Shown: positions 1 through 64,000 of the stretch, piece after piece
Numbering within the stretch: position 1 is the first letter of the stretch
Layout of the letters: every line of letters starts with the position of its first letter
IMG/VR virus record: IMGVR_UViG_3300010392_000664
Location: 1 to 64,000 of that record
Reading direction: 5' to 3' (one strand)
DNA from: a virus
Length of the DNA: 64,000 nucleotides
The notes under the pieces: model-generated
The model's input: the letters and a program-made list of their open reading frames with translations, nothing else
Databases searched by the model: none
Told to the model about the DNA's origin: nothing
Translations under genes and position numbers: made by a program

Positions 1-495
1 GTCGGAATCTCTTGAAGTCTCCACAAATGTGATAGAATTCATGTCAACCCGTCCGAGCAACTCCGTCTTAGAGTCACATTGACCCTCGTAGTCAACCCAG
101 TAATCGCATGACCACGCCGTTATAATGGAAAAGCAATCCGGATCAATCACCGCCTGTCCTGGTTTGATCACCCCTGGCTTATTCTTAAATGGTTCCTCAA
201 ATAACTTAAGTACCCTTTCCCCTTCATAATCTAAAACATCATTCCACCCGATTTGTTCCACGTCACATTCAACACCAGACATCAGATCATTTCTGTTCTG
301 AAGCTCACGAATCAGTTTGCAGTTAATTGCCCAGGCATCTTTTATAAAAACACAATCTCCCTCGGATGTTCTTTCAATATCTTCAGTGACGAAATCCCAA
401 GAGTCTCCTAAAATAACGTCATACTCTTCGAAAAAACACACATCACCTTTACGATACCGCTGGACTTCTAATTCAACCAGACAATCTATTTTCAT
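1..495 (-). CDS. hypothetical protein, 3' end beyond window
   Basis: The minus-strand frame is open from the ATG at 495 to the window edge (165 codons, no stop), so the C-terminus is missing. The protein starts MKIDCLVELEVQRYRKGDV and is acidic, with scattered Cys and Trp. I do not recognise a domain. It starts 13 bases after the stop of the terminase large subunit and probably belongs to the same transcript. The even mix of charged and hydrophobic residues supports real coding. A function cannot be assigned. Confidence 0.7.
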   Translation of the reverse strand, partial: MKIDCLVELEVQRYRKGDVCFFEEYDVILGDSWDFVTEDIERTSEGDCVFIKDAWAINCKLIRELQNRNDLMSGVECDVEQIGWNDVLDYEGERVLKLFEEPFKNKPGVIKPGQAVIDPDCFSIITAWSCDYWVDYEGQCDSKTELLGRVDMNSITFVETSRDSD

Positions 496-507
496 GTTGT
501 TTTCCTT

Positions 508-2130
508 TTACCAAGAGTCATCTAACTTGTTTCTCGCCTGCTCAGCATCAAGCTCAAAGATCTCCCGCATCTCCAGCGGTAATTCTTCGATCTCATCCTC
601 GCTTAACGGATCTTCATTTAGATCCACTAAGTCATCTGTTGGCTGCAGTCCTTCCAGGCCATCCATCAACCGAATGCATTCCGGCAACGCGATGACCAGT
701 GCCGTTCCAACATCGGCGTGCCCGAATTCGTCCGACACTGCCTCCAGCTTGTAACCATACGGTTTCTCTACAATGTCGAACTTCCCGAAGTCTCTTCGTA
801 AAGTGCCGTCCTGGTCGTCATACGCTAAGAGTCTCCTAGATTCTACAACCTGAATCAATGATTCCGCCATCAAGGATAGGTTCTTCGGAGTAAACTGCAT
901 GGGCCGCATTGCTATTTTTGTTCGAAGTCTCTGTGCCATCAATCGAGCTTCCGTCGGATCGTAATACAATCCCGCCATCACAAAGATCTGGTTGATACGA
1001 ATGCACTCGGCTTCAACGTACTGCAGATCCACTTCACCGGTTTCGGAATTCGGTTCAAATGCTTTCCAATAAGCAGTCTTCACCATCCTTTCGATCGGAT
1101 CAACCGCCAACACGACAAGAGCACTATGGTCATGAGAAATACCGATGTCCAACCCACCGATGTACATCAATCCGGGCTTACGTTCCGACTCCGGACCCTT
1201 CATTTGGAAACACCACTCGATAGCCTCATCCGACAGGGCATCCCCCTTACCGCTTACCCACACTCCTTTCCACAAACGTAAATTTCTCGAGTGTGTGTTT
1301 CTTTTCTTGGCATCTTCCAAGAACTTTTTATCATGCCAAGGTGCCGGACTTGCTAGGATGTGAGGATACCAGTCAGGACTTGCTAGGGCGTTGTTCCGCC
1401 ACACTTCGGCCTTCGTGCCCTTGAAACCGGCATTCGTTGCGATGATGACCATTCCCTGAGCAACACCATCGGCATTGTCCATCAGGTTTTCAGCGAATTC
1501 CCACTTGGTCATGTGAGACAATTCGTTGATGATCAATAGGTCAGGAGTACCACCGTGAGCACCGGAGATGTCAGATGACAAAATCTCTACAAGTGCTAAA
1601 GGCTGCGTTCCTCCGAGTTTGGTTTTTGTGCTGCGAACCTGCCATTGCACAACTTCGACATACTTTGATAGCCAGGGATTGTAGTGAATGATGTTTTCAA
1701 TACGATCCTTAACGATCTTCGCTTGATCCCGGTCAGCAGCTCCTACCTGAATATAAAAAGGCCGTTTGACAAAGGCGACCAACCACAAGATGATCAAAGC
1801 TAAGTCGGCATCCTTCGATGCCTTTTTAGTTCGTTCAATCCAGAATCTTTTCTTTTCAGGATTTTTACCATCCCGAAGGGATCTGAGGCTATCCGCCATG
1901 TCCTCGAAGCAGGCTTTTTGAAACGGTGCCATGCACCTTTCAAAGGTAATTGGCCCCCGTTGCCCGTCGATCGTTATTCCACGAACGAAGAAAAAGAAAT
2001 TGTTTCGGGAATAATGCTCGTAAGATGCCTGAATCTCCTCTACTTTATCGAGAAGTTCCTCCTTAACCTTTTTCTCATTCTTTTTATGTATTCGATGAGG
2101 GACGTTTTCGAACTTTTTTTTAATCGTCAT
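508..2130 (-). CDS. terL: terminase large subunit (TerL)
   Basis: DNA-packaging motor, 540 aa, with an N-terminal ATPase and C-terminal nuclease. Residues 197-203 (DLLIINE) form a Walker B with catalytic Glu, followed by an ATNAG coupling motif at about 231. The nuclease begins with GLDIG (Asp328), and another acidic residue lies in FGHADVG near 472. The expected Walker A is unusual: residues 99-109 read ERTKKASKDAD rather than GxxxxGKS/T, although position and context fit a terminase P-loop variant. The start overlaps the GNAT gene by 11 bases. Its placement after a HTH/zinc-finger small-subunit candidate supports the call. Confidence 0.88.
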   Translation of the reverse strand: MTIKKKFENVPHRIHKKNEKKVKEELLDKVEEIQASYEHYSRNNFFFFVRGITIDGQRGPITFERCMAPFQKACFEDMADSLRSLRDGKNPEKKRFWIERTKKASKDADLALIILWLVAFVKRPFYIQVGAADRDQAKIVKDRIENIIHYNPWLSKYVEVVQWQVRSTKTKLGGTQPLALVEILSSDISGAHGGTPDLLIINELSHMTKWEFAENLMDNADGVAQGMVIIATNAGFKGTKAEVWRNNALASPDWYPHILASPAPWHDKKFLEDAKKRNTHSRNLRLWKGVWVSGKGDALSDEAIEWCFQMKGPESERKPGLMYIGGLDIGISHDHSALVVLAVDPIERMVKTAYWKAFEPNSETGEVDLQYVEAECIRINQIFVMAGLYYDPTEARLMAQRLRTKIAMRPMQFTPKNLSLMAESLIQVVESRRLLAYDDQDGTLRRDFGKFDIVEKPYGYKLEAVSDEFGHADVGTALVIALPECIRLMDGLEGLQPTDDLVDLNEDPLSEDEIEELPLEMREIFELDAEQARNKLDDSW

Positions 2131-2704
2131 AATCTACTCCAAATTCGAATCCGCCCTGGATTGGAATATGTTGATAATGCACAAATCGACGAGTATCAGT
2201 TTTGTGAACACAGTAAGTCATTCTTACAATATTTTCAACTGACCCGTTAATGAGCTTATCGAACAAAAAACCAAGAGAGCTAAAAAGAGATAGGGCAACC
2301 CTATTAGTGTCCCGAACGTGTGTTACGATATGAGTTACGTCAGAAAACCTATCATCATAAAGAACCATTAAACGAAGGGATTCAAACATATGGGTAGCTA
2401 TATAATTTCTGCGAAATTTCTTTTTCACAGCTATTCTCAAGACAGTTAGAAGATCTCCATGATGAGATTTATAAACCGTGAGATAACCGACTAGCTCATC
2501 CATCCAATAACCGAAAAAGGTAATTGTACGCCTCATCTTTAGAGAAGAACTCAAAGTCTCCCACTTCCACGGATCCTTAAAACTGTCGTTTTCTATTTGG
2601 ATCAACTTCTTCGGGATATGGTAATGCGAAGGTTGCTCCTGAATCCCATTTGGCATTGGTCGAACTTGAATGACCGGTATCATTTCTCGTGCTTCCTTTT
2701 TCAT
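2120..2704 (-). CDS. GNAT-family N-acetyltransferase
   Basis: Up to 194 aa, resembling RimI-type acetyltransferases. The acetyl-CoA-binding region is seen as RIAVKKKFRRNYIATHM, where a Q/R-x-x-G-x-A loop would lie; here the Gly is replaced by Asn. It is followed by a C-terminal VRDTNRVALSLFSSLGF segment typical of the family (N..A..LY...GF). It would transfer an acetyl group to an amine; the substrate is unknown. It sits between the terminase subunits and its 5' part overlaps the preceding small gene by 128 bases, so a later start (ATG at 2683 or 2653) is possible. Confidence 0.7.
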   Translation of the reverse strand: MKKEAREMIPVIQVRPMPNGIQEQPSHYHIPKKLIQIENDSFKDPWKWETLSSSLKMRRTITFFGYWMDELVGYLTVYKSHHGDLLTVLRIAVKKKFRRNYIATHMFESLRLMVLYDDRFSDVTHIVTHVRDTNRVALSLFSSLGFLFDKLINGSVENIVRMTYCVHKTDTRRFVHYQHIPIQGGFEFGVDYDD

Positions 2705-2849
2705 CCTTAATCAAAGTGTTCACAGGTGGTTTCGGTAACACTTCACTTTCCTTCGGCTCCAATTTCGTCAACCACAAAGCTACCCCGGCCATGCCACACG
2801 CACCGACAACCAGCAATCCTATAATCACATCATTGACCTTCATGATCAC
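2577..2849 (-). CDS. small single-pass membrane protein
   Basis: 90 aa. One hydrophobic segment near the N-terminus (about residues 6-26, IIGLLVVGACGMAGVALWL) is followed by a hydrophilic, proline- and serine-containing tail. This suggests an N-terminally anchored or exported protein. The start overlaps the stop of the terminase small subunit gene by four bases (ATGA), which implies translational coupling. Its last 128 bases overlap the GNAT gene in another frame, so one of the two may start or end differently in reality. Function unknown; a lysis role is possible but unsupported. Confidence 0.55.
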   Translation of the reverse strand: MIMKVNDVIIGLLVVGACGMAGVALWLTKLEPKESEVLPKPPVNTLIKDEKGSTRNDTGHSSSTNAKWDSGATFALPYPEEVDPNRKRQF

Positions 2850-3943
2850 TCCTCCTTGGATTCAGAAACTTTTACTGCCTCGCCTTCAATCACATCAGCA
2901 TGTTCAGAAACAATGGATGCTTCTCCCTCACGCATCTTTTCTTCAATCTCATCCACTACTGCCCTTGCCCTGATTATTGTTTCCATCGGAGCATCAAGAT
3001 ACAGTCCCTCGATAGTTTTCTCGATTTGCCCACCAACTTCCTTTGATGACATAGTCAATTTTTTGACAGTAGCGTTTCTCGGATAGAGATCCGACAATCG
3101 GGCCATCTCAGCAAAACAGTCCTTCGCTACTCGCAAGAAAGCCGGATCACCGGCCTGCCCTTTGACCTTGGTAGTTTCTACCTTGATCTTGCCCTCTCCC
3201 GCACACAGGCGACATTTGGCAACCTCATGGCCAGTTCCGCCGCACTCCTCGCAGTCATCCATGATGCCCGGTCGGATTTCTTCAACACCCTCCCCATTGC
3301 ATCTTTTGCAGATTTTGGTTTTCTTATTCGTATTGTTTTTCTCATTACCGAAACCACCGTCCTGCTCGGCAGTCTTTTTTGAATGGCAGGAATGGCAAAG
3401 CGATTCCAGATTAGCCCAATCACAATTCCAATGATTGCCATCCATATGGTCAACGTCAGTCGCTTCGGTTTCTATTCCCTTTTTCAGGCAATGCTCACAA
3501 AGAGGATTGTTTTCCAATTTTGCTGGTTTGATGTAATGACGCCAAGCCGCACGGTCATACGCCTTTTTATCCCCGGCAATGGGTTCGGGCATGTTTCCTG
3601 TTCCACCACACGCCTCACAATGCTTAGCAACAATCGTAGTCTCTTCAGCCGGTCTGGTTGATTCCTCAAATTGCATCAAAGCAAGTTTAGCCACATGCCC
3701 TATTTGAGCTGTTCGTTCTGCCCGTTTATCGACGGATTCCTGGGCATCCTGTTCACGCCATTGCTTTTTGATTATGTTAATATCTTTGGCGATCGTGTTA
3801 GAGTGAACGCCAAAGATAGTAGCTAGCTCTCTTCGATTAGTCACTCCCTGCAAAAGAAGATCCTCTACCCGTTTTCGACGAGCACGCATCTCAACTTTCT
3901 TGCGGAGCTTATACGCTATTTCCCCTTCTTTCCGGCGAGGCAT
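2846..3943 (-). CDS. terS: terminase small subunit with an HNH domain inside its zinc finger
   Basis: 365 aa. A helix-turn-helix (about 26-62) gives DNA recognition. Four DnaJ-type CxxCxGxG motifs start at C109, C212, C231 and C244. Between the first and second lies an HNH nuclease module (about 127-192) with zinc pairs C149/C152 and C183/C186 and the DVDH motif at 163-166. The C-terminal part (GDPAFLRVAKDCFAEMARL onward) resembles phage small terminases. Its place three genes before TerL supports that role. The HNH module looks like an in-frame insertion; whether it cuts DNA for packaging or as a homing element is unknown. Confidence 0.7.
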   Translation of the reverse strand: MPRRKEGEIAYKLRKKVEMRARRKRVEDLLLQGVTNRRELATIFGVHSNTIAKDINIIKKQWREQDAQESVDKRAERTAQIGHVAKLALMQFEESTRPAEETTIVAKHCEACGGTGNMPEPIAGDKKAYDRAAWRHYIKPAKLENNPLCEHCLKKGIETEATDVDHMDGNHWNCDWANLESLCHSCHSKKTAEQDGGFGNEKNNTNKKTKICKRCNGEGVEEIRPGIMDDCEECGGTGHEVAKCRLCAGEGKIKVETTKVKGQAGDPAFLRVAKDCFAEMARLSDLYPRNATVKKLTMSSKEVGGQIEKTIEGLYLDAPMETIIRARAVVDEIEEKMREGEASIVSEHADVIEGEAVKVSESKEE

Positions 3944-3954
3944 TTGTTCTGATC

Positions 3955-4371
3955 CTATGAATGACGAAGTGGTTGAAGTGGCATGAATCCTTTATCAGGA
4001 CTCCAACTAAATTCTATATTCATCCCTTCCATAGTACCACAATCAGACCACCTTGCAAATAGGATGTCTTTTTTCATTTCCTCTGCGAGCTTTTTCTCCT
4101 CGCCAACGCCATGAGAAACATCCCACCCTTCCATCATGAAAATCATCAAAGCGTCACACCGCTTGATCATTTCAGTGTCGTATCGTTTCCAGAAAAGATG
4201 ATCAGTAGGAAGATTATGCTGCTTAGCAATCACATGACAGTGAACAATAGGTGAAAAAACGACATGATTATAACGAGACATCAACATTCCCGTAATGCGA
4301 CATGCTTCATCATACCGACTTTCTTGGACTTCTGGTTGATTACTAGAATAAGGTGTCGCCAGATATATCAT
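3955..4371 (-). CDS. DUF1937 family protein (nucleoside deoxyribosyltransferase-like fold)
   Basis: 138 aa. The N-terminus IYLATPYSS and the later DALMIFMMEGWDVSHGVGEE pattern match the DUF1937 group, related to nucleoside 2-deoxyribosyltransferase/SLOG-like Rossmann folds (IYLAxPYS, then D.....GW..S.G...E). A role in nucleotide or base metabolism is likely from the fold, but the substrate is unknown. It overlaps the next upstream gene by 29 bases. Confidence 0.75.
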   Translation of the reverse strand: MIYLATPYSSNQPEVQESRYDEACRITGMLMSRYNHVVFSPIVHCHVIAKQHNLPTDHLFWKRYDTEMIKRCDALMIFMMEGWDVSHGVGEEKKLAEEMKKDILFARWSDCGTMEGMNIEFSWSPDKGFMPLQPLRHS

Positions 4372-4681
4372 CAGATTCTTCCTTTTCTTTCCGCATTTTA
4401 TTGATTTCTTCCCAACCGATCACTCTGATTATGTCCTTCATCGGACCATTGTAATCAGAACCAAATCCCACAACCGTTCCGATGTTTTTAGAACACCTCC
4501 CACGACTGACGTAGGATGCCGGTAATTCAACAACATCCCCGATTTCCAAATCCTCTATGGAATTTCCGTAAGTATACTTTTGAAGATGATCCGTCTCTTC
4601 AACATCTTCAAAAATACCGTAGACGATCAGAGCCTTAGAAGAATCCACTTTTTTGTCTCCCCAAAATGTCAGGTAAATCAC
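4343..4681 (-). CDS. hypothetical protein
   Basis: 112 aa, no recognised domain. The middle (IEDLEIGDVVELPASYVSRGRCSKNIGTVVGF) reads like a small beta-barrel, of the kind often seen in phage accessory proteins. It overlaps the methyltransferase gene upstream by 47 bases and the DUF1937 gene downstream by 29. Overlaps of this size at both ends suggest either a compact operon or a start shorter than drawn. Confidence 0.55.
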   Translation of the reverse strand: MIYLTFWGDKKVDSSKALIVYGIFEDVEETDHLQKYTYGNSIEDLEIGDVVELPASYVSRGRCSKNIGTVVGFGSDYNGPMKDIIRVIGWEEINKMRKEKEESDDISGDTLF

Positions 4682-5372
4682 TACTGGCAGTTATGGATCT
4701 ATGCAATCGATCTGCTGCCAGTTCACAATACTCTTCTTCTAATTCAATCCCGACAGCTCCGCGACGGGTCTTTTTTGCCGCCATCAAAGTAGTTCCGGAT
4801 CCCATAAACGGATCGAAAACCACTTCCCCTTCATCAGATGAAAACTCAATCAGCTTTCTCAAAAGAGGAACCGGTTTGATCGTAGGATGTACAGGATCCC
4901 GCCGAGATGACCAATCATAACGGATAATTGTTTTTGATCTTTTGCCCCGAAGCTCCCTACGCCCCTTCATGCCGTAACAAATGGCCTCCCACGCCTCGGC
5001 AAACCCAGACTTCAAATCCCCCATCGTCCCATCATTACCTTTGTCCCAGGCAATAATTTGTTTTGGTTTGCCATAAATCTTTTCGACTTCCGCCAACCGG
5101 CGAGGAGATGCGAATGCGTACCAATGCCGATCTTCTTTCAGTAAAGCCATAACCGACGGCCAGACCTCGGCAACGACAGACAAGTCCTTATCATTCGCCA
5201 CCGGCTTGGTCATCTTATGGCCCTTCTCACGATTGTTGGTAGCGTAATTGATGCCGTATGGAGGATCCGAAAGAATCAAGTCAACCGGTTCTAATTGAGG
5301 GATAACCTCACGACAATCGCCATGATATATCGTAATGTTAAATTCCTCATTGTAGTAATACGGTTCAATCAT
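4635..5372 (-). CDS. DNA N4/N6-type methyltransferase (beta class)
   Basis: 245 aa. The catalytic motif IV (SDPPYGIN, about 33-40) precedes the SAM-binding motif I (FDPFMGSGTT near 195-204), the order of beta-class amino-methyltransferases. The C-terminal GIELEEEYCELAADRL helix is typical. It would methylate adenine N6 or cytosine N4 in a short DNA target. No partner nuclease is adjacent, so it is an orphan enzyme, likely for protection from host restriction. A second enzyme of this family lies at 42605-43780. Confidence 0.88.
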   Translation of the reverse strand: MIEPYYYNEEFNITIYHGDCREVIPQLEPVDLILSDPPYGINYATNNREKGHKMTKPVANDKDLSVVAEVWPSVMALLKEDRHWYAFASPRRLAEVEKIYGKPKQIIAWDKGNDGTMGDLKSGFAEAWEAICYGMKGRRELRGKRSKTIIRYDWSSRRDPVHPTIKPVPLLRKLIEFSSDEGEVVFDPFMGSGTTLMAAKKTRRGAVGIELEEEYCELAADRLHRSITASSDLPDILGRQKSGFF

Positions 5373-5377
5373 GAAGA

Positions 5378-5716
5378 TTAGTAAATCCCACCACTGATGA
5401 CTTTTGTTCTATTGTCCACTTTCTTTTGAACTGGAAGTGCTTTATCTTTTCGCAGTTTGACAATCTTATTCCGCAGCCAAACCAAGCACATCATATCCAG
5501 ATTACCGATCACTTTCTCCGGATCAATGTTCGATTTCAGTAAAACCAAATCCGAAATCGTAATTGCATCGGCATGATCGATTCTATCTTTACACTTCCAA
5601 TACGCTTCAATGATAGCGAAGTCAGTCACACGAAGATAATTTTCCGCCCTGTACTTTTTCTGTGACTGAACCTTTTTCCACCGCTCATCGTTTGATAGTT
5701 GTTTTTCAGTTCCCAT
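5378..5716 (-). CDS. hypothetical protein
   Basis: 112 aa, rich in Lys, Asp and Arg, predicted mostly helical. I do not recognise a family. It starts two bases after the preceding stop and ends five bases before the methyltransferase start, so it is part of the same operon. The sequence RAENYLRVTDFAIIEAYWK could form a small helical DNA- or protein-binding domain, but that is speculation. Confidence 0.6.
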   Translation of the reverse strand: MGTEKQLSNDERWKKVQSQKKYRAENYLRVTDFAIIEAYWKCKDRIDHADAITISDLVLLKSNIDPEKVIGNLDMMCLVWLRNKIVKLRKDKALPVQKKVDNRTKVISGGIY

Positions 5717-5718
5717 TG

Positions 5719-5997
5719 TTAAACTTCATCCCCTATTTCTAAAATGCCACCATAATTCCCCTGAGAACTTTTAAATGTAGCATCATCGACAACGTCAACA
5801 GCTCCATTGTCATAATAAAATACCCAGTCACCCCGACAAACGGGAACCCATACTTCGCTTACGTCACATTTAATGACATAGCCCACCTCTTCAAAACCAA
5901 GATTGATGTGATGAATTCCAGGGGGAGTATAAGTATCAGTGAATTGAGCACATTCTCCTTCACAAACTTCTCTAAATCTCTGAATCTGGTTTTTCAT
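5719..5997 (-). CDS. hypothetical protein
   Basis: 93 aa from the ATG at 5997, chosen because GAGG lies six bases upstream of it; an earlier ATG at 6009 would sit on top of that site. The protein is beta-rich with paired cysteines and aromatic residues (GYVIKCDVSEVWVPVCRGDW). No family recognised. It overlaps the end of the upstream gene by 26 bases. Confidence 0.58.
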   Translation of the reverse strand: MKNQIQRFREVCEGECAQFTDTYTPPGIHHINLGFEEVGYVIKCDVSEVWVPVCRGDWVFYYDNGAVDVVDDATFKSSQGNYGGILEIGDEV

Positions 5998-6397
5998 TTT
6001 CTTCCTCATTTTTCTTTTCTTGATATTGAAAATGATCCCACTCCGGCCTCAAAGGAATTCCATCACCTTCGAGTAATGCCACCAACTGGCTATCCCTGCA
6101 GGATGAAAATGGAGGAGAATCAATAATCTCCGAAGCTCCACGACGGAGCCTGCGGATTTCGGAATTAGCTTGCCGGATTTCTTCTTTCATGACTTCATAA
6201 ATCCCGTGATCAATAACAACTAACGGACCAACGAGCTCTCCCGGATCCAGGTCACGACCAATCATGCCTATAAAAGAATAAGAATCGGCCCACCCCTTTT
6301 TTTCAGAAAGCCAATTCATTCCACTTAACATAGGTTCTGAAAAATGAAAATTTCGTACCCTATCACCGGATTTGTTTCTTGTCATCCAAAATTTCAT
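5972..6397 (-). CDS. hypothetical protein
   Basis: 141 aa from the ATG at 6397, which has AAGGAAA just upstream; a longer frame to 6457 has no such site. The first half reads like a small beta domain (MKFWMTRNKSGDRVRNFHF), the middle has a charged helix (EEIRQANSEIRRLRRG), and the tail is very acidic. No known family. The 67 bases between this start and the epimerase stop hold nothing clear. Confidence 0.6.
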   Translation of the reverse strand: MKFWMTRNKSGDRVRNFHFSEPMLSGMNWLSEKKGWADSYSFIGMIGRDLDPGELVGPLVVIDHGIYEVMKEEIRQANSEIRRLRRGASEIIDSPPFSSCRDSQLVALLEGDGIPLRPEWDHFQYQEKKNEEENEKPDSEI

Positions 6398-6464
6398 TTC
6401 ATTTCCTTTCAAAACCAACCGATCACCGCCCTGGTGCTTTTGAGATGGCCGAAACAATCGACAA

Positions 6465-7430
6465 TCAAATCCGACGGTGACCGGATGGTATCTTTTGTGT
6501 TTTTAAGTACCAATCCACAAATCTCTCCAAACCAGCTTCAATGGAGTAGTGTGGCAGACACTTGAGCAAACGTACCATTTCTGACAAATCAGCTTGAGTT
6601 GATTCTGGATCAATGCCAGTACTGGGCAAATAATCTATTGCTGATTGAGTGTACACTTTTCTGTGGGTTAAGATCTCAACCAATTTCTGAACAACGTAAG
6701 TGAGTGAGACACTTTTACCAGATCCAACATTAATGATTCCGCTTGTGTCAAAGGAGGGATCTGCGGTTCGCATAACAGCAGATACTACGTCATCAACATA
6801 AACAAAGTCTCTTTTATATTTCCCTTCATTATACAGTGACAGAGTTTCTCCGTTAACGAGACTTTCTGTGAATTTCCAAATGGCCATATCTGGCCTGCCC
6901 CAAGGTCCATAAACGGTGAAAAACCGAAGGCTTGTTACATTGATGTTGTACTCGTTACAAAAAACTTCTGCCATTACTTCGGCTGCTTTTTTTGCCGCCC
7001 CGTACACATTCACCGGTGTTGGGTTTTCATAATATTCAGAACACATCCCATCTCCATACACACTAGATGAAGATGCATGGATGACCTTTTTAATACCGGC
7101 ATGCCTGCACGCTTGAAGAACATTAGCAAATATCTCTATGTTGCTTTGACAGCAAAAACCTGGATCTTCCTCGGATTCTTTAACACTGCCAAGTCCAGCG
7201 AAGTGGTAAACCGCATCGAATTCCTCTTCCATGCATAAAGTGTGCAGATCACCGTAATCTAGTAGGTCAATGAGAAGTGGCTTCACTTTCAAAAATTCAC
7301 GAAGCCTTTGATAGCTAATGTTCTCAACAAAATTATTATCAATAGGGTACACATCATGCCCAGCTTCATGCATGGCATTGGTTACATGAGATCCAATAAA
7401 CCCAGCCGCACCAGTTACTAGAACTTTCAT
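6465..7430 (-). CDS. NAD-dependent nucleotide-sugar epimerase/dehydratase (extended SDR)
   Basis: 321 aa. The N-terminus shows the Rossmann glycine motif TGAAGFIG, and the catalytic triad is visible as S-S-S-S-V-Y plus NVYGAAKKAAE (YxxxK). Length and sequence fit UDP-glucose or UDP-glucuronate 4-epimerases. It would change the configuration of a nucleotide sugar in the cytoplasm and could feed the sugar-transfer genes at 35895-44847. The start at 7430 overlaps the stop of the preceding gene as ATGA; the frame extends further upstream but that part lies inside the neighbour. Confidence 0.85.
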   Translation of the reverse strand: MKVLVTGAAGFIGSHVTNAMHEAGHDVYPIDNNFVENISYQRLREFLKVKPLLIDLLDYGDLHTLCMEEEFDAVYHFAGLGSVKESEEDPGFCCQSNIEIFANVLQACRHAGIKKVIHASSSSVYGDGMCSEYYENPTPVNVYGAAKKAAEVMAEVFCNEYNINVTSLRFFTVYGPWGRPDMAIWKFTESLVNGETLSLYNEGKYKRDFVYVDDVVSAVMRTADPSFDTSGIINVGSGKSVSLTYVVQKLVEILTHRKVYTQSAIDYLPSTGIDPESTQADLSEMVRLLKCLPHYSIEAGLERFVDWYLKTQKIPSGHRRI

Positions 7431-7762
7431 TTTGTATTCCTGTACTCCCGAAATTCCCAAGGACATTTGTTCATTTTATTGAATCGCTCGGCTTGTGTTT
7501 CTGCGAAATGAATCCCTATGGGCGTTCCTGGATAATGAGCTACCCAAAGATAACGCCCCTCTGCATCAGGTTCAGACCAACGGACATGGCACATCTCACC
7601 ACTATCTTCAAGTACCATCTCCCAATGAGGATTTGATCCAGTTTTTTTAGGGGAATCTCCTGGACAATAGAATGCCCCATCTTCCCATCCTTTAGAATGC
7701 CCTGCTATCAAACCAAGAATGAAAAACAAAAGTAAAAGAAGAAACAATACTGACGCACTCAT
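7427..7762 (-). CDS. N-terminally membrane-anchored hypothetical protein
   Basis: 111 aa. Residues 4-21 are strongly hydrophobic (SVLFLLLLLFFILGLIAG), suiting a signal anchor. A soluble domain of about 85 residues with Trp, Cys and His follows (GEMCHVRWSEPDAEGRYLW). It may be displayed in the periplasm. It overlaps both neighbours by four bases (ATGA), so it is translationally coupled to the RHH protein upstream and the epimerase downstream. No known family. Confidence 0.65.
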   Translation of the reverse strand: MSASVLFLLLLLFFILGLIAGHSKGWEDGAFYCPGDSPKKTGSNPHWEMVLEDSGEMCHVRWSEPDAEGRYLWVAHYPGTPIGIHFAETQAERFNKMNKCPWEFREYRNTK

Positions 7763-7935
7763 TGTTTTAATCTTTCAATTTTCTCGATTTCTCTTTCGAC
7801 AAGACCCTTCACCCACTTAGCTATAGTGATCTTCTGCCTCGCCGCCTCCGCACGGACCTTTTTCCATACCTCAATATCTAATTGAGTGTTAATTTGTTTT
7901 CGCAGTCCTTTTCTTGATAGATGGGGCTCCGACAT
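7759..7935 (-). CDS. small ribbon-helix-helix-like DNA-binding protein
   Basis: 58 aa, found by reading the minus strand directly. It starts at the ATG at 7935 behind AAAGGA and stops at 7759 in an ATGA overlap with the next gene. The sequence LRKQINTQLDIEVWKKVRAEAARQKITIAKWVKGLVEREI follows the RHH plan: a short strand, a helix, a TIAKW turn and a second helix. It would bind DNA as a dimer, probably as a small transcription regulator. Target unknown. Confidence 0.7.
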   Translation of the reverse strand: MSEPHLSRKGLRKQINTQLDIEVWKKVRAEAARQKITIAKWVKGLVEREIEKIERLKQ

Positions 7936-7944
7936 CCTGATCCT

Positions 7945-8133
7945 TTATGTATAATACATAGAATTCAGTTCTTCCCGTAACGCTTGCAACTTAGATCGAA
8001 TCAGGAACAACCGAAATCTGAAAAACCAAGTGAAGTGATGATTTAATTTCAATGATTCCTCTTTCAGTTCGAGATTCCTGATTCTGCGAAGGAGTCTCCT
8101 GTATCGTAGATCTTCGCGTCTTTGAAAGAACAT
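7945..8133 (-). CDS. small basic hypothetical protein
   Basis: 62 aa, rich in Arg and Leu, likely one long amphipathic helix hairpin (RRIRNLELKEESLKLNHH then a Phe-rich stretch). A strong ribosome site (AAGGAGG, 7 bases before the ATG at 8133) supports it although it overlaps the upstream gene by 70 bases. No known family. The high positive charge would suit nucleic-acid or membrane binding. Confidence 0.55.
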   Translation of the reverse strand: MFFQRREDLRYRRLLRRIRNLELKEESLKLNHHFTWFFRFRLFLIRSKLQALREELNSMYYT

Positions 8134-8510
8134 TGCACTGCCTCCTTCTTTCGATAGTTTTTATCCGCAAGCCTTTGATATTCTGCAAAAACAAACAGAT
8201 CCTCTGCTCCATCTATTTTACTTGTATAGTATGGAATTCTTTCATCCTCTGCAATCTTTGCAGTCAATTCCGGCCACTGGGCCTTGTACTCATTGCACGA
8301 AAACTCATGACTGCTTCTGATTTGAGTAAGACATCCACACCTATTACCTGCACCACCATCATCGGTCATATACTGAAATAATGGAGATTTTGGGAAATCT
8401 TCATATGGATGGCATGACCACTCATCATTCATGACTCTACCGGTCTCTTCCCGCATTAAATGAATGCGGGCCATGATTTTAGTAATGGCATGATCATATT
8501 TGTCCAGCAT
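8064..8510 (-). CDS. hypothetical protein
   Basis: 148 aa from the ATG at 8510, preceded by AAAGGAG at good spacing. The frame runs further to 8549 but lacks a site there. The C-terminal half has several Cys and His residues (NRCGCLTQIRSSHEFSC) that could bind a metal. No family recognised. The 65 bases upstream, up to the Rad50 C-lobe stop, hold no clear signal. Confidence 0.6.
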   Translation of the reverse strand: MLDKYDHAITKIMARIHLMREETGRVMNDEWSCHPYEDFPKSPLFQYMTDDGGAGNRCGCLTQIRSSHEFSCNEYKAQWPELTAKIAEDERIPYYTSKIDGAEDLFVFAEYQRLADKNYRKKEAVQCSFKDAKIYDTGDSFAESGISN

Positions 8511-8575
8511 CTGATTCTCCTTTAGGTTTTGTTCCGCCCTATGATACACATCAGGTTTTCACTTTTTCGACAAAA

Positions 8576-9145
8576 TCAGGACATTTCTATGACTTTCCCG
8601 CATCTAAGCTCATCAATATGGGTGACCATGATGAATTGCACATTCATTTCATCGGCCAGAGATTCCAACAACCCCCGCATCCTGCCCCGATACTCCTGAC
8701 TCAGGAAACGAAATGGCTCATCCATGACCAAAACCCGACGTTTCGCCGGTCGTGTCAACAACAACGACGCCAACCGCAACGCAAACGCCGCCACGTCAAC
8801 AACACCGCCCCCACACGCCGATACCGGATCAATTGCGATACCGTCCCGCACGAATCGTAACGACGCCTCAGTGCGGCCACGTTTTCTCTCAAAATCGATC
8901 TTAAACTCATACGGTTCGTCAAAAATAACAGAAAGGCATCTACTGACAATTGATGCGATTTTTTGATGGGCCAGTTGTTGAATCAAGGCTGCCGAATGCT
9001 GGAGCAATTCCTGAGCATCTTCGGCATCCGTTAAATTCACTGTAGAATCAGAAAAGGCGACTTTCTCAGCCGCCAATCTAATATCTGCTGCCCTTTTTTC
9101 AGCAAGGACTTCGTTTATTTTTTCACGTACTTCAATTAAGTTCAT
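8576..9145 (-). CDS. Rad50/SbcC-like ATPase, C-terminal lobe as a separate protein
   Basis: 189 aa. It carries the second half of an SMC/Rad50 ATPase: a short coiled coil, an ABC-signature-like SACGGGVVDVAAFALRLA, Walker B with catalytic Glu (VLVMDEPF) and the switch histidine (MVTH). No Walker A is present; that is supplied by the protein at 11489-12646. Together with the Mre11-like protein (9601-10554) they should form a nuclease-ATPase that processes DNA ends in recombination-dependent replication, like T4 gp46/gp47. The start is coupled by ATGA to the coiled-coil gene upstream. Confidence 0.82.
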   Translation of the reverse strand: MNLIEVREKINEVLAEKRAADIRLAAEKVAFSDSTVNLTDAEDAQELLQHSAALIQQLAHQKIASIVSRCLSVIFDEPYEFKIDFERKRGRTEASLRFVRDGIAIDPVSACGGGVVDVAAFALRLASLLLTRPAKRRVLVMDEPFRFLSQEYRGRMRGLLESLADEMNVQFIMVTHIDELRCGKVIEMS

Positions 9146-9399
9146 TTTTCATCACCCTTAACCTTATCCATTGCATCCTGCAGTTTTACCAATTCCTTTT
9201 CATAAGTGCTTTCCAACCCGGACAACTCGTCCTTCATTTCTTGCAAAACGGATTCAGCATCTTCAACAGTCTCACAAGAGTAATCCTCTTTCAAAACACC
9301 CATGAGATGATCTAGACCGCCCCTGGCACGATCCACTTCTTCCCTCTGATGCTCAAGTTCAGATTTTAGTTTTTCGAACTTCTTTAGATCAATCGTCAT
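9142..9399 (-). CDS. coiled-coil protein, possible descending arm of the split Rad50
   Basis: 85 aa, almost entirely heptad-like (LKKFEKLKSELEHQREEVDRA and LQEMKDELSGLESTYEKEL). It directly precedes the Rad50 C-lobe gene with an ATGA overlap. In a normal Rad50 a returning coiled coil lies between the zinc hook and the C-lobe, and this small protein has the position and character of that missing segment. Partnership is an inference from order and composition. Confidence 0.65.
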   Translation of the reverse strand: MTIDLKKFEKLKSELEHQREEVDRARGGLDHLMGVLKEDYSCETVEDAESVLQEMKDELSGLESTYEKELVKLQDAMDKVKGDEK

Positions 9400-9595
9400 C
9401 CGAAATCATTCTCCTGATTTTCTTTTGTGCCTCGGCCTCCCCAAACTTATCAATCATCTTTTTGACAGTCTCTATTGTAGGATTGTCATAAATCATGATT
9501 GACATCACTATGTCGTCATCCCACTTTTTTTGAGTGAGATAATCGGTCATCCTTTTTCGTTCACGCAATTCAGCAGGAGTAGGTGTGTAAGTCAT
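9389..9595 (-). CDS. small hypothetical protein
   Basis: 68 aa, helical and charged (ERKRMTDYLTQKKWDDDIVMSIMIYDNPTI, written in two parts in the protein: helix, turn, helix). It overlaps the coiled-coil gene by 11 bases and begins five bases after the Mre11-like gene ends. No family recognised. Position suggests an accessory role with the Mre11/Rad50 set. Confidence 0.55.
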   Translation of the reverse strand: MTYTPTPAELRERKRMTDYLTQKKWDDDIVMSIMIYDNPTIETVKKMIDKFGEAEAQKKIRRMISDDD

Positions 9596-9600
9596 TTAAG

Positions 9601-10554
9601 TCATCCATCAATGGCATGTAGCACTCGACAACGAACACCGGAACTCGTATCCCGCTTGTCCATTTCTCGTATAACAAAATCACGAAACTGCAGGGAGTCT
9701 CCTCCTAAAGATTGCAACTCTTCCAACAGATCCCTTGCGGATATGTCATCTTGTCTATTCGTTCTTTCCAAATGACGATCCACAAACTTATCGTCATCTG
9801 TAGACAATGGTATAGGTTCTATCAAGCCTGTGGAATATAAAATTCCTACTTGAGGAACATAATCAACCTCATCAATCTTCCTACGCATCAAAGTCCCGGT
9901 ATTTATTATATCAATCCCTTCAGGAAGTCTTACATGAAATCCCTTATGATTGTCACCGAAAACTGCTGCGTCATATCCGGCTATTGCACGGCGATACTTG
10001 GCCACCCGTTGTTCCTTTGGAGCATTCGGGTAACCAAACCCGTCCTTCCAAATGTATGAATGAATGACGGCAAGATGAACATCTCTTGAATCTTTTTCCG
10101 ACTTCAATGGTTTAATATCTGATCCCCAAGGAAACGGAAACAGTACTAGGCCGTTACTTTTTTCCTTGCCCTCATGCCGCACTAAAAAGTCACCCTTTTC
10201 GATTTCCTTCAAAACACCACATTGAACCAAGGTCCAATAAGCCGACCGTTCGATTTCTCCCATGTTATGATTCGGAAGATCATGCTGTCCTGGTATGGCG
10301 TACATTTCAGGCAAATTATCAACCGCGAAATTGATTAACTCCGCAGGTGAATTCCACCTGTCAAAAACATCACCAGCACAGATGATCGGTAACTTACAAT
10401 TAAACTGTTGATGTGCAATGAAACGTAATTCATCAAGAACACGCTTCATTGCTTCATACCAACTTTCCTCAGCAGTTCGTGCTACCGGACATTTGTGACT
10501 GAGATGAATGTCCGAGCACAGAACTGCTAAAGGGATTCCTTTTTGTTTTGCCAT
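9601..10554 (-). CDS. Mre11/SbcD-like nuclease
   Basis: 317 aa metallophosphoesterase. Metal-binding motifs appear in order: SDIHLSH near residue 15, GDVFDRW near 61, GQHDLPNH near 93 (GNHD variant with Gln for Asn), VIHSYIW near 148 and FGDNHKGFH near 183. It would trim DNA ends together with the split Rad50 ATPase encoded on either side (8576-9145 and 11489-12646). Length is in the range of phage Mre11 proteins. Confidence 0.88.
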   Translation of the reverse strand: MAKQKGIPLAVLCSDIHLSHKCPVARTAEESWYEAMKRVLDELRFIAHQQFNCKLPIICAGDVFDRWNSPAELINFAVDNLPEMYAIPGQHDLPNHNMGEIERSAYWTLVQCGVLKEIEKGDFLVRHEGKEKSNGLVLFPFPWGSDIKPLKSEKDSRDVHLAVIHSYIWKDGFGYPNAPKEQRVAKYRRAIAGYDAAVFGDNHKGFHVRLPEGIDIINTGTLMRRKIDEVDYVPQVGILYSTGLIEPIPLSTDDDKFVDRHLERTNRQDDISARDLLEELQSLGGDSLQFRDFVIREMDKRDTSSGVRCRVLHAIDG

Positions 10555-10564
10555 TTTATGCCGT

Positions 10565-10765
10565 TTAAATTATTTCTTCTCTTTCCAAGAACCACTTCTC
10601 GATACTCATCGGCCCACGATAGCCGTTTTTGAAATCCTCGTCATTGTCTTCAACTAAGCTCCAGGGAATCCAGTGCTCTTCTCCATCTTCAGTCATGATC
10701 TTGACAGCTTTATCCTTCTGATAAAGAATCTCGACTTCCTGAATCTCGTGATACTCCTTCGGCAT
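10565..10765 (-). CDS. small hypothetical protein
   Basis: 66 aa. The sequence VEILYQKDKAVKIMTEDGEEHWIP and a downstream WSLVE fit a small beta-barrel seen in many unassigned phage proteins. It overlaps the upstream gene by 56 bases and ends 10 bases before the Mre11-like start. No function can be given. Confidence 0.55.
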   Translation of the reverse strand: MPKEYHEIQEVEILYQKDKAVKIMTEDGEEHWIPWSLVEDNDEDFKNGYRGPMSIEKWFLEREEII

Positions 10766-11060
10766 TTTCCCTCTCCCAATTTTCTTCGAAAAAGTAAAGT
10801 GTGCCAGATATTGGGCTACTGAATGAATGCCGAAAAACCCTGCCTACAGGAATGCCGTTACCGACGACCTCCCGTTTTTCTAACCAGATCAAACAAACGG
10901 CATTCATGATAAGTTCATCATGCCTTTGAAAATCAAGCAACCGATCTTCTGTCCACGGCTCATTGCAATACAAGTAAGCTGGGAGGCTTTTTGACAAACC
11001 TTCTCTGTTGACGAAAACGGATCTCTCTAATTTAGTCCCAGGAACAGGAATGTACGTCAT
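10710..11060 (-). CDS. hypothetical protein
   Basis: 116 aa from the ATG at 11060; a GTG two codons upstream is an alternative. The middle contains a helix with Cys and Trp (HDELIMNAVCLIWLEKREV) and the end is Ser/Arg rich. No known family. It is the first gene after the tRNA-like RNA at 11082-11208, only about 20 bases separating them, so the RNA could be cut from the same transcript. Confidence 0.55.
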   Translation of the reverse strand: MTYIPVPGTKLERSVFVNREGLSKSLPAYLYCNEPWTEDRLLDFQRHDELIMNAVCLIWLEKREVVGNGIPVGRVFRHSFSSPISGTLYFFEENWERENAEGVSRDSGSRDSLSEG

Positions 11061-11081
11061 GATCACCTAATTCTAAATGGC

Positions 11082-11208
11082 GGTCCCGCAGGGGATTTGA
11101 ACCCCATATCACCCTCTGCAAGGTTTACTGCAACTGAGCTATCTTCGTATTCACCCAGTTGTGTGCATTATTGAGTCTGGGGCAGGAAGACTCGCAGCAC
11201 GCAGGACC
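11082..11208 (-). ncRNA. tRNA-like structured RNA, 127 nt
   Basis: Read on the minus strand, the ends pair over 8 bp (GGTCCTGC with GCGGGACC, one G-U), like an acceptor stem. Before the 3' strand is a T-arm, GGGG-TTCAAAT-CCCC, and after it G-CCA is encoded. Between are two strong hairpins: GAGTCT/AGACTC (inside GTGC/GCAC) and an 8-bp CAACTGGG/CTCAGTTG. A D-arm-like AGCTCAGTTG is present, but no 7-base anticodon loop sits on a proper 5-bp stem, so it is not a standard tRNA and is too short for a tmRNA. It could be a tRNA mimic or an RNase P processing signal. Confidence 0.55.
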
Positions 11209-11216
11209 GTGTTTTG

Positions 11217-11492
11217 TTATCTCAAATAAGATCTGCCCAAGTACCGCCCTCGACGATTGAAATGATACAACGACCGTTTTCTTTTGAACGACCGACCAGC
11301 ATAACGATTCCGCCTATTGAAATGATACAACGACCGTTTCCGATTTACCGATTGCCCGATATACGAATTCCTCCTATTGAAATGACGAATCCTTCCTGAT
11401 TTTCCCCAAGCCTTATCCGGATCCCCCCAACCATCGGCATAGGATTCAGTTGCCATCAAAATGAGAATGAAAAAAATAGCAAAACCTCTCAT
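11217..11492 (-). CDS. secreted cationic protein with 20-residue tandem repeats
   Basis: 91 aa from the ATG at 11492, which has GGAGG upstream and overlaps the stop of the Rad50 N-lobe gene as ATGA. Residues 1-19 look like a signal peptide (MRGFAIFFILILMATESYA), with likely cleavage after SYA. The mature part is about 70 residues and holds three repeats of the form SLYHFNRRNRYAGRSFKRKR (period 20). It is extremely basic, with regularly spaced Phe and Tyr. It may act on the envelope or bind polyanions outside the cytoplasm; no family recognised. Confidence 0.65.
   Translation of the reverse strand: MRGFAIFFILILMATESYADGWGDPDKAWGKSGRIRHFNRRNSYIGQSVNRKRSLYHFNRRNRYAGRSFKRKRSLYHFNRRGRYLGRSYLR
11220..11396 (-). 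repeat. 60-bp tandem repeat, about three units
   Basis: The plus strand shows ATTGAAATGATACAACGACC at 11256 and again at 11316, exactly 60 bases apart, with a partial copy (ATTGAAATGA) at 11376. The units encode the 20-residue repeats of the secreted cationic protein. The period is a multiple of three, so copy number can change without breaking the frame. Confidence 0.85.
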
Positions 11493-12646
11493 GAGTTCAC
11501 CTCCATCGGTTTTCCGCAAACCGGACATCCGTCTTTTAGATAATCAGAATACTTCCTATTCAACTCTGCAAGACGATTACTTCTGGAACCCACTAAACTG
11601 GTCCCAGATTTGATTCTGTTCAAAAGATCAATAAGTCCCTGCTTTTTTCTTTCCAAATCAGTATAGTGTGCAACCATATCAGACAGGGCTTTGATTTTTG
11701 GAAATTTTAGAGAAATTATTGAATTCAACTTAACAACTTCCGCTAAGTTGCACTCAAGATCATTTACCGATTTTTGAGTTAGTTTTATCACTCCCCCAAC
11801 AGTCAATGTAGCATTCAACGCATTAATGCAAGGTTCCCTGACTTGAATGACTTGAAATGCTTTATTTACACCATCAATAGTTTTCTGCAAAGACAGAATA
11901 CCTTTCTGCCCCTCTGCAGCCCGTGCACCGACGGTGACTACTGATTTCACAAGGCCGTGCATATAAGTATGGTACTCATGCTTTTCAGAAAACACCCGTA
12001 TGCTATTCAAATTAGAGGTGAGCTTTTCAACCTGACCTCTTTTCTGAATTATTTCAGCATTCAACTTTTCTGCTCGTTTAAGTTGAATGTCGGCATCCTC
12101 TACCCACTTAAGCTCTTTAACTTTTAGCTTGGCCTCTTTTAATCTCTCACGATTTATTTCTGATTCTTTTTTCAGATTGTTGACGGTTTTCAGTATTGAT
12201 GAAAGAGACTCATCAATGATTCCAAGATCAACAACTGAATTTAGACGACGGGATACCTCGCCCGCCGTTTCCGAAAACCAGTACACAGCATCGTGCTGAT
12301 TTTGAAAATTAATGTCATTAACATTCAGAACAGCATCAATCGTGTCAGGAACATTTGTTCCAAATGAAACGTATTTCTCAGCATCCAATTTATAGGCATT
12401 GATGGTTTTGCCCCGCCGTCTTTCAATGATAACATCATCAACAAACAGCTTGACAATCGTACCGGACGTTCCATGTCGTATGAATTCCTGCCCTTGAGGA
12501 TGATTCCTGCACACCCATCTCAAAGCCCTAATAACCGCCGACTTGCCCACATCCGACGGACCTACGATCACCGTAAGTCTGGGATCAAATTCGATCTTCA
12601 GCTTACTGTGAGCTTGAAAATTTTGAATCAGAAGTTTTTCAAACAT
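11489..12646 (-). CDS. Rad50/SbcC-like ATPase, N-terminal lobe ending at the zinc hook
   Basis: 385 aa. Walker A is GPSDVGKS near residue 30, followed by typical N-lobe residues (ALRWVCRNHPQGQEFIRHG) and a long coiled coil (about 150-365). The chain ends with C374-P-V-C377, the CxxC zinc hook, eight residues before the stop. A normal Rad50 would continue with a second coil and the C-lobe; here these are separate genes at 9142-9399 and 8576-9145. It should load with them and Mre11 on DNA ends. Confidence 0.85.
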   Translation of the reverse strand: MFEKLLIQNFQAHSKLKIEFDPRLTVIVGPSDVGKSAVIRALRWVCRNHPQGQEFIRHGTSGTIVKLFVDDVIIERRRGKTINAYKLDAEKYVSFGTNVPDTIDAVLNVNDINFQNQHDAVYWFSETAGEVSRRLNSVVDLGIIDESLSSILKTVNNLKKESEINRERLKEAKLKVKELKWVEDADIQLKRAEKLNAEIIQKRGQVEKLTSNLNSIRVFSEKHEYHTYMHGLVKSVVTVGARAAEGQKGILSLQKTIDGVNKAFQVIQVREPCINALNATLTVGGVIKLTQKSVNDLECNLAEVVKLNSIISLKFPKIKALSDMVAHYTDLERKKQGLIDLLNRIKSGTSLVGSRSNRLAELNRKYSDYLKDGCPVCGKPMEVNS

Positions 12647-12825
12647 TATTTATCATCACCAGATTTTTGCGTTGCATACAACCTAAACCCCTGGGCTATT
12701 GCAAGAATAAAATACAGTAACAGGGTAAATAACCATAAATCATGAACGCTTTCGTTGAGTAGATTGACAGCCTTAATAATTTCATCAAATTGCTTAACTA
12801 TAATTTCAATTTGATCTTCCGTCAT
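12646..12825 (-). CDS. small membrane protein
   Basis: 59 aa from the ATG at 12825, coupled by ATGA to the RuvC-like gene stop. A helix of about 25 residues (TEDQIEIIVKQFDEIIKAVNL) precedes one membrane segment (LWLFTLLLYFILAIAQGF) and a short charged tail. The layout resembles small phage membrane proteins of unknown role; a holin-like function cannot be shown. Confidence 0.55.
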   Translation of the reverse strand: MTEDQIEIIVKQFDEIIKAVNLLNESVHDLWLFTLLLYFILAIAQGFRLYATQKSGDDK

Positions 12826-13289
12826 GCCATCCCCAATTCTGTTTGAACAAGATCCAACAGCCACAAAGCATCTGCGTGATTGTCATCTATAATTTCTATC
12901 CCAGGCCACTTGTTTTCCGCCGCCTGTATCATCCTGGCTTTGCTTCGTTTTCCCTTAGTGTTCTTCAAGGCATGGTTTTTTATAGATGCTGAATGGCGGG
13001 TAGTTATTTCGATCCCTTTATCCGCAGCAATTTCTTCAGTACATGAAATAAAACCGTAGGCCAGTTTAGTGGCATGACCTCCCCTATGATGTGCCTGCTC
13101 GTAAGCAATAACATCCGTGTGCGACATCTCCAAAACCCAACGAAGCCATGCCTTGTAATTCAACCAAAGCATGCCAGGAGATTCACCACGTCTCTTTTTG
13201 AAATCCTGCATACCGGATGGTCCGTCAGAATGAGCCCACCCGGTTTTCAGGGCGAGATCCAAGGCAAGGATTTCAACATTGCCACTCAT
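12822..13289 (-). CDS. RuvC-like Holliday junction resolvase
   Basis: 155 aa. The RNase H fold shows the expected acidic residues: LALDLALKTGWA (first Asp), VIAYEQAHHRGG (Glu) and DDNHADALWLLD (terminal Asp pair). Positive motif GKRSKARM lies between. It would cut four-way junctions made during recombination-driven replication before packaging. It overlaps the flap exonuclease gene by four bases, in a block with RecA, SSB and Mre11/Rad50. Confidence 0.85.
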   Translation of the reverse strand: MSGNVEILALDLALKTGWAHSDGPSGMQDFKKRRGESPGMLWLNYKAWLRWVLEMSHTDVIAYEQAHHRGGHATKLAYGFISCTEEIAADKGIEITTRHSASIKNHALKNTKGKRSKARMIQAAENKWPGIEIIDDNHADALWLLDLVQTELGMA

Positions 13290-14155
13290 ACATCAAATCC
13301 TTGCTTAATCAATTTATCCTTTTTTGCAGCCCTCGACGAACGACGGCTTGTTCTGATTCCCAAGGCTTCATGAACTTTCCGAATTTTCTTTTCAGTTACA
13401 TCATCTTTTTTAATCGGAGGAACCCTTATCCCAGGGAATGGTAGTTCAACGATAGGCAAATTTTTATGCATCAACCCGATATTTTTTTGAATATCTTCGT
13501 ATTTCTTGCCCTTCGTCAACTCTCCAGACAGATACCTTGCCGCCGTGACCTCACCTACGCCCCGTATACCGGCCACGTCGTCCGATTTACAACCCGCCAA
13601 GGCTTTTACCGAAGGCCATTGGCACGGCTCTATACCCCAAGTCTTGCGGAATACGTCAATATTAATGCATGCCTTTGTTGTAGGATTGAAATGCATCACA
13701 TTATTGCGAATGCACTGATACATATCCTGATCTGAGGAAACAATAATCGCTGTTTTGCTTTCCGGAATACGATTAACCGCCTCCGCTATTATGTCATCTC
13801 CTTCGTACCCGGCAACTCGGAAATTATTTTTGAATCCCATTCCAGGCAAGTACTCATCCTTCAAGGAATCTACCTGATCATGCAGCAACTTAACTGCATC
13901 CAATTCTTCCGGCGACAGTTCCTTTGAATAGCGAGTCTTTTTATAGTTTGGATAAATTTCCCGGCGTAGGCTTTTCCCCCTGTCATCGAACGCCATTACA
14001 GAAAATTTGGCGTCATGGAGATTGACTAATTCAAGAATGGTGTGCAGAACACCATAGGCAACACCAGTAGGAATGCCCTGATACTCAAGCCCACCGGTGG
14101 TGTGCCACGACCGGTGGGCTAAGTAATTGACATCAAACAAAAGAATGTCAGCCAT
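13286..14155 (-). CDS. 5'-3' exonuclease / flap endonuclease
   Basis: 289 aa from the ATG at 14155 (MADILLFDVNYLAHRSWH). The frame continues upstream but that part overlaps csrA. Family motifs are visible: Asp in LFDVN, AFDDRGKSLRREIYPNYK, GYEGDDIIAEA, VSSDQDMYQ, and the helix-hairpin-helix segment DDVAGIRGVGEVTAARYL. It would remove RNA primers and flaps, standing in for the 5' nuclease domain that the phage family A polymerase lacks. Confidence 0.9.
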   Translation of the reverse strand: MADILLFDVNYLAHRSWHTTGGLEYQGIPTGVAYGVLHTILELVNLHDAKFSVMAFDDRGKSLRREIYPNYKKTRYSKELSPEELDAVKLLHDQVDSLKDEYLPGMGFKNNFRVAGYEGDDIIAEAVNRIPESKTAIIVSSDQDMYQCIRNNVMHFNPTTKACINIDVFRKTWGIEPCQWPSVKALAGCKSDDVAGIRGVGEVTAARYLSGELTKGKKYEDIQKNIGLMHKNLPIVELPFPGIRVPPIKKDDVTEKKIRKVHEALGIRTSRRSSRAAKKDKLIKQGFDV

Positions 14156-14330
14156 TGATGCTCTTCTCTTGTTCCATAATAGCTTGATGCACCTCTTCAC
14201 GATGCACTGGCACTTCTTTCGGTGCCTGAATACCCAACCGAACCTTATCCCCGCGAATCTCGACAATTGTAATCACGATGTTTTCATTGATGACAACACT
14301 CTCATTCCTCTTCCGTGAAAGAACTAACAT
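14148..14330 (-). CDS. csrA: CsrA-family RNA-binding translational regulator
   Basis: 60 aa, normal CsrA length. It begins MLVLSRKRNESVVI and contains GDKVRLGIQAPKEVPVHREEV, with the conserved Leu4 and Arg44 used in binding GGA motifs. A strong GGGAGG ribosome site lies upstream. CsrA dimers bind GGA in leaders and usually repress translation. In a phage it could redirect host mRNAs or time its own genes. Its end overlaps the flap exonuclease start by eight bases. Confidence 0.95.
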   Translation of the reverse strand: MLVLSRKRNESVVINENIVITIVEIRGDKVRLGIQAPKEVPVHREEVHQAIMEQEKSING

Positions 14331-14345
14331 TGAAATCGCCTCCCT

Positions 14346-15434
14346 TTAAGAATACTTTGGTTTACGAACTACCTCACATTTCTCCTCAATTTCTTTCCAG
14401 ACATCAGTAACTAATTGCACAAGATCCGGTTCTAGGTCATTGCTGTTTATGTGCTGAACAAGTTGTTCCTTTCTCCCCTTGAAATCAAAATCCTTCGCAT
14501 TGATTTGAGCACCGGGTTTCCAATACCCTTCTTCCAGTAAAAAATTGACATTTGCTTCAACATCATCAAAACCCACACTGTAATAAATAGGAACCCTTAC
14601 CAGTCGATCCCTGCCCGTTCCACGATTTTTCTTAATTCGAATCAGGACTTCTGTTCCGATTTTTCGTTTTGTTCCGCGAACAGTTCTGTCAATTTTATTG
14701 CCAACCGACATCCACATTTCGGACATGGCATAAAACGTCAATGCCTTGCCACCTGAACGTGTTTTTTTGCTCTCAAATAAACCAGCATTGATGTTATCAC
14801 GAGTCTGATTGACCACCACCATGATGCTCCCGGTATCCCGAAGCAAGGAAACTACCTGCCTCATGCCAGAGGAGTTGATCTTCGCCTTACCATCCCCATA
14901 ATCACCTTTGGCTTGTGTTCCTTTTCGGTTTGCTGTTTTCTTCTCATCAAATTTCTTGCCCTCATAATCACTGGACAGGCCATCCATACTGTCTTCAATC
15001 CAAATGCACGGATCATTACTAATCAAACGGTCATGTGCATTGAAGTAAAAGTCTTCGACAGTGTCACTATATATCGGATCTCCGTCTTCGTCGAATGCAG
15101 GTGGTTCAATTCGATCCGCCAATTTTTGACCAAAGTATTTCGCAGTATCCATCAAAACGCCACGTTCCACATCATCATAAACCAATTTATAGTCATCAAA
15201 ATGTTTATTGAGTGTGGCTTCAGCAAGGATCATTCTACTGAGGAATGACTTACCTGATGATGAATCTCCAACGAGGAAGTAGTACATCCCTTTGACAAGC
15301 CCGCCATAGGGAGTCCCGGTCAATGCTAAGTTGAGCAGTGTGATGCCAGTGCTCAGCATATCCTCTTTTTCAAAGATAGATTTCGTCACCATCTTTTTAC
15401 TTAACTCTGCTTTAATTGTGTCAATGTTTGACAT
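14346..15434 (-). CDS. RecA/UvsX-like recombinase
   Basis: 362 aa from the ATG at 15434 (MSNIDTIKAEL). Walker A is GDSSSGKS at 56-63; Walker B is CIWIEDSMDGL; and SIMVVVNQTRDN with RSGGKALTFYA matches the RecA/UvsX core (loop region and the xxNQ segment). It should form filaments on single-stranded DNA and carry out strand exchange with the adjacent gp32-like SSB. Its start has no Shine-Dalgarno; a 16-bp hairpin ends ten bases upstream, which may control translation. Confidence 0.85.
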   Translation of the reverse strand: MSNIDTIKAELSKKMVTKSIFEKEDMLSTGITLLNLALTGTPYGGLVKGMYYFLVGDSSSGKSFLSRMILAEATLNKHFDDYKLVYDDVERGVLMDTAKYFGQKLADRIEPPAFDEDGDPIYSDTVEDFYFNAHDRLISNDPCIWIEDSMDGLSSDYEGKKFDEKKTANRKGTQAKGDYGDGKAKINSSGMRQVVSLLRDTGSIMVVVNQTRDNINAGLFESKKTRSGGKALTFYAMSEMWMSVGNKIDRTVRGTKRKIGTEVLIRIKKNRGTGRDRLVRVPIYYSVGFDDVEANVNFLLEEGYWKPGAQINAKDFDFKGRKEQLVQHINSNDLEPDLVQLVTDVWKEIEEKCEVVRKPKYS

Positions 15435-15443
15435 AAATATATA

Positions 15444-15491
15444 CCAGTGAGGCCGGTGGAAGGAAAAATCAAAAACCACCGACCCCACTGG
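15444..15491 (-). promoter_or_regulatory. 16-bp hairpin in the leader of the recombinase gene
   Basis: The arms 15444-15459 and 15476-15491 pair over 16 bp with only two G-U pairs in the minus-strand RNA (CCAGTGGGGTCGGTGG with CCACCGGCCTCACTGG), loop of 16 bases rich in T. No T-run follows; instead TATATTT leads straight to the ATG at 15434, with no ribosome site. The rest of the 130-base gap (15492-15564) is GC-rich with a second, weaker inverted repeat. A translational control element fits better than a terminator. Confidence 0.6.
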
Positions 15492-15564
15492 CCCCGAAAG
15501 GCGACGAATCGGCCCGAAACAGCAGGTAACCAGCCCGCTACCGATCCATCACACAACCCGCTCA

Positions 15565-16737
15565 TTAATCCCAGTCTTCATCCCATTCATCTCCCCCACC
15601 TTCCTTGGTGTCAGAATCATCCTCATCATTTCCATCGAATGGAGGCTGGGCTTCATCATCCTGATCACCAACAACCACGACTTCGTCAGGGCCAATAGCC
15701 TTCTCGATTTCGTCATCATCAGACATCAACGTCAACGAAGTTCCATCCCCGCTGACTTTCACAACAGTCCATTCTTGTGATTTATACTTCACCCGACTGT
15801 CTTTTTCAATACCATAATCTTCGGCAACCGGTTCAGCTTTCTTTTCTTTTTTCGGTTTCGGTTTTGGCTTTGGCTTTTCTTCCAATTCCGGTTCCGTTTC
15901 AGTATCATCATCAGGTTCGTCGTCGTTTTCAGGCTCCTCCTTTTTGGCCTTTCTTCCACGACCCTTATCCGAAGATTCCCCACCACCTCTTTCATCCAAC
16001 GGAACACCAAGATAGATATTCTTCAATTCCTCGTAGGAAGTCTCGACAAGCAAATCATCAAGGCAAACGCCATGATTCACAATATCATCCGGAAGCGGAT
16101 CCCGGCGAGGAGAAAAGTCGATGGCTGAGGCAGAGAAACCATATGGTTTATTCTCCGACATAGTCAACCGAAGGATCATTCCATCTTCATCAGCAAAGTA
16201 GAACAGATCCCAGCCATCCTCCTCTTCCGACTTGTCGATCCGGTCATCCAACAACTTGCCGAATTGATGGTAACTGAAATCCCATAACTGCAAGCCGTCT
16301 GATGGGTTGTCATGATCATAGATCAAAAACAGTTGCCTTTCCTTTGGCGACAGAGCTTTGATGGTTTTCTTCAGCTCTTCCTTTTCCTGCTCAGTAGATG
16401 CTGTCGAGTTTTCAGTGATGCGGGCCAACTCTTCCTTGATGAAGTCTGGCTTACCAAATGTCTTATGGGAACAAATGTAAGTCTTTTCTTCGATTCCGAC
16501 ATTACGATAAACCCAATAGGTTCTCTCGTAATACAAATCCCCAGGATCACATTCCGGATTTCCCTTTCCGGCGACATAGGGAATGATTGAAATTCTGTTC
16601 ACATCACTGTATTTCCAGAACTTCATTCCATCAGGGATTCTGATGGATGTCGTAGAAAACCCACTCTTGTGCGTTTCTGCCCGACGGCGTGCCAGTGATC
16701 TCTTTTTCCTTCGTTCTTTTGCTTTAGCTTTGCTCAC
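15565..16737 (-). CDS. gp32-like single-stranded DNA-binding protein
   Basis: 390 aa. A very basic N-terminus (KAKAKERRKKRSLARRRAE) would serve cooperative binding. The core includes a Cys/His region (ICSHKTFGKP) and KERQLFLIYDHDNPSDGLQLWDFSY, a pattern seen in T4 gp32-type phage SSBs. A Lys/Glu/Pro-rich linker and a strongly acidic tail ending DEWDEDWD follow, as in SSBs that recruit partners through the C-terminus. It lies between clamp loader and recombinase genes. Confidence 0.78.
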   Translation of the reverse strand: MSKAKAKERRKKRSLARRRAETHKSGFSTTSIRIPDGMKFWKYSDVNRISIIPYVAGKGNPECDPGDLYYERTYWVYRNVGIEEKTYICSHKTFGKPDFIKEELARITENSTASTEQEKEELKKTIKALSPKERQLFLIYDHDNPSDGLQLWDFSYHQFGKLLDDRIDKSEEEDGWDLFYFADEDGMILRLTMSENKPYGFSASAIDFSPRRDPLPDDIVNHGVCLDDLLVETSYEELKNIYLGVPLDERGGGESSDKGRGRKAKKEEPENDDEPDDDTETEPELEEKPKPKPKPKKEKKAEPVAEDYGIEKDSRVKYKSQEWTVVKVSGDGTSLTLMSDDDEIEKAIGPDEVVVVGDQDDEAQPPFDGNDEDDSDTKEGGGDEWDEDWD

Positions 16738-16945
16738 TGCCGTTTTGTCCTTTCAAATTTTTAATTAATGGGTTGCCTTCAAAAACTTTATGCAACTCGT
16801 TGACGTATTCTTTTCTTGCTGAGTAGTACCCACCAAAACTGGCCCTGGTTATCTGAAATGCTCCGATAGGAATGATTATCCACAAAAACCCAACGAAAAA
16901 AAGAACATCAGCAACGGACCAATCTAAAAACACACTAGGGCTCAT
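16724..16945 (-). CDS. small membrane protein
   Basis: 73 aa. One membrane segment (VADVLFFVGFLWIIIPIGAF, about 10-29) is followed by a basic and polar tail. It overlaps the SSB gene start by 14 bases and the upstream gene end by 11, so it is embedded in the replication operon. No known family. Confidence 0.6.
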   Translation of the reverse strand: MSPSVFLDWSVADVLFFVGFLWIIIPIGAFQITRASFGGYYSARKEYVNELHKVFEGNPLIKNLKGQNGSEQS

Positions 16946-17438
16946 CCTCTATCATCTCCTTTTTTTCTTTACGACGGCGTCCTCGTGACCGCACCTCCGA
17001 TCTCGACTCATCATCCATTGTTGATGGTTCATGTGGTTTTGATGTTACTTCAGAATAGTAATCCCGCACCCACAACTCGACGAGTAATGTCAAAGCACGT
17101 TTTTTATGCTCAAGAGCATTTACTGCTGCCTGATGCATTTCATACTCATAACGGGCAGCATCCCGTCGTTCTACGGCATCCTGATAATCAAGAGAAGCCA
17201 TGACAGCACTCTTGATTGTTGATTCAGTGACTTTACCTATGCCGAATTCTTCTGGACTTTGCCGGGCTAATTTCTCAACTTCAGCGTAAACCAAATCAAC
17301 ACCAGACTTTGCCTGCTGGTACTCTTTATTTGACTCTGCAGCAGCCTTTGCCCAATCGTGGAACATTGTTGCCTGATCTTCAAGTTCTTTATGAAGATTC
17401 AACGGATCAATGTCAGTTCTTAAATGAAGTTCACTCAT
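16935..17438 (-). CDS. helical protein in the recombination block, possibly UvsY-like
   Basis: 167 aa, mostly helical and coiled-coil-like (residues 14-125), ending in a very basic segment (RSRGRRRKEKK) and acidic tail. Its place between clamp loader and SSB/recombinase genes and its size recall recombination mediators such as T4 UvsY or clamp loader small subunits, but no specific motif is visible. GTGTACAAT lies 20 bases upstream and could be a -10 element, though no -35 matches. Confidence 0.6.
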   Translation of the reverse strand: MSELHLRTDIDPLNLHKELEDQATMFHDWAKAAAESNKEYQQAKSGVDLVYAEVEKLARQSPEEFGIGKVTESTIKSAVMASLDYQDAVERRDAARYEYEMHQAAVNALEHKKRALTLLVELWVRDYYSEVTSKPHEPSTMDDESRSEVRSRGRRRKEKKEMIEDEP

Positions 17439-17489
17439 TTCCTTTTCCTTCCGATCTATTGTACACCAGCAAGTCGAAAATCTTTGTAG

Positions 17490-18422
17490 TCATTCCCCAG
17501 AAAATATATTCCAACACCGAACAGCCAATCCCGCAGATTTTGAATCATACAAATTATCACTGAATTCCTCAATGATAAGAGCTGCTCTAGCCTTCCCCTT
17601 TTTTCCAGATCCTAACAGGATCTTTCGACAATACCCCATCACAGACCACCTCACTGTTTCAACGTCATCGTCCATTTCCTGCAGAATGCCAGCTATGACA
17701 TCCCAGGTGGACTTATCCGATAAAAGTGCTCTTGCAAGATCAATGGAGTGCTTAGTTGATTCAGCAGCTTCAATAGCATCCAGTTGCCTATCGACATCAT
17801 CCATTCCGATAACGGCCTGAAGCAACACCATTGCCTTTCTGGGTGACCCTTCCGCTACAGACGCGATCTTTGCCGCCACGGTGTCGTCAACTGACCTACC
17901 CTCCTCCTCAGCTACCCCCAAAACCAAACCCGACAAATCCCGCACAGAAACCGACTTGCACTTCACTTCAGTGGATCGTGTGCGGATTGTGTTTTTAAGT
18001 TTCTCAGGGTTTGTTGTTGCCAACATAAAATAAACATGATCCGGTGGTTCTTCCAACAATTTAAGAAATGCTGACTGAGCATCACCAGTCATTGCATGGG
18101 CTTCGTCGATCAACCAAACCCTACAAGGACCGGCCATCGGTGCAGCACGAACCCTTGACTGAATGTCCCGAACCATCTCTATTCCACGATTGTTGGCTGC
18201 GTTAATCTCCACAAAGTCAAGACTGTCACATTTCAACTTACCGGCGACAATTCTTGATAGAGTTGTTTTGCCGCATCCGGACGGGCCTGTAAAAAGCAAC
18301 AGATGAGGAATACTGCCCGATTTCCCCATCGACGATAAAGTGCGGATAGCGTCTTTCTGCCCAACAACTTCCTTAAATGTCTTTGGCCTGTAACGCAAAT
18401 GTAATTCACGAACTACTGTCAT
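17490..18422 (-). CDS. sliding clamp loader, AAA+ subunit (RFC small/DnaX/gp44 type)
   Basis: 310 aa. It opens with LRYRPKTFKEVVGQ, the clamp-loader box. Walker A is GPSGCGKT at 46-53, Walker B is WLIDEAHAMT, and the arginine finger is in TRSTEVKC (SRC position; here S-T). A C-terminal helical domain follows. It would open the sliding clamp (22058-23065) and load it on primed DNA in an ATP-driven step. No separate second subunit is recognised. Confidence 0.92.
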   Translation of the reverse strand: MTVVRELHLRYRPKTFKEVVGQKDAIRTLSSMGKSGSIPHLLLFTGPSGCGKTTLSRIVAGKLKCDSLDFVEINAANNRGIEMVRDIQSRVRAAPMAGPCRVWLIDEAHAMTGDAQSAFLKLLEEPPDHVYFMLATTNPEKLKNTIRTRSTEVKCKSVSVRDLSGLVLGVAEEEGRSVDDTVAAKIASVAEGSPRKAMVLLQAVIGMDDVDRQLDAIEAAESTKHSIDLARALLSDKSTWDVIAGILQEMDDDVETVRWSVMGYCRKILLGSGKKGKARAALIIEEFSDNLYDSKSAGLAVRCWNIFSGE

Positions 18423-18432
18423 TTTATCTCCG

Positions 18433-19788
18433 TTATGCTGCTTGAATGTATTCTTTTTTCTCGTACCAGTTCTTTTCCGCTATTTCAAATTCAACTTCCA
18501 AAGGAACAATCACCCACGGCCAATGCTTACGAACTTCAACCGTCATGACTTCGTCACATAACTGCACAACATCTTCAATTTCATCTTTATGCACATCCAT
18601 GCAAATAGAATCATGAATTTGCCCTATGATTACAGTTTTATAACCCCGTTCCTTAAATATTCTCTCAAGCTGAATCAACGACCACAAAGTGAGATGAAAA
18701 CTTGGTCCTTGTATCGGGTAATTCATCAAATCATTTCGAGTGAAAATTCCCTGACAAACAAACCCTGTCTCCATTTCAAACCAACCACGTTTTAAGTACT
18801 GATCCCACCATACTTCTTTCTGGGTACTCCAGGTGGGAAACCGTCGATTGAACTTATCTTCAACACCTTTCATATGGTCAATAAATCCATTCAAATTACC
18901 GACGCCATGGGATTCAAGGTGCTCAAACAAGCATATCCCATCTACCGTTTTTAAATTTCCCTTCTCGATTGCATTCCAAAGTCCATTTGCACATGCCTTA
19001 TAAAACGACCCGTACAATGTTGGAAACACAAATTGATTTTTTGCCCAACCCCGCACGTCCTTTGCCACCTGATCCATCTCCAACATAAAGCAATCCATTG
19101 CCATGTCCCGATGAATATCTTTTGTAGGGTCGGAGGCATATTCCACCATGGATGGGTCTTTCCAGAAACACGCCGCCCCACGAAACTCGAGTGCCCCGTA
19201 ATCAACCTCCATTAAAACATATTCTTCCGACCGAGGTATGAATGCCTGCCGAACCATCTTTGACAATCGCTTATCTCGATTCGGAAAGTTCTGGAAATTA
19301 GGATCTGAACTTGATGACCGAAATGTAATTGCTCTGTGCAAATTGAAAAACGGATGAAGATAACCGTTGATTGTTTCCGATCGGATGCCCTTCAAAAATG
19401 TGGAAACCGTTTTTTTCAACGATTCCAGCATAGTCCATTTCTTGACAAACGGGACGTCAAGATTTTCAAATGCTTCAGCACTCGTTGATGGTAGGCCACT
19501 CTTGGTTCGTTTTGTGCATTCATGGCCCAGCACATTAAATATGATATGCCCCAATTGCTTTGTGGAACCTAAATCAGATTTACCACCGTAGACCTTCCTC
19601 CATTCCTTATACACCACATCATCCCGGATCTTGGTTTCCAAATCCGTGATTTTGTTTTCCGCCCAGGTTATCGTTCGATCAAGGTACTCTTCATCTATTC
19701 GCATACCCCGATGCTCGATGTCTATGAATGCCTGAACGCCATCCATGAGCAACTTATAAGCTGCTGGGGTTGATGGTTTACATATCAT
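18433..19788 (-). CDS. family A DNA polymerase, polymerase domain only
   Basis: 451 aa. Starts with the thumb region (IDIEHRGMRIDEEYL), then motif A (EVDYGALEFR, Asp196), motif B (RGWAKNQFVFPTLYG) and motif C (QIHDSICMD). These are the palm and finger residues of PolA enzymes. The exonuclease domain that normally precedes the thumb is on another gene, 20826-22055, whose end matches the expected junction. Three small genes lie between the two. It is the phage replicative polymerase. Confidence 0.93.
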   Translation of the reverse strand: MICKPSTPAAYKLLMDGVQAFIDIEHRGMRIDEEYLDRTITWAENKITDLETKIRDDVVYKEWRKVYGGKSDLGSTKQLGHIIFNVLGHECTKRTKSGLPSTSAEAFENLDVPFVKKWTMLESLKKTVSTFLKGIRSETINGYLHPFFNLHRAITFRSSSSDPNFQNFPNRDKRLSKMVRQAFIPRSEEYVLMEVDYGALEFRGAACFWKDPSMVEYASDPTKDIHRDMAMDCFMLEMDQVAKDVRGWAKNQFVFPTLYGSFYKACANGLWNAIEKGNLKTVDGICLFEHLESHGVGNLNGFIDHMKGVEDKFNRRFPTWSTQKEVWWDQYLKRGWFEMETGFVCQGIFTRNDLMNYPIQGPSFHLTLWSLIQLERIFKERGYKTVIIGQIHDSICMDVHKDEIEDVVQLCDEVMTVEVRKHWPWVIVPLEVEFEIAEKNWYEKKEYIQAA

Positions 19789-20095
19789 CAGGTACTAAAA
19801 TCCTCCTCATACCATCACCTCCACAATACCGACAGCATCTCCCATTACAATCTTGGCACTTGCCTCCATCTATTGGACCATCTTCCGTTTGAATATCTTT
19901 CAAACGACCGATTCCTTCACATGTTACGCAACACTTTGTGCACTGCACCAAGTCTGCCCTTTTCCCCTCTTGGATTTCTCCTTTTCCATTACAATTAAAA
20001 CATTTAACAAGTGGAAGTATGGGCCAATCCCTTTGACCAGTATCTTCAACTTCCCCAGTTCCGCAACATACCGAGCATGTTTCTAATTTTGGCAT
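19778..20095 (-). CDS. DnaJ-type zinc-finger protein (paralogue 1)
   Basis: 105 aa from the ATG at 20095 (MPKLETCSVCCGTGEV), chosen because the paralogue next door has a matching MPKRDFCVTCGGTGEV. At least four CxxCxGxG-like motifs are visible (CSVCCGTG, CFNCNGKG, CVTCEGIG, CRYCGGDG) plus CQDC. There is no J domain. Such fingers bind unfolded protein or nucleic acid. It overlaps the polymerase start by 11 bases and its paralogue by 50. The frame runs further upstream without a good start site. Confidence 0.65.
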   Translation of the reverse strand: MPKLETCSVCCGTGEVEDTGQRDWPILPLVKCFNCNGKGEIQEGKRADLVQCTKCCVTCEGIGRLKDIQTEDGPIDGGKCQDCNGRCCRYCGGDGMRRILVPDDM

Positions 20096-20417
20096 TTGAC
20101 TTATCCATTTCTGATTCCTCTCCTGTGCCATTACAACGAGGACAATAATTGTCGTAACTGTCTGGAAACCCCCATTCTTCAATGTAAATATAACCCCTTC
20201 CCAAACATACAGAACAATAGTATGGTGGACCATACTCTAATTTTTTACCATCAACAGTATATCCGTACCCATCACAATCGGTGCATATATCCATGTGCCA
20301 CCCGACGTAAGTGACTTCCCCAGTACCACCGCATGTAACGCAAAAATCCCTTTTCGGCATTGGATTAGGATTAGTTTCAGGACGAGGATTTGGAAATTCA
20401 TCCATATCATGTTTCAT
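20046..20417 (-). CDS. DnaJ-type zinc-finger protein (paralogue 2)
   Basis: 123 aa. Four CxxCxGxG motifs: CVTCGGTG, CTDCDGYG, CSVCLGRG and CPRCNGTG, the full DnaJ zinc-finger set without a J domain. The first motif and its flank match the neighbouring gene, so the pair arose by duplication. Both sit between the halves of the DNA polymerase. The terminase small subunit carries the same finger type. Partner unknown. Confidence 0.7.
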   Translation of the reverse strand: MKHDMDEFPNPRPETNPNPMPKRDFCVTCGGTGEVTYVGWHMDICTDCDGYGYTVDGKKLEYGPPYYCSVCLGRGYIYIEEWGFPDSYDNYCPRCNGTGEESEMDKSNAKIRNMLGMLRNWGS

Positions 20418-20829
20418 TACAATCCCTTTCTAAAACCTCACGTTCAGATTCCAAATCCCGATCAAGGGCATCCTCTGGTGAAAACTTACCGGGGTAGCGT
20501 GCTCTGAGCTTTGTGATGTTTACTTTCATCACATTTTCCATGTCAACCCCAAGAGCATTCAACGCCTCTGCAATATACCACAAAAGATCACCACACTCTT
20601 CCTCCAGGTTAACTGTGTCAAGATCTGCACCATAAAAAATGTGCTTCTTCAGGCCATCAAGAAATTCACCTGACTCCGTTGCCATGCCCAATCCGGCATG
20701 TAATAATCTAAGATTCCTGTTGAAACCATTGATGCCTGATTTAAAGACTTGCGAACTCACTTCACCCACATTTTCCTGGGAAGTTGCTGACGTCCGTTCC
20801 GCTAACTTTTGGTACTCGTTTGGTGTCAT
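20407..20829 (-). CDS. MazG-like nucleotide pyrophosphohydrolase
   Basis: 140 aa from the ATG at 20829, coupled by ATGA to the UDG-exonuclease gene. The MazG signature is seen as GLGMATESGEFLDGLKK, EEECGDLLWYIAEAL and a closing NITKLRARYPGKF. It would hydrolyse nucleoside triphosphates to monophosphates. In phages such enzymes may clean the nucleotide pool or lower (p)ppGpp-type alarms. It lies between polymerase pieces. Confidence 0.88.
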   Translation of the reverse strand: MTPNEYQKLAERTSATSQENVGEVSSQVFKSGINGFNRNLRLLHAGLGMATESGEFLDGLKKHIFYGADLDTVNLEEECGDLLWYIAEALNALGVDMENVMKVNITKLRARYPGKFSPEDALDRDLESEREVLERDCNET

Positions 20830-22055
20830 TTTCCTAACATTTCCTTTCTCTGTAGTTGGCACAATAAGTATTCTAACAAAGCATCAAGACCACAGTACAT
20901 CAACAATTTCCGCATATCGACTTCACGAATTCTATTGAACCCATTTGCATCTGATGATTCTAAAAATGGTGAAATGTCTTTCGACCAGTTATCTTGACCA
21001 AGACGGACTAATGCTTGAAACTTGACCGATGTTATGTTACGACGACAATCAAGATGATGTGCACTTATCATGCTATCCCATTTCCAATTCCTGATCTTCA
21101 GATCAAGTATTGCCAACGTCCAGCGGGCTTCGAATTTAATATTAGCACCCAACTTCGGCAAGCTGCTACTCAGCAGCTTATAAGTTGCCGTTATTGCCGC
21201 CCCTACCCAAGGATAAGAAATCGTTTCGTCACCATTACTCACCGAGCAACATACGATTTCGGAATCAGGATGATCCGGTTTAAGTCGATTGGTTTCGTAA
21301 TCAAACGTAAACGCCTTGCCTGCTTTGAATATACCTTTCAATCTCTTCGCTGCTTGCTGAGGGTCAAGTATCACCTCAACAGATTTTCTGTAATCAGGAA
21401 CTTTGGTATAGGGTTGGGATTCACAAACTTCTACTGCTTGTTTGATATACCGATCAAACAGTAATCCCCATACCGGACCCTCGCGGTCTTTATCAACCGC
21501 AGTCAATACGTTTTCTGGGTCAAAGTTAGGGCATACCCAAGCATTATGCCTCTGAGACGGGATCCTCCATCCAACCCAACGCTTCATTTGCCCGACTTTT
21601 TCACCCCAAGACGGACCCAGCACAGATTCAACCGCCTGCTGGCCCATCGGAATTATCACAGTTGGTTTCAGATCCTTAATGACCCTATTCAAATTCGGCC
21701 TACAATAACCCACCTCTTTACCAGTCGGCACACGATCCTTCGCCTCTTGATTGGCTACAAATGACCGACAAATAATGGAATTTGTTTTCCAGCAATCATG
21801 ATACGAATCCACTCCAACATCCGACAGCGAACCAGAGATTCGCTTATGATGAGTGGAAACCATATGTTCTCCACGAACATCTTCCTCGTAGCTTGGGGAA
21901 CTTCCTACCAAAAGAATGCGTTTACCACCCTTGCCATACACTGGCATTTTTGGTGTGTCGCATGTTTTGTATAGACCACAAGCCCCGCACTTCGGAATAG
22001 AAGATTCGTAAGTAGAGGATTCGGATTTGCCTACTGAATCGAAGAAACCTGCCAT
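20826..22055 (-). CDS. uracil-DNA glycosylase family 4 domain fused to a 3'-5' proofreading exonuclease
   Basis: 409 aa. The N-terminal half resembles family 4 UDGs with four likely Fe-S ligands: C23, C26, C96 and C118 (the last two as CRS and YCRPNL). The GEAPG motif is changed to GSSPSYEED. The C-terminal half has DnaQ motifs: Exo I FDYETN, Exo II LGANIKFEARW and Exo III YCGLD. The chain stops where a PolA would enter its thumb, and that part is encoded at 18433-19788. It should remove uracil and proofread for the separate polymerase. Confidence 0.82.
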   Translation of the reverse strand: MAGFFDSVGKSESSTYESSIPKCGACGLYKTCDTPKMPVYGKGGKRILLVGSSPSYEEDVRGEHMVSTHHKRISGSLSDVGVDSYHDCWKTNSIICRSFVANQEAKDRVPTGKEVGYCRPNLNRVIKDLKPTVIIPMGQQAVESVLGPSWGEKVGQMKRWVGWRIPSQRHNAWVCPNFDPENVLTAVDKDREGPVWGLLFDRYIKQAVEVCESQPYTKVPDYRKSVEVILDPQQAAKRLKGIFKAGKAFTFDYETNRLKPDHPDSEIVCCSVSNGDETISYPWVGAAITATYKLLSSSLPKLGANIKFEARWTLAILDLKIRNWKWDSMISAHHLDCRRNITSVKFQALVRLGQDNWSKDISPFLESSDANGFNRIREVDMRKLLMYCGLDALLEYLLCQLQRKEMLGK

Positions 22056-22057
22056 GA

Positions 22058-23065
22058 TTACTCTTCATAAACGACATCGGTGCAAACAACGTGCTTAGAC
22101 TTTTCGCCTTCTGAAAACAGCTTACCGTTTCCGATTCTACACTTGTTCCCCTTTTCCGAAATCGCAAGTAACATTTTTGGAACAATTTGAAATTGCTCAT
22201 CTGGACCTTCGTAAACCACTTTTTTCCGTTCACGATACCGACCACTCGGCCCTTTTCCGGTTATCATCATGACATTGGTTTTTAGTTGAACAGTCAAGTA
22301 ATTGACAGAATGCTCAGAACTAAAAATCTCAGCATTGGAGATAGCATCAGACAAATTACCCGGCAAAGATAACTGATTCGAACCGCTGTCCTGCAAGAAT
22401 GCATCAAGATTTTTGTAGTCATCAAGAAATCTACGAACAGCAACAACCAAGCCTGCAGGATTTTTGAAGTGCAACCAAGATCCGGTTTTGCTCATCTTAG
22501 TGAATCCGAAACCGACGATCGACTTCAAAGTAGTCGATCGGACTAGAGTTTCCTCATCGATCCCGGTCTCTAACTCGTACCGTTCAATCCGAAACCGGTC
22601 ACATGCTTCAACAAAATCTGGATGGATATGAATGCACGTCAATTCAAATTCACTCTCATCAGTCCCAGCACATAGATTAACGGACTCGACGGCATCAAAA
22701 AATTCAGGATTAACGTCATCCCAATCTTCTGGAGTATCTACTGATGAGTAAGGTAGCATGACTTCAGCTTCCATTGCGAACTCAACCTTACGCCCTCCCG
22801 CCGACACCTTCATTTGATTTTTGTCAACATCAACGTCAACCACCTCGTCATTTAACTTCCGCATCAAGTTCAACAACGGTGCCGCTTTCACAGCACCGTT
22901 GATCTTCAATGGGGAATCCCTCATGCAGCACAATTCATCATTGAATGTGATTACTTTCCCATCTTCAAATGCAAAGCAAGACGATTGCTCAAACATCTCT
23001 TTTGTTGCCAGACCCGGAGTGATGCTCTCCAAGACTTTCAACATCTCTTCCCTATTTATTTTCAT
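22058..23065 (-). CDS. sliding clamp (DNA polymerase processivity factor, beta-clamp-like)
   Basis: 335 aa, acidic, beta-rich. The first residues MKINREEMLKVLESITPGL and the strand FAFEDGKVITFNDELCC resemble the opening of DnaN-type clamps. A three-domain length and placement directly before the polymerase/clamp-loader genes fit a ring that tethers the polymerase. No single catalytic motif exists in this family, so the call rests on overall pattern and context. Confidence 0.72.
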   Translation of the reverse strand: MKINREEMLKVLESITPGLATKEMFEQSSCFAFEDGKVITFNDELCCMRDSPLKINGAVKAAPLLNLMRKLNDEVVDVDVDKNQMKVSAGGRKVEFAMEAEVMLPYSSVDTPEDWDDVNPEFFDAVESVNLCAGTDESEFELTCIHIHPDFVEACDRFRIERYELETGIDEETLVRSTTLKSIVGFGFTKMSKTGSWLHFKNPAGLVVAVRRFLDDYKNLDAFLQDSGSNQLSLPGNLSDAISNAEIFSSEHSVNYLTVQLKTNVMMITGKGPSGRYRERKKVVYEGPDEQFQIVPKMLLAISEKGNKCRIGNGKLFSEGEKSKHVVCTDVVYEE

Positions 23066-23104
23066 GATTCCCTTTAAAAATCAATTAGAAATGAAAAAGC
23101 AAAC

Positions 23105-23944
23105 CTAATTCTCAAGTAACCCGTTCTCGTACCCCTGAAGAATATGCCACGCATCAACCAATTTCATAGATGACTGGCGGTAATTTTTCGTGCCGAACAT
23201 CGCATCAACTTCATCAATCATTTCTTCGGTCACACCCTTTTCCAAACCATGCTTCTTGAGCACAACACCAACAACCCGTGTCCTGGTATTCGCAACGCGA
23301 ACATTCAACGGCTTCGGTTCAGGTTCAGGCTCAGGTTCAGGCTCAATTTCATCTTCCTGAACTTCTCGATGAATCACAGCAGCAGGATTTGCCGCTTTTG
23401 GTCGTTCAGACTTTTCCTCTTCCGGTTCCGGTTCAGATTCCTGCTTTTCGTCGTCAGACTCGTCGTCTGTGGCGGGTTCCGGCACCTCCTCGTCTATTTC
23501 CTCCGGTTCTTCGTCCCCGTCGTCACCGTCGCCGTCTGACGCCTCTAAATCATCACCGGAATCATCGTCTTCCCACTCATCCTCATCATCGTCTTCAGAT
23601 TCAGGTGGCTCAGGTGGTGTGTCACCTGAATAGTAATCTTCAGCCTCCTCTCCCACATCTTCTTGGGATTCCTCTTCTTCATCATCTTCCGCAACAGGTT
23701 CATCATGCACAATGAACTCAGCTTTTGACTCAACACCGGCCTGGATATCCAAAAGAACCCTGGCCACATCTTCATCTTCCGGAGGATCATCTCCTTCGAC
23801 AAGTTCAACAAGATCCTCCATTTTCGAAGCCAAACGATCGTTCGTCCAACTTGCAACCGTCTTCCATCCAGCAAACGACATAACTTTGATTACATCTTCC
23901 CGATGCAAATCAACCGTCATCACTTTTCCCATCATCATCCCCAT
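23105..23944 (-). CDS. very acidic hypothetical protein
   Basis: 279 aa. A small helical N-domain (residues 9-70, VIKVMSFAGWKTVASWTNDRL) and a C-domain (about 215-279, VLKKHGLEKGVTEEMIDEV) flank some 130 residues made largely of Asp, Glu, Ser and Pro, with an EPEPEPEPEP run. Five ATGs crowd the start (MGMMMGKVM), so the exact one is uncertain. It lies between clamp and helicase genes. It may be a DNA mimic, a scaffold or an SSB-like hub; no family recognised. Confidence 0.6.
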   Translation of the reverse strand: MGMMMGKVMTVDLHREDVIKVMSFAGWKTVASWTNDRLASKMEDLVELVEGDDPPEDEDVARVLLDIQAGVESKAEFIVHDEPVAEDDEEEESQEDVGEEAEDYYSGDTPPEPPESEDDDEDEWEDDDSGDDLEASDGDGDDGDEEPEEIDEEVPEPATDDESDDEKQESEPEPEEEKSERPKAANPAAVIHREVQEDEIEPEPEPEPEPKPLNVRVANTRTRVVGVVLKKHGLEKGVTEEMIDEVDAMFGTKNYRQSSMKLVDAWHILQGYENGLLEN

Positions 23945-24032
23945 AAAATGTTAAACTGAAAAACCTTCTCGGAACTAAATGATACACTAGCCCGCCACAA
24001 ATTTTCCAACGAATCCAAGATAATTCCAAAAA

Positions 24033-25397
24033 TTATCTTTGAGAAATCATAACCGGACAAGCTATGTCCATACTTCCTGCAACCTTGACATAGCTCCTCT
24101 CATTATACCTGCCCTTTCTTCTTACGATCCAATTGATTCTTGCGGCCCCCACACTTTTTTCATCATGAGAAACATTAATTCCTATCATCCCATTGACGTG
24201 AGCCAGTTTTGTTTTCCGACCGGAAAAGTTCTTTTTACTTAATAATGATTTATCATTTTTATATGCTGTTGCGTCAGATTGTGTAGCTGTTATCACGCAA
24301 CAGTCCCTAGCCTGAGAAATTCTACGCAACCCCTTCCATGTCTCATCAATCTGATCCAGCTTATCACGAACTCCTGCTGGTGGGGCAAGAATATCGGCGT
24401 AGTCGATAAATACCAAGTCAGGTGACCAACCTTCCCGTTTCCAATCAGCAAGAATAGAATCAATGTCATTCACATTGACTGTTGAATTAGGATAATGGGC
24501 AAGCCGAAACGAATCTTCAGATTTAGTGACCTTTTTAAATAACTGGAAACTTGTAATAGGATCAAGAGCATCCAGGGTCACCTCTTTGAGCTGCAGTTCA
24601 CCATTCTTATCCCATTCAAATGGGATCTTCAACTTTGAATCATAACGAGGCATTCCCGTTGCCCGCGAACCTAACCTCACAAGAATTTCGTTCTCGGTAG
24701 AGTCACCCACATCAAAAAAGGCCACCCTCCTGCGGTTACGAAGACCTCGGTATGCTAAATCTAGCATCCAGGTGGTTTTACCGATCTTGTCCGGTGCCAT
24801 GAACGAGTACAAAGTTTTGCGAGTAAATGAATCCCCAATAAATTTGCCCAGGGCACCCCTGTAACGCACCAAAGGTCTTTCACGATCTTGAGAAAAGGCA
24901 TCCATCCAAATTTCAATGCCCGAAGCCGGTTCAATATAACTCCCCGCCCCCAGATTGACCTTTGGTGTGCTGAGCAAACCTTCCCTGGCTGACGCCACAT
25001 CTCCTTTCTCAAGCAGAGCTTTAGCGGTTTCAATGCTTCGGTCAATAAGCACCTTCCCGAAGTGATCTTTGGCATTGTCAAGTAAAACATCACTGTCAAC
25101 CTCCCCCTGCTCATCCGACAACGATTGTAAGAACCGTTCCATCAGTTCGATGGTTTTATCATCAGCTACCGAAGTATCTGCCCACTTCTCAAATATCGAA
25201 ACCATTTGAGAATTCGGTGGTTGCCCATATTTACGAAAATGGGACACCACCATATTTCCGACAAGATTAGCCCACTCTGCAGAAAAAAGGCCATTGCCGG
25301 TCCATTGCGAACTGATTCTGGAACATACCTTCTGGTCAACGATCATGCCCCGCAATATGCGACGGCTCGCAGAGCCATCATATTGCCGATGCTTCAT
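24033..25397 (-). CDS. DnaB-like replicative helicase
   Basis: 454 aa RecA-type ATPase. Walker A is FMAPDKIGKTT near 203-213, Walker B is DLVFIDYADIL, and the motif ITATQSD (Gln switch) follows. The N-terminal 150 residues are helical, like a DnaB N-domain (FEKWADTSVADDKTIELMERF). It should unwind the fork as a hexamer. It overlaps the small gene upstream by 20 bases, which may encode its loader. The 88 bases after its stop contain an AT-rich 8-bp hairpin without a T-run. Confidence 0.82.
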   Translation of the reverse strand: MKHRQYDGSASRRILRGMIVDQKVCSRISSQWTGNGLFSAEWANLVGNMVVSHFRKYGQPPNSQMVSIFEKWADTSVADDKTIELMERFLQSLSDEQGEVDSDVLLDNAKDHFGKVLIDRSIETAKALLEKGDVASAREGLLSTPKVNLGAGSYIEPASGIEIWMDAFSQDRERPLVRYRGALGKFIGDSFTRKTLYSFMAPDKIGKTTWMLDLAYRGLRNRRRVAFFDVGDSTENEILVRLGSRATGMPRYDSKLKIPFEWDKNGELQLKEVTLDALDPITSFQLFKKVTKSEDSFRLAHYPNSTVNVNDIDSILADWKREGWSPDLVFIDYADILAPPAGVRDKLDQIDETWKGLRRISQARDCCVITATQSDATAYKNDKSLLSKKNFSGRKTKLAHVNGMIGINVSHDEKSVGAARINWIVRRKGRYNERSYVKVAGSMDIACPVMISQR

Positions 25398-25728
25398 CCT
25401 CAGCGTCCCCTTCGTCTAAGTAGGAATCCTCTTCATGGAATTGCCGAAGGAAATCTTTCTGACTTTGTTGCCCGACCACCTGAACTTCTGGTTCATCAGA
25501 ATCAAGATGCCCTCGATCAATGATGTTGTTTCTAATTTCGCCCATCGTTGGCATGAATTTATCTGTCGTAGTTTGAATAACACGATCCACTTCTTCTTCG
25601 ACAGAATCAGCAGATAAACCATTCAGTGATCTGGCAAGCATTATGAGCACGTCATCAGATAGATTTCTTCCAAACGCCTTAGCTAATTTTTTGATGACAC
25701 TTATCTTCCTGGCCAAGTCATCATTCAT
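25378..25728 (-). CDS. small replication protein, possible helicase loader/G39P-like
   Basis: 116 aa. A helical N-domain (ISVIKKLAKAFGRNLSDDVLIM to PTMGEIRNNI) looks like the loader/inhibitor domains found before DnaB-like genes in phages such as SPP1 (G39P), and an acidic flexible tail follows. It sits exactly between initiator and helicase genes, with four-base overlap to the former. The assignment depends mainly on this position. Confidence 0.5.
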   Translation of the reverse strand: MNDDLARKISVIKKLAKAFGRNLSDDVLIMLARSLNGLSADSVEEEVDRVIQTTTDKFMPTMGEIRNNIIDRGHLDSDEPEVQVVGQQSQKDFLRQFHEEDSYLDEGDAEDEASAI

Positions 25729-26654
25729 GCCATTGCCTTTTCTTCTGCTTCAAGTCGTTTCATAATTCGTTGAACTTGCTCGTCTTTTTCGTAATCACCC
25801 GAATTGTTTTCACCGGACGAGAATTCAGCTTGTGTTTGAATCCTAGCGAATTTATCACAGAATGCCTTCGCGGAAAACGCCTGGGGAACGTACTGCCCAC
25901 CGATGTTATCACAATACCATTGCAGCACATAATCAAATTCAGAAACCGACAAACCGGAAGATTGCAAAAACGAATCAATCTCAGCAGACCACTTTTTCAT
26001 ATCTGCTGGACGGAATATCTTCCTTTTTGCTTGCAGCCTATTATAGAGCAATTCCGCAGATACTCGGCCATGAGTTTTCTGCGGAATTTCAGAATCACCG
26101 GAAAAGAACCCCTGGGGCTTTCCGGTAATTGATTTTGATGGTTTTTTTCTGGCGGGATTGTCGCCGGGTTTTCCGGCGACATTCTTCACAGTGTTTCTTC
26201 TTCCTTGTTTCTTATTCCTTGTTTCTTCTTTGTCTGTATCTGGTGCACCCCCCTCCTGCATGGGATACAGACCTAGGTCTGTATCTCGTTCACCCCTATT
26301 ATTTTGCCCGTGCAGACCGGTCTGTATATCGTTCACCCCCAATTCCTCGGTAGATATTGGAGTCAATTGACTCAGATAAATGACACAATACAGATTCGAA
26401 ATTGATGACCCGTTTGAATTGGTTCTGCCCTCTGTTTTTATGTAACCCATTTCTTCGAGCTTGCGTAAATGGTTAATGACGGCCCGAATACTGACGCCGG
26501 TTACTTCCGATATGGTTTTGTGAGAAGGAAAGCACGTATCTTTGTTTCCGCAAAAACTTATAAGTGTGGTGTAAATACACCAACTGATCGGCCCTAATTT
26601 TTTCAAATGTTTTCTGTGGTATTCATGGGAAATTTGATAATGCGGGGATTCCAT
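25725..26654 (-). CDS. winged-helix replication initiator
   Basis: 309 aa. N-terminal winged helix (about 15-95, LGPISWCIYTTLI, then a recognition helix VSIRAVINHLRKLEE). A long polar linker (100-190) is encoded by the repeat-rich DNA at 26232-26339. A C-terminal helical domain (200-285) could bind the helicase or its loader. Gene order initiator-loader-helicase and repeats inside the initiator gene follow the lambda O plan. A shorter paralogue of the N-domain lies just upstream (26682-27002). Confidence 0.75.
   Translation of the reverse strand: MESPHYQISHEYHRKHLKKLGPISWCIYTTLISFCGNKDTCFPSHKTISEVTGVSIRAVINHLRKLEEMGYIKTEGRTNSNGSSISNLYCVIYLSQLTPISTEELGVNDIQTGLHGQNNRGERDTDLGLYPMQEGGAPDTDKEETRNKKQGRRNTVKNVAGKPGDNPARKKPSKSITGKPQGFFSGDSEIPQKTHGRVSAELLYNRLQAKRKIFRPADMKKWSAEIDSFLQSSGLSVSEFDYVLQWYCDNIGGQYVPQAFSAKAFCDKFARIQTQAEFSSGENNSGDYEKDEQVQRIMKRLEAEEKAMA
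26232..26339. other. candidate replication origin: iterons and palindromes inside the initiator gene
   Basis: Three related copies of GTCTGTATCTCGTTCACCCC occur on the plus strand, at 26232-26250 (diverged), 26276-26296 and 26319-26339, spaced about 43-45 bases. The second and third are each the right arm of a palindrome: ATACAGACCTAGGTCTGTAT at 26265-26284 is a perfect 20-base palindrome and CAGACCGGTCTG at 26313-26324 a 12-base one. The block lies in the linker-coding part of the initiator, as the lambda origin lies inside gene O. Confidence 0.68.
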
Positions 26655-26681
26655 TACTTGGCCTTTGTCTGGGTCTGAAAG

Positions 26682-27002
26682 TTAAAAGTTTGATGTGACG
26701 GGATCAAGATTTCTTAAAACGTAAACGTACTCACCATTGGCAACAGATCCATCCGGTCGTTTCCAATCTCTTTTGAAAATGAGATCATTTTCAAATAATC
26801 GTTTAAGATAAGTGAAAACGGATCTTTGACTGATGCCCAATTTCCTTGCGATCATTTTCGATGGGATAAAGCAGTAACCCTCCTCACCGGAATACCGACA
26901 AAGGAGGGAGTAGATTGCTAATCCAATTGGGCCGATTCTTTCTGCATACTCATCAATCACCTTGTTTTGGACTGAGAAATTGTCATTCATGAAATCGATC
27001 AT
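26682..27002 (-). CDS. winged-helix DNA-binding protein
   Basis: 106 aa. The segment IGPIGLAIYSLLCRYSGEEG followed by FIPSKMIARKLGISQRSVFTY is a winged helix closely patterned like the N-domain of the initiator downstream, so the two are paralogues. It lacks the linker and C-domain. It could bind the same palindromes and regulate initiation or transcription. It overlaps the ProQ-like gene stop by ATGA. Confidence 0.72.
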   Translation of the reverse strand: MIDFMNDNFSVQNKVIDEYAERIGPIGLAIYSLLCRYSGEEGYCFIPSKMIARKLGISQRSVFTYLKRLFENDLIFKRDWKRPDGSVANGEYVYVLRNLDPVTSNF

Positions 27003-27337
27003 TTTTGTTTTACTCTGAGAGATTCTATGATTGCTTTTGCCTGTTGTTTGTGTTCAAGCAAAACTGGCTCAGCAACGGTTCCGTCCAAATGCCGACGGAT
27101 TGCTCCCATTTTTTGAATAGCATTGAGGTACTCTATTCTCCTGGTCCAATACCGCAGGAGTTTGAAAGCAACCACATTCCTTAAACCGGGGAGATGTTTT
27201 GTAATTTCATGGCGAATGCCAATAGCGAGAGGTTTTGGATTTTCCTTGTTGAAGATATCTGGAAAATCATACTGAAGCACTTGCAGAGCAACAACACTCT
27301 GCTTCATGATTCTGCTGTGTTGTTTTAATGTCGTCAT
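26999..27337 (-). CDS. ProQ/FinO-domain RNA chaperone
   Basis: 112 aa from the ATG at 27337; the open frame starts earlier but only with a TTG inside a terminator. The core matches the FinO fold: FPDIFNKENPKPLAIGIRHEI, a helical part RNVVAFKLLRYWTRRIEYLNAI and GAIRRHLDGTVAEPV. These proteins bind RNA stem-loops with 3' U-tails and act on sRNAs and mRNAs. The gene starts about 16 bases after an intrinsic terminator, so it may bind its own leader. Confidence 0.85.
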   Translation of the reverse strand: MTTLKQHSRIMKQSVVALQVLQYDFPDIFNKENPKPLAIGIRHEITKHLPGLRNVVAFKLLRYWTRRIEYLNAIQKMGAIRRHLDGTVAEPVLLEHKQQAKAIIESLRVKQK

Positions 27338-27352
27338 ATCATCCCATAAAAC

Positions 27353-27387
27353 AAAAAAACCCAGCCTCAATGAACAGGAGCTGGGTC
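27353..27387 (-). terminator. intrinsic terminator just before the ProQ-like gene
   Basis: On the minus strand ACCCAGC and GCTGGGT pair over 7 bp around a 14-base loop and are followed by seven T. It ends only about 16 bases before the ProQ-like start codon, in the direction of transcription, so either a promoter overlaps it or readthrough/attenuation sets expression of that operon. Confidence 0.75.
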
Positions 27388-27503
27388 AAAAGTTTAATGT
27401 AAGTTGTTATGCATTTGTTCATTGATTTTTCATGCAAATGTAATTGAGACAACGGCAACTGTTGGCCCGTATCCCAAAACTACCAAGTTGCGTTGCATAT
27501 TGC
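27388..27503 (-). other. spacer between two terminators with a 22-codon reading frame
   Basis: The region 27338-27681 has no gene longer than 25 codons. It holds two terminators, a 23-codon frame (27588-27659) and, here, a possible 22-residue frame beginning MQRNLVVLGYGPTVAVV directly after the first terminator. No clear ribosome site precedes it, so its expression is doubtful. No sigma-70 promoter is convincing. Confidence 0.3.
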
Positions 27504-27538
27504 AAACAAAAAGGCGGGGTTTGTCTAGTTCCCCGCCC
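27504..27538 (-). terminator. intrinsic terminator
   Basis: Minus strand: GGCGGGG and CCCCGCC pair over 7 bp with an 11-base loop, followed by TTTTTGTTT. It ends the transcript that carries the gene at 27682-28017 and the small frame after it. Confidence 0.85.
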
Positions 27539-27587
27539 AAGTTCTTGTTTCACACAATTGATGTCACTTCATACGGGCCTCATATTG

Positions 27588-27659
27588 TTATGGTTGATGG
27601 TAAAAACGAATCAGAGTCACCCTTACTTTATCTCTCATTGAATCCTTATGAAGTATCAC
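27588..27659 (-). CDS. candidate 23-codon small ORF behind a start-stop element
   Basis: A strong AAGGAGGT is followed by GCATC and then ATGTGA, an ATG directly followed by a stop. The overlapping GTG at 27659 opens a frame of 23 residues starting (M)ILHKDSMRDKVRV and stopping at 27588. Either the GTG is used, or the ATG-stop acts as a ribosome-holding element. Real translation is uncertain. Confidence 0.35.
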   Translation of the reverse strand: MILHKDSMRDKVRVTLIRFYHQP

Positions 27660-27681
27660 ATGATGCACCTCCTTTTTATTT

Positions 27682-28017
27682 CTATTCGAGTTCAGCAAAA
27701 TTTTCTGCTGGGTCATACCACACTTCCTTTATGATATTCCCAATTCGATGTATTTTAGAATTGTCGTAATCTATTCGAACATACTTCCCTACCAAGTCTT
27801 CCCATTTTTCAACACCGACGGTTGAAAGGACGTTTTGTAAGAATTCACCACAAAAATCAAATTCATTGGGTTTATCCTCAATTTTTAACACATAACCACC
27901 AAAACCTTGGCCCCCGCCAGTATGATCAATATAAATCCAAGCGGTTAAAAACACACCTCTTTCAAAACCAAGACTTGTGCTGGAGATTCTGCCGTTTGTT
28001 ATTTCTCGTTTGATCAT
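27682..28017 (-). CDS. hypothetical protein
   Basis: 111 aa, with a good ribosome site (AAAGGA). A beta-rich N-part with a glycine stretch (WIYIDHTGGGQGFGGYVLKI) is followed by aromatic and acidic segments. The layout resembles small host-takeover or accessory proteins; no family recognised. It is the first gene after the two tRNA-like RNAs and is followed by a terminator, so it may be co-transcribed with them. Confidence 0.65.
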   Translation of the reverse strand: MIKREITNGRISSTSLGFERGVFLTAWIYIDHTGGGQGFGGYVLKIEDKPNEFDFCGEFLQNVLSTVGVEKWEDLVGKYVRIDYDNSKIHRIGNIIKEVWYDPAENFAELE

Positions 28018-28051
28018 TTGATTTTTCCTTTTATTTAAAGTTTGGTTTTAT

Positions 28052-28136
28052 TGAACAGGCTAGGAATCGAACCTAGCGAAATTTAGTCTGCTGCGACACA
28101 GGCTGAATCCCCAAATTTCATGACCACATCTGTTCC
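28052..28136 (-). ncRNA. tRNA-like structured RNA, 85 nt
   Basis: Minus strand. The ends pair as GAACAG/CTGTTC (6 bp). The T-arm is GCTAGG-TTCGATT-CCTAGC. A long arm GAAATTT/AAATTTC (7 bp) stands where D and anticodon arms are expected. Between acceptor and long arm is ATGTGGTCAT, without its own stem. No valid anticodon arm fits and CCA is not encoded. This mimics the tRNA-like end of tmRNA (acceptor, stemless D-loop, long arm, T-arm) but without a tag ORF. Confidence 0.55.
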
Positions 28137-28141
28137 AAAAA

Positions 28142-28253
28142 TGAACAAGCAAGGAGTCGAACCTTGCAGAACCCGGCCTTCACCATGACCCGCAACCGGC
28201 GAAGCGGTGGAGATTCGAACTCCCTGGCTAGGTTCTGTGACCGCACTTGTTCA
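28142..28253 (-). ncRNA. tRNA-like structured RNA, 112 nt, with a nested second T-arm
   Basis: Minus strand. Acceptor-like ends TGAACAA/TTGTTCA; T-arm GCAAGG-TTCGACT-CCTTGC; long arm CAGAACC/GGTTCTG (7 bp); and GCGGTCA between acceptor and long arm, sharing GGTCA with the neighbour at 28052-28136. Inside the long arm is another T-arm-like hairpin, GGAG-TTCGAAT-CTCC, with GCGGT and ACCGC able to pair around it. No normal anticodon arm and no CCA. The two RNAs are five bases apart and share the same plan. Confidence 0.55.
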
Positions 28254-28258
28254 AGGTA

Positions 28259-28441
28259 TCAAAAATCCGATTCTTCCATAATGGGAGCACGGCCAACTTG
28301 TTCGCATAAGCCGTTGACCACATCACACACTTCTTTTGCCGATAAACCGCGTTCATCAATCCCGAATACAAAATTCGACCAGTTGAATTCAGTGGCAACG
28401 TCAATCACATCAACCAGAATGCACATTTGATCTTTTGTCAT
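28259..28441 (-). CDS. small hypothetical protein
   Basis: 60 aa from the ATG at 28441, which overlaps the stop of the upstream gene. It is acidic and helical (ILVDVIDVATEFNWSNFVF, KEVCDVVNGLCEQVG). It ends six bases before the tRNA-like RNA at 28142-28253 begins on the same strand. No family recognised. Confidence 0.55.
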   Translation of the reverse strand: MTKDQMCILVDVIDVATEFNWSNFVFGIDERGLSAKEVCDVVNGLCEQVGRAPIMEESDF

Positions 28442-28908
28442 TACACTTCGTGGGTTCCTTCGAACCCTTCCTCTTTTCTGCGAGTTGTTCTGCTTTTCAA
28501 AAATGCCAAAGCATCTCGTAAAGAAGTTATTGCATGTTGATTTTCGGAGCATTTAAATTTAGTAGTTTGGTAGTATACCAGACGATCAAGTGCAGCTTGG
28601 ATCACATCTTCAACAAATGCCCCGTTTTGAGGAATAAGTTCTTCGCCCACCCGAAGTGGGCCTCGTTGCCAACTGATAGTGAATCCGACATCTTGAGTTA
28701 CTCCACCATCAGTATTGCCGTTTTCGTCTGTGAAAAATTTAAGCATCGTCTTCCTTTTCTGCTTTCTGTAACGAGAATTGTCATTCAAAACAATTAGAGT
28801 TTTTGTAGTGCGTTTAACTGTTTTGACACAATCCGTATCAGCTCCGTAACCACGGTCAACAATCACTTTGTCATCAGATTTTAATTCCTGTAACCAAGTA
28901 TAACTCAT
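28441..28908 (-). CDS. protein with an Acb2/Tad1-like hairpin domain (possible cyclic-nucleotide sponge)
   Basis: 155 aa. The N-part (about 1-53) is a basic beta domain; Met55 could start a second, shorter product. The C-terminal 60 residues (VIQAALDRLVYYQ, ENQHAITSLRDALAFLKSR, ending GFEGTHEV) match what I recall of the Acb2/Tad1 hairpin domain, with EN..AI..L..AL..L..RT..R and a GxEGTH tail. Acb2 and Tad1 sequester cyclic signalling nucleotides and so block CBASS or Thoeris. Function here is an inference from this motif. Confidence 0.6.
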   Translation of the reverse strand: MSYTWLQELKSDDKVIVDRGYGADTDCVKTVKRTTKTLIVLNDNSRYRKQKRKTMLKFFTDENGNTDGGVTQDVGFTISWQRGPLRVGEELIPQNGAFVEDVIQAALDRLVYYQTTKFKCSENQHAITSLRDALAFLKSRTTRRKEEGFEGTHEV

Positions 28909-28937
28909 TGTTTTCCTCTATTGTATTGTACACCATG

Positions 28938-28967
28938 TTTATACAAAAAAGACGTGCATTTTGTAAA
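28938..28967 (-). promoter_or_regulatory. sigma-70-like promoter for the Acb2/Tad1-like gene
   Basis: Minus strand TTTACA, 18-base spacer, TATAAA; each hexamer differs from consensus at one base. It directly follows the terminator of the DUF932 gene and lies about 30 bases before the start codon at 28908. A TACAAT further down could be an alternative -10. Confidence 0.55.
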
Positions 28968-28996
28968 AAACGGTGGGGTTTTTTCAAACCCCGCCT
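28965..28996 (-). terminator. intrinsic terminator after the DUF932 gene
   Basis: Minus strand: GGGGTTT pairs with AAACCCC (with two further G-C pairs beyond one mismatch) around GAAA, followed by G and six T. It lies 15 bases after the stop codon at 29011. Confidence 0.82.
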
Positions 28997-29010
28997 CCTG
29001 ATCCCGATCT

Positions 29011-30036
29011 CTACGAGGCGGTGAATGCCGACTTGTAAGCGGCCTTCAATGCCCTTTGTGTACGCTTCTCATTCAAACCGAACAGGTTACTGTACGCCCG
29101 TTTTTCAACCCGGTTCGTGTCATCTTTACCCCGCGATTTGCGATCATGCTGGATGAGTCCTGACCAAGCGTTGAAGGCATTCCAGAAACTTGTTCCGGCG
29201 ATTTCCTTTTCGTCGTCAAACCGTCGCATGAAAGAAGAGTTCGCTTCCATTGCCCGATTTTTCCGATTTTCTTCCACTTTCGTTCCGGGATTCGTTTTGA
29301 ATTCCCCGAATTCCTCAACGTACATCTCAACGAAAAACTTCTGCAGTTGCTCGTTGTTGATCTGTCGCTGAGCCATTCGGTTCATGACTCCTCGCGTAGC
29401 TTCAATCGCTTTTGAGTACTGCTTCAGCATTTTTTTCGCATCCTCAAGTCGATCCTTCACGTTAACCGTGTGCTTGAAAGTGAATGCCGAACCCAACAAC
29501 TCACCGGTGTCATCCCTTGGGATGATGGCATGCAACGTGTTACTGCATACCGCCCGTACCGTCGTCGGTGTCCCTCGAAAGGTAGAAAATCCATCATGAC
29601 CGTTACTGATGAGAGTGTACGGAAAAATCTGATCTCCGTTAGCTACGTCGAATGACTTGCCCTTGAGGAGGAACCACACCTTTTTACCTCCCTGAATGGA
29701 TCCCGCCGTTTCGACCTTTACCAATTCATCGTTAAGTTGCAGTGCCTCACAAAAATCAGCTAATTCGTAATTTTGAATCGGCACATACCGATCACTCGTG
29801 ACTCCCATAAATGTGTTCGTGTCCAATCGCCAATTTGAAAGGTGATCTGGAACCTCGATGTCGTTACCGTCCGGCCCTTTAACGATCAAAGGACGTTGCT
29901 CAATGCCCCATTCCAAACCGGCCAGGGTCAACGCCTCTCGCGGTGTAGGGGCATCCTCAACCACCATTCCCAATCCGTGCCAAGCACCTGATTTGTGAAG
30001 CACTACGTTGTCTGTGTCGGTAATTTCGTGTGCCAT
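29011..30036 (-). CDS. DUF932 phage/plasmid-like protein
   Basis: 341 aa from the ATG at 30036 behind a GAAAGGGA site. The opening (SGAWHGLGMVVEDAPTPREAL), MGVTSDRYVPIQNYELADF and RAVCSNTLHAI are hallmarks of the DUF932/TIGR03299 family found on phages and plasmids. Its biochemical role is not established; many copies occur near replication genes. It stands alone between its own promoter and terminator, so it is likely expressed strongly and independently. Confidence 0.9.
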   Translation of the reverse strand: MAHEITDTDNVVLHKSGAWHGLGMVVEDAPTPREALTLAGLEWGIEQRPLIVKGPDGNDIEVPDHLSNWRLDTNTFMGVTSDRYVPIQNYELADFCEALQLNDELVKVETAGSIQGGKKVWFLLKGKSFDVANGDQIFPYTLISNGHDGFSTFRGTPTTVRAVCSNTLHAIIPRDDTGELLGSAFTFKHTVNVKDRLEDAKKMLKQYSKAIEATRGVMNRMAQRQINNEQLQKFFVEMYVEEFGEFKTNPGTKVEENRKNRAMEANSSFMRRFDDEKEIAGTSFWNAFNAWSGLIQHDRKSRGKDDTNRVEKRAYSNLFGLNEKRTQRALKAAYKSAFTAS

Positions 30037-30083
30037 GATTTCCCTTTCGAAGAGTGTGAAAAAGTTTGACTTCCGATATAGAC

Positions 30084-30111
30084 ATTGTAGACTTGTCTTG
30101 TGAAATATCAA
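30084..30111 (-). promoter_or_regulatory. sigma-70-like promoter for the DUF932 gene
   Basis: Minus strand TTGATA, 16-base spacer, TACAAT, about 50 bases before the start codon at 30036. The -10 TACAAT is the same as in the sigma-factor promoter at 35531. Confidence 0.6.
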
Positions 30112-30151
30112 CTCACGTTTTGTAGTTTTTTGATGATTTTTTGAAAAAACC

Positions 30152-30545
30152 TCAGATAGAGGAATGTTGCTGGAGTTGGTACTCTACCCCACCATTTTTG
30201 GGAATCATGGCCATTGATCCGATGTTTTTCTTGTTTTCGTCAACAAGAATAAGTCTCAGACCTTCTTTTCCCAGATGAATGGTAATTTCCTGCATGACTA
30301 AAGGTTTACTGTTTAGATCTTTCGGATAGTACTCTCCCAAAACATCTTTCAGCATTTCTTCTTCAGTCCAATCCACATAACCTTTTTTGACCCTATTCGA
30401 TGACTGCTGTTTAGATTTGAATACAGCGGCCCAGTTTCTTGCTACTTGGTAAGAGACACCTGGATGGTACTTTTTTTTTCAGGTATTCCTGTATTCTGTG
30501 AATTTTTTGTGTGTTTTTTGTAGGCTTCTTTTTTTCTTCACTCAT
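30152..30545 (-). CDS. hypothetical protein interrupted at a run of nine A (frameshift)
   Basis: From the ATG at 30545 the frame reads MSEEKKKPTKNTQKIHRI to a run of nine A (30471-30479) and then stops at 30411 after 44 codons. One base shift at the run gives YHPGVSYQVARNWAAVFKS and continues without stop to 30152, about 130 residues in all. The downstream part alone has only a GTG at 30376 without a ribosome site. So this is one gene joined by slippage, or a sequence error of one A, or a recent break. No known family. Confidence 0.6.
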
Positions 30546-30570
30546 GTTGTTTTAAACCTCATCTAGAATT

Positions 30571-30602
30571 GAAAACATCCCCCTGGATTAACAGGAGGAT
30601 GT
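30571..30602 (-). terminator. probable intrinsic terminator after the HARE-HTH gene
   Basis: Minus strand: ACATCCTCCTG pairs imperfectly with CAGGGGGATGT around TTAATC, followed by TTTTC. The T-run is short, so strength is uncertain. It lies about 40 bases after the stop at 30641. Confidence 0.5.
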
Positions 30603-30640
30603 GGTAAAAAATTCAGCTTCGCTGCACACATCTTAGAGTT

Positions 30641-31129
30641 TTAGGATTTCAGGCCGAACTTACCACGATCGACCTTCTCAAACCGTGACTCGTCGCCTTT
30701 GACCTTGATCTCGCGAGCAATAGCCGCCGACAACGTAGCGTGAGGAGTTTTGCCTCCCGGTGAAGTCCAGTACCCCTTTTCAGACATCTGCTCAATCAAC
30801 TCTTTCGCATTCAAAGGATTGTCAGATTCACCGAGAACCTTTGCTGCTGCATCAAGAGCACTGGTCTTCTTTTCTTTCGGTTTACTGTCCTTCTTGGGCT
30901 TTTCATCTTTGGTTTCAGCTTTTGCGGCTTCCTTGGTTTCCGCGTCTTTGTTTTCAGCTTCCTTTGTTGCTTTGTTACCACGTGCCATTTCGTTCTCCCA
31001 ATCTTTTGCGTCTTCTGGATCTCTCGGTCTGCCGCATCTGGAGCAGTTCCGAAATTCGTAATGATGAACCGCACCGCACGACTCATCTTCGCATACACAG
31101 CGAATTCTTTTTGTGCTTGACCGAATCAT
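30641..31129 (-). CDS. HARE-HTH domain protein with zinc ribbon
   Basis: 162 aa from the ATG at 31129 (AGGA five bases before it). An N-terminal zinc ribbon (C-x-C ... CSRC) is followed by a Lys/Glu/Ala-rich linker (about 45-85) and a C-terminal winged helix: [40 protein letters not shown], then [11 protein letters not shown] and KVDRGKFGL, which is the HARE-HTH pattern. Such domains link chromatin, RNA polymerase or restriction factors to DNA. It may regulate phage or host transcription. Confidence 0.78.
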
Positions 31130-31157
31130 GTGCATCCTATCGTGTGATGTTTACCTG

Positions 31158-31388
31158 TCAAGTTCTGATTACGCTATTTCTTCCAAATTTCTCATTTCGA
31201 AGAGCATGATCGACTATCATTTCAACCAAGCCCTTCAGATTCTCTCCACCACCGATTCCAATCAAAACCCGTCCGGATGCCCAATTACAAAATTCATTGT
31301 ACGTCATCTCAGTGGCATGCTTTGGTCTGTATTTTGATGATTCAACTTCGACAACTTCCCTTTCCTTTTTTCGACTTTTCCTTGGCAT
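31158..31388 (-). CDS. small basic hypothetical protein
   Basis: 76 aa, with AAAGGA before the ATG at 31388. A very basic N-terminus (MPRKSRKKERE) is followed by a compact helical part (EMTYNEFCNWASGRVLIGI, GLVEMIVDHALRNEK). Nucleic-acid binding is possible. It precedes the HARE-HTH gene by 28 bases. Confidence 0.6.
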   Translation of the reverse strand: MPRKSRKKEREVVEVESSKYRPKHATEMTYNEFCNWASGRVLIGIGGGENLKGLVEMIVDHALRNEKFGRNSVIRT

Positions 31389-31390
31389 GT

Positions 31391-31789
31391 TTATTCCTTT
31401 AATGGATCAAATTCAGCAAAAAGTTGATGTTCAGCAGCAAATCGAATGCAAAATTCATAAAGCTGTTTTATAGCCTCTGGATACCCTTCAAAATAAACTT
31501 CTTTTCGATAAGCAATAACGACATAACGAATACATCCATTATCCCGCATGTTATCCGCCATTTCAGACATGACGTAATCTTCTTCTGATCCATAAACATG
31601 CCAATAGTGGTGGCCTTCTTCCTCATCTAATCTTTCACATTCCAGACGTGTTTCATCCAATCCTTGGACTAAAGATTCATAATTTGGAATGTACTTTTGT
31701 AGAGTTGGATTTTCCTTGACGACAGCCAAATGGTTAAAGTACCCACATTCAAAAACCTGTTTAGTAGGGGTAATCCATCCTGCCTTCAC
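31391..31789 (-). CDS. hypothetical protein
   Basis: 132 aa if it begins at the GTG at 31789, which has AAAGGG upstream; the open frame also reaches a TTG at 31810. The protein is acidic with many aromatic and His residues (EEEGHHYWHVYGSEEDYV) and a C-terminal helix. No family recognised. An extended -10 promoter lies just upstream. Confidence 0.6.
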   Translation of the reverse strand: MKAGWITPTKQVFECGYFNHLAVVKENPTLQKYIPNYESLVQGLDETRLECERLDEEEGHHYWHVYGSEEDYVMSEMADNMRDNGCIRYVVIAYRKEVYFEGYPEAIKQLYEFCIRFAAEHQLFAEFDPLKE

Positions 31790-31834
31790 GATTTTCCCTT
31801 TCGGTAACAATTGATGTTTTCTTTCGTCGGCATC

Positions 31835-31862
31835 ATTATACCACCAACTGCAGTAAAGTCAT
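31835..31862 (-). promoter_or_regulatory. sigma-70-like promoter with extended -10
   Basis: Minus strand ATGACT, 16-base spacer, TATAAT; TGG directly precedes the -10, giving TGnTATAAT. It lies between the primase stop (31881) and the gene starting at 31789, in a 70-base gap with no other signal. Confidence 0.6.
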
Positions 31863-31880
31863 TGAATAAAATGACAATTT

Positions 31881-32765
31881 CTAAAAGATTTCAAGAAATT
31901 CGCTGCGAATCGACTGAATTTCTTCAGGATCTGCCGTCGCCGCATCATCCCCGGTTTCTAGTTCAACATTTATGGTGACCCCGTCAAACATCGACAATTC
32001 CTCACATAACTGTCCAGCTCGATGTTGGGCATCTTCTTCAGAATCGAAACATATTGCTCGAACCGGGTATTCCGCAATCGCCGCCAATTGCTGAGGGCTA
32101 TAACCGACGCCACACGTTGCCACACAACCGGGTCCAATAGCCCAAGCGTCAATCGGTCCCTCGACAACTACAATGGCGTGACGGGCCAAGTGTGACCCAT
32201 ACAACAAGGTCTTATGAGGAATCAATTCTTCTTCCGATTTCGCAGCCAAATATCTGAAATCAGTTTTTTCTTTTATCGACCGAGATGTCCATGATACTAC
32301 GTTACCAAGTGAATCATGGATAGGAATGAAGATCCGCCATTGTAGAGGATGGGGAGGTCCGATTCCTTTGATTTCCCATAACCGTGAGATTTCATGAGGA
32401 TCGAATCCTCTCGAACGAAGGTATTGATTATGGGCAGGAAGAAGATCATTTATCCCTATCGGGAGTTTTAATGTACCAGTGTGCTCTTTTGGACTGTAGA
32501 ACTGAAAACCTAGCCCATCACTAAGTTCTTTTGCTTCATGGTAACTGATACCACAAAGCATTGCCAACATAGTAATGCGACTTTGACGCCCACAGAACCA
32601 GCAATTTGTTCTCCCGGAGGAGATATCAAATCCAAGTCGGAATTTTCTATAGTTGGGAGAACACTTCGGGCAATCCACACCAACCCATCCAGATCTCACA
32701 TTTCTATGATCACCTTCAAGGCGGAACTCAACATTATATTGAACAAGAATATCTATTATGTTCAT
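31881..32765 (-). CDS. DNA primase (DnaG-type zinc finger plus Toprim)
   Basis: 294 aa. Zinc finger CPKC...CWFC at about 32-58, then a middle domain and a Toprim fold with VVVEGPIDAWAI (catalytic Glu) and AICFDSEEDAQHRAG (Asp-x-Asp variant DSEED). It is shorter than bacterial DnaG and has no helicase-binding domain, like many phage primases. It would make RNA primers for the DnaB-like helicase/PolA fork. Confidence 0.88.
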   Translation of the reverse strand: MNIIDILVQYNVEFRLEGDHRNVRSGWVGVDCPKCSPNYRKFRLGFDISSGRTNCWFCGRQSRITMLAMLCGISYHEAKELSDGLGFQFYSPKEHTGTLKLPIGINDLLPAHNQYLRSRGFDPHEISRLWEIKGIGPPHPLQWRIFIPIHDSLGNVVSWTSRSIKEKTDFRYLAAKSEEELIPHKTLLYGSHLARHAIVVVEGPIDAWAIGPGCVATCGVGYSPQQLAAIAEYPVRAICFDSEEDAQHRAGQLCEELSMFDGVTINVELETGDDAATADPEEIQSIRSEFLEIF

Positions 32766-33122
32766 TCAACAGCTAATCTTCTGAACTGGCACTTTGGCGT
32801 TAAGTGCTTGTTCTACCATGTTATTAGTCCCAAAGCCTCCTGGAAATGCTACAACGAGATCTGGTTTCCCGTCTTCAAGCATTTCTTTATTTCGAATTGG
32901 TCCTGCTGCTCTCCCATAACTGTCCCAATCTGCAAGATAAATTCTCACCGGCATATTACGTGAATAAGCCCACTCCCCAGCAAGGGTATCAGCTCCAGTG
33001 GCCCCACCATGAATTATCTCAACTTCTTTATGCTGCAGTAATAATTCATCAAGAGCAAGATACAGAATGCTTCGTTTTTTGAATTTCCGCCCACCGGTGA
33101 CGAGAATTGTGTAATGATCCAT
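32766..33122 (-). CDS. DUF2493 family protein (SLOG-like nucleotide-binding fold)
   Basis: 118 aa from the ATG at 33122 (AGGAG six bases before). The motifs ILVTGGRKF, EIIHGGATGAD, AGPIRNKEML and LVVAFPGGFGT are the DUF2493 signature. These proteins bind nucleotides or nucleotide-derived ligands; the reaction is not established. With the DUF1937 and MazG genes it forms a scattered nucleotide-related set. Confidence 0.85.
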   Translation of the reverse strand: MDHYTILVTGGRKFKKRSILYLALDELLLQHKEVEIIHGGATGADTLAGEWAYSRNMPVRIYLADWDSYGRAAGPIRNKEMLEDGKPDLVVAFPGGFGTNNMVEQALNAKVPVQKISC

Positions 33123-33131
33123 CAGCATCTC

Positions 33132-33377
33132 CTATGGAACAAAACCACATACAATCAAGATAGCACCATCCCGAATTGCCTGGGTCGCTTGCTCTATTGT
33201 TACTGGGTCAATAGACAGTTCTTCTCCTTGATCATTGTATATTAAATCCTGAAGTTCATCCTCTTTTTCATCTCCAAATGAATTAAAATAAACTTCATGC
33301 AAATGGGATAAGTCACCATCAAAGATGTAAAACTTTAATTCTGCTTGACAGTCATCAAAAATCATAACTGTTTTCAT
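33132..33377 (-). CDS. small hypothetical protein
   Basis: 81 aa, acidic, alpha/beta in character (TVMIFDDCQAELKFYIF, TIEQATQAIRDGAILIV). It lies nine bases before the DUF2493 gene in the same operon. No family recognised. Confidence 0.6.
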   Translation of the reverse strand: MKTVMIFDDCQAELKFYIFDGDLSHLHEVYFNSFGDEKEDELQDLIYNDQGEELSIDPVTIEQATQAIRDGAILIVCGFVP

Positions 33378-33378
33378 T

Positions 33379-33594
33379 TCAGCATCTCCATCCTGCTATG
33401 TCATGATCAAGTTCAATGTTTTCTTCTATAGCTTTTTTCATCAAAGCTACCAAAGCTCCATTCATGGTGAAATCATTTTTAGCACACCACGTTCGAAATT
33501 CCGATCTGAATCTCTTAGTGACATTCCGGATTTGAACCGTTGCTGAAGTGTCACCTTCCTCAGCATACACTTTTATGCCTTCGTTTTTTTCCAT
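33379..33594 (-). CDS. small RHH-like protein
   Basis: 71 aa. TSATVQIRNVTKRFRSEFRTW followed by NDFTMNGALVALMKKAIEEN has the strand-helix-helix plan of ribbon-helix-helix DNA binders. It is two bases from each neighbour (SNF2 helicase upstream, small protein downstream). It may regulate early genes; target unknown. Confidence 0.6.
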   Translation of the reverse strand: MEKNEGIKVYAEEGDTSATVQIRNVTKRFRSEFRTWCAKNDFTMNGALVALMKKAIEENIELDHDIAGWRC

Positions 33595-33596
33595 AA

Positions 33597-34967
33597 TTAA
33601 GCCGCCTTGATTAGTTCTTTTCTCAATTCTTCGAGAATGTTAAACTTCCCAACGGAATTATCACCGTCGATTGCTTCATTGATGATTTTCCTTTTTTGAT
33701 TGAGAATTCTGCACATCTTTTCTTCGATCGTGTCACCTGCAATTAGATACCAGATCCATGCAGTTTCCGTTTGACCGATTCTATGAATTCGGTCAGAGCA
33801 CTGATCCAATTCAGGTGGAGTCCAGGGCAATTCGACAAAAGCCAACGTGGAGGCCGCAGTCAACGTGATACCGACACCTGCCGCCCGTATATTGCCAATG
33901 AATACCTTTGTTGTTGGATCCTTCTGAAATTGATTTACCGCTATCTGCCGATCCTTGCTATTCACAGATCCATCCACAACAACTGACTTATGTGGAATGC
34001 GTCTTTTCAAAACTGAAATTGCTTTTTTGTGATGTGCAAAAAGAACTAATTTTTCATTCGTTTCTTCAAGAAAAGTATTAGACCAATCAACAACAGACTT
34101 CATTTTTAACCGAGATGCCATTCTCAGCAACGTACCAGTTCTGAATAACCATTCAGCATTATCGGCAGATGATATTTTATGCCCGGCATTCTTTTTGATC
34201 CACTTTATGAAATTTGAAGATGCTTCTTGATACTCCGAATAGTCACTGAGAGCACATGGATAAATGCGATGAACCTTATCCGGGAGATCTTTAAGGACGT
34301 CCTTTTTCTTTCTACGGATCATGCCGATCGTTTTCAATTGATCGTGCAACAAATTCATGTTGCGAGATTCGTTATAGGTGAACTTTCCTCTTACAGCTCT
34401 TGGTTTACAGAATACCTGAGCATAACTCCAAAATGAATTATACACTCGAGGCCACACAATATTCAAAATTGACCACATGTCTTTAGCTCTGTTGGTCAAC
34501 GGAGTACCTGTCAACGCTATCACGTGTTTACACTTTTGTGCTAACCGACGGACAGCTTTTGTTCTCTGTGACTTTGGATTTGAGCAATAGTGAGCTTCAT
34601 CTATGATTAAAGTTTTATAATCTTGTTCAATAATCCAGTCAATCCAGTATGGTAAAATTTTGTAATTGATAATGATAATCGGGGTTGAACTTTTTATGTC
34701 AAATGATCCATTGACCGGAGGTGTTGTCCCTGAGCAAACGGATGATCTTAAATTGACATGAATCAAAGCCTCATGCTGCCAATTGTATTTGACCGCTGCC
34801 GGGCAGACAACTATTGCTGGAGCCCAAGTCGGATTTCGTTTTACCGTCCACAAAGCCTGCATTGTTTTGCCAAGTCCCATTTCATCTGCTAACAATGCCC
34901 TCCCGTTAAGTTTTTCAATTAATCGAACACCTTCTTTTTGGTACTCATGTGGTTTTATTTTTTCCAT
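33597..34967 (-). CDS. SNF2-family DNA helicase/translocase
   Basis: 456 aa. Motif I is DEMGLGKT (27-34), motif II DEAH (about 118), motif III LTGTPLTNR, motif V/VI NIRAAGVGITLTAAS and QCSDRIHRIGQ. This is the compact SMARCAL1/phage UvsW-like form without accessory domains. It could anneal or remodel stalled forks and R-loops during recombination-dependent replication. It follows the sigma factor gene by seven bases and so belongs to the first genes of that operon. Confidence 0.92.
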   Translation of the reverse strand: MEKIKPHEYQKEGVRLIEKLNGRALLADEMGLGKTMQALWTVKRNPTWAPAIVVCPAAVKYNWQHEALIHVNLRSSVCSGTTPPVNGSFDIKSSTPIIIINYKILPYWIDWIIEQDYKTLIIDEAHYCSNPKSQRTKAVRRLAQKCKHVIALTGTPLTNRAKDMWSILNIVWPRVYNSFWSYAQVFCKPRAVRGKFTYNESRNMNLLHDQLKTIGMIRRKKKDVLKDLPDKVHRIYPCALSDYSEYQEASSNFIKWIKKNAGHKISSADNAEWLFRTGTLLRMASRLKMKSVVDWSNTFLEETNEKLVLFAHHKKAISVLKRRIPHKSVVVDGSVNSKDRQIAVNQFQKDPTTKVFIGNIRAAGVGITLTAASTLAFVELPWTPPELDQCSDRIHRIGQTETAWIWYLIAGDTIEEKMCRILNQKRKIINEAIDGDNSVGKFNILEELRKELIKAA

Positions 34968-34974
34968 TTATCCT

Positions 34975-35490
34975 TCAACCAAAAATAGCTGATTTTGTTG
35001 CACGAAAAGCCTTAGTCACCCTGGCAACGGACCATCCAGATTCGTGCAAATATTCACGAAGGGAGGATCTCCAATTGTAAGGGCGACCACCCTTATCTGA
35101 TGCTGAAACAGTAAGTGCCACCGGTGGGTTTAAAAGCAATCGAATGACGGTTTTTGAATCTTCAGTAAACCCATCACAAAATTCATCAAAGTTGAATTCC
35201 TGTCTTTTTAGACAAGAGAGCATTTCGATTGAAATGTTAGTAAGAACACCTTCCACCAATTTGTTGTGCCCTCTAATCACATTGCTCAACTTGTTGTTGA
35301 TGCAGGTGCCAAGATAAGTGGTGAATTTGATTCCTCGATTCGGGTCATACGAACGACGGGCAGCAAGGTATGCCTCATACGCAGGAGTCAACAAATCCTC
35401 CGGTTCCCTGTAGTTGAACTTTTTGGCATTTCGATGAATCAGCATCCATACGAATTTTTCCACATCTTCATAACTTTGTTTTTCGGGCAT
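34975..35490 (-). CDS. phage-encoded RNA polymerase sigma factor
   Basis: 171 aa from the ATG at 35490 (MPEKQSYEDVEKF); the frame extends upstream through the promoter and cannot be coding there. Region 2 is seen as EPEDLLTPAYEAYLAARRSY and GIKFTTYLGTCINNKLSNVIR. A region 4-like helix pair closes the protein (SSLREYLHESGWSVARVTKAF). It probably directs host RNA polymerase to later phage promoters. A consensus-like sigma-70 promoter lies immediately upstream. Confidence 0.85.
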   Translation of the reverse strand: MPEKQSYEDVEKFVWMLIHRNAKKFNYREPEDLLTPAYEAYLAARRSYDPNRGIKFTTYLGTCINNKLSNVIRGHNKLVEGVLTNISIEMLSCLKRQEFNFDEFCDGFTEDSKTVIRLLLNPPVALTVSASDKGGRPYNWRSSLREYLHESGWSVARVTKAFRATKSAIFG

Positions 35491-35530
35491 TGTGCCATCC
35501 CTGTAAAAATGGAAGTTTTGGTATGGAGAC

Positions 35531-35559
35531 ATTGTACACATGTCTTCAAACAATGTCAA
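35531..35559 (-). promoter_or_regulatory. strong sigma-70-like promoter of the sigma factor/replication operon
   Basis: Minus strand TTGACA (perfect -35), 17-base spacer, TACAAT (one change from consensus). It begins four bases after a strong terminator and lies about 40 bases before the sigma factor start. This is the best promoter seen in the window and suggests that host RNA polymerase starts the early genes here. Confidence 0.85.
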
Positions 35560-35562
35560 CTC

Positions 35563-35624
35563 AAAAACCGGAAATAGTCCATCGAGGAGATGCCGCCACA
35601 GGAAAACGGCTGGACTATTTCCGG
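35563..35624 (-). terminator. strong intrinsic terminator ending the sugar/methylation block
   Basis: CCGGAAATAGTCCA pairs with TGGACTATTTCCGG over 14 bp without mismatch, around a 29-base loop that has a small GCCG/CGGC hairpin of its own, followed on the minus strand by TTTTTG. The stop codon (TAG) of the gene at 35615 lies within the stem. Confidence 0.85.
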
Positions 35625-35911
35625 CTTGGGTCAACCACATTGCCATTTTCGGCAATCAGTTTAGAATCCCCCATAAAATGTTTCCAAATTTTCCAATAAT
35701 GTTCAGGATCTCGTACTTCGCTATCCCGAATGAGTCTTTGGCTTCCCCGAACATCCCAGCAATTCAAAAATACCCCACATACCGAAAATGCCTCAACCCG
35801 CACTATTTGCCCATCTTTAATCTCGGTCAACTCTAAATAAAGTGACGGAGTCTCCTCGACATCATCCTCTTTAAGCCAATCCTGAATTTTTCTTTTAATC
35901 CACTTCAGCAT
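35615..35911 (-). CDS. hypothetical protein
   Basis: 98 aa. A basic amphipathic N-terminus (LKWIKRKIQDWLKEDD) is followed by a beta-rich part (TPSLYLELTEIKDGQIVRV). It is the last gene before the terminator. It overlaps the methyltransferase-like gene upstream by 17 bases. No known family. Confidence 0.6.
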   Translation of the reverse strand: MLKWIKRKIQDWLKEDDVEETPSLYLELTEIKDGQIVRVEAFSVCGVFLNCWDVRGSQRLIRDSEVRDPEHYWKIWKHFMGDSKLIAENGNVVDPSRK

Positions 35912-36500
35912 TTTTCACCACAAAAATTTTCCGTTTTAATTTTTTTGTTTTTGGTGACAAAACCGCTTCTATGGCACCATGCCGTTTAAATAACTCGTCA
36001 TACTCCTCATAGGTGGCCGCATAACAATCTGCTTTATTCCACCTGCGGCCCAAACGATTGTGGTACTTATGCCACTCAACGTAAAGTCTGCCGTCTGGTT
36101 TTTTCAATTCTTTCAACCACGCCTGAACAGCAGCATCCGGATCTCTGGCATGATCCAATGAGTTAGTGTACACCAAATCAAATCGACCAACCCAACTCGA
36201 CGGCACCTCAGTAAAATCAATGCAAACTATCCTTTCTCCATCACACAGATCTTCGAAAATTTCAGTGCCTGTCCATAAAGATTCAGAAGGACTTTTACTT
36301 TCGAACAAATCTAATTCTTCTCCACGACGAACCCCATGACACAAACCGTGCATCACTGGAGAGCCATGATATTCTAAGATAGAATCTATCACAGACTCCT
36401 CAGATGAAAATGATGAATTAGGTCTTTTAACCTTTATTTGTGTAGTGTTCCTCTGAGCTTTAATATAGTCGTCGTAGGAATCAAATTTAATTTGTTTCAT
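35895..36500 (-). CDS. SAM methyltransferase-like protein
   Basis: 201 aa. The middle shows a Rossmann-type pattern: IVCIDFTEVPSSWVGRFDLVYTNSLDH, then a post-motif helix DAAVQAWLKELKKPDGRLYVEW. The Gly-rich motif I is poor, so SAM binding is likely but weakly shown; the protein may have lost activity. It lies in the carbohydrate/methylation block and is coupled by ATGA to the glycosyltransferase gene. Confidence 0.55.
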   Translation of the reverse strand: MKQIKFDSYDDYIKAQRNTTQIKVKRPNSSFSSEESVIDSILEYHGSPVMHGLCHGVRRGEELDLFESKSPSESLWTGTEIFEDLCDGERIVCIDFTEVPSSWVGRFDLVYTNSLDHARDPDAAVQAWLKELKKPDGRLYVEWHKYHNRLGRRWNKADCYAATYEEYDELFKRHGAIEAVLSPKTKKLKRKIFVVKNAEVD

Positions 36501-37252
36501 TTTGTCTTTGCTCCATGATCAACAGTCCCGCCGTCTCGTCCTGCACGAGAATGCCGAATACGGTAAACGTCGAGTATCGCTGCGGCTTTTGATGGGCCTA
36601 CTTGTTTCCTGAACGGCACATCTCCTTTGCACGACCGAAAGCCTTGCGAGGGATCAACCCCCTTTGTCCATTTGGTGCCTTTTAGGTAGCCGTTCTTTCG
36701 GCACCAATCACCTTTGACGATCTGGATGCCCCCTATTGCTCGTTTTTCTCTTCGAAGAACGAATTTTGTCAGGTCAATAGGTTTACTGGGATCATTTATA
36801 AGTTCATCCCCATACTCATGTTTTTCATGAATATTCACATATTGAGGAAACACCATGTTTTCTTCTGCTCCCAGGCATTCATAATATGCATCTTTTAATG
36901 AATCTCTGAAGAAGCAATAATCAACATCTGTGAACCATACAACATCAGCACTTGTTAAACAAGCTGCCCGATTTCTTCCTATTGCTCGCCTGAATAGAGC
37001 TTCCTTTTCAAGATGACAAGGATTAATTCTCAAGGGTCCAGAAGTAACGTCTCGATTTTCACGTGGCAAAACAAAATCTTTTAATACATCAACCGTTGCC
37101 ATGTCTTGACGATTAAAGTACACAGATAACGTGACTTCTATGCCATCTTTATGCACTTCAGCTAAACTGGCAAGTTGATGTCGAAGGAGATGATGGTAAA
37201 TCGGAACCTCATCCCCGGAATAACAATGTGTGACGATTTCTATTGTTTTCAT
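36497..37252 (-). CDS. glycosyltransferase-like protein (GT-A fold)
   Basis: 251 aa from the ATG at 37252 (ATGA overlap with the preceding stop). The start IEIVTHCYSGDEVPIYHHLL and the acidic motif DVVWFTDVDYCFF (D-V-D) with GGIQIVKGDWCRKNGY fit a GT-A nucleotide-sugar transferase, where DxD holds the metal and sugar nucleotide. Donor and acceptor are unknown. Neighbouring SAM methyltransferases suggest the product is further methylated. Confidence 0.68.
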   Translation of the reverse strand: MKTIEIVTHCYSGDEVPIYHHLLRHQLASLAEVHKDGIEVTLSVYFNRQDMATVDVLKDFVLPRENRDVTSGPLRINPCHLEKEALFRRAIGRNRAACLTSADVVWFTDVDYCFFRDSLKDAYYECLGAEENMVFPQYVNIHEKHEYGDELINDPSKPIDLTKFVLRREKRAIGGIQIVKGDWCRKNGYLKGTKWTKGVDPSQGFRSCKGDVPFRKQVGPSKAAAILDVYRIRHSRAGRDGGTVDHGAKTK

Positions 37253-37812
37253 TTTACCACGTATCCCCATAACCTATTATCACGAACGTTAATATTCTCT
37301 TCACCTAAAGAAGAAACCACAGCCCTTTTCACACCTCTATAACCACCCCCGTAGTCATGGCCACACAACAAACCTCCTTGGCGAACTTTAGGCAACCATA
37401 ATTCAATATCCTTTTTAACCTCTTTGAATGTATGACATGCATCAATGAAAACGAAATCAAATGTTCCATCAAGATATCGTTTACAGACAAATTCACTTGT
37501 TTCTTTCCAAATAGCAGGAGACACTCCAGGATTAGCTGAATTAATATTTTTTATGGCAGTGTCATAAATGGAATCCCATTGTTTTTGTGACAACTTACCG
37601 GTTCTTTTCATGAAGAAATATTCATCACCTTCTTCCCATTCTCTCCAAGGGTCAACAAAAACCATTGCTATATCTGGAAATGTTGTCAGGATTTTTTTAG
37701 ATGCCAACCCCTTGAATACTCCGATCTCGGCTCCTCTATCTGGACTTGGTCCGAGAAATTCTTCGATCATAAGGACTAAGTCCTCTGACATCGGTCTATC
37801 CCACTTCACCAT
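37249..37812 (-). CDS. class I SAM-dependent methyltransferase (Methyltransf_24 type)
   Basis: 187 aa. Motif I is GAEIGVFKG, with VFVDPW as motif II and FDFVFIDACHTFKEVKKDIELW plus GGLLCGHDYGG as motif IV/post-IV. This is the TylF-like family, often acting on sugars. It overlaps the CMP-sugar synthetase gene start side by 17 bases. Confidence 0.82.
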   Translation of the reverse strand: MVKWDRPMSEDLVLMIEEFLGPSPDRGAEIGVFKGLASKKILTTFPDIAMVFVDPWREWEEGDEYFFMKRTGKLSQKQWDSIYDTAIKNINSANPGVSPAIWKETSEFVCKRYLDGTFDFVFIDACHTFKEVKKDIELWLPKVRQGGLLCGHDYGGGYRGVKRAVVSSLGEENINVRDNRLWGYVVK

Positions 37813-38548
37813 TTTCTACCATCCTTTTGAATTCATCAAAATCTTCTTGAGTGTTGATTGATAAAGGAGCTTTTTTATATGTTCTGGTTGCCCCTATTTT
37901 ATAACCATATTCAAGCCATGCTATCTGTTCCAAAGATTTAGATACTGACAGCAAAGTATGACTCAACACATTACAAAGACGCAAAAGAGCATCCTTTTGA
38001 AATATATAAACACCAATATGCTCTGAACCAGATGATTCATCACGTGAAAACCAAATGCACCTTGACTCAGGGAAACAGCCCCCATGATCGGTTAGTGTTG
38101 CTTTTACAGCATTTCTGTTATTGACTCTGCCTGTGTCAATAATTCCCACTAATGTGCTTATAACAAACTTCCTATTGTTCCTTGAATACAATAATTCAAT
38201 ATCTTTTGAATCGACAAGAGGTTCATCACATTGAAGATTTATTACATTATTAATGCTGTTAAAAAAGAACTCATCTTCAATCCTAAGAAGTTCTAAAGCT
38301 CGTGCACATCTATGTGTTCCAGTAGGAATATCCAATTCCGTTTTTATGCAATGCAATTCATTTTTTTCACAATACTCATGGATTTCTTTATCCCCACTCA
38401 CAACAAAAACTTGACGAGGTTTTGCACATCTAGCCTTATCATAAGTCCATTTCAACAAAGGACTTCCACCCACTTCTAAAAGAGGCTTACCTGGCAAACG
38501 AGATGAAGCCATGCTCGCCGGTATCATGATAATTGTGTCATTTTGCAT
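37796..38548 (-). CDS. KdsB-like CMP-sugar synthetase
   Basis: 250 aa. IPASMASSRLPGKPL and LQCDEPLVD align with the CTP-binding motifs of KdsB/NeuA (IPARxxSxRxPGKPL, QGDEP), and GSEHIGVYIFQKDALL with the later KdsB region. It should join CMP to an ulosonic acid such as Kdo. The usual Arg of IPAR is Ser here, so activity or substrate may differ. It would supply a CMP-sugar to the nearby transferases. Confidence 0.83.
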   Translation of the reverse strand: MQNDTIIMIPASMASSRLPGKPLLEVGGSPLLKWTYDKARCAKPRQVFVVSGDKEIHEYCEKNELHCIKTELDIPTGTHRCARALELLRIEDEFFFNSINNVINLQCDEPLVDSKDIELLYSRNNRKFVISTLVGIIDTGRVNNRNAVKATLTDHGGCFPESRCIWFSRDESSGSEHIGVYIFQKDALLRLCNVLSHTLLSVSKSLEQIAWLEYGYKIGATRTYKKAPLSINTQEDFDEFKRMVENGEVG

Positions 38549-38557
38549 GTTGTTTTC

Positions 38558-39109
38558 CTAAAAGTAATCGTAGGTTTCACAGAATTCCAATTCTGCAGAA
38601 ATGACGGCTTCTTTTTGTCGCCTATTTGTGATATGTGGAGAACCTTTTCTGGCATTCTGTGGAGTAATTTTTCGAACTTGGCCATCACATGATACACGAG
38701 AATTCCTGAATGTATCGAAGATTTCAATAGCAGATTCAGGATAATCTTCAAGTCGAATAACAGTATTTGCTTTGTACGAATCAAACATCTCAGTGACTCT
38801 ACCAGGGAACATCCTGAGATAATTGTTAATAAAAGCCTCAACCGAAGGTGACTTTCGGGCAATCCAACAAAACAGATCGACCCCTACAACGCCCACGGTG
38901 CCGCCACGGAGCGATAGGTAGTAGGAAACTAGCCAATCATACGGATGGCGGATTGTAGTCACCACGAACCCTTTGTGGCCATCAGGTGGTGGGTCATGCA
39001 AGTTCGTCTTCTTCTTATGCCCCAAACCTGCCTCGTAAGCTGCCTTGATAAACCACGTAGTTCCGGTTTTAGGGGCAGCAGCATACTGAAAATCAGTATA
39101 GGATATCAT
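38558..39109 (-). CDS. sulfotransferase-like protein
   Basis: 183 aa if starting at the ATG at 39109; ATGs at 39124 and 39172 are alternatives inside the upstream gene. APKTGTTWFIKAAYEAG is the PAPS 5'-phosphosulfate loop and TTIRHPYDWLVSYYLSL the 3'-phosphate motif of sulfotransferases. It would move sulfate from PAPS to a sugar or other acceptor. It lies inside the glycan/methyl block, which suggests sulfated sugar as product. Confidence 0.75.
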   Translation of the reverse strand: MISYTDFQYAAAPKTGTTWFIKAAYEAGLGHKKKTNLHDPPPDGHKGFVVTTIRHPYDWLVSYYLSLRGGTVGVVGVDLFCWIARKSPSVEAFINNYLRMFPGRVTEMFDSYKANTVIRLEDYPESAIEIFDTFRNSRVSCDGQVRKITPQNARKGSPHITNRRQKEAVISAELEFCETYDYF

Positions 39110-39794
39110 TTCCAACTTTCTCATAACAGTCACAGAACCGATGTTGCCATTGTAACTCAACCGCCGGTTCATGTTTTTCTAAAAACATCTCCAAACCATC
39201 AACAACGTGATGTTTCTTTCTCCCTCGATTCCGGACGTCATCAAAGACCATCCATCCGCCGACTTTGAGAAGTTCAAATGACAACAGGGCATCTTCAAGC
39301 ACTGCTGTATCTTCATGATCCCCGTCAATGACAATCAGATCAATTGAATTTTTTGTGAACGGCACATCTTTTACAGCAGCACCTTTTCTGACAAGTTGAG
39401 TAAGGGTATCACTGCTATAACCCCTGACAATTTCAAGCTGATCTCTCCAAGGGGCTAAATTATGAATAGCTCGTGAATGCACTCCATCCATATGATCCTG
39501 ATCTAGTTTTCTCGTTGCCGCCCAGGGATCTACCGCAAAAACTCGACTGTCGGGATGTTCCAAGAAGTTTTGCAGGCACCAAATCAAATCCATGCCTTCA
39601 AAGACACCAATTTGGATCATCTTGATTGGTTCATCCGATGAAAACTTCTTCGGCAGGAAAGTACTCCACGTCACTTGATTTCGTTGCCGAAACCATCGTT
39701 TCGTAAATTTGAAATCGTGAACATCCATATCAATAGGAATGCTTTGTTCATCATCTCGTTTTGCGAAGGCTTGCTTTTTAGAAATTCTAGGCAT
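39093..39794 (-). CDS. class I SAM-dependent methyltransferase
   Basis: 233 aa. Motif I is MIQIGVFEGMDL, then FAVDPW and SIDLIVIDGDHEDTAVLEDAL with LKVGGWMVFDDVRNRG. It is the same family type as the enzyme at 37249-37812, so the block carries at least two such enzymes. Acceptor unknown; sugars are likely from context. Confidence 0.83.
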   Translation of the reverse strand: MPRISKKQAFAKRDDEQSIPIDMDVHDFKFTKRWFRQRNQVTWSTFLPKKFSSDEPIKMIQIGVFEGMDLIWCLQNFLEHPDSRVFAVDPWAATRKLDQDHMDGVHSRAIHNLAPWRDQLEIVRGYSSDTLTQLVRKGAAVKDVPFTKNSIDLIVIDGDHEDTAVLEDALLSFELLKVGGWMVFDDVRNRGRKKHHVVDGLEMFLEKHEPAVELQWQHRFCDCYEKVGNDILY

Positions 39795-40746
39795 TGACTT
39801 CCTCCTGATACAAGGGGCACTTTTTGGTATGTGTAGTAATCAAACCATCACAATAAAAACACGTATCATCAGACAGATTTTTTACCCTATCCATGTACCT
39901 GTTGAGATACTTATAATCAATTTGAGGCAACCAATCATTAATTTTGCCGACGTTGTTCTCCAGCACTTCCTTAAAAATCGGCTCCCATAGCCATACACCT
40001 TTCGGTGTTTTATTCCATCGAAGATTTGAATCACCATGAAAATGCCATACTTTTACATCATCATCATTCAAATAAGGCGGTTGGAATTTTGGTGAACAAT
40101 TAAACGCCCCGCCCAAGTGCACGTGCATATCATTAGGTGAAAAAATAGATGGTAGAAGATGAAGAACAGTTTCATCCGCAATGAAAATATCCTGAACTTT
40201 ATAAGTCAAGGAAAACCATTTTTCCAACACCGGAGAGTTGGGACAAGCAGAAAAAATCCCGCCGTTAAGTGATGGGAACTTATTGGCGGGATTCAAAACC
40301 CGGCGAACATGAGACTGATCAATCCCATCTCTTCCTTCGAGGCGAGAGATTCGTTTATTGACAATTCTGCCAACAGCTACCCAGTCATTGAATTGAGTAG
40401 CAGAAAAACTAATGCCGTTGTTCAGTACATCGAATAGCTGTTCGATGTCGCCCTGCACCACGGTGTCGGCGTCCAGGTATAAAACACGATCGGCCTCAAC
40501 TTCCTGCATTAACCGAATCTTATCCATGAATTGACGATTACGCCTATTGTAATTCGGCTTTTCTCTTTCATGAGCAGTGATTCTTAATTGCCTGTGCGAA
40601 GCTATTTCCTGAACAAGAGGGTAACTTTCCGGCCACGCATAAACTTCAACAGGACCATCCCATACTTTTCTAAGGGAATGGATGCTGGCGACAAGGTAAG
40701 GGAGGTGGCCTTCACCGCTCATCAGATACACTACTTTATGATTCAT
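39787..40746 (-). CDS. glycosyltransferase, GT8-like
   Basis: 319 aa. The start VVYLMSGEGHLPYLVASIHSL, VLYLDADTVVQGDIEQLF (DxD with downstream DI..L) and PSLNGGIFSACPNSPVLEKW match GT8-type retaining transferases. A Cys/His cluster ends the protein (CFYCDGLITTHTKKC), an unusual addition that could bind zinc. Donor is likely a UDP-sugar. Confidence 0.78.
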   Translation of the reverse strand: MNHKVVYLMSGEGHLPYLVASIHSLRKVWDGPVEVYAWPESYPLVQEIASHRQLRITAHEREKPNYNRRNRQFMDKIRLMQEVEADRVLYLDADTVVQGDIEQLFDVLNNGISFSATQFNDWVAVGRIVNKRISRLEGRDGIDQSHVRRVLNPANKFPSLNGGIFSACPNSPVLEKWFSLTYKVQDIFIADETVLHLLPSIFSPNDMHVHLGGAFNCSPKFQPPYLNDDDVKVWHFHGDSNLRWNKTPKGVWLWEPIFKEVLENNVGKINDWLPQIDYKYLNRYMDRVKNLSDDTCFYCDGLITTHTKKCPLYQEEVNA

Positions 40747-41066
40747 TACTCTCCTTCGAAATCTTTGCAGTCACCCAAAATCATTACATTGGCACCTTTT
40801 AAACCAGCATACTTGATTGCCATTCCTAAAAGCATATATTCATCATCGTCATATGCCGCAGCGAAGGCATCTTGATGCAGGGCCACAAATTTAGCTTCTC
40901 CCTCGGCTACAAGACGGACAGATTCCACAAATTCAGGGAGGTACTTATGCACTGTATCCCATAGAATTGCCTTTCTTGTATTAAATTCTTTTTTAGACAC
41001 CTTTGGTCCCGACACCCCAGGTGTCAATTTTTTAGCTTTTGAAAAATCTTGTTGTTTTTGAATCAT
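40746..41066 (-). CDS. hypothetical protein
   Basis: 106 aa. A basic N-terminus (SKAKKLTPGVSGPKVSKKEF) and a helical C-part ending in alternating hydrophobic residues (LGMAIKYAGLKGANVMILGD). Stop and start codons overlap those of both neighbours by one base. No family recognised. It lies between two sugar-related genes. Confidence 0.58.
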   Translation of the reverse strand: MIQKQQDFSKAKKLTPGVSGPKVSKKEFNTRKAILWDTVHKYLPEFVESVRLVAEGEAKFVALHQDAFAAAYDDDEYMLLGMAIKYAGLKGANVMILGDCKDFEGE

Positions 41067-41809
41067 TAACCGACCTTTTTATTATGAGCCCATCTTGCAT
41101 ACGAATCTGGACAAGAACAGTAACGGGGATCGAAATGATCCTCGTCTACATAAATGGCATCGAATTGACCGATAACAGAACGATGAGTATGAGTCCAAAC
41201 CTGATAAAATCCCAGTTTAACTAATTCAAGATGAACTTCATATGGTGATGCCCAACCACCCTTGTTGCGAGGTTTCCCGGTCATCTCTACATTGATGACT
41301 TTGACGTGATTCTTGATAAACTTTTTGCCACCACGAATAACCAATGCTTCACTGCCTTCACAGTCAAGCCATAAAAGACATTCCTCATTTTCAAATGACA
41401 TCATATGGTGACTAAAAAAATCATCTAAAGTCGTAGTAAGTACCGACACCGGACGAGTTTTATTTTGATCCCCGTCATTTTTCTTTTTGTAGAATGAAGA
41501 CCCATCTTTCCAACTACGGCTCACATAAAGAATCTCTGAACCAATCTGATCGGATAAAGCCTTATCAGTTAAGTAACCGGGGAACTTATCCTTAATGGAT
41601 TTACAAATCTCCGGCGAAGGTTCGAATCCGTACAACTCAAAACCTTCGAAGTTTTCTCGCATGACTTCCGTTTCATGATGCCGCATACCGACACCGCCCA
41701 TTACAATCAAATCAGGATTAAATTCAAGCAGTTTGCAGTACTCCACTACTGCGTTTCCTGATCGACGATGAACCTTACTTCGATGTGGTTTTTTAATTAA
41801 ATCCTTCAA
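41066..41809 (-). CDS. FkbM-family methyltransferase
   Basis: About 247 aa if starting at the TTG at 41809, which has GGAG upstream; the open frame reaches another TTG at 41866. Motif I is weak (DLIVMGGVGMRHHETEVM), followed by LYGFEPSPEIC, LDDFF, ECLLWLDCEGSEALVIRGG and VEMTGKP, the FkbM pattern. FkbM enzymes O-methylate sugars or polyketides. It overlaps the transferase gene upstream by 17 bases or more. Confidence 0.78.
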   Translation of the reverse strand: MKDLIKKPHRSKVHRRSGNAVVEYCKLLEFNPDLIVMGGVGMRHHETEVMRENFEGFELYGFEPSPEICKSIKDKFPGYLTDKALSDQIGSEILYVSRSWKDGSSFYKKKNDGDQNKTRPVSVLTTTLDDFFSHHMMSFENEECLLWLDCEGSEALVIRGGKKFIKNHVKVINVEMTGKPRNKGGWASPYEVHLELVKLGFYQVWTHTHRSVIGQFDAIYVDEDHFDPRYCSCPDSYARWAHNKKVG

Positions 41810-42605
41810 GAGACTTCTCCACTTCCTTACGAACTGAACTTGTTGAAGAACAATGTTTCCAGCCAAGATTTTTCATGTTGGTGCAAATCACCGAATGCCC
41901 CATCCGCTTTGCCATATACCAATGATACCCATCTTGCGACCGAACCGGCAGCATTCCTTTGTCGCATGTAGCTATGGCATGAGCTGCACATACCTTAGTG
42001 AATTCAGTATTAAAAAACGCACACCATGAAATGATTCTTTTATGCCGCAACCGACTCCACCCATCCTTCGGTTTTAAATTCAAAGGAGGACTCACTTCAT
42101 CATCAAAAACGGAATGTTCTTCAGCCCATCTATCCAATTGAATCATTTGATCCGCTGGTTTAGTAAATCCCCAGGGATGTGAAATGATAGCTGGGTTACC
42201 TTCAAACCATTCCTGATCCACCCAACCCCCATCATGTCTTGTGGCTACTGTATCAAGATCTAATTTAAGCCAATATCGGGTATTCACATACCATGCTGGG
42301 ACATAAACAAAGCCCGCAAGCATTTTATACCTTTGCGGACAAGTCCACTTATTCGAAGGATCACCTGGGTACACAACACCCACTTCTGACCAAGGGACAA
42401 GTGATATTTTTGTAGTATAAAAGCTCAAATGAGAATCAAGCACATCCCAAACTTCATGATGGGTCACCTGTTCTCTGTCATAAAAAATTACAAATTTATG
42501 CTTAAAAAGATCTGGTTTATGTTTCTTCCAAGTAGGCAGAACGAGATTAAGCTGAGCTAAGTGTTTTCTGTCAACACCCAAAACCACGGTATAGTCATCA
42601 TACAT
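41793..42605 (-). CDS. glycosyltransferase-like protein (GT-A type)
   Basis: 270 aa. YTVVLGVDRKHLAQLNLVLPTW opens like a GT-A fold and WLKLDLDTVATR supplies a DxD motif for metal/sugar-nucleotide binding. A Trp- and His-rich C-part follows. No clear CAZy family can be named. It is coupled to the methyltransferase genes on both sides. Confidence 0.65.
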   Translation of the reverse strand: MYDDYTVVLGVDRKHLAQLNLVLPTWKKHKPDLFKHKFVIFYDREQVTHHEVWDVLDSHLSFYTTKISLVPWSEVGVVYPGDPSNKWTCPQRYKMLAGFVYVPAWYVNTRYWLKLDLDTVATRHDGGWVDQEWFEGNPAIISHPWGFTKPADQMIQLDRWAEEHSVFDDEVSPPLNLKPKDGWSRLRHKRIISWCAFFNTEFTKVCAAHAIATCDKGMLPVRSQDGYHWYMAKRMGHSVICTNMKNLGWKHCSSTSSVRKEVEKSLEGFN

Positions 42606-43780
42606 TAAAAGAAACCCCCCTTTGCGGCTTGGGTTGTTTTATCAGGTCTTTTTGATCGTACCACCCCACGTTGCAGACGAGTCTTTATAATCTCGCAATA
42701 CTCTTCCTGCAATTCGACACCAACTGCCCTACGCCCAAGTAATCTAGCAGCAACCAAAGTAGTTCCAGATCCGCTAAATGGATCCAAAACAACACCATCT
42801 TTTGGGGTTACAAGTTTAATGAGATACCTCATTAATTCCAATGGCTTGACAGTAGGGTGATTGTTTGCAGCACCCTTTTCCAGGGCATCGGCTTTTGGGC
42901 AATAAAAGAACCGAGCAACCGATCCATTTGCATCCGTCGGAAAGATATCAATAACTTCATCACTTCCGTCGTGCATAAGATTCGCTGGGAATCTCCCAGG
43001 AGTCAAATCAGCAAGCACAACATCACAAGCATTAAATACTTTTTTAGATGTGCGAGGGCCGACCCATTGCTTTCTGGCGTCAGTCAACTTGTCCTGATCC
43101 TCTGCAGGAATTCTGCATTCCCGAAGATTCAACCCGCCAGTTCCATGCTTCAAAACATTTTGAGCTACGGTTCCTTCAAATGACTTGCGTGCCATTGTAA
43201 TCGGTTCCATGCAAGGTTTGATGGCAGTTCCCCAGCCATCCCATATTTTTGCCTCTTCAGTAGCGGGTGCCGATACCGGGACAAGGCCAGTTTCGGGGTC
43301 AGGTGCGTTTTCTGGCCTTGCGGTAAAACTACCTACCGTCACCCGTCCGTTCGCGTCCTTGCGACCAGCGTGCAACCCTGCCGCCTTATGGCCGATCACT
43401 TCGCGAGTAGCCCCAGCTTCAATATCAATTCTTTTGCCGATGTCGGTAGATTTCGGGAAACCTTCCCCATAAATCCATGCCAGCATGTCCCTGATCTGAA
43501 ACCCGGCATCTTCGATGTTGATGGCCATTCTGTGCTGGGTGCGAGTTCCGGCAAATGCTAATACATGGCCTCCAGGTTTCAGTACACGGAGACATTCCTC
43601 CCATACTGCTTTTACTGGAACATCGTAGTCCCATTTTTTTGCCATAAAATTGATTCCGTAAGGAGGATCTGTGACGACAGAATGGATACTGTCGTCAGGA
43701 ATCTCTTTCATCATTTCTAAGCAATCCCCATTCAAAAGGGTGATGCCAAGATTCTCATCCTCATAATACGGTTCTTTCAT
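42605..43780 (-). CDS. DNA N4/N6-type methyltransferase (beta class)
   Basis: 391 aa from the ATG at 43780 (ATGA overlap). TDPPYGINFMAKKWD is motif IV and comes before motif I (LDPFSGSGTTLVAARLLG), with a long target-recognition region between. The ends resemble the enzyme at 4635-5372 (GVELQEEYCEIIKTRLQRG), so the two are distant paralogues. With no nuclease partner it likely protects phage DNA from restriction. Confidence 0.9.
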   Translation of the reverse strand: MKEPYYEDENLGITLLNGDCLEMMKEIPDDSIHSVVTDPPYGINFMAKKWDYDVPVKAVWEECLRVLKPGGHVLAFAGTRTQHRMAINIEDAGFQIRDMLAWIYGEGFPKSTDIGKRIDIEAGATREVIGHKAAGLHAGRKDANGRVTVGSFTARPENAPDPETGLVPVSAPATEEAKIWDGWGTAIKPCMEPITMARKSFEGTVAQNVLKHGTGGLNLRECRIPAEDQDKLTDARKQWVGPRTSKKVFNACDVVLADLTPGRFPANLMHDGSDEVIDIFPTDANGSVARFFYCPKADALEKGAANNHPTVKPLELMRYLIKLVTPKDGVVLDPFSGSGTTLVAARLLGRRAVGVELQEEYCEIIKTRLQRGVVRSKRPDKTTQAAKGGFF

Positions 43781-44847
43781 TTTTTCCTTCTTCTGTTCTT
43801 TTTCTTTTTCTCTTTGAAATACCACCCATCACAATCAAACGGCTCTTTCGGAAAGAACTGCAGGGCATCCTCAACTGCTAAATCAAATGGAGCATAATCA
43901 AATGCAGCTAAATGTGAATTCTGATTACAGTTAAATATTTCTAATCCGAACTTAGAAAATATTCCTTTTTGCTGCATTTCGCATAACCATTGATTGACGA
44001 TCTTATATTGATTATTGTTTGACCGAACTGCTCCTTCATCCCGGACTTCTCGGAAGGCATAATTGTCATGAAGATCCCGTCGTGGATCCATATACATATC
44101 CACTCCGACAAGATAAATTCTTCTTGCTCCCAGATAGTATAGTACTCTGATGGCAAGTAATAACGTACAAACCGTCTTCATTCCTCCAGTTTTTTTCACA
44201 CCGGCATCCAGGTTTCCCCAAGCAGCATGATCATCTAAGAAAAATGATTCATCAGGAATCAACCACGATCGTCTACCGAATCCCCAGACATTTGGGCAAT
44301 GGCAAGCAGACACCTTGTTTCCATTGATGAATAATTGCTGAAAACTACCATCTTCTTTTTTCCGCAGCCCACCCCTGTTCACCCGCATTTTCGGTGTAGG
44401 AACAAACTTCATAACTCTAGGATCTTGCCAAATCCCATTATGAAATTTACTGGGAGGATCCGCACAGATGAAAGCGGAAGCCCGATAATACGCCGCCATA
44501 TTATTTACGGCTAAAGAAAAGATGCCCCGTTGCTCGATTTTAGAAAGATCAAGCTGACGTGCGGAAGGACCACCTGCTACGAGAAAAGCAGTTCCATTAG
44601 CAAGCAAATTCCGCAAAGCATGAGTTTTTACTCCACACCAATCCTGAATAACAAGATCATCCTGAAATCGTTTATCAAAACATTTTGCATCTAATGTGAG
44701 TCTTTCACAACAGTCTTCGCATGAAGCATAAGGAAAATTCAATCCTGTTTTTGTGCAGACCTCATGTATAGCACATTTATAGGTTTGTCTTCCATCATCG
44801 GTTTTCTTATCGGGCAAAGCCTCTTTTAGATACACGCACTTGGGCAT
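43777..44847 (-). CDS. Maf/DUF115-like (MptE-like) protein, possible protein glycosyltransferase
   Basis: 356 aa. An N-terminal Cys-rich part (CAIHEVC...CEDCCERL) is followed by FLVAGGPSARQLDL, FSLAVNNMAAYYRASAFIC and a YLGARRIYLVGVDM segment. The GxGPS-type loop and layout resemble the DUF115/MptE fold of Maf proteins, which transfer CMP-activated nonulosonic acids to Ser/Thr of flagellin, and also of related pyrophosphokinases. It lies next to poly-serine tail proteins and in one block with a CMP-sugar synthetase. Family placement is moderate, function inferred. Confidence 0.6.
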   Translation of the reverse strand: MPKCVYLKEALPDKKTDDGRQTYKCAIHEVCTKTGLNFPYASCEDCCERLTLDAKCFDKRFQDDLVIQDWCGVKTHALRNLLANGTAFLVAGGPSARQLDLSKIEQRGIFSLAVNNMAAYYRASAFICADPPSKFHNGIWQDPRVMKFVPTPKMRVNRGGLRKKEDGSFQQLFINGNKVSACHCPNVWGFGRRSWLIPDESFFLDDHAAWGNLDAGVKKTGGMKTVCTLLLAIRVLYYLGARRIYLVGVDMYMDPRRDLHDNYAFREVRDEGAVRSNNNQYKIVNQWLCEMQQKGIFSKFGLEIFNCNQNSHLAAFDYAPFDLAVEDALQFFPKEPFDCDGWYFKEKKKKNRRRKK

Positions 44848-45151
44848 TTGAACGGCTCACTGTGTTGATTTGCCATGCCCTTCCGTTTGCTATCCTGACA
44901 CCATGACCACAACTTTTACATTTTGTCCCACTTTTATGCACCAGAACTTCTAATTCTGATCCGCAATAGGGACAAGCACCATACCGAGATAAGGTGACGT
45001 AAATTGGTCCAGCAAATAGGATACAACTTGCAATCCACACCGGAGGGCAGATGAAGCCCAGGATAACAGAGAATATCCCTAATGGCCAGCCGAAAATAAA
45101 ACAAGCCATAATAAAAAGACAACCCGGTGATTTGATTTCTGCACCATTCAT
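44807..45151 (-). CDS. membrane protein with C-terminal zinc ribbon
   Basis: 114 aa, GGAGG before the ATG at 45151. Two membrane segments (about 11-33 and 35-54, with FIMACFIFGWPLGIFSVILG and IASCILFAGPIYVTL) are followed by CPYCGSELEV...CKSCG, a zinc ribbon. It overlaps the next gene by 41 bases. Role unknown; it may anchor the neighbouring modification enzymes or serve in late functions. Confidence 0.65.
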   Translation of the reverse strand: MNGAEIKSPGCLFIMACFIFGWPLGIFSVILGFICPPVWIASCILFAGPIYVTLSRYGACPYCGSELEVLVHKSGTKCKSCGHGVRIANGRAWQINTVSRSNAQVRVSKRGFAR

Positions 45152-45205
45152 AATTTTACCTCCAGCACAGTATACACAATCTTTCTGAGTTTTTGATGAA
45201 AATTT

Positions 45206-47335
45206 TCAAGAACTTGAAGAACTCGAGCTTTGCCCAGAACTTGAATCACTGCTGTCTTCTTCCTCACATCGACTATCAACTAACGTATGCCCCAAAAACA
45301 CAGACCCCTCTCCGTCCTCAGCTATCGCATAAGGGTTAGCTATTCCGACTTGCTTGTTTTCCCAAACTAAATCCCCATTTGAATCCAATTGCACTAAAGA
45401 TCCATACTCTGGATTTTCAGTATTTGATGTGAAATAATACCTTTCCAAATCTTCAGAAATATGAACAGCGGGATAGTTTGTGTTACCGGTGGTTCTTTCT
45501 AATAACTTATCAGGAGATTTTGCCCACACCATTTCTCCTTTTGTTATTGTCAATCTACTCACTTCATAAAGTTCATCACCTGAATATTCAAATATTCTTT
45601 TTCCCCATCTATAAAAAGATCCATTTCCTGAAAAGGTCATTGCCACCGTTGAGGCAGAACCACCTAATGGACTAACTCTAAAAATCCCAAACAAGTACTC
45701 AACGCCATCTATTTCTACAATTTCTGATCTTCCATAAGCCCAATCAATAACATTATCATTTATAACCGAAGTGCTCCCAAACAGTACTATTCCTCCACCT
45801 CCCCCATAAATGGTTCTTTGCAAATTACCATCTGTATCATAAACCACTATTGCAGGAAATTCGGAAGAATCCCGTTCAGTTGATAGCCATATATTCCCAT
45901 CATGAATAGTCATTGTTCTTCCAGATGGAACAGCTAGAGGCCAATTTCCAGCGGTCACCTCCTGCAACCCTAAAGTGAATTTCAAAATATATCTTTGTAA
46001 TGCAACCTGCCCCATAGTATAAATGAATGATCCGTCAGTAACCATACTTGTAGGACTAATGCCCATACTCCACGGACCAGCCTGAAGTGTTGGTGTAGCG
46101 GCATGATTCGTTCTGTCAACTTTGTAAAATCTAAAGGGAAATGGTGTATTAAAGGCATAGTAATAGTTTCCTATAAAAACACCTGCACCTAATCTTAAAT
46201 TGAAGTATGAAGTTAAAGAACCCCCCGAATCAAAAAACGTCATCCCAGCTCTGTTGAATAAACCACCAACAACACCATCTTCATCGCAAGCATAAGGAGC
46301 TTCTACACCAAATCCAGTTGTAGCCGAAGCATCCGTAGTCCAATCAGGCGTAGCAGAATCAGTGAAATGATTCATACCATTACTATTAGCAGCATAAAAT
46401 CCACCATTAGGATCCCCTAATCCATTCATAAATCCAAATCCACCAGATTCAACATCTCTAAAATCTTCCGAAATTGAAATTTGTCTTAATGTGATTTCAT
46501 TATCTGGTAATTGAACATTATATGGACTTGATTCAGATATTCGCTCTTCGCCAATTAAAATATAATCACCATTCACATCGTAAGATTGAGCATTTTGATT
46601 AACAAAACCTAAAATGATTCCTGTTTCTGGATCTGCTATTGCCGGTCCTAGTCCTCCAGCATTCAAAAATAAGTTATTGTCAGTATTAAATGATAGTTGA
46701 GGCTGAGCTGTGCCAACAAATGAGCGAAAGGTGCGTGACAGGTAAACTAGATTTCCATCAAAATCCAACTTTGCTATTCTAGAGTAATCTAAAGATACAT
46801 AAATGAATTGATTATCTTTATCAACAGCAAATCCTATTGTTGCCGCCCGTCCAAAAAAAGTTCCATCAGCATGCAGTATCTCAACAGGCCAATTAGCTTG
46901 AACTAATTCAATTCCATTTTTATCTAAAAGATGAATATCAGCATGCTCATCAAAAACTCCAAATGTATGAGATGAGACTGACTGAGTATTTCCAAGAGGG
47001 GCATGCTCATCATACCCGTTCACCTGATACCATTTTACATCTCCAAGCACACGACCGACCTTGATAGCCGCTCCAATAGGAGTATCAAAATCAGATGCTG
47101 ATGACGCTGATGATTCGCTATCTTCATCAGCTAATTCTCGAATTGTTGATTGAGAATAAATGAACCCGTCTATTTTCAAAGTCCGAGGAAGACCTACACG
47201 AGTTTGGCCGAAGAACTTACCATTTGCTATATTGATATTTGATAAATCAACCAAATCCTCACATGGAAATGGTTGATGAAAAAAAGCCCACGGCGGTCGG
47301 CAGCATGGGCATAATCCAGAATAAATAGATGTCAT
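45206..47335 (-). CDS. large beta-propeller-like tail or adhesin protein with Ser-rich ends
   Basis: 709 aa. Repeated strand units such as GFAVDKDNQFIYVSLDYSRIAKLDFDGNL... (broken here) and VQLDSNGDLVWENKQV suggest a beta-propeller over most of its length. A Ser/Asp/Glu patch lies near residue 75 (DEDSESSASSAS) and the C-terminus ends in a Ser-rich tract (DSSSGQSSSSSSS). Near the N-terminus is a Cys motif (CPCC). It is the last structural gene before the modification block, where receptor-binding proteins are often found. Confidence 0.65.
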   Translation of the reverse strand: MTSIYSGLCPCCRPPWAFFHQPFPCEDLVDLSNINIANGKFFGQTRVGLPRTLKIDGFIYSQSTIRELADEDSESSASSASDFDTPIGAAIKVGRVLGDVKWYQVNGYDEHAPLGNTQSVSSHTFGVFDEHADIHLLDKNGIELVQANWPVEILHADGTFFGRAATIGFAVDKDNQFIYVSLDYSRIAKLDFDGNLVYLSRTFRSFVGTAQPQLSFNTDNNLFLNAGGLGPAIADPETGIILGFVNQNAQSYDVNGDYILIGEERISESSPYNVQLPDNEITLRQISISEDFRDVESGGFGFMNGLGDPNGGFYAANSNGMNHFTDSATPDWTTDASATTGFGVEAPYACDEDGVVGGLFNRAGMTFFDSGGSLTSYFNLRLGAGVFIGNYYYAFNTPFPFRFYKVDRTNHAATPTLQAGPWSMGISPTSMVTDGSFIYTMGQVALQRYILKFTLGLQEVTAGNWPLAVPSGRTMTIHDGNIWLSTERDSSEFPAIVVYDTDGNLQRTIYGGGGGIVLFGSTSVINDNVIDWAYGRSEIVEIDGVEYLFGIFRVSPLGGSASTVAMTFSGNGSFYRWGKRIFEYSGDELYEVSRLTITKGEMVWAKSPDKLLERTTGNTNYPAVHISEDLERYYFTSNTENPEYGSLVQLDSNGDLVWENKQVGIANPYAIAEDGEGSVFLGHTLVDSRCEEEDSSDSSSGQSSSSSSS

Positions 47336-48234
47336 CCCTCTACTACTCCAAGTTGAGATAAGGCAGCAATAACACCCATTCCACTACCCCCTTCCAGATC
47401 ACTCCAATCTGCCCCAGGTATCGGTTGTGGGCGATTACCACAATCGTTTATGAATTCAACTCTGATCGTTGCATTTGGTAACGGACCCATAGTGACTTTG
47501 ATATTAGAATCATTTGACGTGCCGTCAAAAGGATTATCACTTGCTGAACTTTCAGAACTAACTTCATCGTCATCATCTACAGGATTATTAATTACTGCAA
47601 GATGGGTGAGAAGAATATTTTTGAATTCAGTAGCTGTTGCATCATATGGAAATGTCAGAGTTTGTGTGTGATCATAAAATTGAGTGTTAATTCTCCATAT
47701 TAAATCAAACTCACCATCAGTAGGTTTCCCTAACAGGGTAATATCAATGATGGCGTTTTGCGGATCACAAAGACCACCAGCTCCTGTCAGGATCGGTATG
47801 AACGCCCCACGTTGAGAATCCCAATAAGCTGTGAGTACATCACCAACTTGAAGTGTTGTGGCGTTGACTGATCCGGCGTCTAAATCATGTGGCTCAGCTT
47901 CATCATCGGTATACCATTCTCGTGCAGCATGATCATAGTACCGAAACCGACATTCGAACAACACCTCGTCATCTAAAATACTAGATTCAGACGACCGGGA
48001 TGAGCTTAGTGACTCAGAAGAATTAGATGAACTACTTTCTAATTCAGATCCTTCAGCAGTTATAACAACTACACGTTGAATATGGGGAGGAAGGGGACTG
48101 GAAGACCCATCTCGAGTGATTGCATATGGAGAACCACCTCTGCTGGCTATAGGCCGCACAACAGAATTTATGTCATTGACATGCTCATGACTTAAAAAGT
48201 CACCTGCTCTTTTATCGGGAAAGATTTCTCTCAT
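47332..48234 (-). CDS. tail-associated protein with Ser-rich insertion
   Basis: 300 aa. A Ser-rich stretch (about 70-88, ELESSSSNSSESLSSSRSS) splits a short N-domain from a beta-rich C-part; a second, shorter Ser/Glu patch (DEVSSESSASDN) occurs near 225. It overlaps the adhesin gene start by four bases. Placement after the tape measure and one further tail gene suggests a tail-tip component. No family recognised. Confidence 0.6.
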   Translation of the reverse strand: MREIFPDKRAGDFLSHEHVNDINSVVRPIASRGGSPYAITRDGSSSPLPPHIQRVVVITAEGSELESSSSNSSESLSSSRSSESSILDDEVLFECRFRYYDHAAREWYTDDEAEPHDLDAGSVNATTLQVGDVLTAYWDSQRGAFIPILTGAGGLCDPQNAIIDITLLGKPTDGEFDLIWRINTQFYDHTQTLTFPYDATATEFKNILLTHLAVINNPVDDDDEVSSESSASDNPFDGTSNDSNIKVTMGPLPNATIRVEFINDCGNRPQPIPGADWSDLEGGSGMGVIAALSQLGVVEG

Positions 48235-48237
48235 TGT

Positions 48238-49209
48238 TTATATTCTAAACAGAACATTAAAATCTACTGTTTCATGTATTTCATTCTTCCCGTCAATTTT
48301 TACTCTAACCCACCCGGTTTTGGGATCCCAAATACTATTATGACCGTGTACCCTGCCCTTCCAAAACACCCGCTTTTCCAAAAACTTCATGTCAACAGTA
48401 ACGGGCGGTGTTTTAGTAATTCCAGCTTGCCATGTTTTCTGTTCCGAGTATGACCACCCTACAAATAAAATCGTTTCCGGACCAGCACCAAAAAGCCAAT
48501 CTAGGGGACTTCTGTTAATTTTCCCCATAGCAGCTCGCAACCGACCTATGATTTTATCGGTAAATAAATCGTAAGGTACACTTCTCCACTTCACTGACCA
48601 TTGCACCATTGGCACCATGACAACTACCGGGAGAAGGGGATCTCTTAAAGGAGAGTCATTTTCATTAGTATCATCTTTTGATTGATCTTCTACAAGATGT
48701 TCTTCTTGGGGTTCATCAGCAGGAGGAGGTGGTATTTCCTCTTCCGTTTTTACTCCATTGGGCATAGGGGCATGAAGAAAGTCACCAGTAGCGGAGGCGT
48801 TAACCTCTAAAAACGCATCGGGATCTTCATCTTCCTGGATTTCAGTGTCGTAATGAATTGTGCATTCAACGATACCAAAATAAGTGTTAGCTGGTGCTCC
48901 AGAATCAAACCCCCAAGGATCAATAGGGTAATCTGAATCTAATGATCGGAAACTTATCTTTCGTGCTCCCAAAGCCGGGAGTCCGATGAGCTGTTTCGTA
49001 GTGGGGTAAGATGTTTGCCCGAATTCAATAGGGGCAGGGAGCATAAACGATAAAAAATCAGGAAGACGATTAGCGGGAATCAACACCCTTTGAGATAGGT
49101 TTCCTCTTTCCCTTTCAAATTCACCTTCAACGCCCGCCGCTAACTTGTACGGAATGCCGTTGTCGGTCCTTAATCTCCATTGTGTGGGATCTTCCGCATT
49201 ACCAGCCAT
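48238..49209 (-). CDS. tail protein, possible distal tail/baseplate component
   Basis: 323 aa. Two beta-rich halves are joined by a Pro/Glu/Asp-rich linker (about 160-190, EEEIPPPPADEPQEE). Directly after the tape measure gene, siphophages normally encode the distal tail protein, and the length fits. The end (VRVKIDGKNEIHETVDFNVLF) is strand-rich. No specific motif recognised. Confidence 0.55.
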   Translation of the reverse strand: MAGNAEDPTQWRLRTDNGIPYKLAAGVEGEFERERGNLSQRVLIPANRLPDFLSFMLPAPIEFGQTSYPTTKQLIGLPALGARKISFRSLDSDYPIDPWGFDSGAPANTYFGIVECTIHYDTEIQEDEDPDAFLEVNASATGDFLHAPMPNGVKTEEEIPPPPADEPQEEHLVEDQSKDDTNENDSPLRDPLLPVVVMVPMVQWSVKWRSVPYDLFTDKIIGRLRAAMGKINRSPLDWLFGAGPETILFVGWSYSEQKTWQAGITKTPPVTVDMKFLEKRVFWKGRVHGHNSIWDPKTGWVRVKIDGKNEIHETVDFNVLFRI

Positions 49210-51314
49210 TACGTTAATCCTCCACCTTGGCGTCTTCGTTTAGTTTCTTCGAGTTGTTTGTTTTGAATATCAACCATCGTTTCCAGCAGTGAGTTGCGTT
49301 TGCCGTCTAGATCGCCGCCTGTTAAAAAGGCATCTTGGATAGCACTACCAAAATCAGGAATAGCAAACCGACCGGCGTCCAGAGTAACCCCAGGTGCCGA
49401 AGGTTTGGACCTGGGTTTTCTTCCACGAGGTTTTGGCTCATCTTCTGGTTCTCCACCAATGTCTTTTGCTTTTCTATTAAAGACATTTTTCATTCGGGCT
49501 ACTTCCATTTGCCTTTGCAGATCTATCAAGTTTTTCTTTGCAGCATCAATCGGCATGGCTAATGGGTTTTTTGGTCCTTGGAATATTTTCAGATCCGTTT
49601 TGAATTTATCAGACACTCCATCAAGAAATGAAGTGTCGAGTTTGTTCATTTCTTTTGCAAATTCTTCGACAAATGCCGTCCCCATTCCTCTTCCGTTAAA
49701 ATCTCCTTTAATGCCTTCCCACATAGCAATAAACATGGCTTTAACTGTTGTGACCACAGCATCAAAAACAGACATCAAAGCAGTTCCTAGATTTGAGAAA
49801 ACATAAATTCCAGTTGAAACCGTCGCTTTGAATAGACCAGTGATCCTATTCATTGTGGCCATGACACTATTAGCTATTTCAAGGAAAATCAGAATCACTG
49901 ACGTTTTTAAGAACTTCCATGTTAAACCCCAATCCGTTGTGAAAAGACTTATAGCATTCATAATACTATTAATCTTCTTCATAAAGAAGTTAACAAATTC
50001 ACTAACGGTGAACATAGTGACTCCAAACACCGATTTTATGATACTAGCCACAAAGTTCCAAGCGAATTTAGCTGCTGTTTTAATCACACCCCAAACATTA
50101 ACAACTACATCCAATAGATTGAAAAATATATTCTTAGCGAAGAAGAAGAACTTATCAAATTCTTTTTTGTTCCGCTCTATTACTCCTTTTATGCCATTAA
50201 CTATCCCCATCAAACCTTTCATGATGGCCCCAGAGACAGCATTGAATACACCTTTAATAGCAGCAAACGCTTTTCCAAGAAGACCAGATGATGTTTCAGC
50301 TTCTTTAAATTTAGCAATCAACCAACCGAGAGCTGCCCCAGCTAATACGAAGAAAATACCGACACCAGATCCTATCAATGCGGATCTAACGGATATGCCT
50401 AAAAGTCGAGCAGCAATCCTTGCCGCAATTAATGAACTCACAAGTCCACTCACAGCAGTAGTAGTTGTGATGATAGCCGCTGTCAATTTAGGAAATTGTT
50501 TTATGATTACTTTAATTCCATCCACAACAGTAATCAAAGCGTTCACTATCTTTGTCACCGTAGGGATGATAGCAGCACCCATTTCACGAAGAGCTTGTGT
50601 CCATGAGTCTTTAAGATTAGAAAAACGACCCATCATTGATTGGTTTTGTTTTTCCATTAAATTCTCAAACATCCCACCGGCACCGGTCATTCTGTTGAAT
50701 GCTTGTTCAACCATGTCGGCAGAAATCTCGCTTCTGGAAGTCATGTTAGCGATTTCAGATTCTGCTACTCCTAGCATATCTGCTAATTCGCTAACCATAG
50801 GAACACCCAGAATACCGAAGTCCCTTAATTCACGACCGGTCAATTTAGATGCCCGCCGAACCTGAGCCATATTCGCAATGATTCTCTCTAGACCAAATTC
50901 TCCTTTTCCAATACCAGCAGAAACATCACCGATACTTCTTAATGTAGGGATTAATTCATCAGCAGCATAACCTGCAGCAATCAATTGACGAGCATTGTTC
51001 TCAATGCCAGTTAATTCAAAAGGTGTGCGGGCAGCAAAATCAGCAAGTTCCTGAAGTTTTTCTTTAGCAAGTTCCTCACTTCCCAAGATAGTAGAAAAGG
51101 CGATATTAGTTTGTTCAAATTCACCAGCAAGGGTAGTGGCCTGTTGAATAAGTCCTGAACCGGCAGCAGCTACAGCGGATAAAATACCACCAGCAGCAAG
51201 TTCGATTCCTTGGAGAGTCTTTTGGGTTTCGCCTTTAACGGAACGAAGACCAGACCGCATGCCAGCAGCATCCAGTCGGACTCTCACAAAAACTCGTGCT
51301 AATTCATAACCCAT
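49209..51314 (-). CDS. tail tape measure protein
   Basis: 701 aa. The first 250 residues match the tape measure N-domain (TLAGEFEQTNIAFSTILGSE, ELRDFGILGVPMVSELADML), then come several hydrophobic segments between 265 and 520 and a basic linker with PKPRGRKPRSKPS near 640. About 700 residues predict a tail near 100 nm by the usual rule of about 1.5 angstrom per residue. It follows the gpG/gpGT frameshift pair, the standard siphophage order. Confidence 0.9.
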   Translation of the reverse strand: MGYELARVFVRVRLDAAGMRSGLRSVKGETQKTLQGIELAAGGILSAVAAAGSGLIQQATTLAGEFEQTNIAFSTILGSEELAKEKLQELADFAARTPFELTGIENNARQLIAAGYAADELIPTLRSIGDVSAGIGKGEFGLERIIANMAQVRRASKLTGRELRDFGILGVPMVSELADMLGVAESEIANMTSRSEISADMVEQAFNRMTGAGGMFENLMEKQNQSMMGRFSNLKDSWTQALREMGAAIIPTVTKIVNALITVVDGIKVIIKQFPKLTAAIITTTTAVSGLVSSLIAARIAARLLGISVRSALIGSGVGIFFVLAGAALGWLIAKFKEAETSSGLLGKAFAAIKGVFNAVSGAIMKGLMGIVNGIKGVIERNKKEFDKFFFFAKNIFFNLLDVVVNVWGVIKTAAKFAWNFVASIIKSVFGVTMFTVSEFVNFFMKKINSIMNAISLFTTDWGLTWKFLKTSVILIFLEIANSVMATMNRITGLFKATVSTGIYVFSNLGTALMSVFDAVVTTVKAMFIAMWEGIKGDFNGRGMGTAFVEEFAKEMNKLDTSFLDGVSDKFKTDLKIFQGPKNPLAMPIDAAKKNLIDLQRQMEVARMKNVFNRKAKDIGGEPEDEPKPRGRKPRSKPSAPGVTLDAGRFAIPDFGSAIQDAFLTGGDLDGKRNSLLETMVDIQNKQLEETKRRRQGGGLT

Positions 51315-51317
51315 TGC

Positions 51318-52441
51318 CTACTCCTTGCGTTTTCTTCGCTCCTCCCGCCGTTTACGCCGCCGTTCGCGGGCCTCTGCCCGTTGCTCGCGGCCAGTTGGTT
51401 CCTTCTGGTGTTGTTTTGCCGCCTCTGCTTCCATCAACCTACGTGCTAGGGATTTGCCGCCCACGTTGAGCTTGGCCTTTATGGGTTTGCCATACTTATC
51501 TCGGCCACGGACCATTCCATGTTTATCCGCCATTGCGAGGCCAACTTCGCTATCAACTTTTATTGATCGTTTCTTTCCAGACTTTCTGAGATTTTTAGAA
51601 TCTACCAATAACATATAAATTTGATCCAAAGTCATATGGCCTACTTTAGTAGGGCATATCCCAAGACCCCCATCCCAAGGATTATCACATAATCTTCTTA
51701 TGTGCCAAGGACCGAGCCCAGCCATAAGATCATGATAAATTATCTCATCCGTTTCTTGGGCATCCCCGTCACTTCTTGCGACGGACCCTAAGTATTTCCC
51801 ATTTCAGGAGCACTTAGGGATTCGATCGTTCTGCTAAGCTCAATCATCAATTGAGGGTTTTTGCTGACTGCTAAAATGATGTCACTTCGCGTAACTGGAT
51901 TTCCTTCAAAGCATTTGCAGATCATTTCAAGTTGACCGGCGTGAGATCCCGTTATCCACCAACTGGAGTAACCAACTTTATGCTTTCGAGGAACGTCATC
52001 AGTTAATTTTGTGTACAATTCAACTGACAGATCTTCGCTTTCCAGGCAAGTTGCGATGATTTCCTGCTTTTGTCTTTTGACTTTCTCCTTTGATGCGTTT
52101 TTTACAGGCGTATAGTCAAATGAATCAGTAAGCCATTTACTTATCGAACCATTGATTTTGATTTTACTGACATCATAAACTTCCTTTGTCGGAAGGTCTT
52201 CTAGTGTCCAAAGAGAAACCTCATCCATCTTCTCTCGCAGCAACCGCTCACCGGCACCATCCGGCAAAAGATCAGCATTGTCAGAATAAGTGGAAAGGTA
52301 CTCTCTCTTGTACATCTTGAGACATGTTCTCTCCAATTCGGTAAGCTCAATGATTGTCAAAGGGCGAACTTTACATTCCACATCACCAATCATAAGTGTC
52401 CCGGCACTGGCACCAAGAACACGAGCTACATCTTCAGCCAT
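51318..52441 (-). CDS. gpGT-like tail assembly chaperone made by -1 frameshift
   Basis: Ribosomes reading the upstream frame from 52441 meet G GGA AAT at 51794-51800, four codons before the stop TAG at 51788. A -1 slip there continues as GKYLGSVARSDGDAQETDEI and runs into the frame that contains MAGLGPWHIRRLCDNPWDG, ending at 51318. The full product is about 374 residues and has a very basic tail (RERRRKRREERRKRKE). Lambda gpG/gpGT uses the same position and a similar slip site. The downstream frame also has an ATG at 51725, but no ribosome site was needed to explain it. Confidence 0.8.
51763..51800 (-). promoter_or_regulatory. programmed -1 frameshift site
   Basis: Slip heptamer G GGA AAT (51800-51794, minus strand) is in the correct phase, X XXY YYZ. 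Nine bases further a 5-bp hairpin CCGTC/GACGG with a 9-base loop (51784-51766) can stall the ribosome. The zero-frame stop lies only two codons after the heptamer. Confidence 0.78.
51788..52441 (-). CDS. gpG-like tail assembly chaperone
   Basis: 217 aa. It opens with a small beta domain (GTLMIGDVECKVRPLTIIELTELE), as in tail chaperones that start from the tail-tube-adjacent gene, and continues with helices. It binds the tape measure during tail assembly and is not in the virion in known systems. A fraction of ribosomes shift at 51794-51800 to make the longer form. Confidence 0.78.
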   Translation of the reverse strand: MAEDVARVLGASAGTLMIGDVECKVRPLTIIELTELERTCLKMYKREYLSTYSDNADLLPDGAGERLLREKMDEVSLWTLEDLPTKEVYDVSKIKINGSISKWLTDSFDYTPVKNASKEKVKRQKQEIIATCLESEDLSVELYTKLTDDVPRKHKVGYSSWWITGSHAGQLEMICKCFEGNPVTRSDIILAVSKNPQLMIELSRTIESLSAPEMGNT

Positions 52442-52456
52442 TGTTGTTTTCCTCTG

Positions 52457-52654
52457 TTACTTTGACAGTTCCCTTGCGAAGGAACCAAACGGATTGATCT
52501 TGGGAATGAACCCAAGTATATACGCTGACTTAGGGGGAATTTTAATAAGACGAGATGATGAGATGAGTCTTCGTTCCAAACGGCACCCATCACAAGAACA
52601 GGACGGAAGATAATGCCGTTTGGTTTTTTCGAAGATTTCAGGAGGGTTTGTCAT
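52457..52654 (-). CDS. small Cys-containing protein
   Basis: 65 aa from the ATG at 52654. The sequence has a Cys cluster (SCSCDGCRLERRLIS) that could bind a metal and a Pro/aromatic C-part. It fills the gap between the tail tube and gpG genes with 11-15 bases on either side. The ribosome site is weak. No family recognised. Confidence 0.5.
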   Translation of the reverse strand: MTNPPEIFEKTKRHYLPSCSCDGCRLERRLISSSRLIKIPPKSAYILGFIPKINPFGSFARELSK

Positions 52655-52665
52655 GATAACATGAC

Positions 52666-53091
52666 TTATAAGGATCTGGAGGGTGCTCCAGCTTGACCCG
52701 GTCGATAGAAAATGCCGTCGGCACCGAAAGAGGTAGTCCAACCGATAACCTCTTCTGTGTCAATATCAACTGAAATATTGAAATCGGTGCATAAAGCTCT
52801 TGGGAAATCCCAATAAAGCGAAACGTTATTCATCCAAAGAGTTTCAATGGCAATATCACCCGGCATGAAGGTATCGTATACCTCGGTTCCGGTATCGTAC
52901 ACGCCTTCGGCTTCGGAGGTGGCATCTCGACGACCCGCTGCCCGGTTAGTGTACCCGGCGGAGTCAGAGTCACCCCATTCGGAACTACTCGCTTGCGTAG
53001 GATTGACAGACCAGTTCTTCGTTCTGGCGACCGTAGTGGACGCCACCTGGAACTTGCCGGTCCTCCCGGTTAATGCTGTTTCACTGGTCAT
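52666..53091 (-). CDS. major tail protein (tail tube)
   Basis: 141 aa. TGKFQVASTTVARTKNWSV opens a tail-tube-type beta sandwich. The central WGDSDSAGYTNRAAGRRDATSE and the end ISVDIDTEEVIGWTTSFGADG are patterns seen in siphophage major tail proteins of this size. It precedes gpG/gpGT and tape measure, as expected. It should polymerise into rings around the tape measure. Confidence 0.75.
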   Translation of the reverse strand: MTSETALTGRTGKFQVASTTVARTKNWSVNPTQASSSEWGDSDSAGYTNRAAGRRDATSEAEGVYDTGTEVYDTFMPGDIAIETLWMNNVSLYWDFPRALCTDFNISVDIDTEEVIGWTTSFGADGIFYRPGQAGAPSRSL

Positions 53092-53121
53092 GCTGAATTC
53101 CTTATCAGATCAAATTTAAGT

Positions 53122-53847
53122 TTACGGTGAGGAGGAAGAGCTACTCGAAGCTGACGAAGTTGACGATGCCGACGAACTCGACAGACTACTACTTGATGAC
53201 GATACCGATGACACTGAGCTGCTGCTTGACGAGCTACTCGACACCGAGCTACTGGAAGAGCTGCTTGACGAACTGGAACTTGCGTCAGCATCATCTCTAC
53301 CTATCAACAACACAGTGTAGGTAACTGCTGCTGAATTTGCCGTTACCTTAACACGATGACTTGATGCGTCCGTTACTGCAAATGCTGCTTCAGCAGGCTG
53401 TGCTTTTGCTAACCACCCTTGGCCTCGTAGCCCACCTCCTAATGCCGCAGTATGGGAACCGATCGGACTCCAACCATTTGTGGCGTCAGGTTCGACTTCC
53501 AGGATACCAGCAGCATCCACCGCATTTTCATTCACAAACCCAACAAACACGATTTCTTCATTTAAGTTTGCCTGCCCATTTATATCGTTTCCAGCACCCG
53601 CCCCAGTGTCAATAGATCCCGTATCGTAGACATCAATTACCCGCGAAGATCCACTTGATAGGGTTTCTCTGAATTCCCATGCTCTGTTTGCTTCATTTGC
53701 ATTAACACCAGACGACAAAGTTAATGAAAGCACAAGCTGCTGCACACCAGACGAATTTCTGCTGGTGTTGGATGTCATTGTATTGACAACAGTAGCAGTG
53801 GCCGAAATTGATACTTTCGCTGCTGCAAGGGATCGTGTTCCCATCAC
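53122..53847 (-). CDS. virion protein with long C-terminal poly-serine tail
   Basis: 241 aa. Residues 1-185 are a Gly/Ala/Thr-rich beta domain (ATVVNTMTSNTSRNSSGVQQL, LGGGLRGQGWLAKAQPAE). About the last 55 residues are nearly all Ser with occasional Val, Ala, Thr and Leu. All six Ser codons are used in mixed order (AGT, AGC, TCG, TCA, TCC, TCT), so the tract is kept by protein selection and not by simple repeat slippage. It lies between tail terminator and tail tube genes. Confidence 0.68.
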   Translation of the reverse strand: MMGTRSLAAAKVSISATATVVNTMTSNTSRNSSGVQQLVLSLTLSSGVNANEANRAWEFRETLSSGSSRVIDVYDTGSIDTGAGAGNDINGQANLNEEIVFVGFVNENAVDAAGILEVEPDATNGWSPIGSHTAALGGGLRGQGWLAKAQPAEAAFAVTDASSHRVKVTANSAAVTYTVLLIGRDDADASSSSSSSSSSSSVSSSSSSSSSVSSVSSSSSSLSSSSASSTSSASSSSSSSP

Positions 53848-53854
53848 TTAACCT

Positions 53855-54361
53855 TTATAATAATTTAACCGGAACGTCGAGTAAGAAGAGATAAAAGATG
53901 TCCCATCTATACTCTTTATCACCCGTTTTTATTCCAACATCATTCTGGTACTGCACATTCAAAACATTGCCATAAGTCAGTTCGATCGGCAGGGGATCCG
54001 CTTCTGGATGCCCGCCGAATTTTTGCATAACAAAACCGGCGAGGCGAGCAGCAGTCTCTTTCGCTGTTTCATTATTTGTACTGATTTCTTTTGCATGTAT
54101 TCTGAAAATCCAAGGGACTAGTCTATGCTCATGTTTTTCGTCTGCAGAATGACCAGAATCCCTTGAATCTGTATTTCCAGCTTCTTGCTCGTATACGCAA
54201 TAAGGAAATGGCTGTTTTGCCATCCCGTCTTGATCGTTTAGGGAAGTGAATTGAGTGCGTAATGACTCCTCCCAATTCTTCTTAAATTCCCATGATATTC
54301 CTGAATCTTCCCATACAGTGGCAATGGCTTTATGTAAGTCCGCTGATCCTACAAAAGTCAT
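53855..54361 (-). CDS. tail terminator/completion protein
   Basis: 168 aa. The plan fits siphophage tail terminators: an N-terminal helix (DLHKAIATVWEDSGI), a variable loop with Asp/Ser/His, and a C-terminal strand pair (EYRWDIFYLFLLDVPVKLL). It sits just after the HK97 gp10-like gene and before the tail-tube region, the usual place. It would cap the tail and link it to the head. Confidence 0.65.
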   Translation of the reverse strand: MTFVGSADLHKAIATVWEDSGISWEFKKNWEESLRTQFTSLNDQDGMAKQPFPYCVYEQEAGNTDSRDSGHSADEKHEHRLVPWIFRIHAKEISTNNETAKETAARLAGFVMQKFGGHPEADPLPIELTYGNVLNVQYQNDVGIKTGDKEYRWDIFYLFLLDVPVKLL

Positions 54362-54819
54362 CGTATTGGCCCTGACAATAACTTAACCAGTCGTTGTCTA
54401 TTTTCATTCAAAGTTCTACGCAAAAACGACCGATTCATCTGAAGTTCTAGGGTCACACCATAATCAACAGGTGTGCCAATCACCCCATCGTATACTCCAG
54501 GACTAGGGGAAAAGGTCGTTTGAAAAATTGACTTCATCAGGTTAGTTGTGTCTGCTTTCGGAAATTCTCCAGGTTTCGATCGGTTCGAAACCCTGACCAC
54601 TCCATTGACCAGAGATTTCGTAACCGGACGAGAGATATTTTTGACCACCTCATTTCTAACGAATTCTGAAGCTAAAGAAACTCGTTGTCTTACGGTCAAC
54701 TCTATCTTACTAGAAACTTCCTCAATGAACCACTTTGTTTCGCTTGCTCTGTCTCCAGCAGTCGCAGCCCGGCGAAACCGAGCTTTTTCAATGCGATTAA
54801 TTCCTGCTTGAGTTGCCAT
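54358..54819 (-). CDS. HK97 gp10-like head-tail connector protein
   Basis: 153 aa. Helical N-part (SSKIELTVRQRVSLASEFVRN) followed by TKSLVNGVVRVSNRSKPGEFP and a PVDYGVTLELQ segment, as in HK97 gp10/tail-completion proteins (where SxPGxxP and YA..lE are common). It overlaps both neighbours by one to four bases. Confidence 0.72.
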   Translation of the reverse strand: MATQAGINRIEKARFRRAATAGDRASETKWFIEEVSSKIELTVRQRVSLASEFVRNEVVKNISRPVTKSLVNGVVRVSNRSKPGEFPKADTTNLMKSIFQTTFSPSPGVYDGVIGTPVDYGVTLELQMNRSFLRRTLNENRQRLVKLLSGPIR

Positions 54820-55421
54820 TAACCACCTGATCGTGAAAGATTTTCAACCCATTCGTCCCATTGATCTTCATAAACGGGTTGGGTGTTACCAATTCGACTG
54901 CCAGGATTCAGCAAAAACTTACCCGGCAATTCTTCAATTTCTTCGATTGTTGGTTGCTTGCCCCGAACCAACTTGGCATCTCCTGATTCCAAGAGCCACA
55001 ACATTTCCCGGCAAAGGGTCTTCATTCGATGTGGGTCAAGTATTTCAGTTCTCGGAGGCACACCTTCGATCTTATCCCCGACCGAAAATGCACTTGTTTC
55101 CTTCATGTACCGATAAATCCGTTTGCACATCTGTTCATCATTATTCAACGGATCCTTGATCATGATCGTTCTGTTTTCCGGGTCCACGTGCAATTCCATT
55201 CCCGGAATCCTTTGCAGAGTCGCTAACCCCCGCGATCTATCAACGGGAACCATCATTTCCCCGGATTTCACATCCTTGACTGGTCGATGCCCATCAATGG
55301 CAGAACGTAATCTCAATCCGGGAACTGATTGAATCAACTGATTACCGTTATTCTGGTTATCAATCTCAATCCCGAACTTTACATAAGTTCTGCTCTCTTG
55401 CTTCTCCGCTGTTGCCGCCAT
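54819..55421 (-). CDS. hypothetical protein, probable head-tail connector
   Basis: 200 aa. Sequence is mixed alpha/beta with a region PRTEILDPHRMKTLCREMLWL and a C-terminal NTQPVYEDQWDEWVENL. Placed between the major capsid and gp10-like genes, where adaptor/stopper proteins are encoded. No family motif recognised, so the role is from position only. Confidence 0.58.
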   Translation of the reverse strand: MAATAEKQESRTYVKFGIEIDNQNNGNQLIQSVPGLRLRSAIDGHRPVKDVKSGEMMVPVDRSRGLATLQRIPGMELHVDPENRTIMIKDPLNNDEQMCKRIYRYMKETSAFSVGDKIEGVPPRTEILDPHRMKTLCREMLWLLESGDAKLVRGKQPTIEEIEELPGKFLLNPGSRIGNTQPVYEDQWDEWVENLSRSGG

Positions 55422-55452
55422 TAACTCTACCTTTCTTAAATGCTATAGTGAA

Positions 55453-55491
55453 CCCTGTCTGCTGGCAAAACAACAAATCCAGCAGACAGGG
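55453..55491 (-). promoter_or_regulatory. 13-bp perfect hairpin after the major capsid gene
   Basis: CCCTGTCTGCTGG (55453-55465) and CCAGCAGACAGGG (55479-55491) pair without mismatch, loop 13 bases. No T-run follows on either strand, so it is not a typical terminator. It lies 40 bases after the capsid gene stop and may protect the capsid mRNA 3' end or be an RNase processing site that sets capsid expression apart from the downstream genes. Confidence 0.55.
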
Positions 55492-55530
55492 ACTCAAGAT
55501 AGCAGATTCCTTCCGCTATACAAGTTCAAC

Positions 55531-57195
55531 TTACGCAGGTGCAGTAGTGGTCAAAGCCGCCGTTGCACCTCGTTCGAGCTGACCGCCATATCGTGCCATA
55601 GCAACGACAAGCATCTCGTTTCTGCGGAGGAGGGTGTCACCCTCGGTACTCGTTCGAATGGCTAGGCCACGACGACGGTACATCCGGTAACGGGCCAAGA
55701 TTGCATAGAAAATTTGGGTATTCGCCAAACTTTCGTTAATCTTGTATGGCCGTTGCATCCATTGGTAATCATCGTAATTCATACCACCGAGGCGACGGGC
55801 ATCAGAAGCTCCAACCGGGATGGCCTTTGCTCTCTGATAAGAGGTTTCCGTTCCGCAAAAGACAGCAGTCGATTTGACATTTGCCTTATGCTCAGGTTTC
55901 GCAACACCGAACCGCAAGGATTCGTAGTTACCCAGGCTAGTTGTACCGCCCCAGGCAACCGTCGTGATACCCGACTTGTTGACAACACCTTCGGGTTGGG
56001 TCGTACCGTTACCGACCGCCACAACGTCGTCCAGGTCTTCGAGAAGCCGTTCACCGTATTGTGAGGTGATGAGTCCACCGAAGTCCAGGGGTGTGTCTGA
56101 CATGAAATCCAAACCGATTCGGACAGCACCTTCCCAACGATAGATGGTAGTGTCAAATGCCGAAACATAGTTTGTGGTGTCAAACAATGAAATCGACGTG
56201 TCATCAACACCGCCCCAAGAAGCAGTGATGTTGCTGACTTCAACACCTTCAATCCGACGACCACGATCCAACGGAATTGTGTTGACAAGCGGGAACAACT
56301 CACCATAAAGCAGGGGAGTTTGAATCACCATGTCATCAAAAACAATAGGAGCAGCTTCAAGACCACCAGATGCAGCATCGTCGATAAGAGCTTTAATGCC
56401 CGTTCCGCTGCGGCCACGATAACCCTTTGAAGTCATCGATTTGTAGTCTTCCGACGAATCCCATTGTTCTTCAAGGGCAAGGTAAGTCAGCAGATTCTTT
56501 TCATGATCTGACAACATTTCCCAAGCCCGGACTGCGGTTCCCGCAATATTCGGTGCCGCTGCAGCAATCTGCAACTTAGCAAATGCACCGGCGAGTGCCT
56601 TATCCCGGTCAGAAGGACTGTACAAGGTACGCCCAAGATCGGTGACAGGCATTCCTGCCAATTGATTACGATGACCACTCTTTGTGGCTTCCGGGTACTT
56701 CAACACAGATTTCTCTGTTGAGTACCGCTCAGCCGCCGATTTCACTCGGATAGTGGAATCATCGGAATCCTTCTCAGTGGAATTTCCTGCATTTGCCATG
56801 ACAGCTTTTTCCAACTCACTCGGTTTCTTTTCTTTTTCGCCATCCGGAGTTTCCGACTTCTCGGAGGTTTCCTTGGCACTCTTTTCTTCATCACCCGCAG
56901 GTTCTTCAACGGCATGCTTTTCAACAACCGTTTCGGCGGTTTTTTGACCGTCGATGATGGTTTGTTTCAAGTCACCGACAACGGACACAAGATCCGTCAT
57001 TGCCTTGGTGAACTCATTCGGAGCTTCATCAGAAGCGTCCTTTGTGAGATCATTCAAAATATCCAAAGTAAGATCACTTTCTTCGGATACCAGGGCTTCG
57101 GCTACCGCCTTGCGGAATTCTTCGTCAGTCGAGTTTGCCTTAACTTGGCAGTTATCGACCAGCCACTTCTTCAGCTTCGCAGTCAATTTAAACAT
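55531..57195 (-). CDS. HK97-type major capsid protein with long N-terminal (scaffold-like) region
   Basis: 554 aa, GGAG site before the ATG. Residues 1-210 are charged and helical, like a delta/scaffold domain that the prohead protease removes. From about 260 the HK97 fold is recognisable: DDMVIQTPLLYGELFPLVNTI, DRGRRIEGVEVSNITASWGG, RIGLDFMSDTPLDFGGLITSQY, AVGNGTTQPEGVVN and RYGGQLERG at the end. It forms the icosahedral shell. Confidence 0.92.
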   Translation of the reverse strand: MFKLTAKLKKWLVDNCQVKANSTDEEFRKAVAEALVSEESDLTLDILNDLTKDASDEAPNEFTKAMTDLVSVVGDLKQTIIDGQKTAETVVEKHAVEEPAGDEEKSAKETSEKSETPDGEKEKKPSELEKAVMANAGNSTEKDSDDSTIRVKSAAERYSTEKSVLKYPEATKSGHRNQLAGMPVTDLGRTLYSPSDRDKALAGAFAKLQIAAAAPNIAGTAVRAWEMLSDHEKNLLTYLALEEQWDSSEDYKSMTSKGYRGRSGTGIKALIDDAASGGLEAAPIVFDDMVIQTPLLYGELFPLVNTIPLDRGRRIEGVEVSNITASWGGVDDTSISLFDTTNYVSAFDTTIYRWEGAVRIGLDFMSDTPLDFGGLITSQYGERLLEDLDDVVAVGNGTTQPEGVVNKSGITTVAWGGTTSLGNYESLRFGVAKPEHKANVKSTAVFCGTETSYQRAKAIPVGASDARRLGGMNYDDYQWMQRPYKINESLANTQIFYAILARYRMYRRRGLAIRTSTEGDTLLRRNEMLVVAMARYGGQLERGATAALTTTAPA

Positions 57196-57273
57196 TTTTA
57201 CTCCTAATCATCTGCGACCGCATCAAATACTGCCATGCATACGAGACCGACCCGTTGCCATGACTTCGAACTA

Positions 57274-58740
57274 TCAGTTCATCAACTCTTTGAACTTTTT
57301 AGTTCGTTCAGTCCTTTCATCAATTTCTTGGAATGCCTTCAGGGAATCCAGTAATTTGCTCCGCTGCCCCCTGTCAGCATAAGCCAGAATTGTTTTCATT
57401 GCTGCTTCAACGCCATTACTTTCGGCTTGCTTGCGAGCTTCAGCAAGTTTCTTAAGATGCTGGAACAGGCTTTTATCTTCTATCTTAGTTGTCGTGGAAA
57501 CATTAACCTCAGTTGGTGTCCCGGTTAGTTTGGGACTGCCGTCTTTATACTTCCAACCAACTCGAATGAAGTTTTCTTTATAACCATCATCATATTCTTC
57601 ATACATGATGATTACGTTTTTCTGAAATGTACCAACAACATGGCAATAACAATAATCATCCATATCGATGTCATTTTCATCCAGATAACCCTTAACCTGA
57701 GAATTCAAATCATCTCGAATGGCCTCGTAACTACCATCAATTGCCGACGAATAAAAACCTTTCTCGGAAATGACCAGATCTTTTTCTTCGGTCACTTCTT
57801 GGTTTTTGGTGTCATTGATTTTGGTTTCGACCGCATTGGTTTCTTTTGGTGAGCTACCTCCGCAGGAACATCCTTTACTTCCGGTTTCAGTTTTTGATTC
57901 GGATTTTGCTTTTTCGTCATCTTTGTTTTCCTTGGCAAGCACTAAAGTTTCCGGCACGACGAAGGTCTTGTCACGACGGTCCCGGATGCCTTGGCCCACA
58001 CTTTTCATGATTCCAGATGTAAGTTTACCGCCTTCAACCAACGAAAGCAGAACCTCTTCAACCACCGCATCAGCATTCGCCGGTACGGAAACAACGGATT
58101 CCTCAATGATGGCATACTTTTTGATGTCAAATCCACCAGCCATCCCATACTCGTCTTCATCTTTTAGCTGGCTGAATTCTAAAGCACTGAATCCGTGAGA
58201 AAACCTACCCATGTCATTGTCAACCATGACGGCAGCGTCTTTTGCCACGTCATTGATATCCACAATGGCCGAGTAAAGCGACAAACTTTTAGAAGTATGG
58301 CTTGCAACCCCCAACATTTTGCCAATCGGCAAAGTATGGATATGTTGCCACAACAGCAACATTTTAGGATCAAGAACAGCACCATCTGTTCTTAGAATAT
58401 CACCATCTCGATCCTTTGTTGACGTTGTCAAAACATGTTTGATCACCATCAATGTATTTTTAGGAAGTTCAATGGAAAGACCATCTTGTGAAATGATATC
58501 CTTTCCCTTATCTTCCACAACCATTTCATCATTGCTGTAGGTCAATGTTTCCGATGCCTTTTTGAGAACATCAGAAAAACTGACATTTGATTTAGATGCA
58601 AATTTATAACATGCATCTAAACCAACGCACGACTCAACAGTCTTGACGTAACGATCTGCCGTAAGGATGCCGCGATTGAACTCAGTGTTCTTAGCACCGC
58701 GTTCTTTCAGCAACTTAAGCAGTAGCTCATTTGGATCCAT
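57274..58740 (-). CDS. HK97-family prohead protease fused to a scaffold-like C-terminal region
   Basis: 488 aa from the ATG at 58740; a TTG at 58758 is an alternative. The S78 protease core is at about 85-260: LTTSTKDRDGDILRTDGAVL, MGRFSHGFSALEFS (His) and KKYAIIEESVVSVPANADA (Ser in SVPAN). The C-terminal 220 residues include a Cys patch (GCSCGGSS), a beta domain and a coiled coil. It should cut the capsid delta region during maturation. The length beyond a usual protease (about 200-250) suggests a fused scaffold. A 78-base leader separates it from the capsid gene. Confidence 0.85.
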   Translation of the reverse strand: MDPNELLLKLLKERGAKNTEFNRGILTADRYVKTVESCVGLDACYKFASKSNVSFSDVLKKASETLTYSNDEMVVEDKGKDIISQDGLSIELPKNTLMVIKHVLTTSTKDRDGDILRTDGAVLDPKMLLLWQHIHTLPIGKMLGVASHTSKSLSLYSAIVDINDVAKDAAVMVDNDMGRFSHGFSALEFSQLKDEDEYGMAGGFDIKKYAIIEESVVSVPANADAVVEEVLLSLVEGGKLTSGIMKSVGQGIRDRRDKTFVVPETLVLAKENKDDEKAKSESKTETGSKGCSCGGSSPKETNAVETKINDTKNQEVTEEKDLVISEKGFYSSAIDGSYEAIRDDLNSQVKGYLDENDIDMDDYCYCHVVGTFQKNVIIMYEEYDDGYKENFIRVGWKYKDGSPKLTGTPTEVNVSTTTKIEDKSLFQHLKKLAEARKQAESNGVEAAMKTILAYADRGQRSKLLDSLKAFQEIDERTERTKKFKELMN

Positions 58741-58741
58741 A

Positions 58742-59053
58742 TCAGATAGTCCGTCCAAAGTACTGAATATTTAGTTTAGTGTCACCGGCACTCTGACAGA
58801 ATTTAAATCCCTGCAACCATGCCCTGGTAACTTCAACATAACTACCACCAGCTTGAAGGATCATTCCACGAGAACCTCCTGGTGTCGATCCATCCAAAAC
58901 GTAGTTAATGTCACCCTCATCCTGAGCTTGGATTTGAGCAACAGTCGTTCCGTCAGGGATAGTAAGATCACTGACTGACTTCACCGCTGGGGTGTTAAGA
59001 TCAATTTGTTCATAGCCGAGGCAATTCACTATCGACTTCCTCTCGCTACACAT
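58742..59053 (-). CDS. small virion protein, possible decoration protein
   Basis: 103 aa. It has a beta-rich layout ending VTRAWLQGFKFCQSAGDTKLNIQYF. Gly/Ser-rich turns (DGSTPGGSRGMILQAGGSYVE) suit a capsid decoration or fibre-like protein. It lies between protease and two other structural genes and overlaps the upstream gene by 25 bases. Confidence 0.58.
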   Translation of the reverse strand: MCSERKSIVNCLGYEQIDLNTPAVKSVSDLTIPDGTTVAQIQAQDEGDINYVLDGSTPGGSRGMILQAGGSYVEVTRAWLQGFKFCQSAGDTKLNIQYFGRTI

Positions 59054-59385
59054 GTGGCATCAATGGCAACCAGTTGGCGGATAGCTTTTCGATGACCACT
59101 TTCGATTCTTTTCATCCATGCCAAAATGGTTCCGACGGAAACTTGATCTGAGCCATCCGGCACATCAGATTGAGCTTTGTTCATGTTACGGCTAACACCT
59201 AACCGTTTCAAAGCCCGAAAGGATCCCTCTCGGATCGAACGAGCACGGTCAACTGGGCCGGTGTTGATCCATCGGATGACATTCGCAAACTTTTGCTTAT
59301 CAAGAGCAACCACCTGTTGTGCTTCTTTTTCAGTACTGGAATTATCCAGAACAGGAGTTACTTGTGGGTTTTTTCGAACTGCCAT
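59029..59385 (-). CDS. hypothetical protein in the head gene block
   Basis: 118 aa, basic and helical (EKEAQQVVALDKQKFANVI, VGTILAWMKRIESGHRKAI). It carries a Cys near the C-terminus. No family recognised. Its place among head genes suggests a structural or assembly role. Confidence 0.58.
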   Translation of the reverse strand: MAVRKNPQVTPVLDNSSTEKEAQQVVALDKQKFANVIRWINTGPVDRARSIREGSFRALKRLGVSRNMNKAQSDVPDGSDQVSVGTILAWMKRIESGHRKAIRQLVAIDATCVARGSR

Positions 59386-59434
59386 GTTTTCCTCATTGTT
59401 ATAAGTAATTCTAACCTGCAGTCATGCCGCTAGA

Positions 59435-59992
59435 TTACGATTGACTGCTAGAGTTACTAGATGCCGAACTGCTCGATTGACTGCTGCTCGATAACGAGGA
59501 GGATGTCGAGCTAAAGGAACTCGGTGAGCTACTCGATGGTGAGCTACTTGACGATTGAGAACTGCTCGATGTCGATTGAGAACTGCTAGAGCTTGAAGAA
59601 CTGACCGAGAAGGAACTTGTGGAGCTAACCGAACTCTGGGAACTGCTCGATTGACTACTGCTCGATTGAGAAGAGCTGGAAGAAAGATCTTCCATCGAAA
59701 GAACAGAAAGCCGATCCCCTGACGAAGGTCCAGGAAATTGCAATTCACCGGTGTGGAAATTCAAAACATCCGTAGTTGATGTTTCCCCGGAATTTAGCAC
59801 ATCAACCAATTTTGCTTGCCAGATAGTGTTACTCGGAAGAGCAACAGTGACATTTTCAACTACCCCTGCATCAGCACTATGCTGTGCTGCTGGAGCAGAA
59901 TCATCACCTGCTCGATGCATTCTTGTGATAGTCAAGGTGCGGGTAGCCAAATTGGAAGGTGCCGGTCCCAGACCAAAAGTAACATTTTTCAT
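59435..59992 (-). CDS. head-block virion protein with long Ser/Gln-rich tail
   Basis: 185 aa from the ATG at 59992, with GGAG nine bases upstream. Residues 1-100 form a beta domain (ATRTLTITRMHRAGDDS, ENVTVALPSNTIWQAKLVDVL). The last 85 residues are nearly all Ser, broken by Gln, Pro, Thr and Phe (SSSSQSSSSQSSSSQ pattern). Codons are mixed AGY/TCN. Organisation is like the protein at 53122-53847, and both may project from the virion surface. Confidence 0.68.
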   Translation of the reverse strand: MKNVTFGLGPAPSNLATRTLTITRMHRAGDDSAPAAQHSADAGVVENVTVALPSNTIWQAKLVDVLNSGETSTTDVLNFHTGELQFPGPSSGDRLSVLSMEDLSSSSSQSSSSQSSSSQSSVSSTSSFSVSSSSSSSSQSTSSSSQSSSSSPSSSSPSSFSSTSSSLSSSSQSSSSASSNSSSQS

Positions 59993-60011
59993 TTCTGACT
60001 TCTCCAAGTGA

Positions 60012-60069
60012 AAACAGCGGCAATGCCATTAGTCGTAACAAATACAACTGAAAGGCATTGCCGCTGTTT
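60012..60069 (-). promoter_or_regulatory. 16-bp perfect inverted repeat in the leader of the Ser-rich protein gene
   Basis: AAACAGCGGCAATGCC (60012-60027) and GGCATTGCCGCTGTTT (60054-60069) pair over 16 bp with a 26-base loop. In minus-strand RNA it ends 20 bases before the start codon at 59992 and is followed by TTTTCAC. With the promoter at 60096 it would lie in the 5' leader, so it may be an attenuator or mRNA-stabilising hairpin; a plain terminator for upstream genes is also possible. Confidence 0.6.
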
Positions 60070-60082
60070 GTCTTACTTTGGC

Positions 60083-60125
60083 GTTGCGTTGACGCACTAT
60101 ACAAGATTAAAAAAATCAACGCAAC
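60083..60125 (-). promoter_or_regulatory. promoter overlapped by a 10-bp inverted repeat (possible operator)
   Basis: Minus strand TTGCGT (60119-60124), 17-base spacer, TATAGT (60096-60101). The repeat GTTGCGTTGA (60083-60092) and TCAACGCAAC (60116-60125) brackets the -10 and covers the -35, a layout typical of a site where a dimeric regulator controls the promoter. It would drive the capsid-protease genes. The 160-base gap around it (60008-60167) has no gene. Confidence 0.55.
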
Positions 60126-60167
60126 GTCTTATTTCTGGTTTTTGTATATTTTTACCAGATCTTTATT

Positions 60168-60377
60168 TTAAGAAGATCCAGGAACTTCACGCTCATCCGT
60201 AAGAACTCTGACGTGCTTTAATTCGTTAGAGTTTCCTTTAACTTCTAATCGAAGGGTGAAATCAGATCCTTTATTCATTGCTGCACAAAAGAATTCGTCA
60301 AACTCTCTCATTTTCATGATAAAAAGTTTCAGGGCAGCTTGGTCAAGAATATCTTGAAATGTTGCTTTGTTATTCAA
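60168..60377 (-). CDS. small hypothetical protein
   Basis: 69 aa. Helical first half (FQDILDQAALKLFIMKMREFD) and strand-rich second half (DFTLRLEVKGNSNELKHV). It overlaps the upstream gene by four bases and is the last gene before the 60083-60125 promoter. No family recognised. Confidence 0.58.
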   Translation of the reverse strand: MNNKATFQDILDQAALKLFIMKMREFDEFFCAAMNKGSDFTLRLEVKGNSNELKHVRVLTDEREVPGSS

Positions 60378-60802
60378 CTGTCACCCCATTTTGCTAATAT
60401 CTCAACATCTTTGCCCGCCCACATTTTGATATAGTCCAGCGTAGATTTTTGCACGGCTAAACTAGTATTTCTGAACGACCGAATAAATAATTTGTCTCCG
60501 GGAACAAAGATGACTTTTCTCAAACTAATATTCGCAACACCACTCACAGTAGAGGGCATCTGAGCATGCTCCTTACCGCACAACAATTCTTCATCATCTA
60601 CACCAATTCTCCGCATTCGATAATCAAGACAATTTACTATCAAAATCCGAAGTTCCGCACCGGAGAACTTTTCAATGGACCGACGGATTTTAAATGCATT
60701 GCTGGGAGGCATGTCATCTACTGCACGAACTAAAACTCGATCACCAGGGTCGAACTTGACTCGTTCAGTATGGACATTTTCTATATGGGGAATTGCTGGC
60801 AT
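60374..60802 (-). CDS. hypothetical protein made of two related domains
   Basis: 142 aa. Two repeats are visible: VKFDPGDRVLVRAVDDMPPS with GAELRILI (about 15-55), and VIFVPGDKLFIRSFRNTSLA with GKDVEILA (about 98-138). Each has the order strand-PGD-strand-helix-strand. So the protein arose by internal duplication. Between them is a segment RMRRIGVDDEEL. Function unknown; it lies in the head gene block. Confidence 0.62.
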   Translation of the reverse strand: MPAIPHIENVHTERVKFDPGDRVLVRAVDDMPPSNAFKIRRSIEKFSGAELRILIVNCLDYRMRRIGVDDEELLCGKEHAQMPSTVSGVANISLRKVIFVPGDKLFIRSFRNTSLAVQKSTLDYIKMWAGKDVEILAKWGDS

Positions 60803-60809
60803 TGTTCAC

Positions 60810-61118
60810 CTAAAAGATTTTTTGAATTGGTTGATTTCTCAAACTTGAGTTAATGTCAAGGGTCCATTGAGCTATCCGTTTCAACGCCTTAGCTTCATCT
60901 TCTGTATGCCGCCTGTCTCCTAGTTTATGTCTAGTAATTACAGCATTCCATAATTCGAAGTCAGCCTTGATAGTTAGTTCTGGGATCAATTGGGTTCCAT
61001 GTATTCTTTTATGCAATTGAAAAACAGACTGCAGTCTAGGATAAATTGCATTAATGAATTCCAATGTCGCTTCATCGGAATCTCGTAGAATATTAGCGTG
61101 CCTGTTGTCTTTTGTCAT
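60810..61118 (-). CDS. small hypothetical protein
   Basis: 102 aa, helical and basic (TLEFINAIYPRLQSVFQLHKR, TEDEAKALKRIAQWTLDI). Coupled by four-base overlap to the Mu-F-like gene upstream. Position suggests a head assembly role, but nothing specific is recognised. Confidence 0.58.
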   Translation of the reverse strand: MTKDNRHANILRDSDEATLEFINAIYPRLQSVFQLHKRIHGTQLIPELTIKADFELWNAVITRHKLGDRRHTEDEAKALKRIAQWTLDINSSLRNQPIQKIF

Positions 61119-62218
61119 GCTTCTAATTCTTCCGTCGTTCTTAAAGAGTGTTCCTCAATTAATTGATTTGCAGTATCACTTGTCATTCCGAACATGGTCA
61201 TAACAGTGCATAAACAATTCACGCGATCTTCTGCAGGCAGGTTAACATCTGCGGGCCATCGAACCATTACTCCGTTAAGATTCCACAAACCCTCCCCATC
61301 TTCCGGCACACCATCTAAATCAGCATGAGCGTCCCTTGTAGTATCGGCCAACACCGACAACCAACCACGACGAATATTGCGTTGCTGGGCCGTATCTACG
61401 ATCACCTGATTGATTGCCCTAGTACGGGCCGCATTTAGGGCGTGTCCGCTCTCTGTGCGGGCTATCCGGCGACCTCTCCGTTTACCGTAGATTCCTTCTT
61501 CCACAAGATTCGGGACCATGTTTTTAGCCATCGTTTCGATCGACTGGCCCTTAGCTATCCCATCTCGCAAATACTGCTCAATATCACCCGTTGTAGTTTT
61601 ATTAACATCTTCCCAATACGGTTGACTGAATGTTTCAGTCAGGCGGGATTGAATTTCTTCCTGCATCCAATTGGGGTACTCGGTTGAAAGCAATATATTC
61701 ACTGTTCCTAAAACAGATGCTAAGGTAATGAGTTTGGTATCTTCATCTTCAACCTCACCCTCAGTCAATTGCTGCAGTAACAATTCAGATGCAGTTGACA
61801 ATTTCGTTCTGTCAAATCCTTTAGAGGAATCCATAGAAGTAAGCAAAGTTTGCACCCGCATGACTTCTATAGAAGTGTTGATCCAAAATGGAACAATCAA
61901 TTCCAATAATTCTTGATTCCAATCCACCGAAGTGTGTATTTGATCCGCGAGACGGGTAGCTTGGTCATCCGTAGTGAATCCCTTAGATCCCGACATTTCG
62001 CTTAATCGAATGGAGGCGGATTCAATTTGCTTATTAAAAAACGGTTCTAGTAAATTTGACAGTGAACCGAACTTTTCGATTTGATTAGTGTTGATTTCTT
62101 TATAAACAGTTTTGCGAACATCTTCCGCCTGAAATTGACTTTTTAAGTCAATGACACATTTAGCCACATTTAACATTTTTGTGGCTACTTCTATCTTGTT
62201 GTCAATATGCAGAACCAT
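61115..62218 (-). CDS. minor head protein, Mu gpF / SPP1 gp7-like
   Basis: 367 aa. The conserved C-terminal module is clear: GRRIARTESGHALNAARTRAI, WLSVLADTTRDAHADLDG, and LPAEDRVNCLCTV. These are the ARTE, R.aH..ldG and p....NC.C elements of the family. The N-terminal 250 residues are helical. Such proteins bind the portal and DNA inside the prohead. Stop/start overlap with the portal gene is one base. Confidence 0.88.
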   Translation of the reverse strand: MVLHIDNKIEVATKMLNVAKCVIDLKSQFQAEDVRKTVYKEINTNQIEKFGSLSNLLEPFFNKQIESASIRLSEMSGSKGFTTDDQATRLADQIHTSVDWNQELLELIVPFWINTSIEVMRVQTLLTSMDSSKGFDRTKLSTASELLLQQLTEGEVEDEDTKLITLASVLGTVNILLSTEYPNWMQEEIQSRLTETFSQPYWEDVNKTTTGDIEQYLRDGIAKGQSIETMAKNMVPNLVEEGIYGKRRGRRIARTESGHALNAARTRAINQVIVDTAQQRNIRRGWLSVLADTTRDAHADLDGVPEDGEGLWNLNGVMVRWPADVNLPAEDRVNCLCTVMTMFGMTSDTANQLIEEHSLRTTEELEA

Positions 62219-63879
62219 TATTTAGATTCTAATAACAGGGCAGGTGGTTTTTCTTCCTGCAGCCCACCTTTTGACAAGACGGATTCTATCAAACTCTGTG
62301 GAGTTTCAATAAGAGCATCTACCGACAGCTTCAGAGCTTTGGCCGCATCATCCAATGCTTGATCTTCTGGTGAGGGTGGGTCACCCTCACTTGGCGGAAA
62401 TCCTCCTTGGTCTTGCGGAGGATCTTGTTCAATTTTGTCACCGGCGATTTGATTTGCGAGATCATCGGGCAACCCCAATCCGATTAGAATACCACGACCT
62501 TGTTCTACGGAAATCGTGCCTTCAGCCACAGCTTCAGCAGCATTCACTACTCCATGAATGTTTTGCTTTGAGATATAAGCCTCATTACCATCAACATCAG
62601 GAGGCAGGCCCATAAAAGCTCTGAATTCATTTTGTGTGATGTCACCACGATCCCTTGCTTTCTCGTACATGGTTTTTTCCATGCTGGGATCTGTTGCAAC
62701 GCACGGCTCTGACCATACCCGGTACTTTTCCTGCACTTTATTTGTTTGCGATTTATTAGCAAACCCGGTGAGGATAATCCCCAGCATGTCAAGAAAAGCA
62801 TTCACTCTTTGGCAAAAGCGATCCTGAACCACAAACGCCTGAGCATAACTACCGGCCATTTCTTCACCCAAGATAAATGGATGAACTCCAAAAGCCGACA
62901 AAATTCTGGATCGGATTGCCTTTTCTGACTTTTCCCACCCCATTTCATTCTGGGTAGCCGACAGACGTTCGATTTTGTCAATATACCCATCAATGATAGC
63001 CGGATTGCCATAATCAGCTACTCCCTTACTGACTCGGCCAATAGCTCCATGAACCTGCCTACGTTGGGCAGCAGTCAACCGAGGCCGGATACCTGCCGGG
63101 ACGTCGGGGTGAGGATTTGTTCCCATTGTGATAATGACAGACGGGAACACACCATTTTCAAAAAACACCTTTTGTGAATTTTGAATATGATCATCAATAC
63201 TGATAGCGTTGTTTTGTGAATGGGCAGGTGCCATTGCTTTAGTGACATCCGACGGATCCGGTATGTAGGCAAATCCTACCTGATCCCTACTGAATGGTTC
63301 AGCGTTATATGATTTTGAAGGGTCATTTGGATTCACAATCTTAAATTCAGAGAATGCACCTTTCTCATGAATAGGCTGTACCCAGGTAGTGGGCAACGAA
63401 AACATTTCAAACTTACCTTCACCATTCTCACCACCAAAGATGTAACTCCATCCGGTAAGATTTAAATTGGCAATGAAATTATAAACGAATTGCCATTTGC
63501 CCTGAATGGCATTCGGTTGACTTAATGCATCCAAAAAAGGATGATCAACAATAACCTCTTCCTCGTTCAAAGCTGATTTATGGGAAACCGACTTTGATGA
63601 AGTCCATTGCTTCTTATCAGTTTTTGAATTCATTTTAGACATTACAATGGACTTAGAAGCACCCTCCATTGCAATAGCATTCACTGCCGCATGCACCCAA
63701 CCCCTGAAAAGAGCATACCGTTGCCTGTTACCGGATTGGCTTTGCATACCAGCAGTTAAAGAACCGGTCCCTAGATCGAAATCAAAGGAACCGGCTTGTT
63801 TCATTCTCAAAGCCTGCTCATACGTTGATCGTGAACGGGCTTTAGACCGAGCTAAAGATTTTGTCAAAGCACTAGCCAT
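62218..63879 (-). CDS. portal protein
   Basis: 553 aa, HK97-type portal. Visible parts: WVHAAVNAIAMEGASKSIVM, HPFLDALSQPNAIQGKWQFVYNF (broken here by length limits), TGWSYIFGGENGEG, KMEWKS-like helix region at IERLSATQNEMGWEKSEKAI and HPFILGEEMAGSYAQAFVVQ. The tail is Pro/Asp/Glu rich. It forms the dodecameric channel through which TerL pumps DNA. Confidence 0.88.
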   Translation of the reverse strand: MASALTKSLARSKARSRSTYEQALRMKQAGSFDFDLGTGSLTAGMQSQSGNRQRYALFRGWVHAAVNAIAMEGASKSIVMSKMNSKTDKKQWTSSKSVSHKSALNEEEVIVDHPFLDALSQPNAIQGKWQFVYNFIANLNLTGWSYIFGGENGEGKFEMFSLPTTWVQPIHEKGAFSEFKIVNPNDPSKSYNAEPFSRDQVGFAYIPDPSDVTKAMAPAHSQNNAISIDDHIQNSQKVFFENGVFPSVIITMGTNPHPDVPAGIRPRLTAAQRRQVHGAIGRVSKGVADYGNPAIIDGYIDKIERLSATQNEMGWEKSEKAIRSRILSAFGVHPFILGEEMAGSYAQAFVVQDRFCQRVNAFLDMLGIILTGFANKSQTNKVQEKYRVWSEPCVATDPSMEKTMYEKARDRGDITQNEFRAFMGLPPDVDGNEAYISKQNIHGVVNAAEAVAEGTISVEQGRGILIGLGLPDDLANQIAGDKIEQDPPQDQGGFPPSEGDPPSPEDQALDDAAKALKLSVDALIETPQSLIESVLSKGGLQEEKPPALLLESK

Positions 63880-63883
63880 TTAA

Positions 63884-64000
63884 TCATTCCGGCCTAGAGT
63901 GTGATGATCCCACGGCAACTGCACGTGCTATTTCGATAGCACTTTCAGCATCAAACCTATCAAGTAAAACTTGATTAGCTGATATTAATCCGGGGATTGT
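63884..64000 (-). CDS. C-terminal end of an upstream gene, 5' part beyond window
   Basis: One minus-strand frame is open from the window edge to a TGA at 63884, giving 38 residues that end VAVGSSHSRPE. The composition (GLISANQVLLDRFDAESAIEIA as a helical segment) reads as coding. It ends four bases before the portal start. The gene cannot be identified from this fragment. Confidence 0.55.
   Translation of the reverse strand, partial: TIPGLISANQVLLDRFDAESAIEIARAVAVGSSHSRPE

Follow-up and report, generated by a model that had tools for sequence, protein, structure and literature searches.

Two tandem phage-encoded RNAs with an acceptor/T-arm helix and no anticodon arm, best described as non-decoding tRNA mimics

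An uncultured tailed phage known from an IMG/VR virus record of 93,004 bases carries two adjacent tRNA-like elements on its minus strand: unit 1, of 111 nt (28142..28252), and unit 2, of 84 nt (28052..28135). Coordinates refer to the window, the 64-kb stretch of DNA (64,000 nucleotides) that opens the record. The two units are best called paralogous, phage-encoded tRNA mimics that do not decode; they are of the type of a tRNA-like domain (TLD), made up of an acceptor/T-arm helix, a D-like joint and a long arm. An earlier note, made from the letters alone, had described a tandem of tRNA-like RNAs without anticodon arms; this is confirmed, and both lie on the minus strand. Three observations underlie this: the anatomy is common to both units, it is improbable by chance, and base pairs have changed in a compensatory way from one copy to the other.

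Both units follow one plan: a 7-bp acceptor, U8, an 8-nt joint UGYGGUCA, an 8-bp long arm closed over an insert (28-57 nt across the units), a T-arm and a discriminator A. Unit 1 is read from 28252 to 28142, with the discriminator at 28142. The 5' strand of its acceptor, GAACAAG (28246..28252), forms 7 bp with CTTGTTC (28143-28149); the stemless joint UGCGGUCA (28238..28245) provides U8 and a GG placed as in G18G19; the long arm pairs CAGAACCU (28230..28237) with GGGUUCUG (28167-28174); and the T-arm CAAGG-UUCGACU-CCUUG (28150..28166) is followed by CUUGUUC-A. Unit 2 is read from 28135 to 28052, where its discriminator A stands. Its acceptor pairs GAACAGA with CCUGUUC (28053-28059), the seventh pair being A.C; the joint is UGUGGUCA (28121..28128), the long arm UGAAAUUU (28113..28120) with AAAUUUCG (28077-28084), and the T-arm CUAGG-UUCGAUU-CCUAG (28060..28076). 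All these features lie on the minus strand; the units are delimited by a structural descriptor, by covariation and by matches to model R1, the T-arms by folding and covariation, and the joints by their sequence.

The return strand of the long arm runs directly into the T-stem in both units, leaving no variable loop, and the joint, identical between the units except at its one Y, takes the place of the D-arm. The stemless joint containing GGTCA had been recognized beforehand in both units, as had the canonical T-loops (UUCGAYU in both); the stems of the T-arms had been put at 6 bp and are in fact 5 bp, continuous with the 7-bp acceptor, and the long arm, taken for 7 bp, has 8 bp in the register common to both units, with 0 nt between it and the T-stem. 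No CCA is encoded, the bases after the units being TTT and ATA. The stacked 7+5 acceptor/T helix, U8, the GG of the joint (as G18G19 of a D-loop), the T-loop and A73 are together those of the upper half of a tRNA. Both units thus have the acceptor/T-arm, a TTCRANT loop, U8 and A73, and both lack the D-stem and the anticodon arm; a cloverleaf with a D-arm and a 7-nt anticodon loop is absent.

Such an arrangement is rare by chance. A T-arm joined to an acceptor is expected 0.027 times in a dinucleotide-shuffled 93-kb genome, and 150 such shuffles gave no match to the full descriptor, whose only two matches in the real 93 kb are units 1 and 2. The two copies also support each other's pairing. When 20 pairs are compared between them, six have changed on both sides and are still paired, two have a one-sided change that leaves a standard pair, 11 are the same in both copies and one, the A.C at acceptor pair 7 of unit 2, is broken; 39 of the 40 cells are therefore paired (97.5%), against at most 50% when the strands are slid by one column. 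An absence of covariation in homologues had been named in advance as a finding that would count against these RNAs; covariation is present between the paralogues and, coming from two sequences, may be regarded as good but limited evidence for structure. It also bears on the idea that the units are decaying tRNA pseudogenes that have lost their D- and anticodon stems. Although the mismatch in the acceptor of unit 2 and the confinement of the pair to one lineage, with no homologue in kin phages, would suit such a history, neutral decay would not keep one new plan in two copies, nor is it expected to leave a long arm in which four of the eight pairs have changed on both sides and none is broken. 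We consider decay highly improbable.

Folding agrees with the plan. The minimum-energy fold of unit 2 is the proposed structure plus three extra pairs inside the joint, and the constrained fold of unit 1 lies 0.7 kcal/mol above its minimum-energy fold. Fold energies on the minus strand are unremarkable (z -1.2 and -1.7), and the plus strand of unit 2 also folds well (z -3.75). The strand is therefore called from the T-loops (three TTCGANT loops in all), U8, the GG of the joint, A73 and the direction in which the neighboring genes run.

The insert of unit 1 holds a further element. A second T-arm, GGAG-UUCGAAU-CUCC (28209..28223, minus strand), already seen in the longer unit by the earlier note, turned up in 15 of 200,000 shuffled versions of the insert and is genuine. 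It adjoins a closed acceptor-like stem, CCGC-UUCGCCGGUU-GCGG, with a 10-nt loop (28190..28207, minus strand), which is followed by GUCAUGGUGAA (28179-28189), and GCC/GGC pairs within the insert extend the long arm. Both the nested T-arm and the closed stem form in a fold in which only the outer plan was constrained, so that the helices of the insert arose unimposed. Judged from this one sequence, the insert might represent a circularly permuted second elbow composed of the nested T-arm, the closed acceptor-like stem and a GGUCA joint. Unit 1 could then be a double-headed tRNA mimic whose open acceptor end carries a TLD-type elbow and whose shared arm bears the permuted elbow at its far end; we put this reading forward tentatively and hold it to be possible rather than probable. 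We know of no description of such an architecture, which would here stand beside a single-headed paralogue.

The pair lies among tailed-phage genes. The record encodes a terminase, a portal, a tape measure protein and replication genes, the latter comprising a split family-A DNA polymerase, a sliding clamp, a clamp loader, a DnaB-like helicase and replication initiators; almost all genes lie on the minus strand. A sigma-70 region 2 protein (PF04542, E=3.9e-6) at 34975-35655 (minus strand) is perhaps a phage sigma factor. ARAGORN finds no tRNA gene across the entire record, so the pair is not part of a tRNA array. Both units fall within the roughly 240 bases that separate a 97-aa ORF (28259..28552) from the gene of a 111-aa protein, phrog_30930 (27682..28017), both on the minus strand. 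The 97-aa ORF, whose function is unassigned, has no match in Pfam and PHROG searches and a single weak relative, in a kin phage locus (L241).

This placement raises the question of whether the units merely punctuate a transcript: RNase P and 3'-processing enzymes would cut the polycistronic RNA at them, separating the 111-aa gene from the genes upstream, or the units would protect the ends of that RNA, and once released they would have no task of their own. The flanking genes are close and on the same strand, the 97-aa ORF ending 6 nt ahead of unit 1 and the 111-aa gene starting 34 nt beyond unit 2, and an acceptor plus a T-arm is the minimal substrate of RNase P. RNase P nevertheless needs neither a second copy nor a covarying long arm nor the GG conserved in the joint, and this reading leaves the insert of unit 1 without explanation; punctuation alone is fairly unlikely in our estimation. 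A partner within the phage can also be envisaged, since two genes (0.7 kb) downstream on the same strand lies a gene for a ProQ/FinO-family RNA chaperone (26999-27370; PF04352, E=1.3e-16), of which the units could be regulatory RNA ligands. A terminator-like hairpin, GGCGGGG-11 nt-CCCCGCC followed by TTTTTGTTTG (27503..27537, minus strand), nevertheless separates the pair from this gene; it was found by reading the sequence, its loop exceeding the size allowed by the terminator scan. ProQ/FinO genes are also carried by other phages (distant relatives occur in those of Erwinia, Aeromonas, Salmonella and Shewanella), and the tRNA features would lack an explanation, all of which leaves a role as ProQ ligands a slim prospect.

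Searches with the DNA polymerase and DnaB led to true kin phages (34-55% identity). The RNA pair was not found in the parts searched of 16 kin loci, and where the primase-DnaB interval of kin was covered, this syntenic interval contained no TLD. The interval (25397-31881) measures about 6.5 kb here vs. about 1.6 kb in one kin locus (L239), and the pair lies within its expanded accessory stretch. Using the flanking 155-aa and DUF932 proteins as bait gave no homologous RNA locus. The patterns GGTTCGANTCCTNGCNTGTTC and GAACNNNTGNGGTCA...TTCGANTC, run against viral contigs and GTDB genomes, returned only other tRNAs, tRNA-like genes and chance matches; the pattern GGTCA...GGTTCGANTCC returned no homologue among the matches listed; BLAST among phages gave short snippets and nothing more; and weak matches to model R1 in tRNA-rich contigs were mostly ordinary or odd tRNAs. 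The pair thus appears, so far, to be lineage-specific. As neither kin nor patterns yielded a homologue, the evidence of conservation is that of the two paralogues alone.

The descriptor that matches the units does pick up further tRNA-like elements, with a long arm and no D-arm, in other phage contigs. Those of L165 (4406-4486; Rfam tmRNA E=3e-7) and L190 (3797-3945; E=3e-10) score below the gathering threshold of the tmRNA model and are much shorter than a normal tmRNA, and an 80-nt element of L135 (6650-6729, minus strand), identical in L216 and located inside a large phage tRNA array, gives a weak and partial tmRNA match (E=0.01). A 16-nt loop motif common to L165 and L135 was considered as a family marker and rejected: it otherwise occurs outside such elements, in apparently coding DNA, and is therefore not evidence of a family. 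Separately, a repeated arrangement AGTCAGG...ACAGG-TTCGANT-CCTGT-CCTGACT, uncalled by ARAGORN, occurs in the phage contigs L103 (787-892), L156 (6272-6365) and L176 (359-448 and 1145-1248), and possibly represents intron-bearing tRNAs or odd tRNA-like RNAs.

What could such RNAs do? The top half of a tRNA is the part recognized by processing and ribosome-rescue factors. In the units this half is kept and the codon-reading half is missing, which suggests decoys rather than working tRNAs, and it is plausible that they imitate tRNA in order to engage a host factor. Our preferred proposal, which we rate somewhat short of an even chance, is that the units are processed, uncharged decoys for a host tRNA- or tmRNA-handling factor, with SmpB as a first guess. 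They would be co-transcribed with the surrounding genes and freed from the operon transcript by host RNase P and 3'-processing enzymes, after which the CCA enzyme would add CCA. They would stay uncharged with alanine, unable to decode or tag. Presumably uncharged, since A3-U70 stands in place of G3-U70, and with no usable mRNA part, they could accumulate as competitive ligands and occupy a host factor that binds tRNA at its elbow and acceptor. The target would most likely be SmpB, and the presumed benefit to the phage would come through the tmRNA ribosome-rescue pathway; that no SmpB gene was found in the phage itself counts against this. A phage precedent puts SmpB first among the candidates. 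Mycobacteriophage DS6A encodes a TLD-only (CDS-less) tmRNA, little more than the tRNA-like domain (PMC4131195; PMC11915505), and the passages on it in these two articles, which cite Mao 2009, relate that a molecule of the DS6A form strongly inhibited tmRNA in E. coli, perhaps via titration of SmpB.

The decoy idea had also been extended to defense nucleases that target tRNA. For anticodon nucleases this is improbable: RNAs that lack an anticodon arm offer them nothing to cut and cannot serve as bait. Its other form, in which a host defense enzyme or toxin acts on the acceptor, the CCA end or the T-arm, is retained as an unlikely alternative: phages do counter tRNA-targeting defenses with tRNAs of their own, and the acceptor/T-arm half is intact in both units, yet no such partner was seen. 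If SmpB or a tRNA-processing enzyme is what the units bind, they would act as RNA-based inhibitors of ribosome rescue or of tRNA handling. ARAGORN overlooks phage RNAs that copy only the elbow and acceptor of tRNA, and in this case Rfam does too; judging by the elements of L165, L190 and L135, such RNAs seem to be under-annotated and amenable to screening.

Among known RNAs, the closest geometry is that of the tmRNA TLD. The resemblance had been pointed out beforehand and is sound as regards geometry, as the same descriptor picks the tmRNA-matching elements of L165 and L190: shared features are a 7-bp acceptor, a stemless D-like joint with GG, a long P2-like arm, 0-1 nt before a 5-bp T-arm, and A73. 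In contrast, the joint of the units has 8 nt vs. about 10 in the tmRNA model, differs in sequence and has nothing like GGAUUCGAC; the third acceptor pair is A3-U70 in both units instead of the alanine identity pair G3-U70; and an mRNA-like domain and pseudoknots are absent. Neither unit encodes a tag that ends in Ala-Ala or the like, in line with the prior reading, and the only short stop-ended frame of unit 2, as read from the letters, would finish in ...VAAD and not in AA. ARAGORN, recommended beforehand as a check, and Rfam called the units neither tRNA nor tmRNA, and at E<=10 they match neither the Rfam tRNA model nor the tmRNA model (RF00023). The missing tmRNA match and the A3-U70 pair make them best called TLD-type mimics, and tmRNA proper is rejected on these grounds together with the lack of a tag. 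The elements of L165, L190 and L135 share with the units the absence of a D-arm, the long arm, the T-arm, the phage context and their escape from ARAGORN, and those of L165 and L190 likewise have a second tRNA-like element nearby (4322-4404 and 2194-2291, respectively), itself without G3-U70. They differ in that all three carry G3-U70 and that the tmRNA matches of L165 and L190 are significant. YrlA and mascRNA have in common with the units a tRNA mimicry without an anticodon, and permuted mimics, like the insert of unit 1, place the T-arm ahead of the D-like part. A bacterial Y RNA is rejected, with no YrlA (RF02553) match at E<=10 and no TROVE/Ro gene in the phage, and the mascRNA model (RF01684) reaches only E=0.36. 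Finally, the DS6A RNA, likened to the units by its published description and not by sequence alignment, is also phage-encoded, extends little beyond the tRNA-like domain and has no tag frame; the pair described here differs from it by its two tandem copies, by A3-U70, by going unrecognized by the tmRNA model and by the nested second T-arm of one unit.
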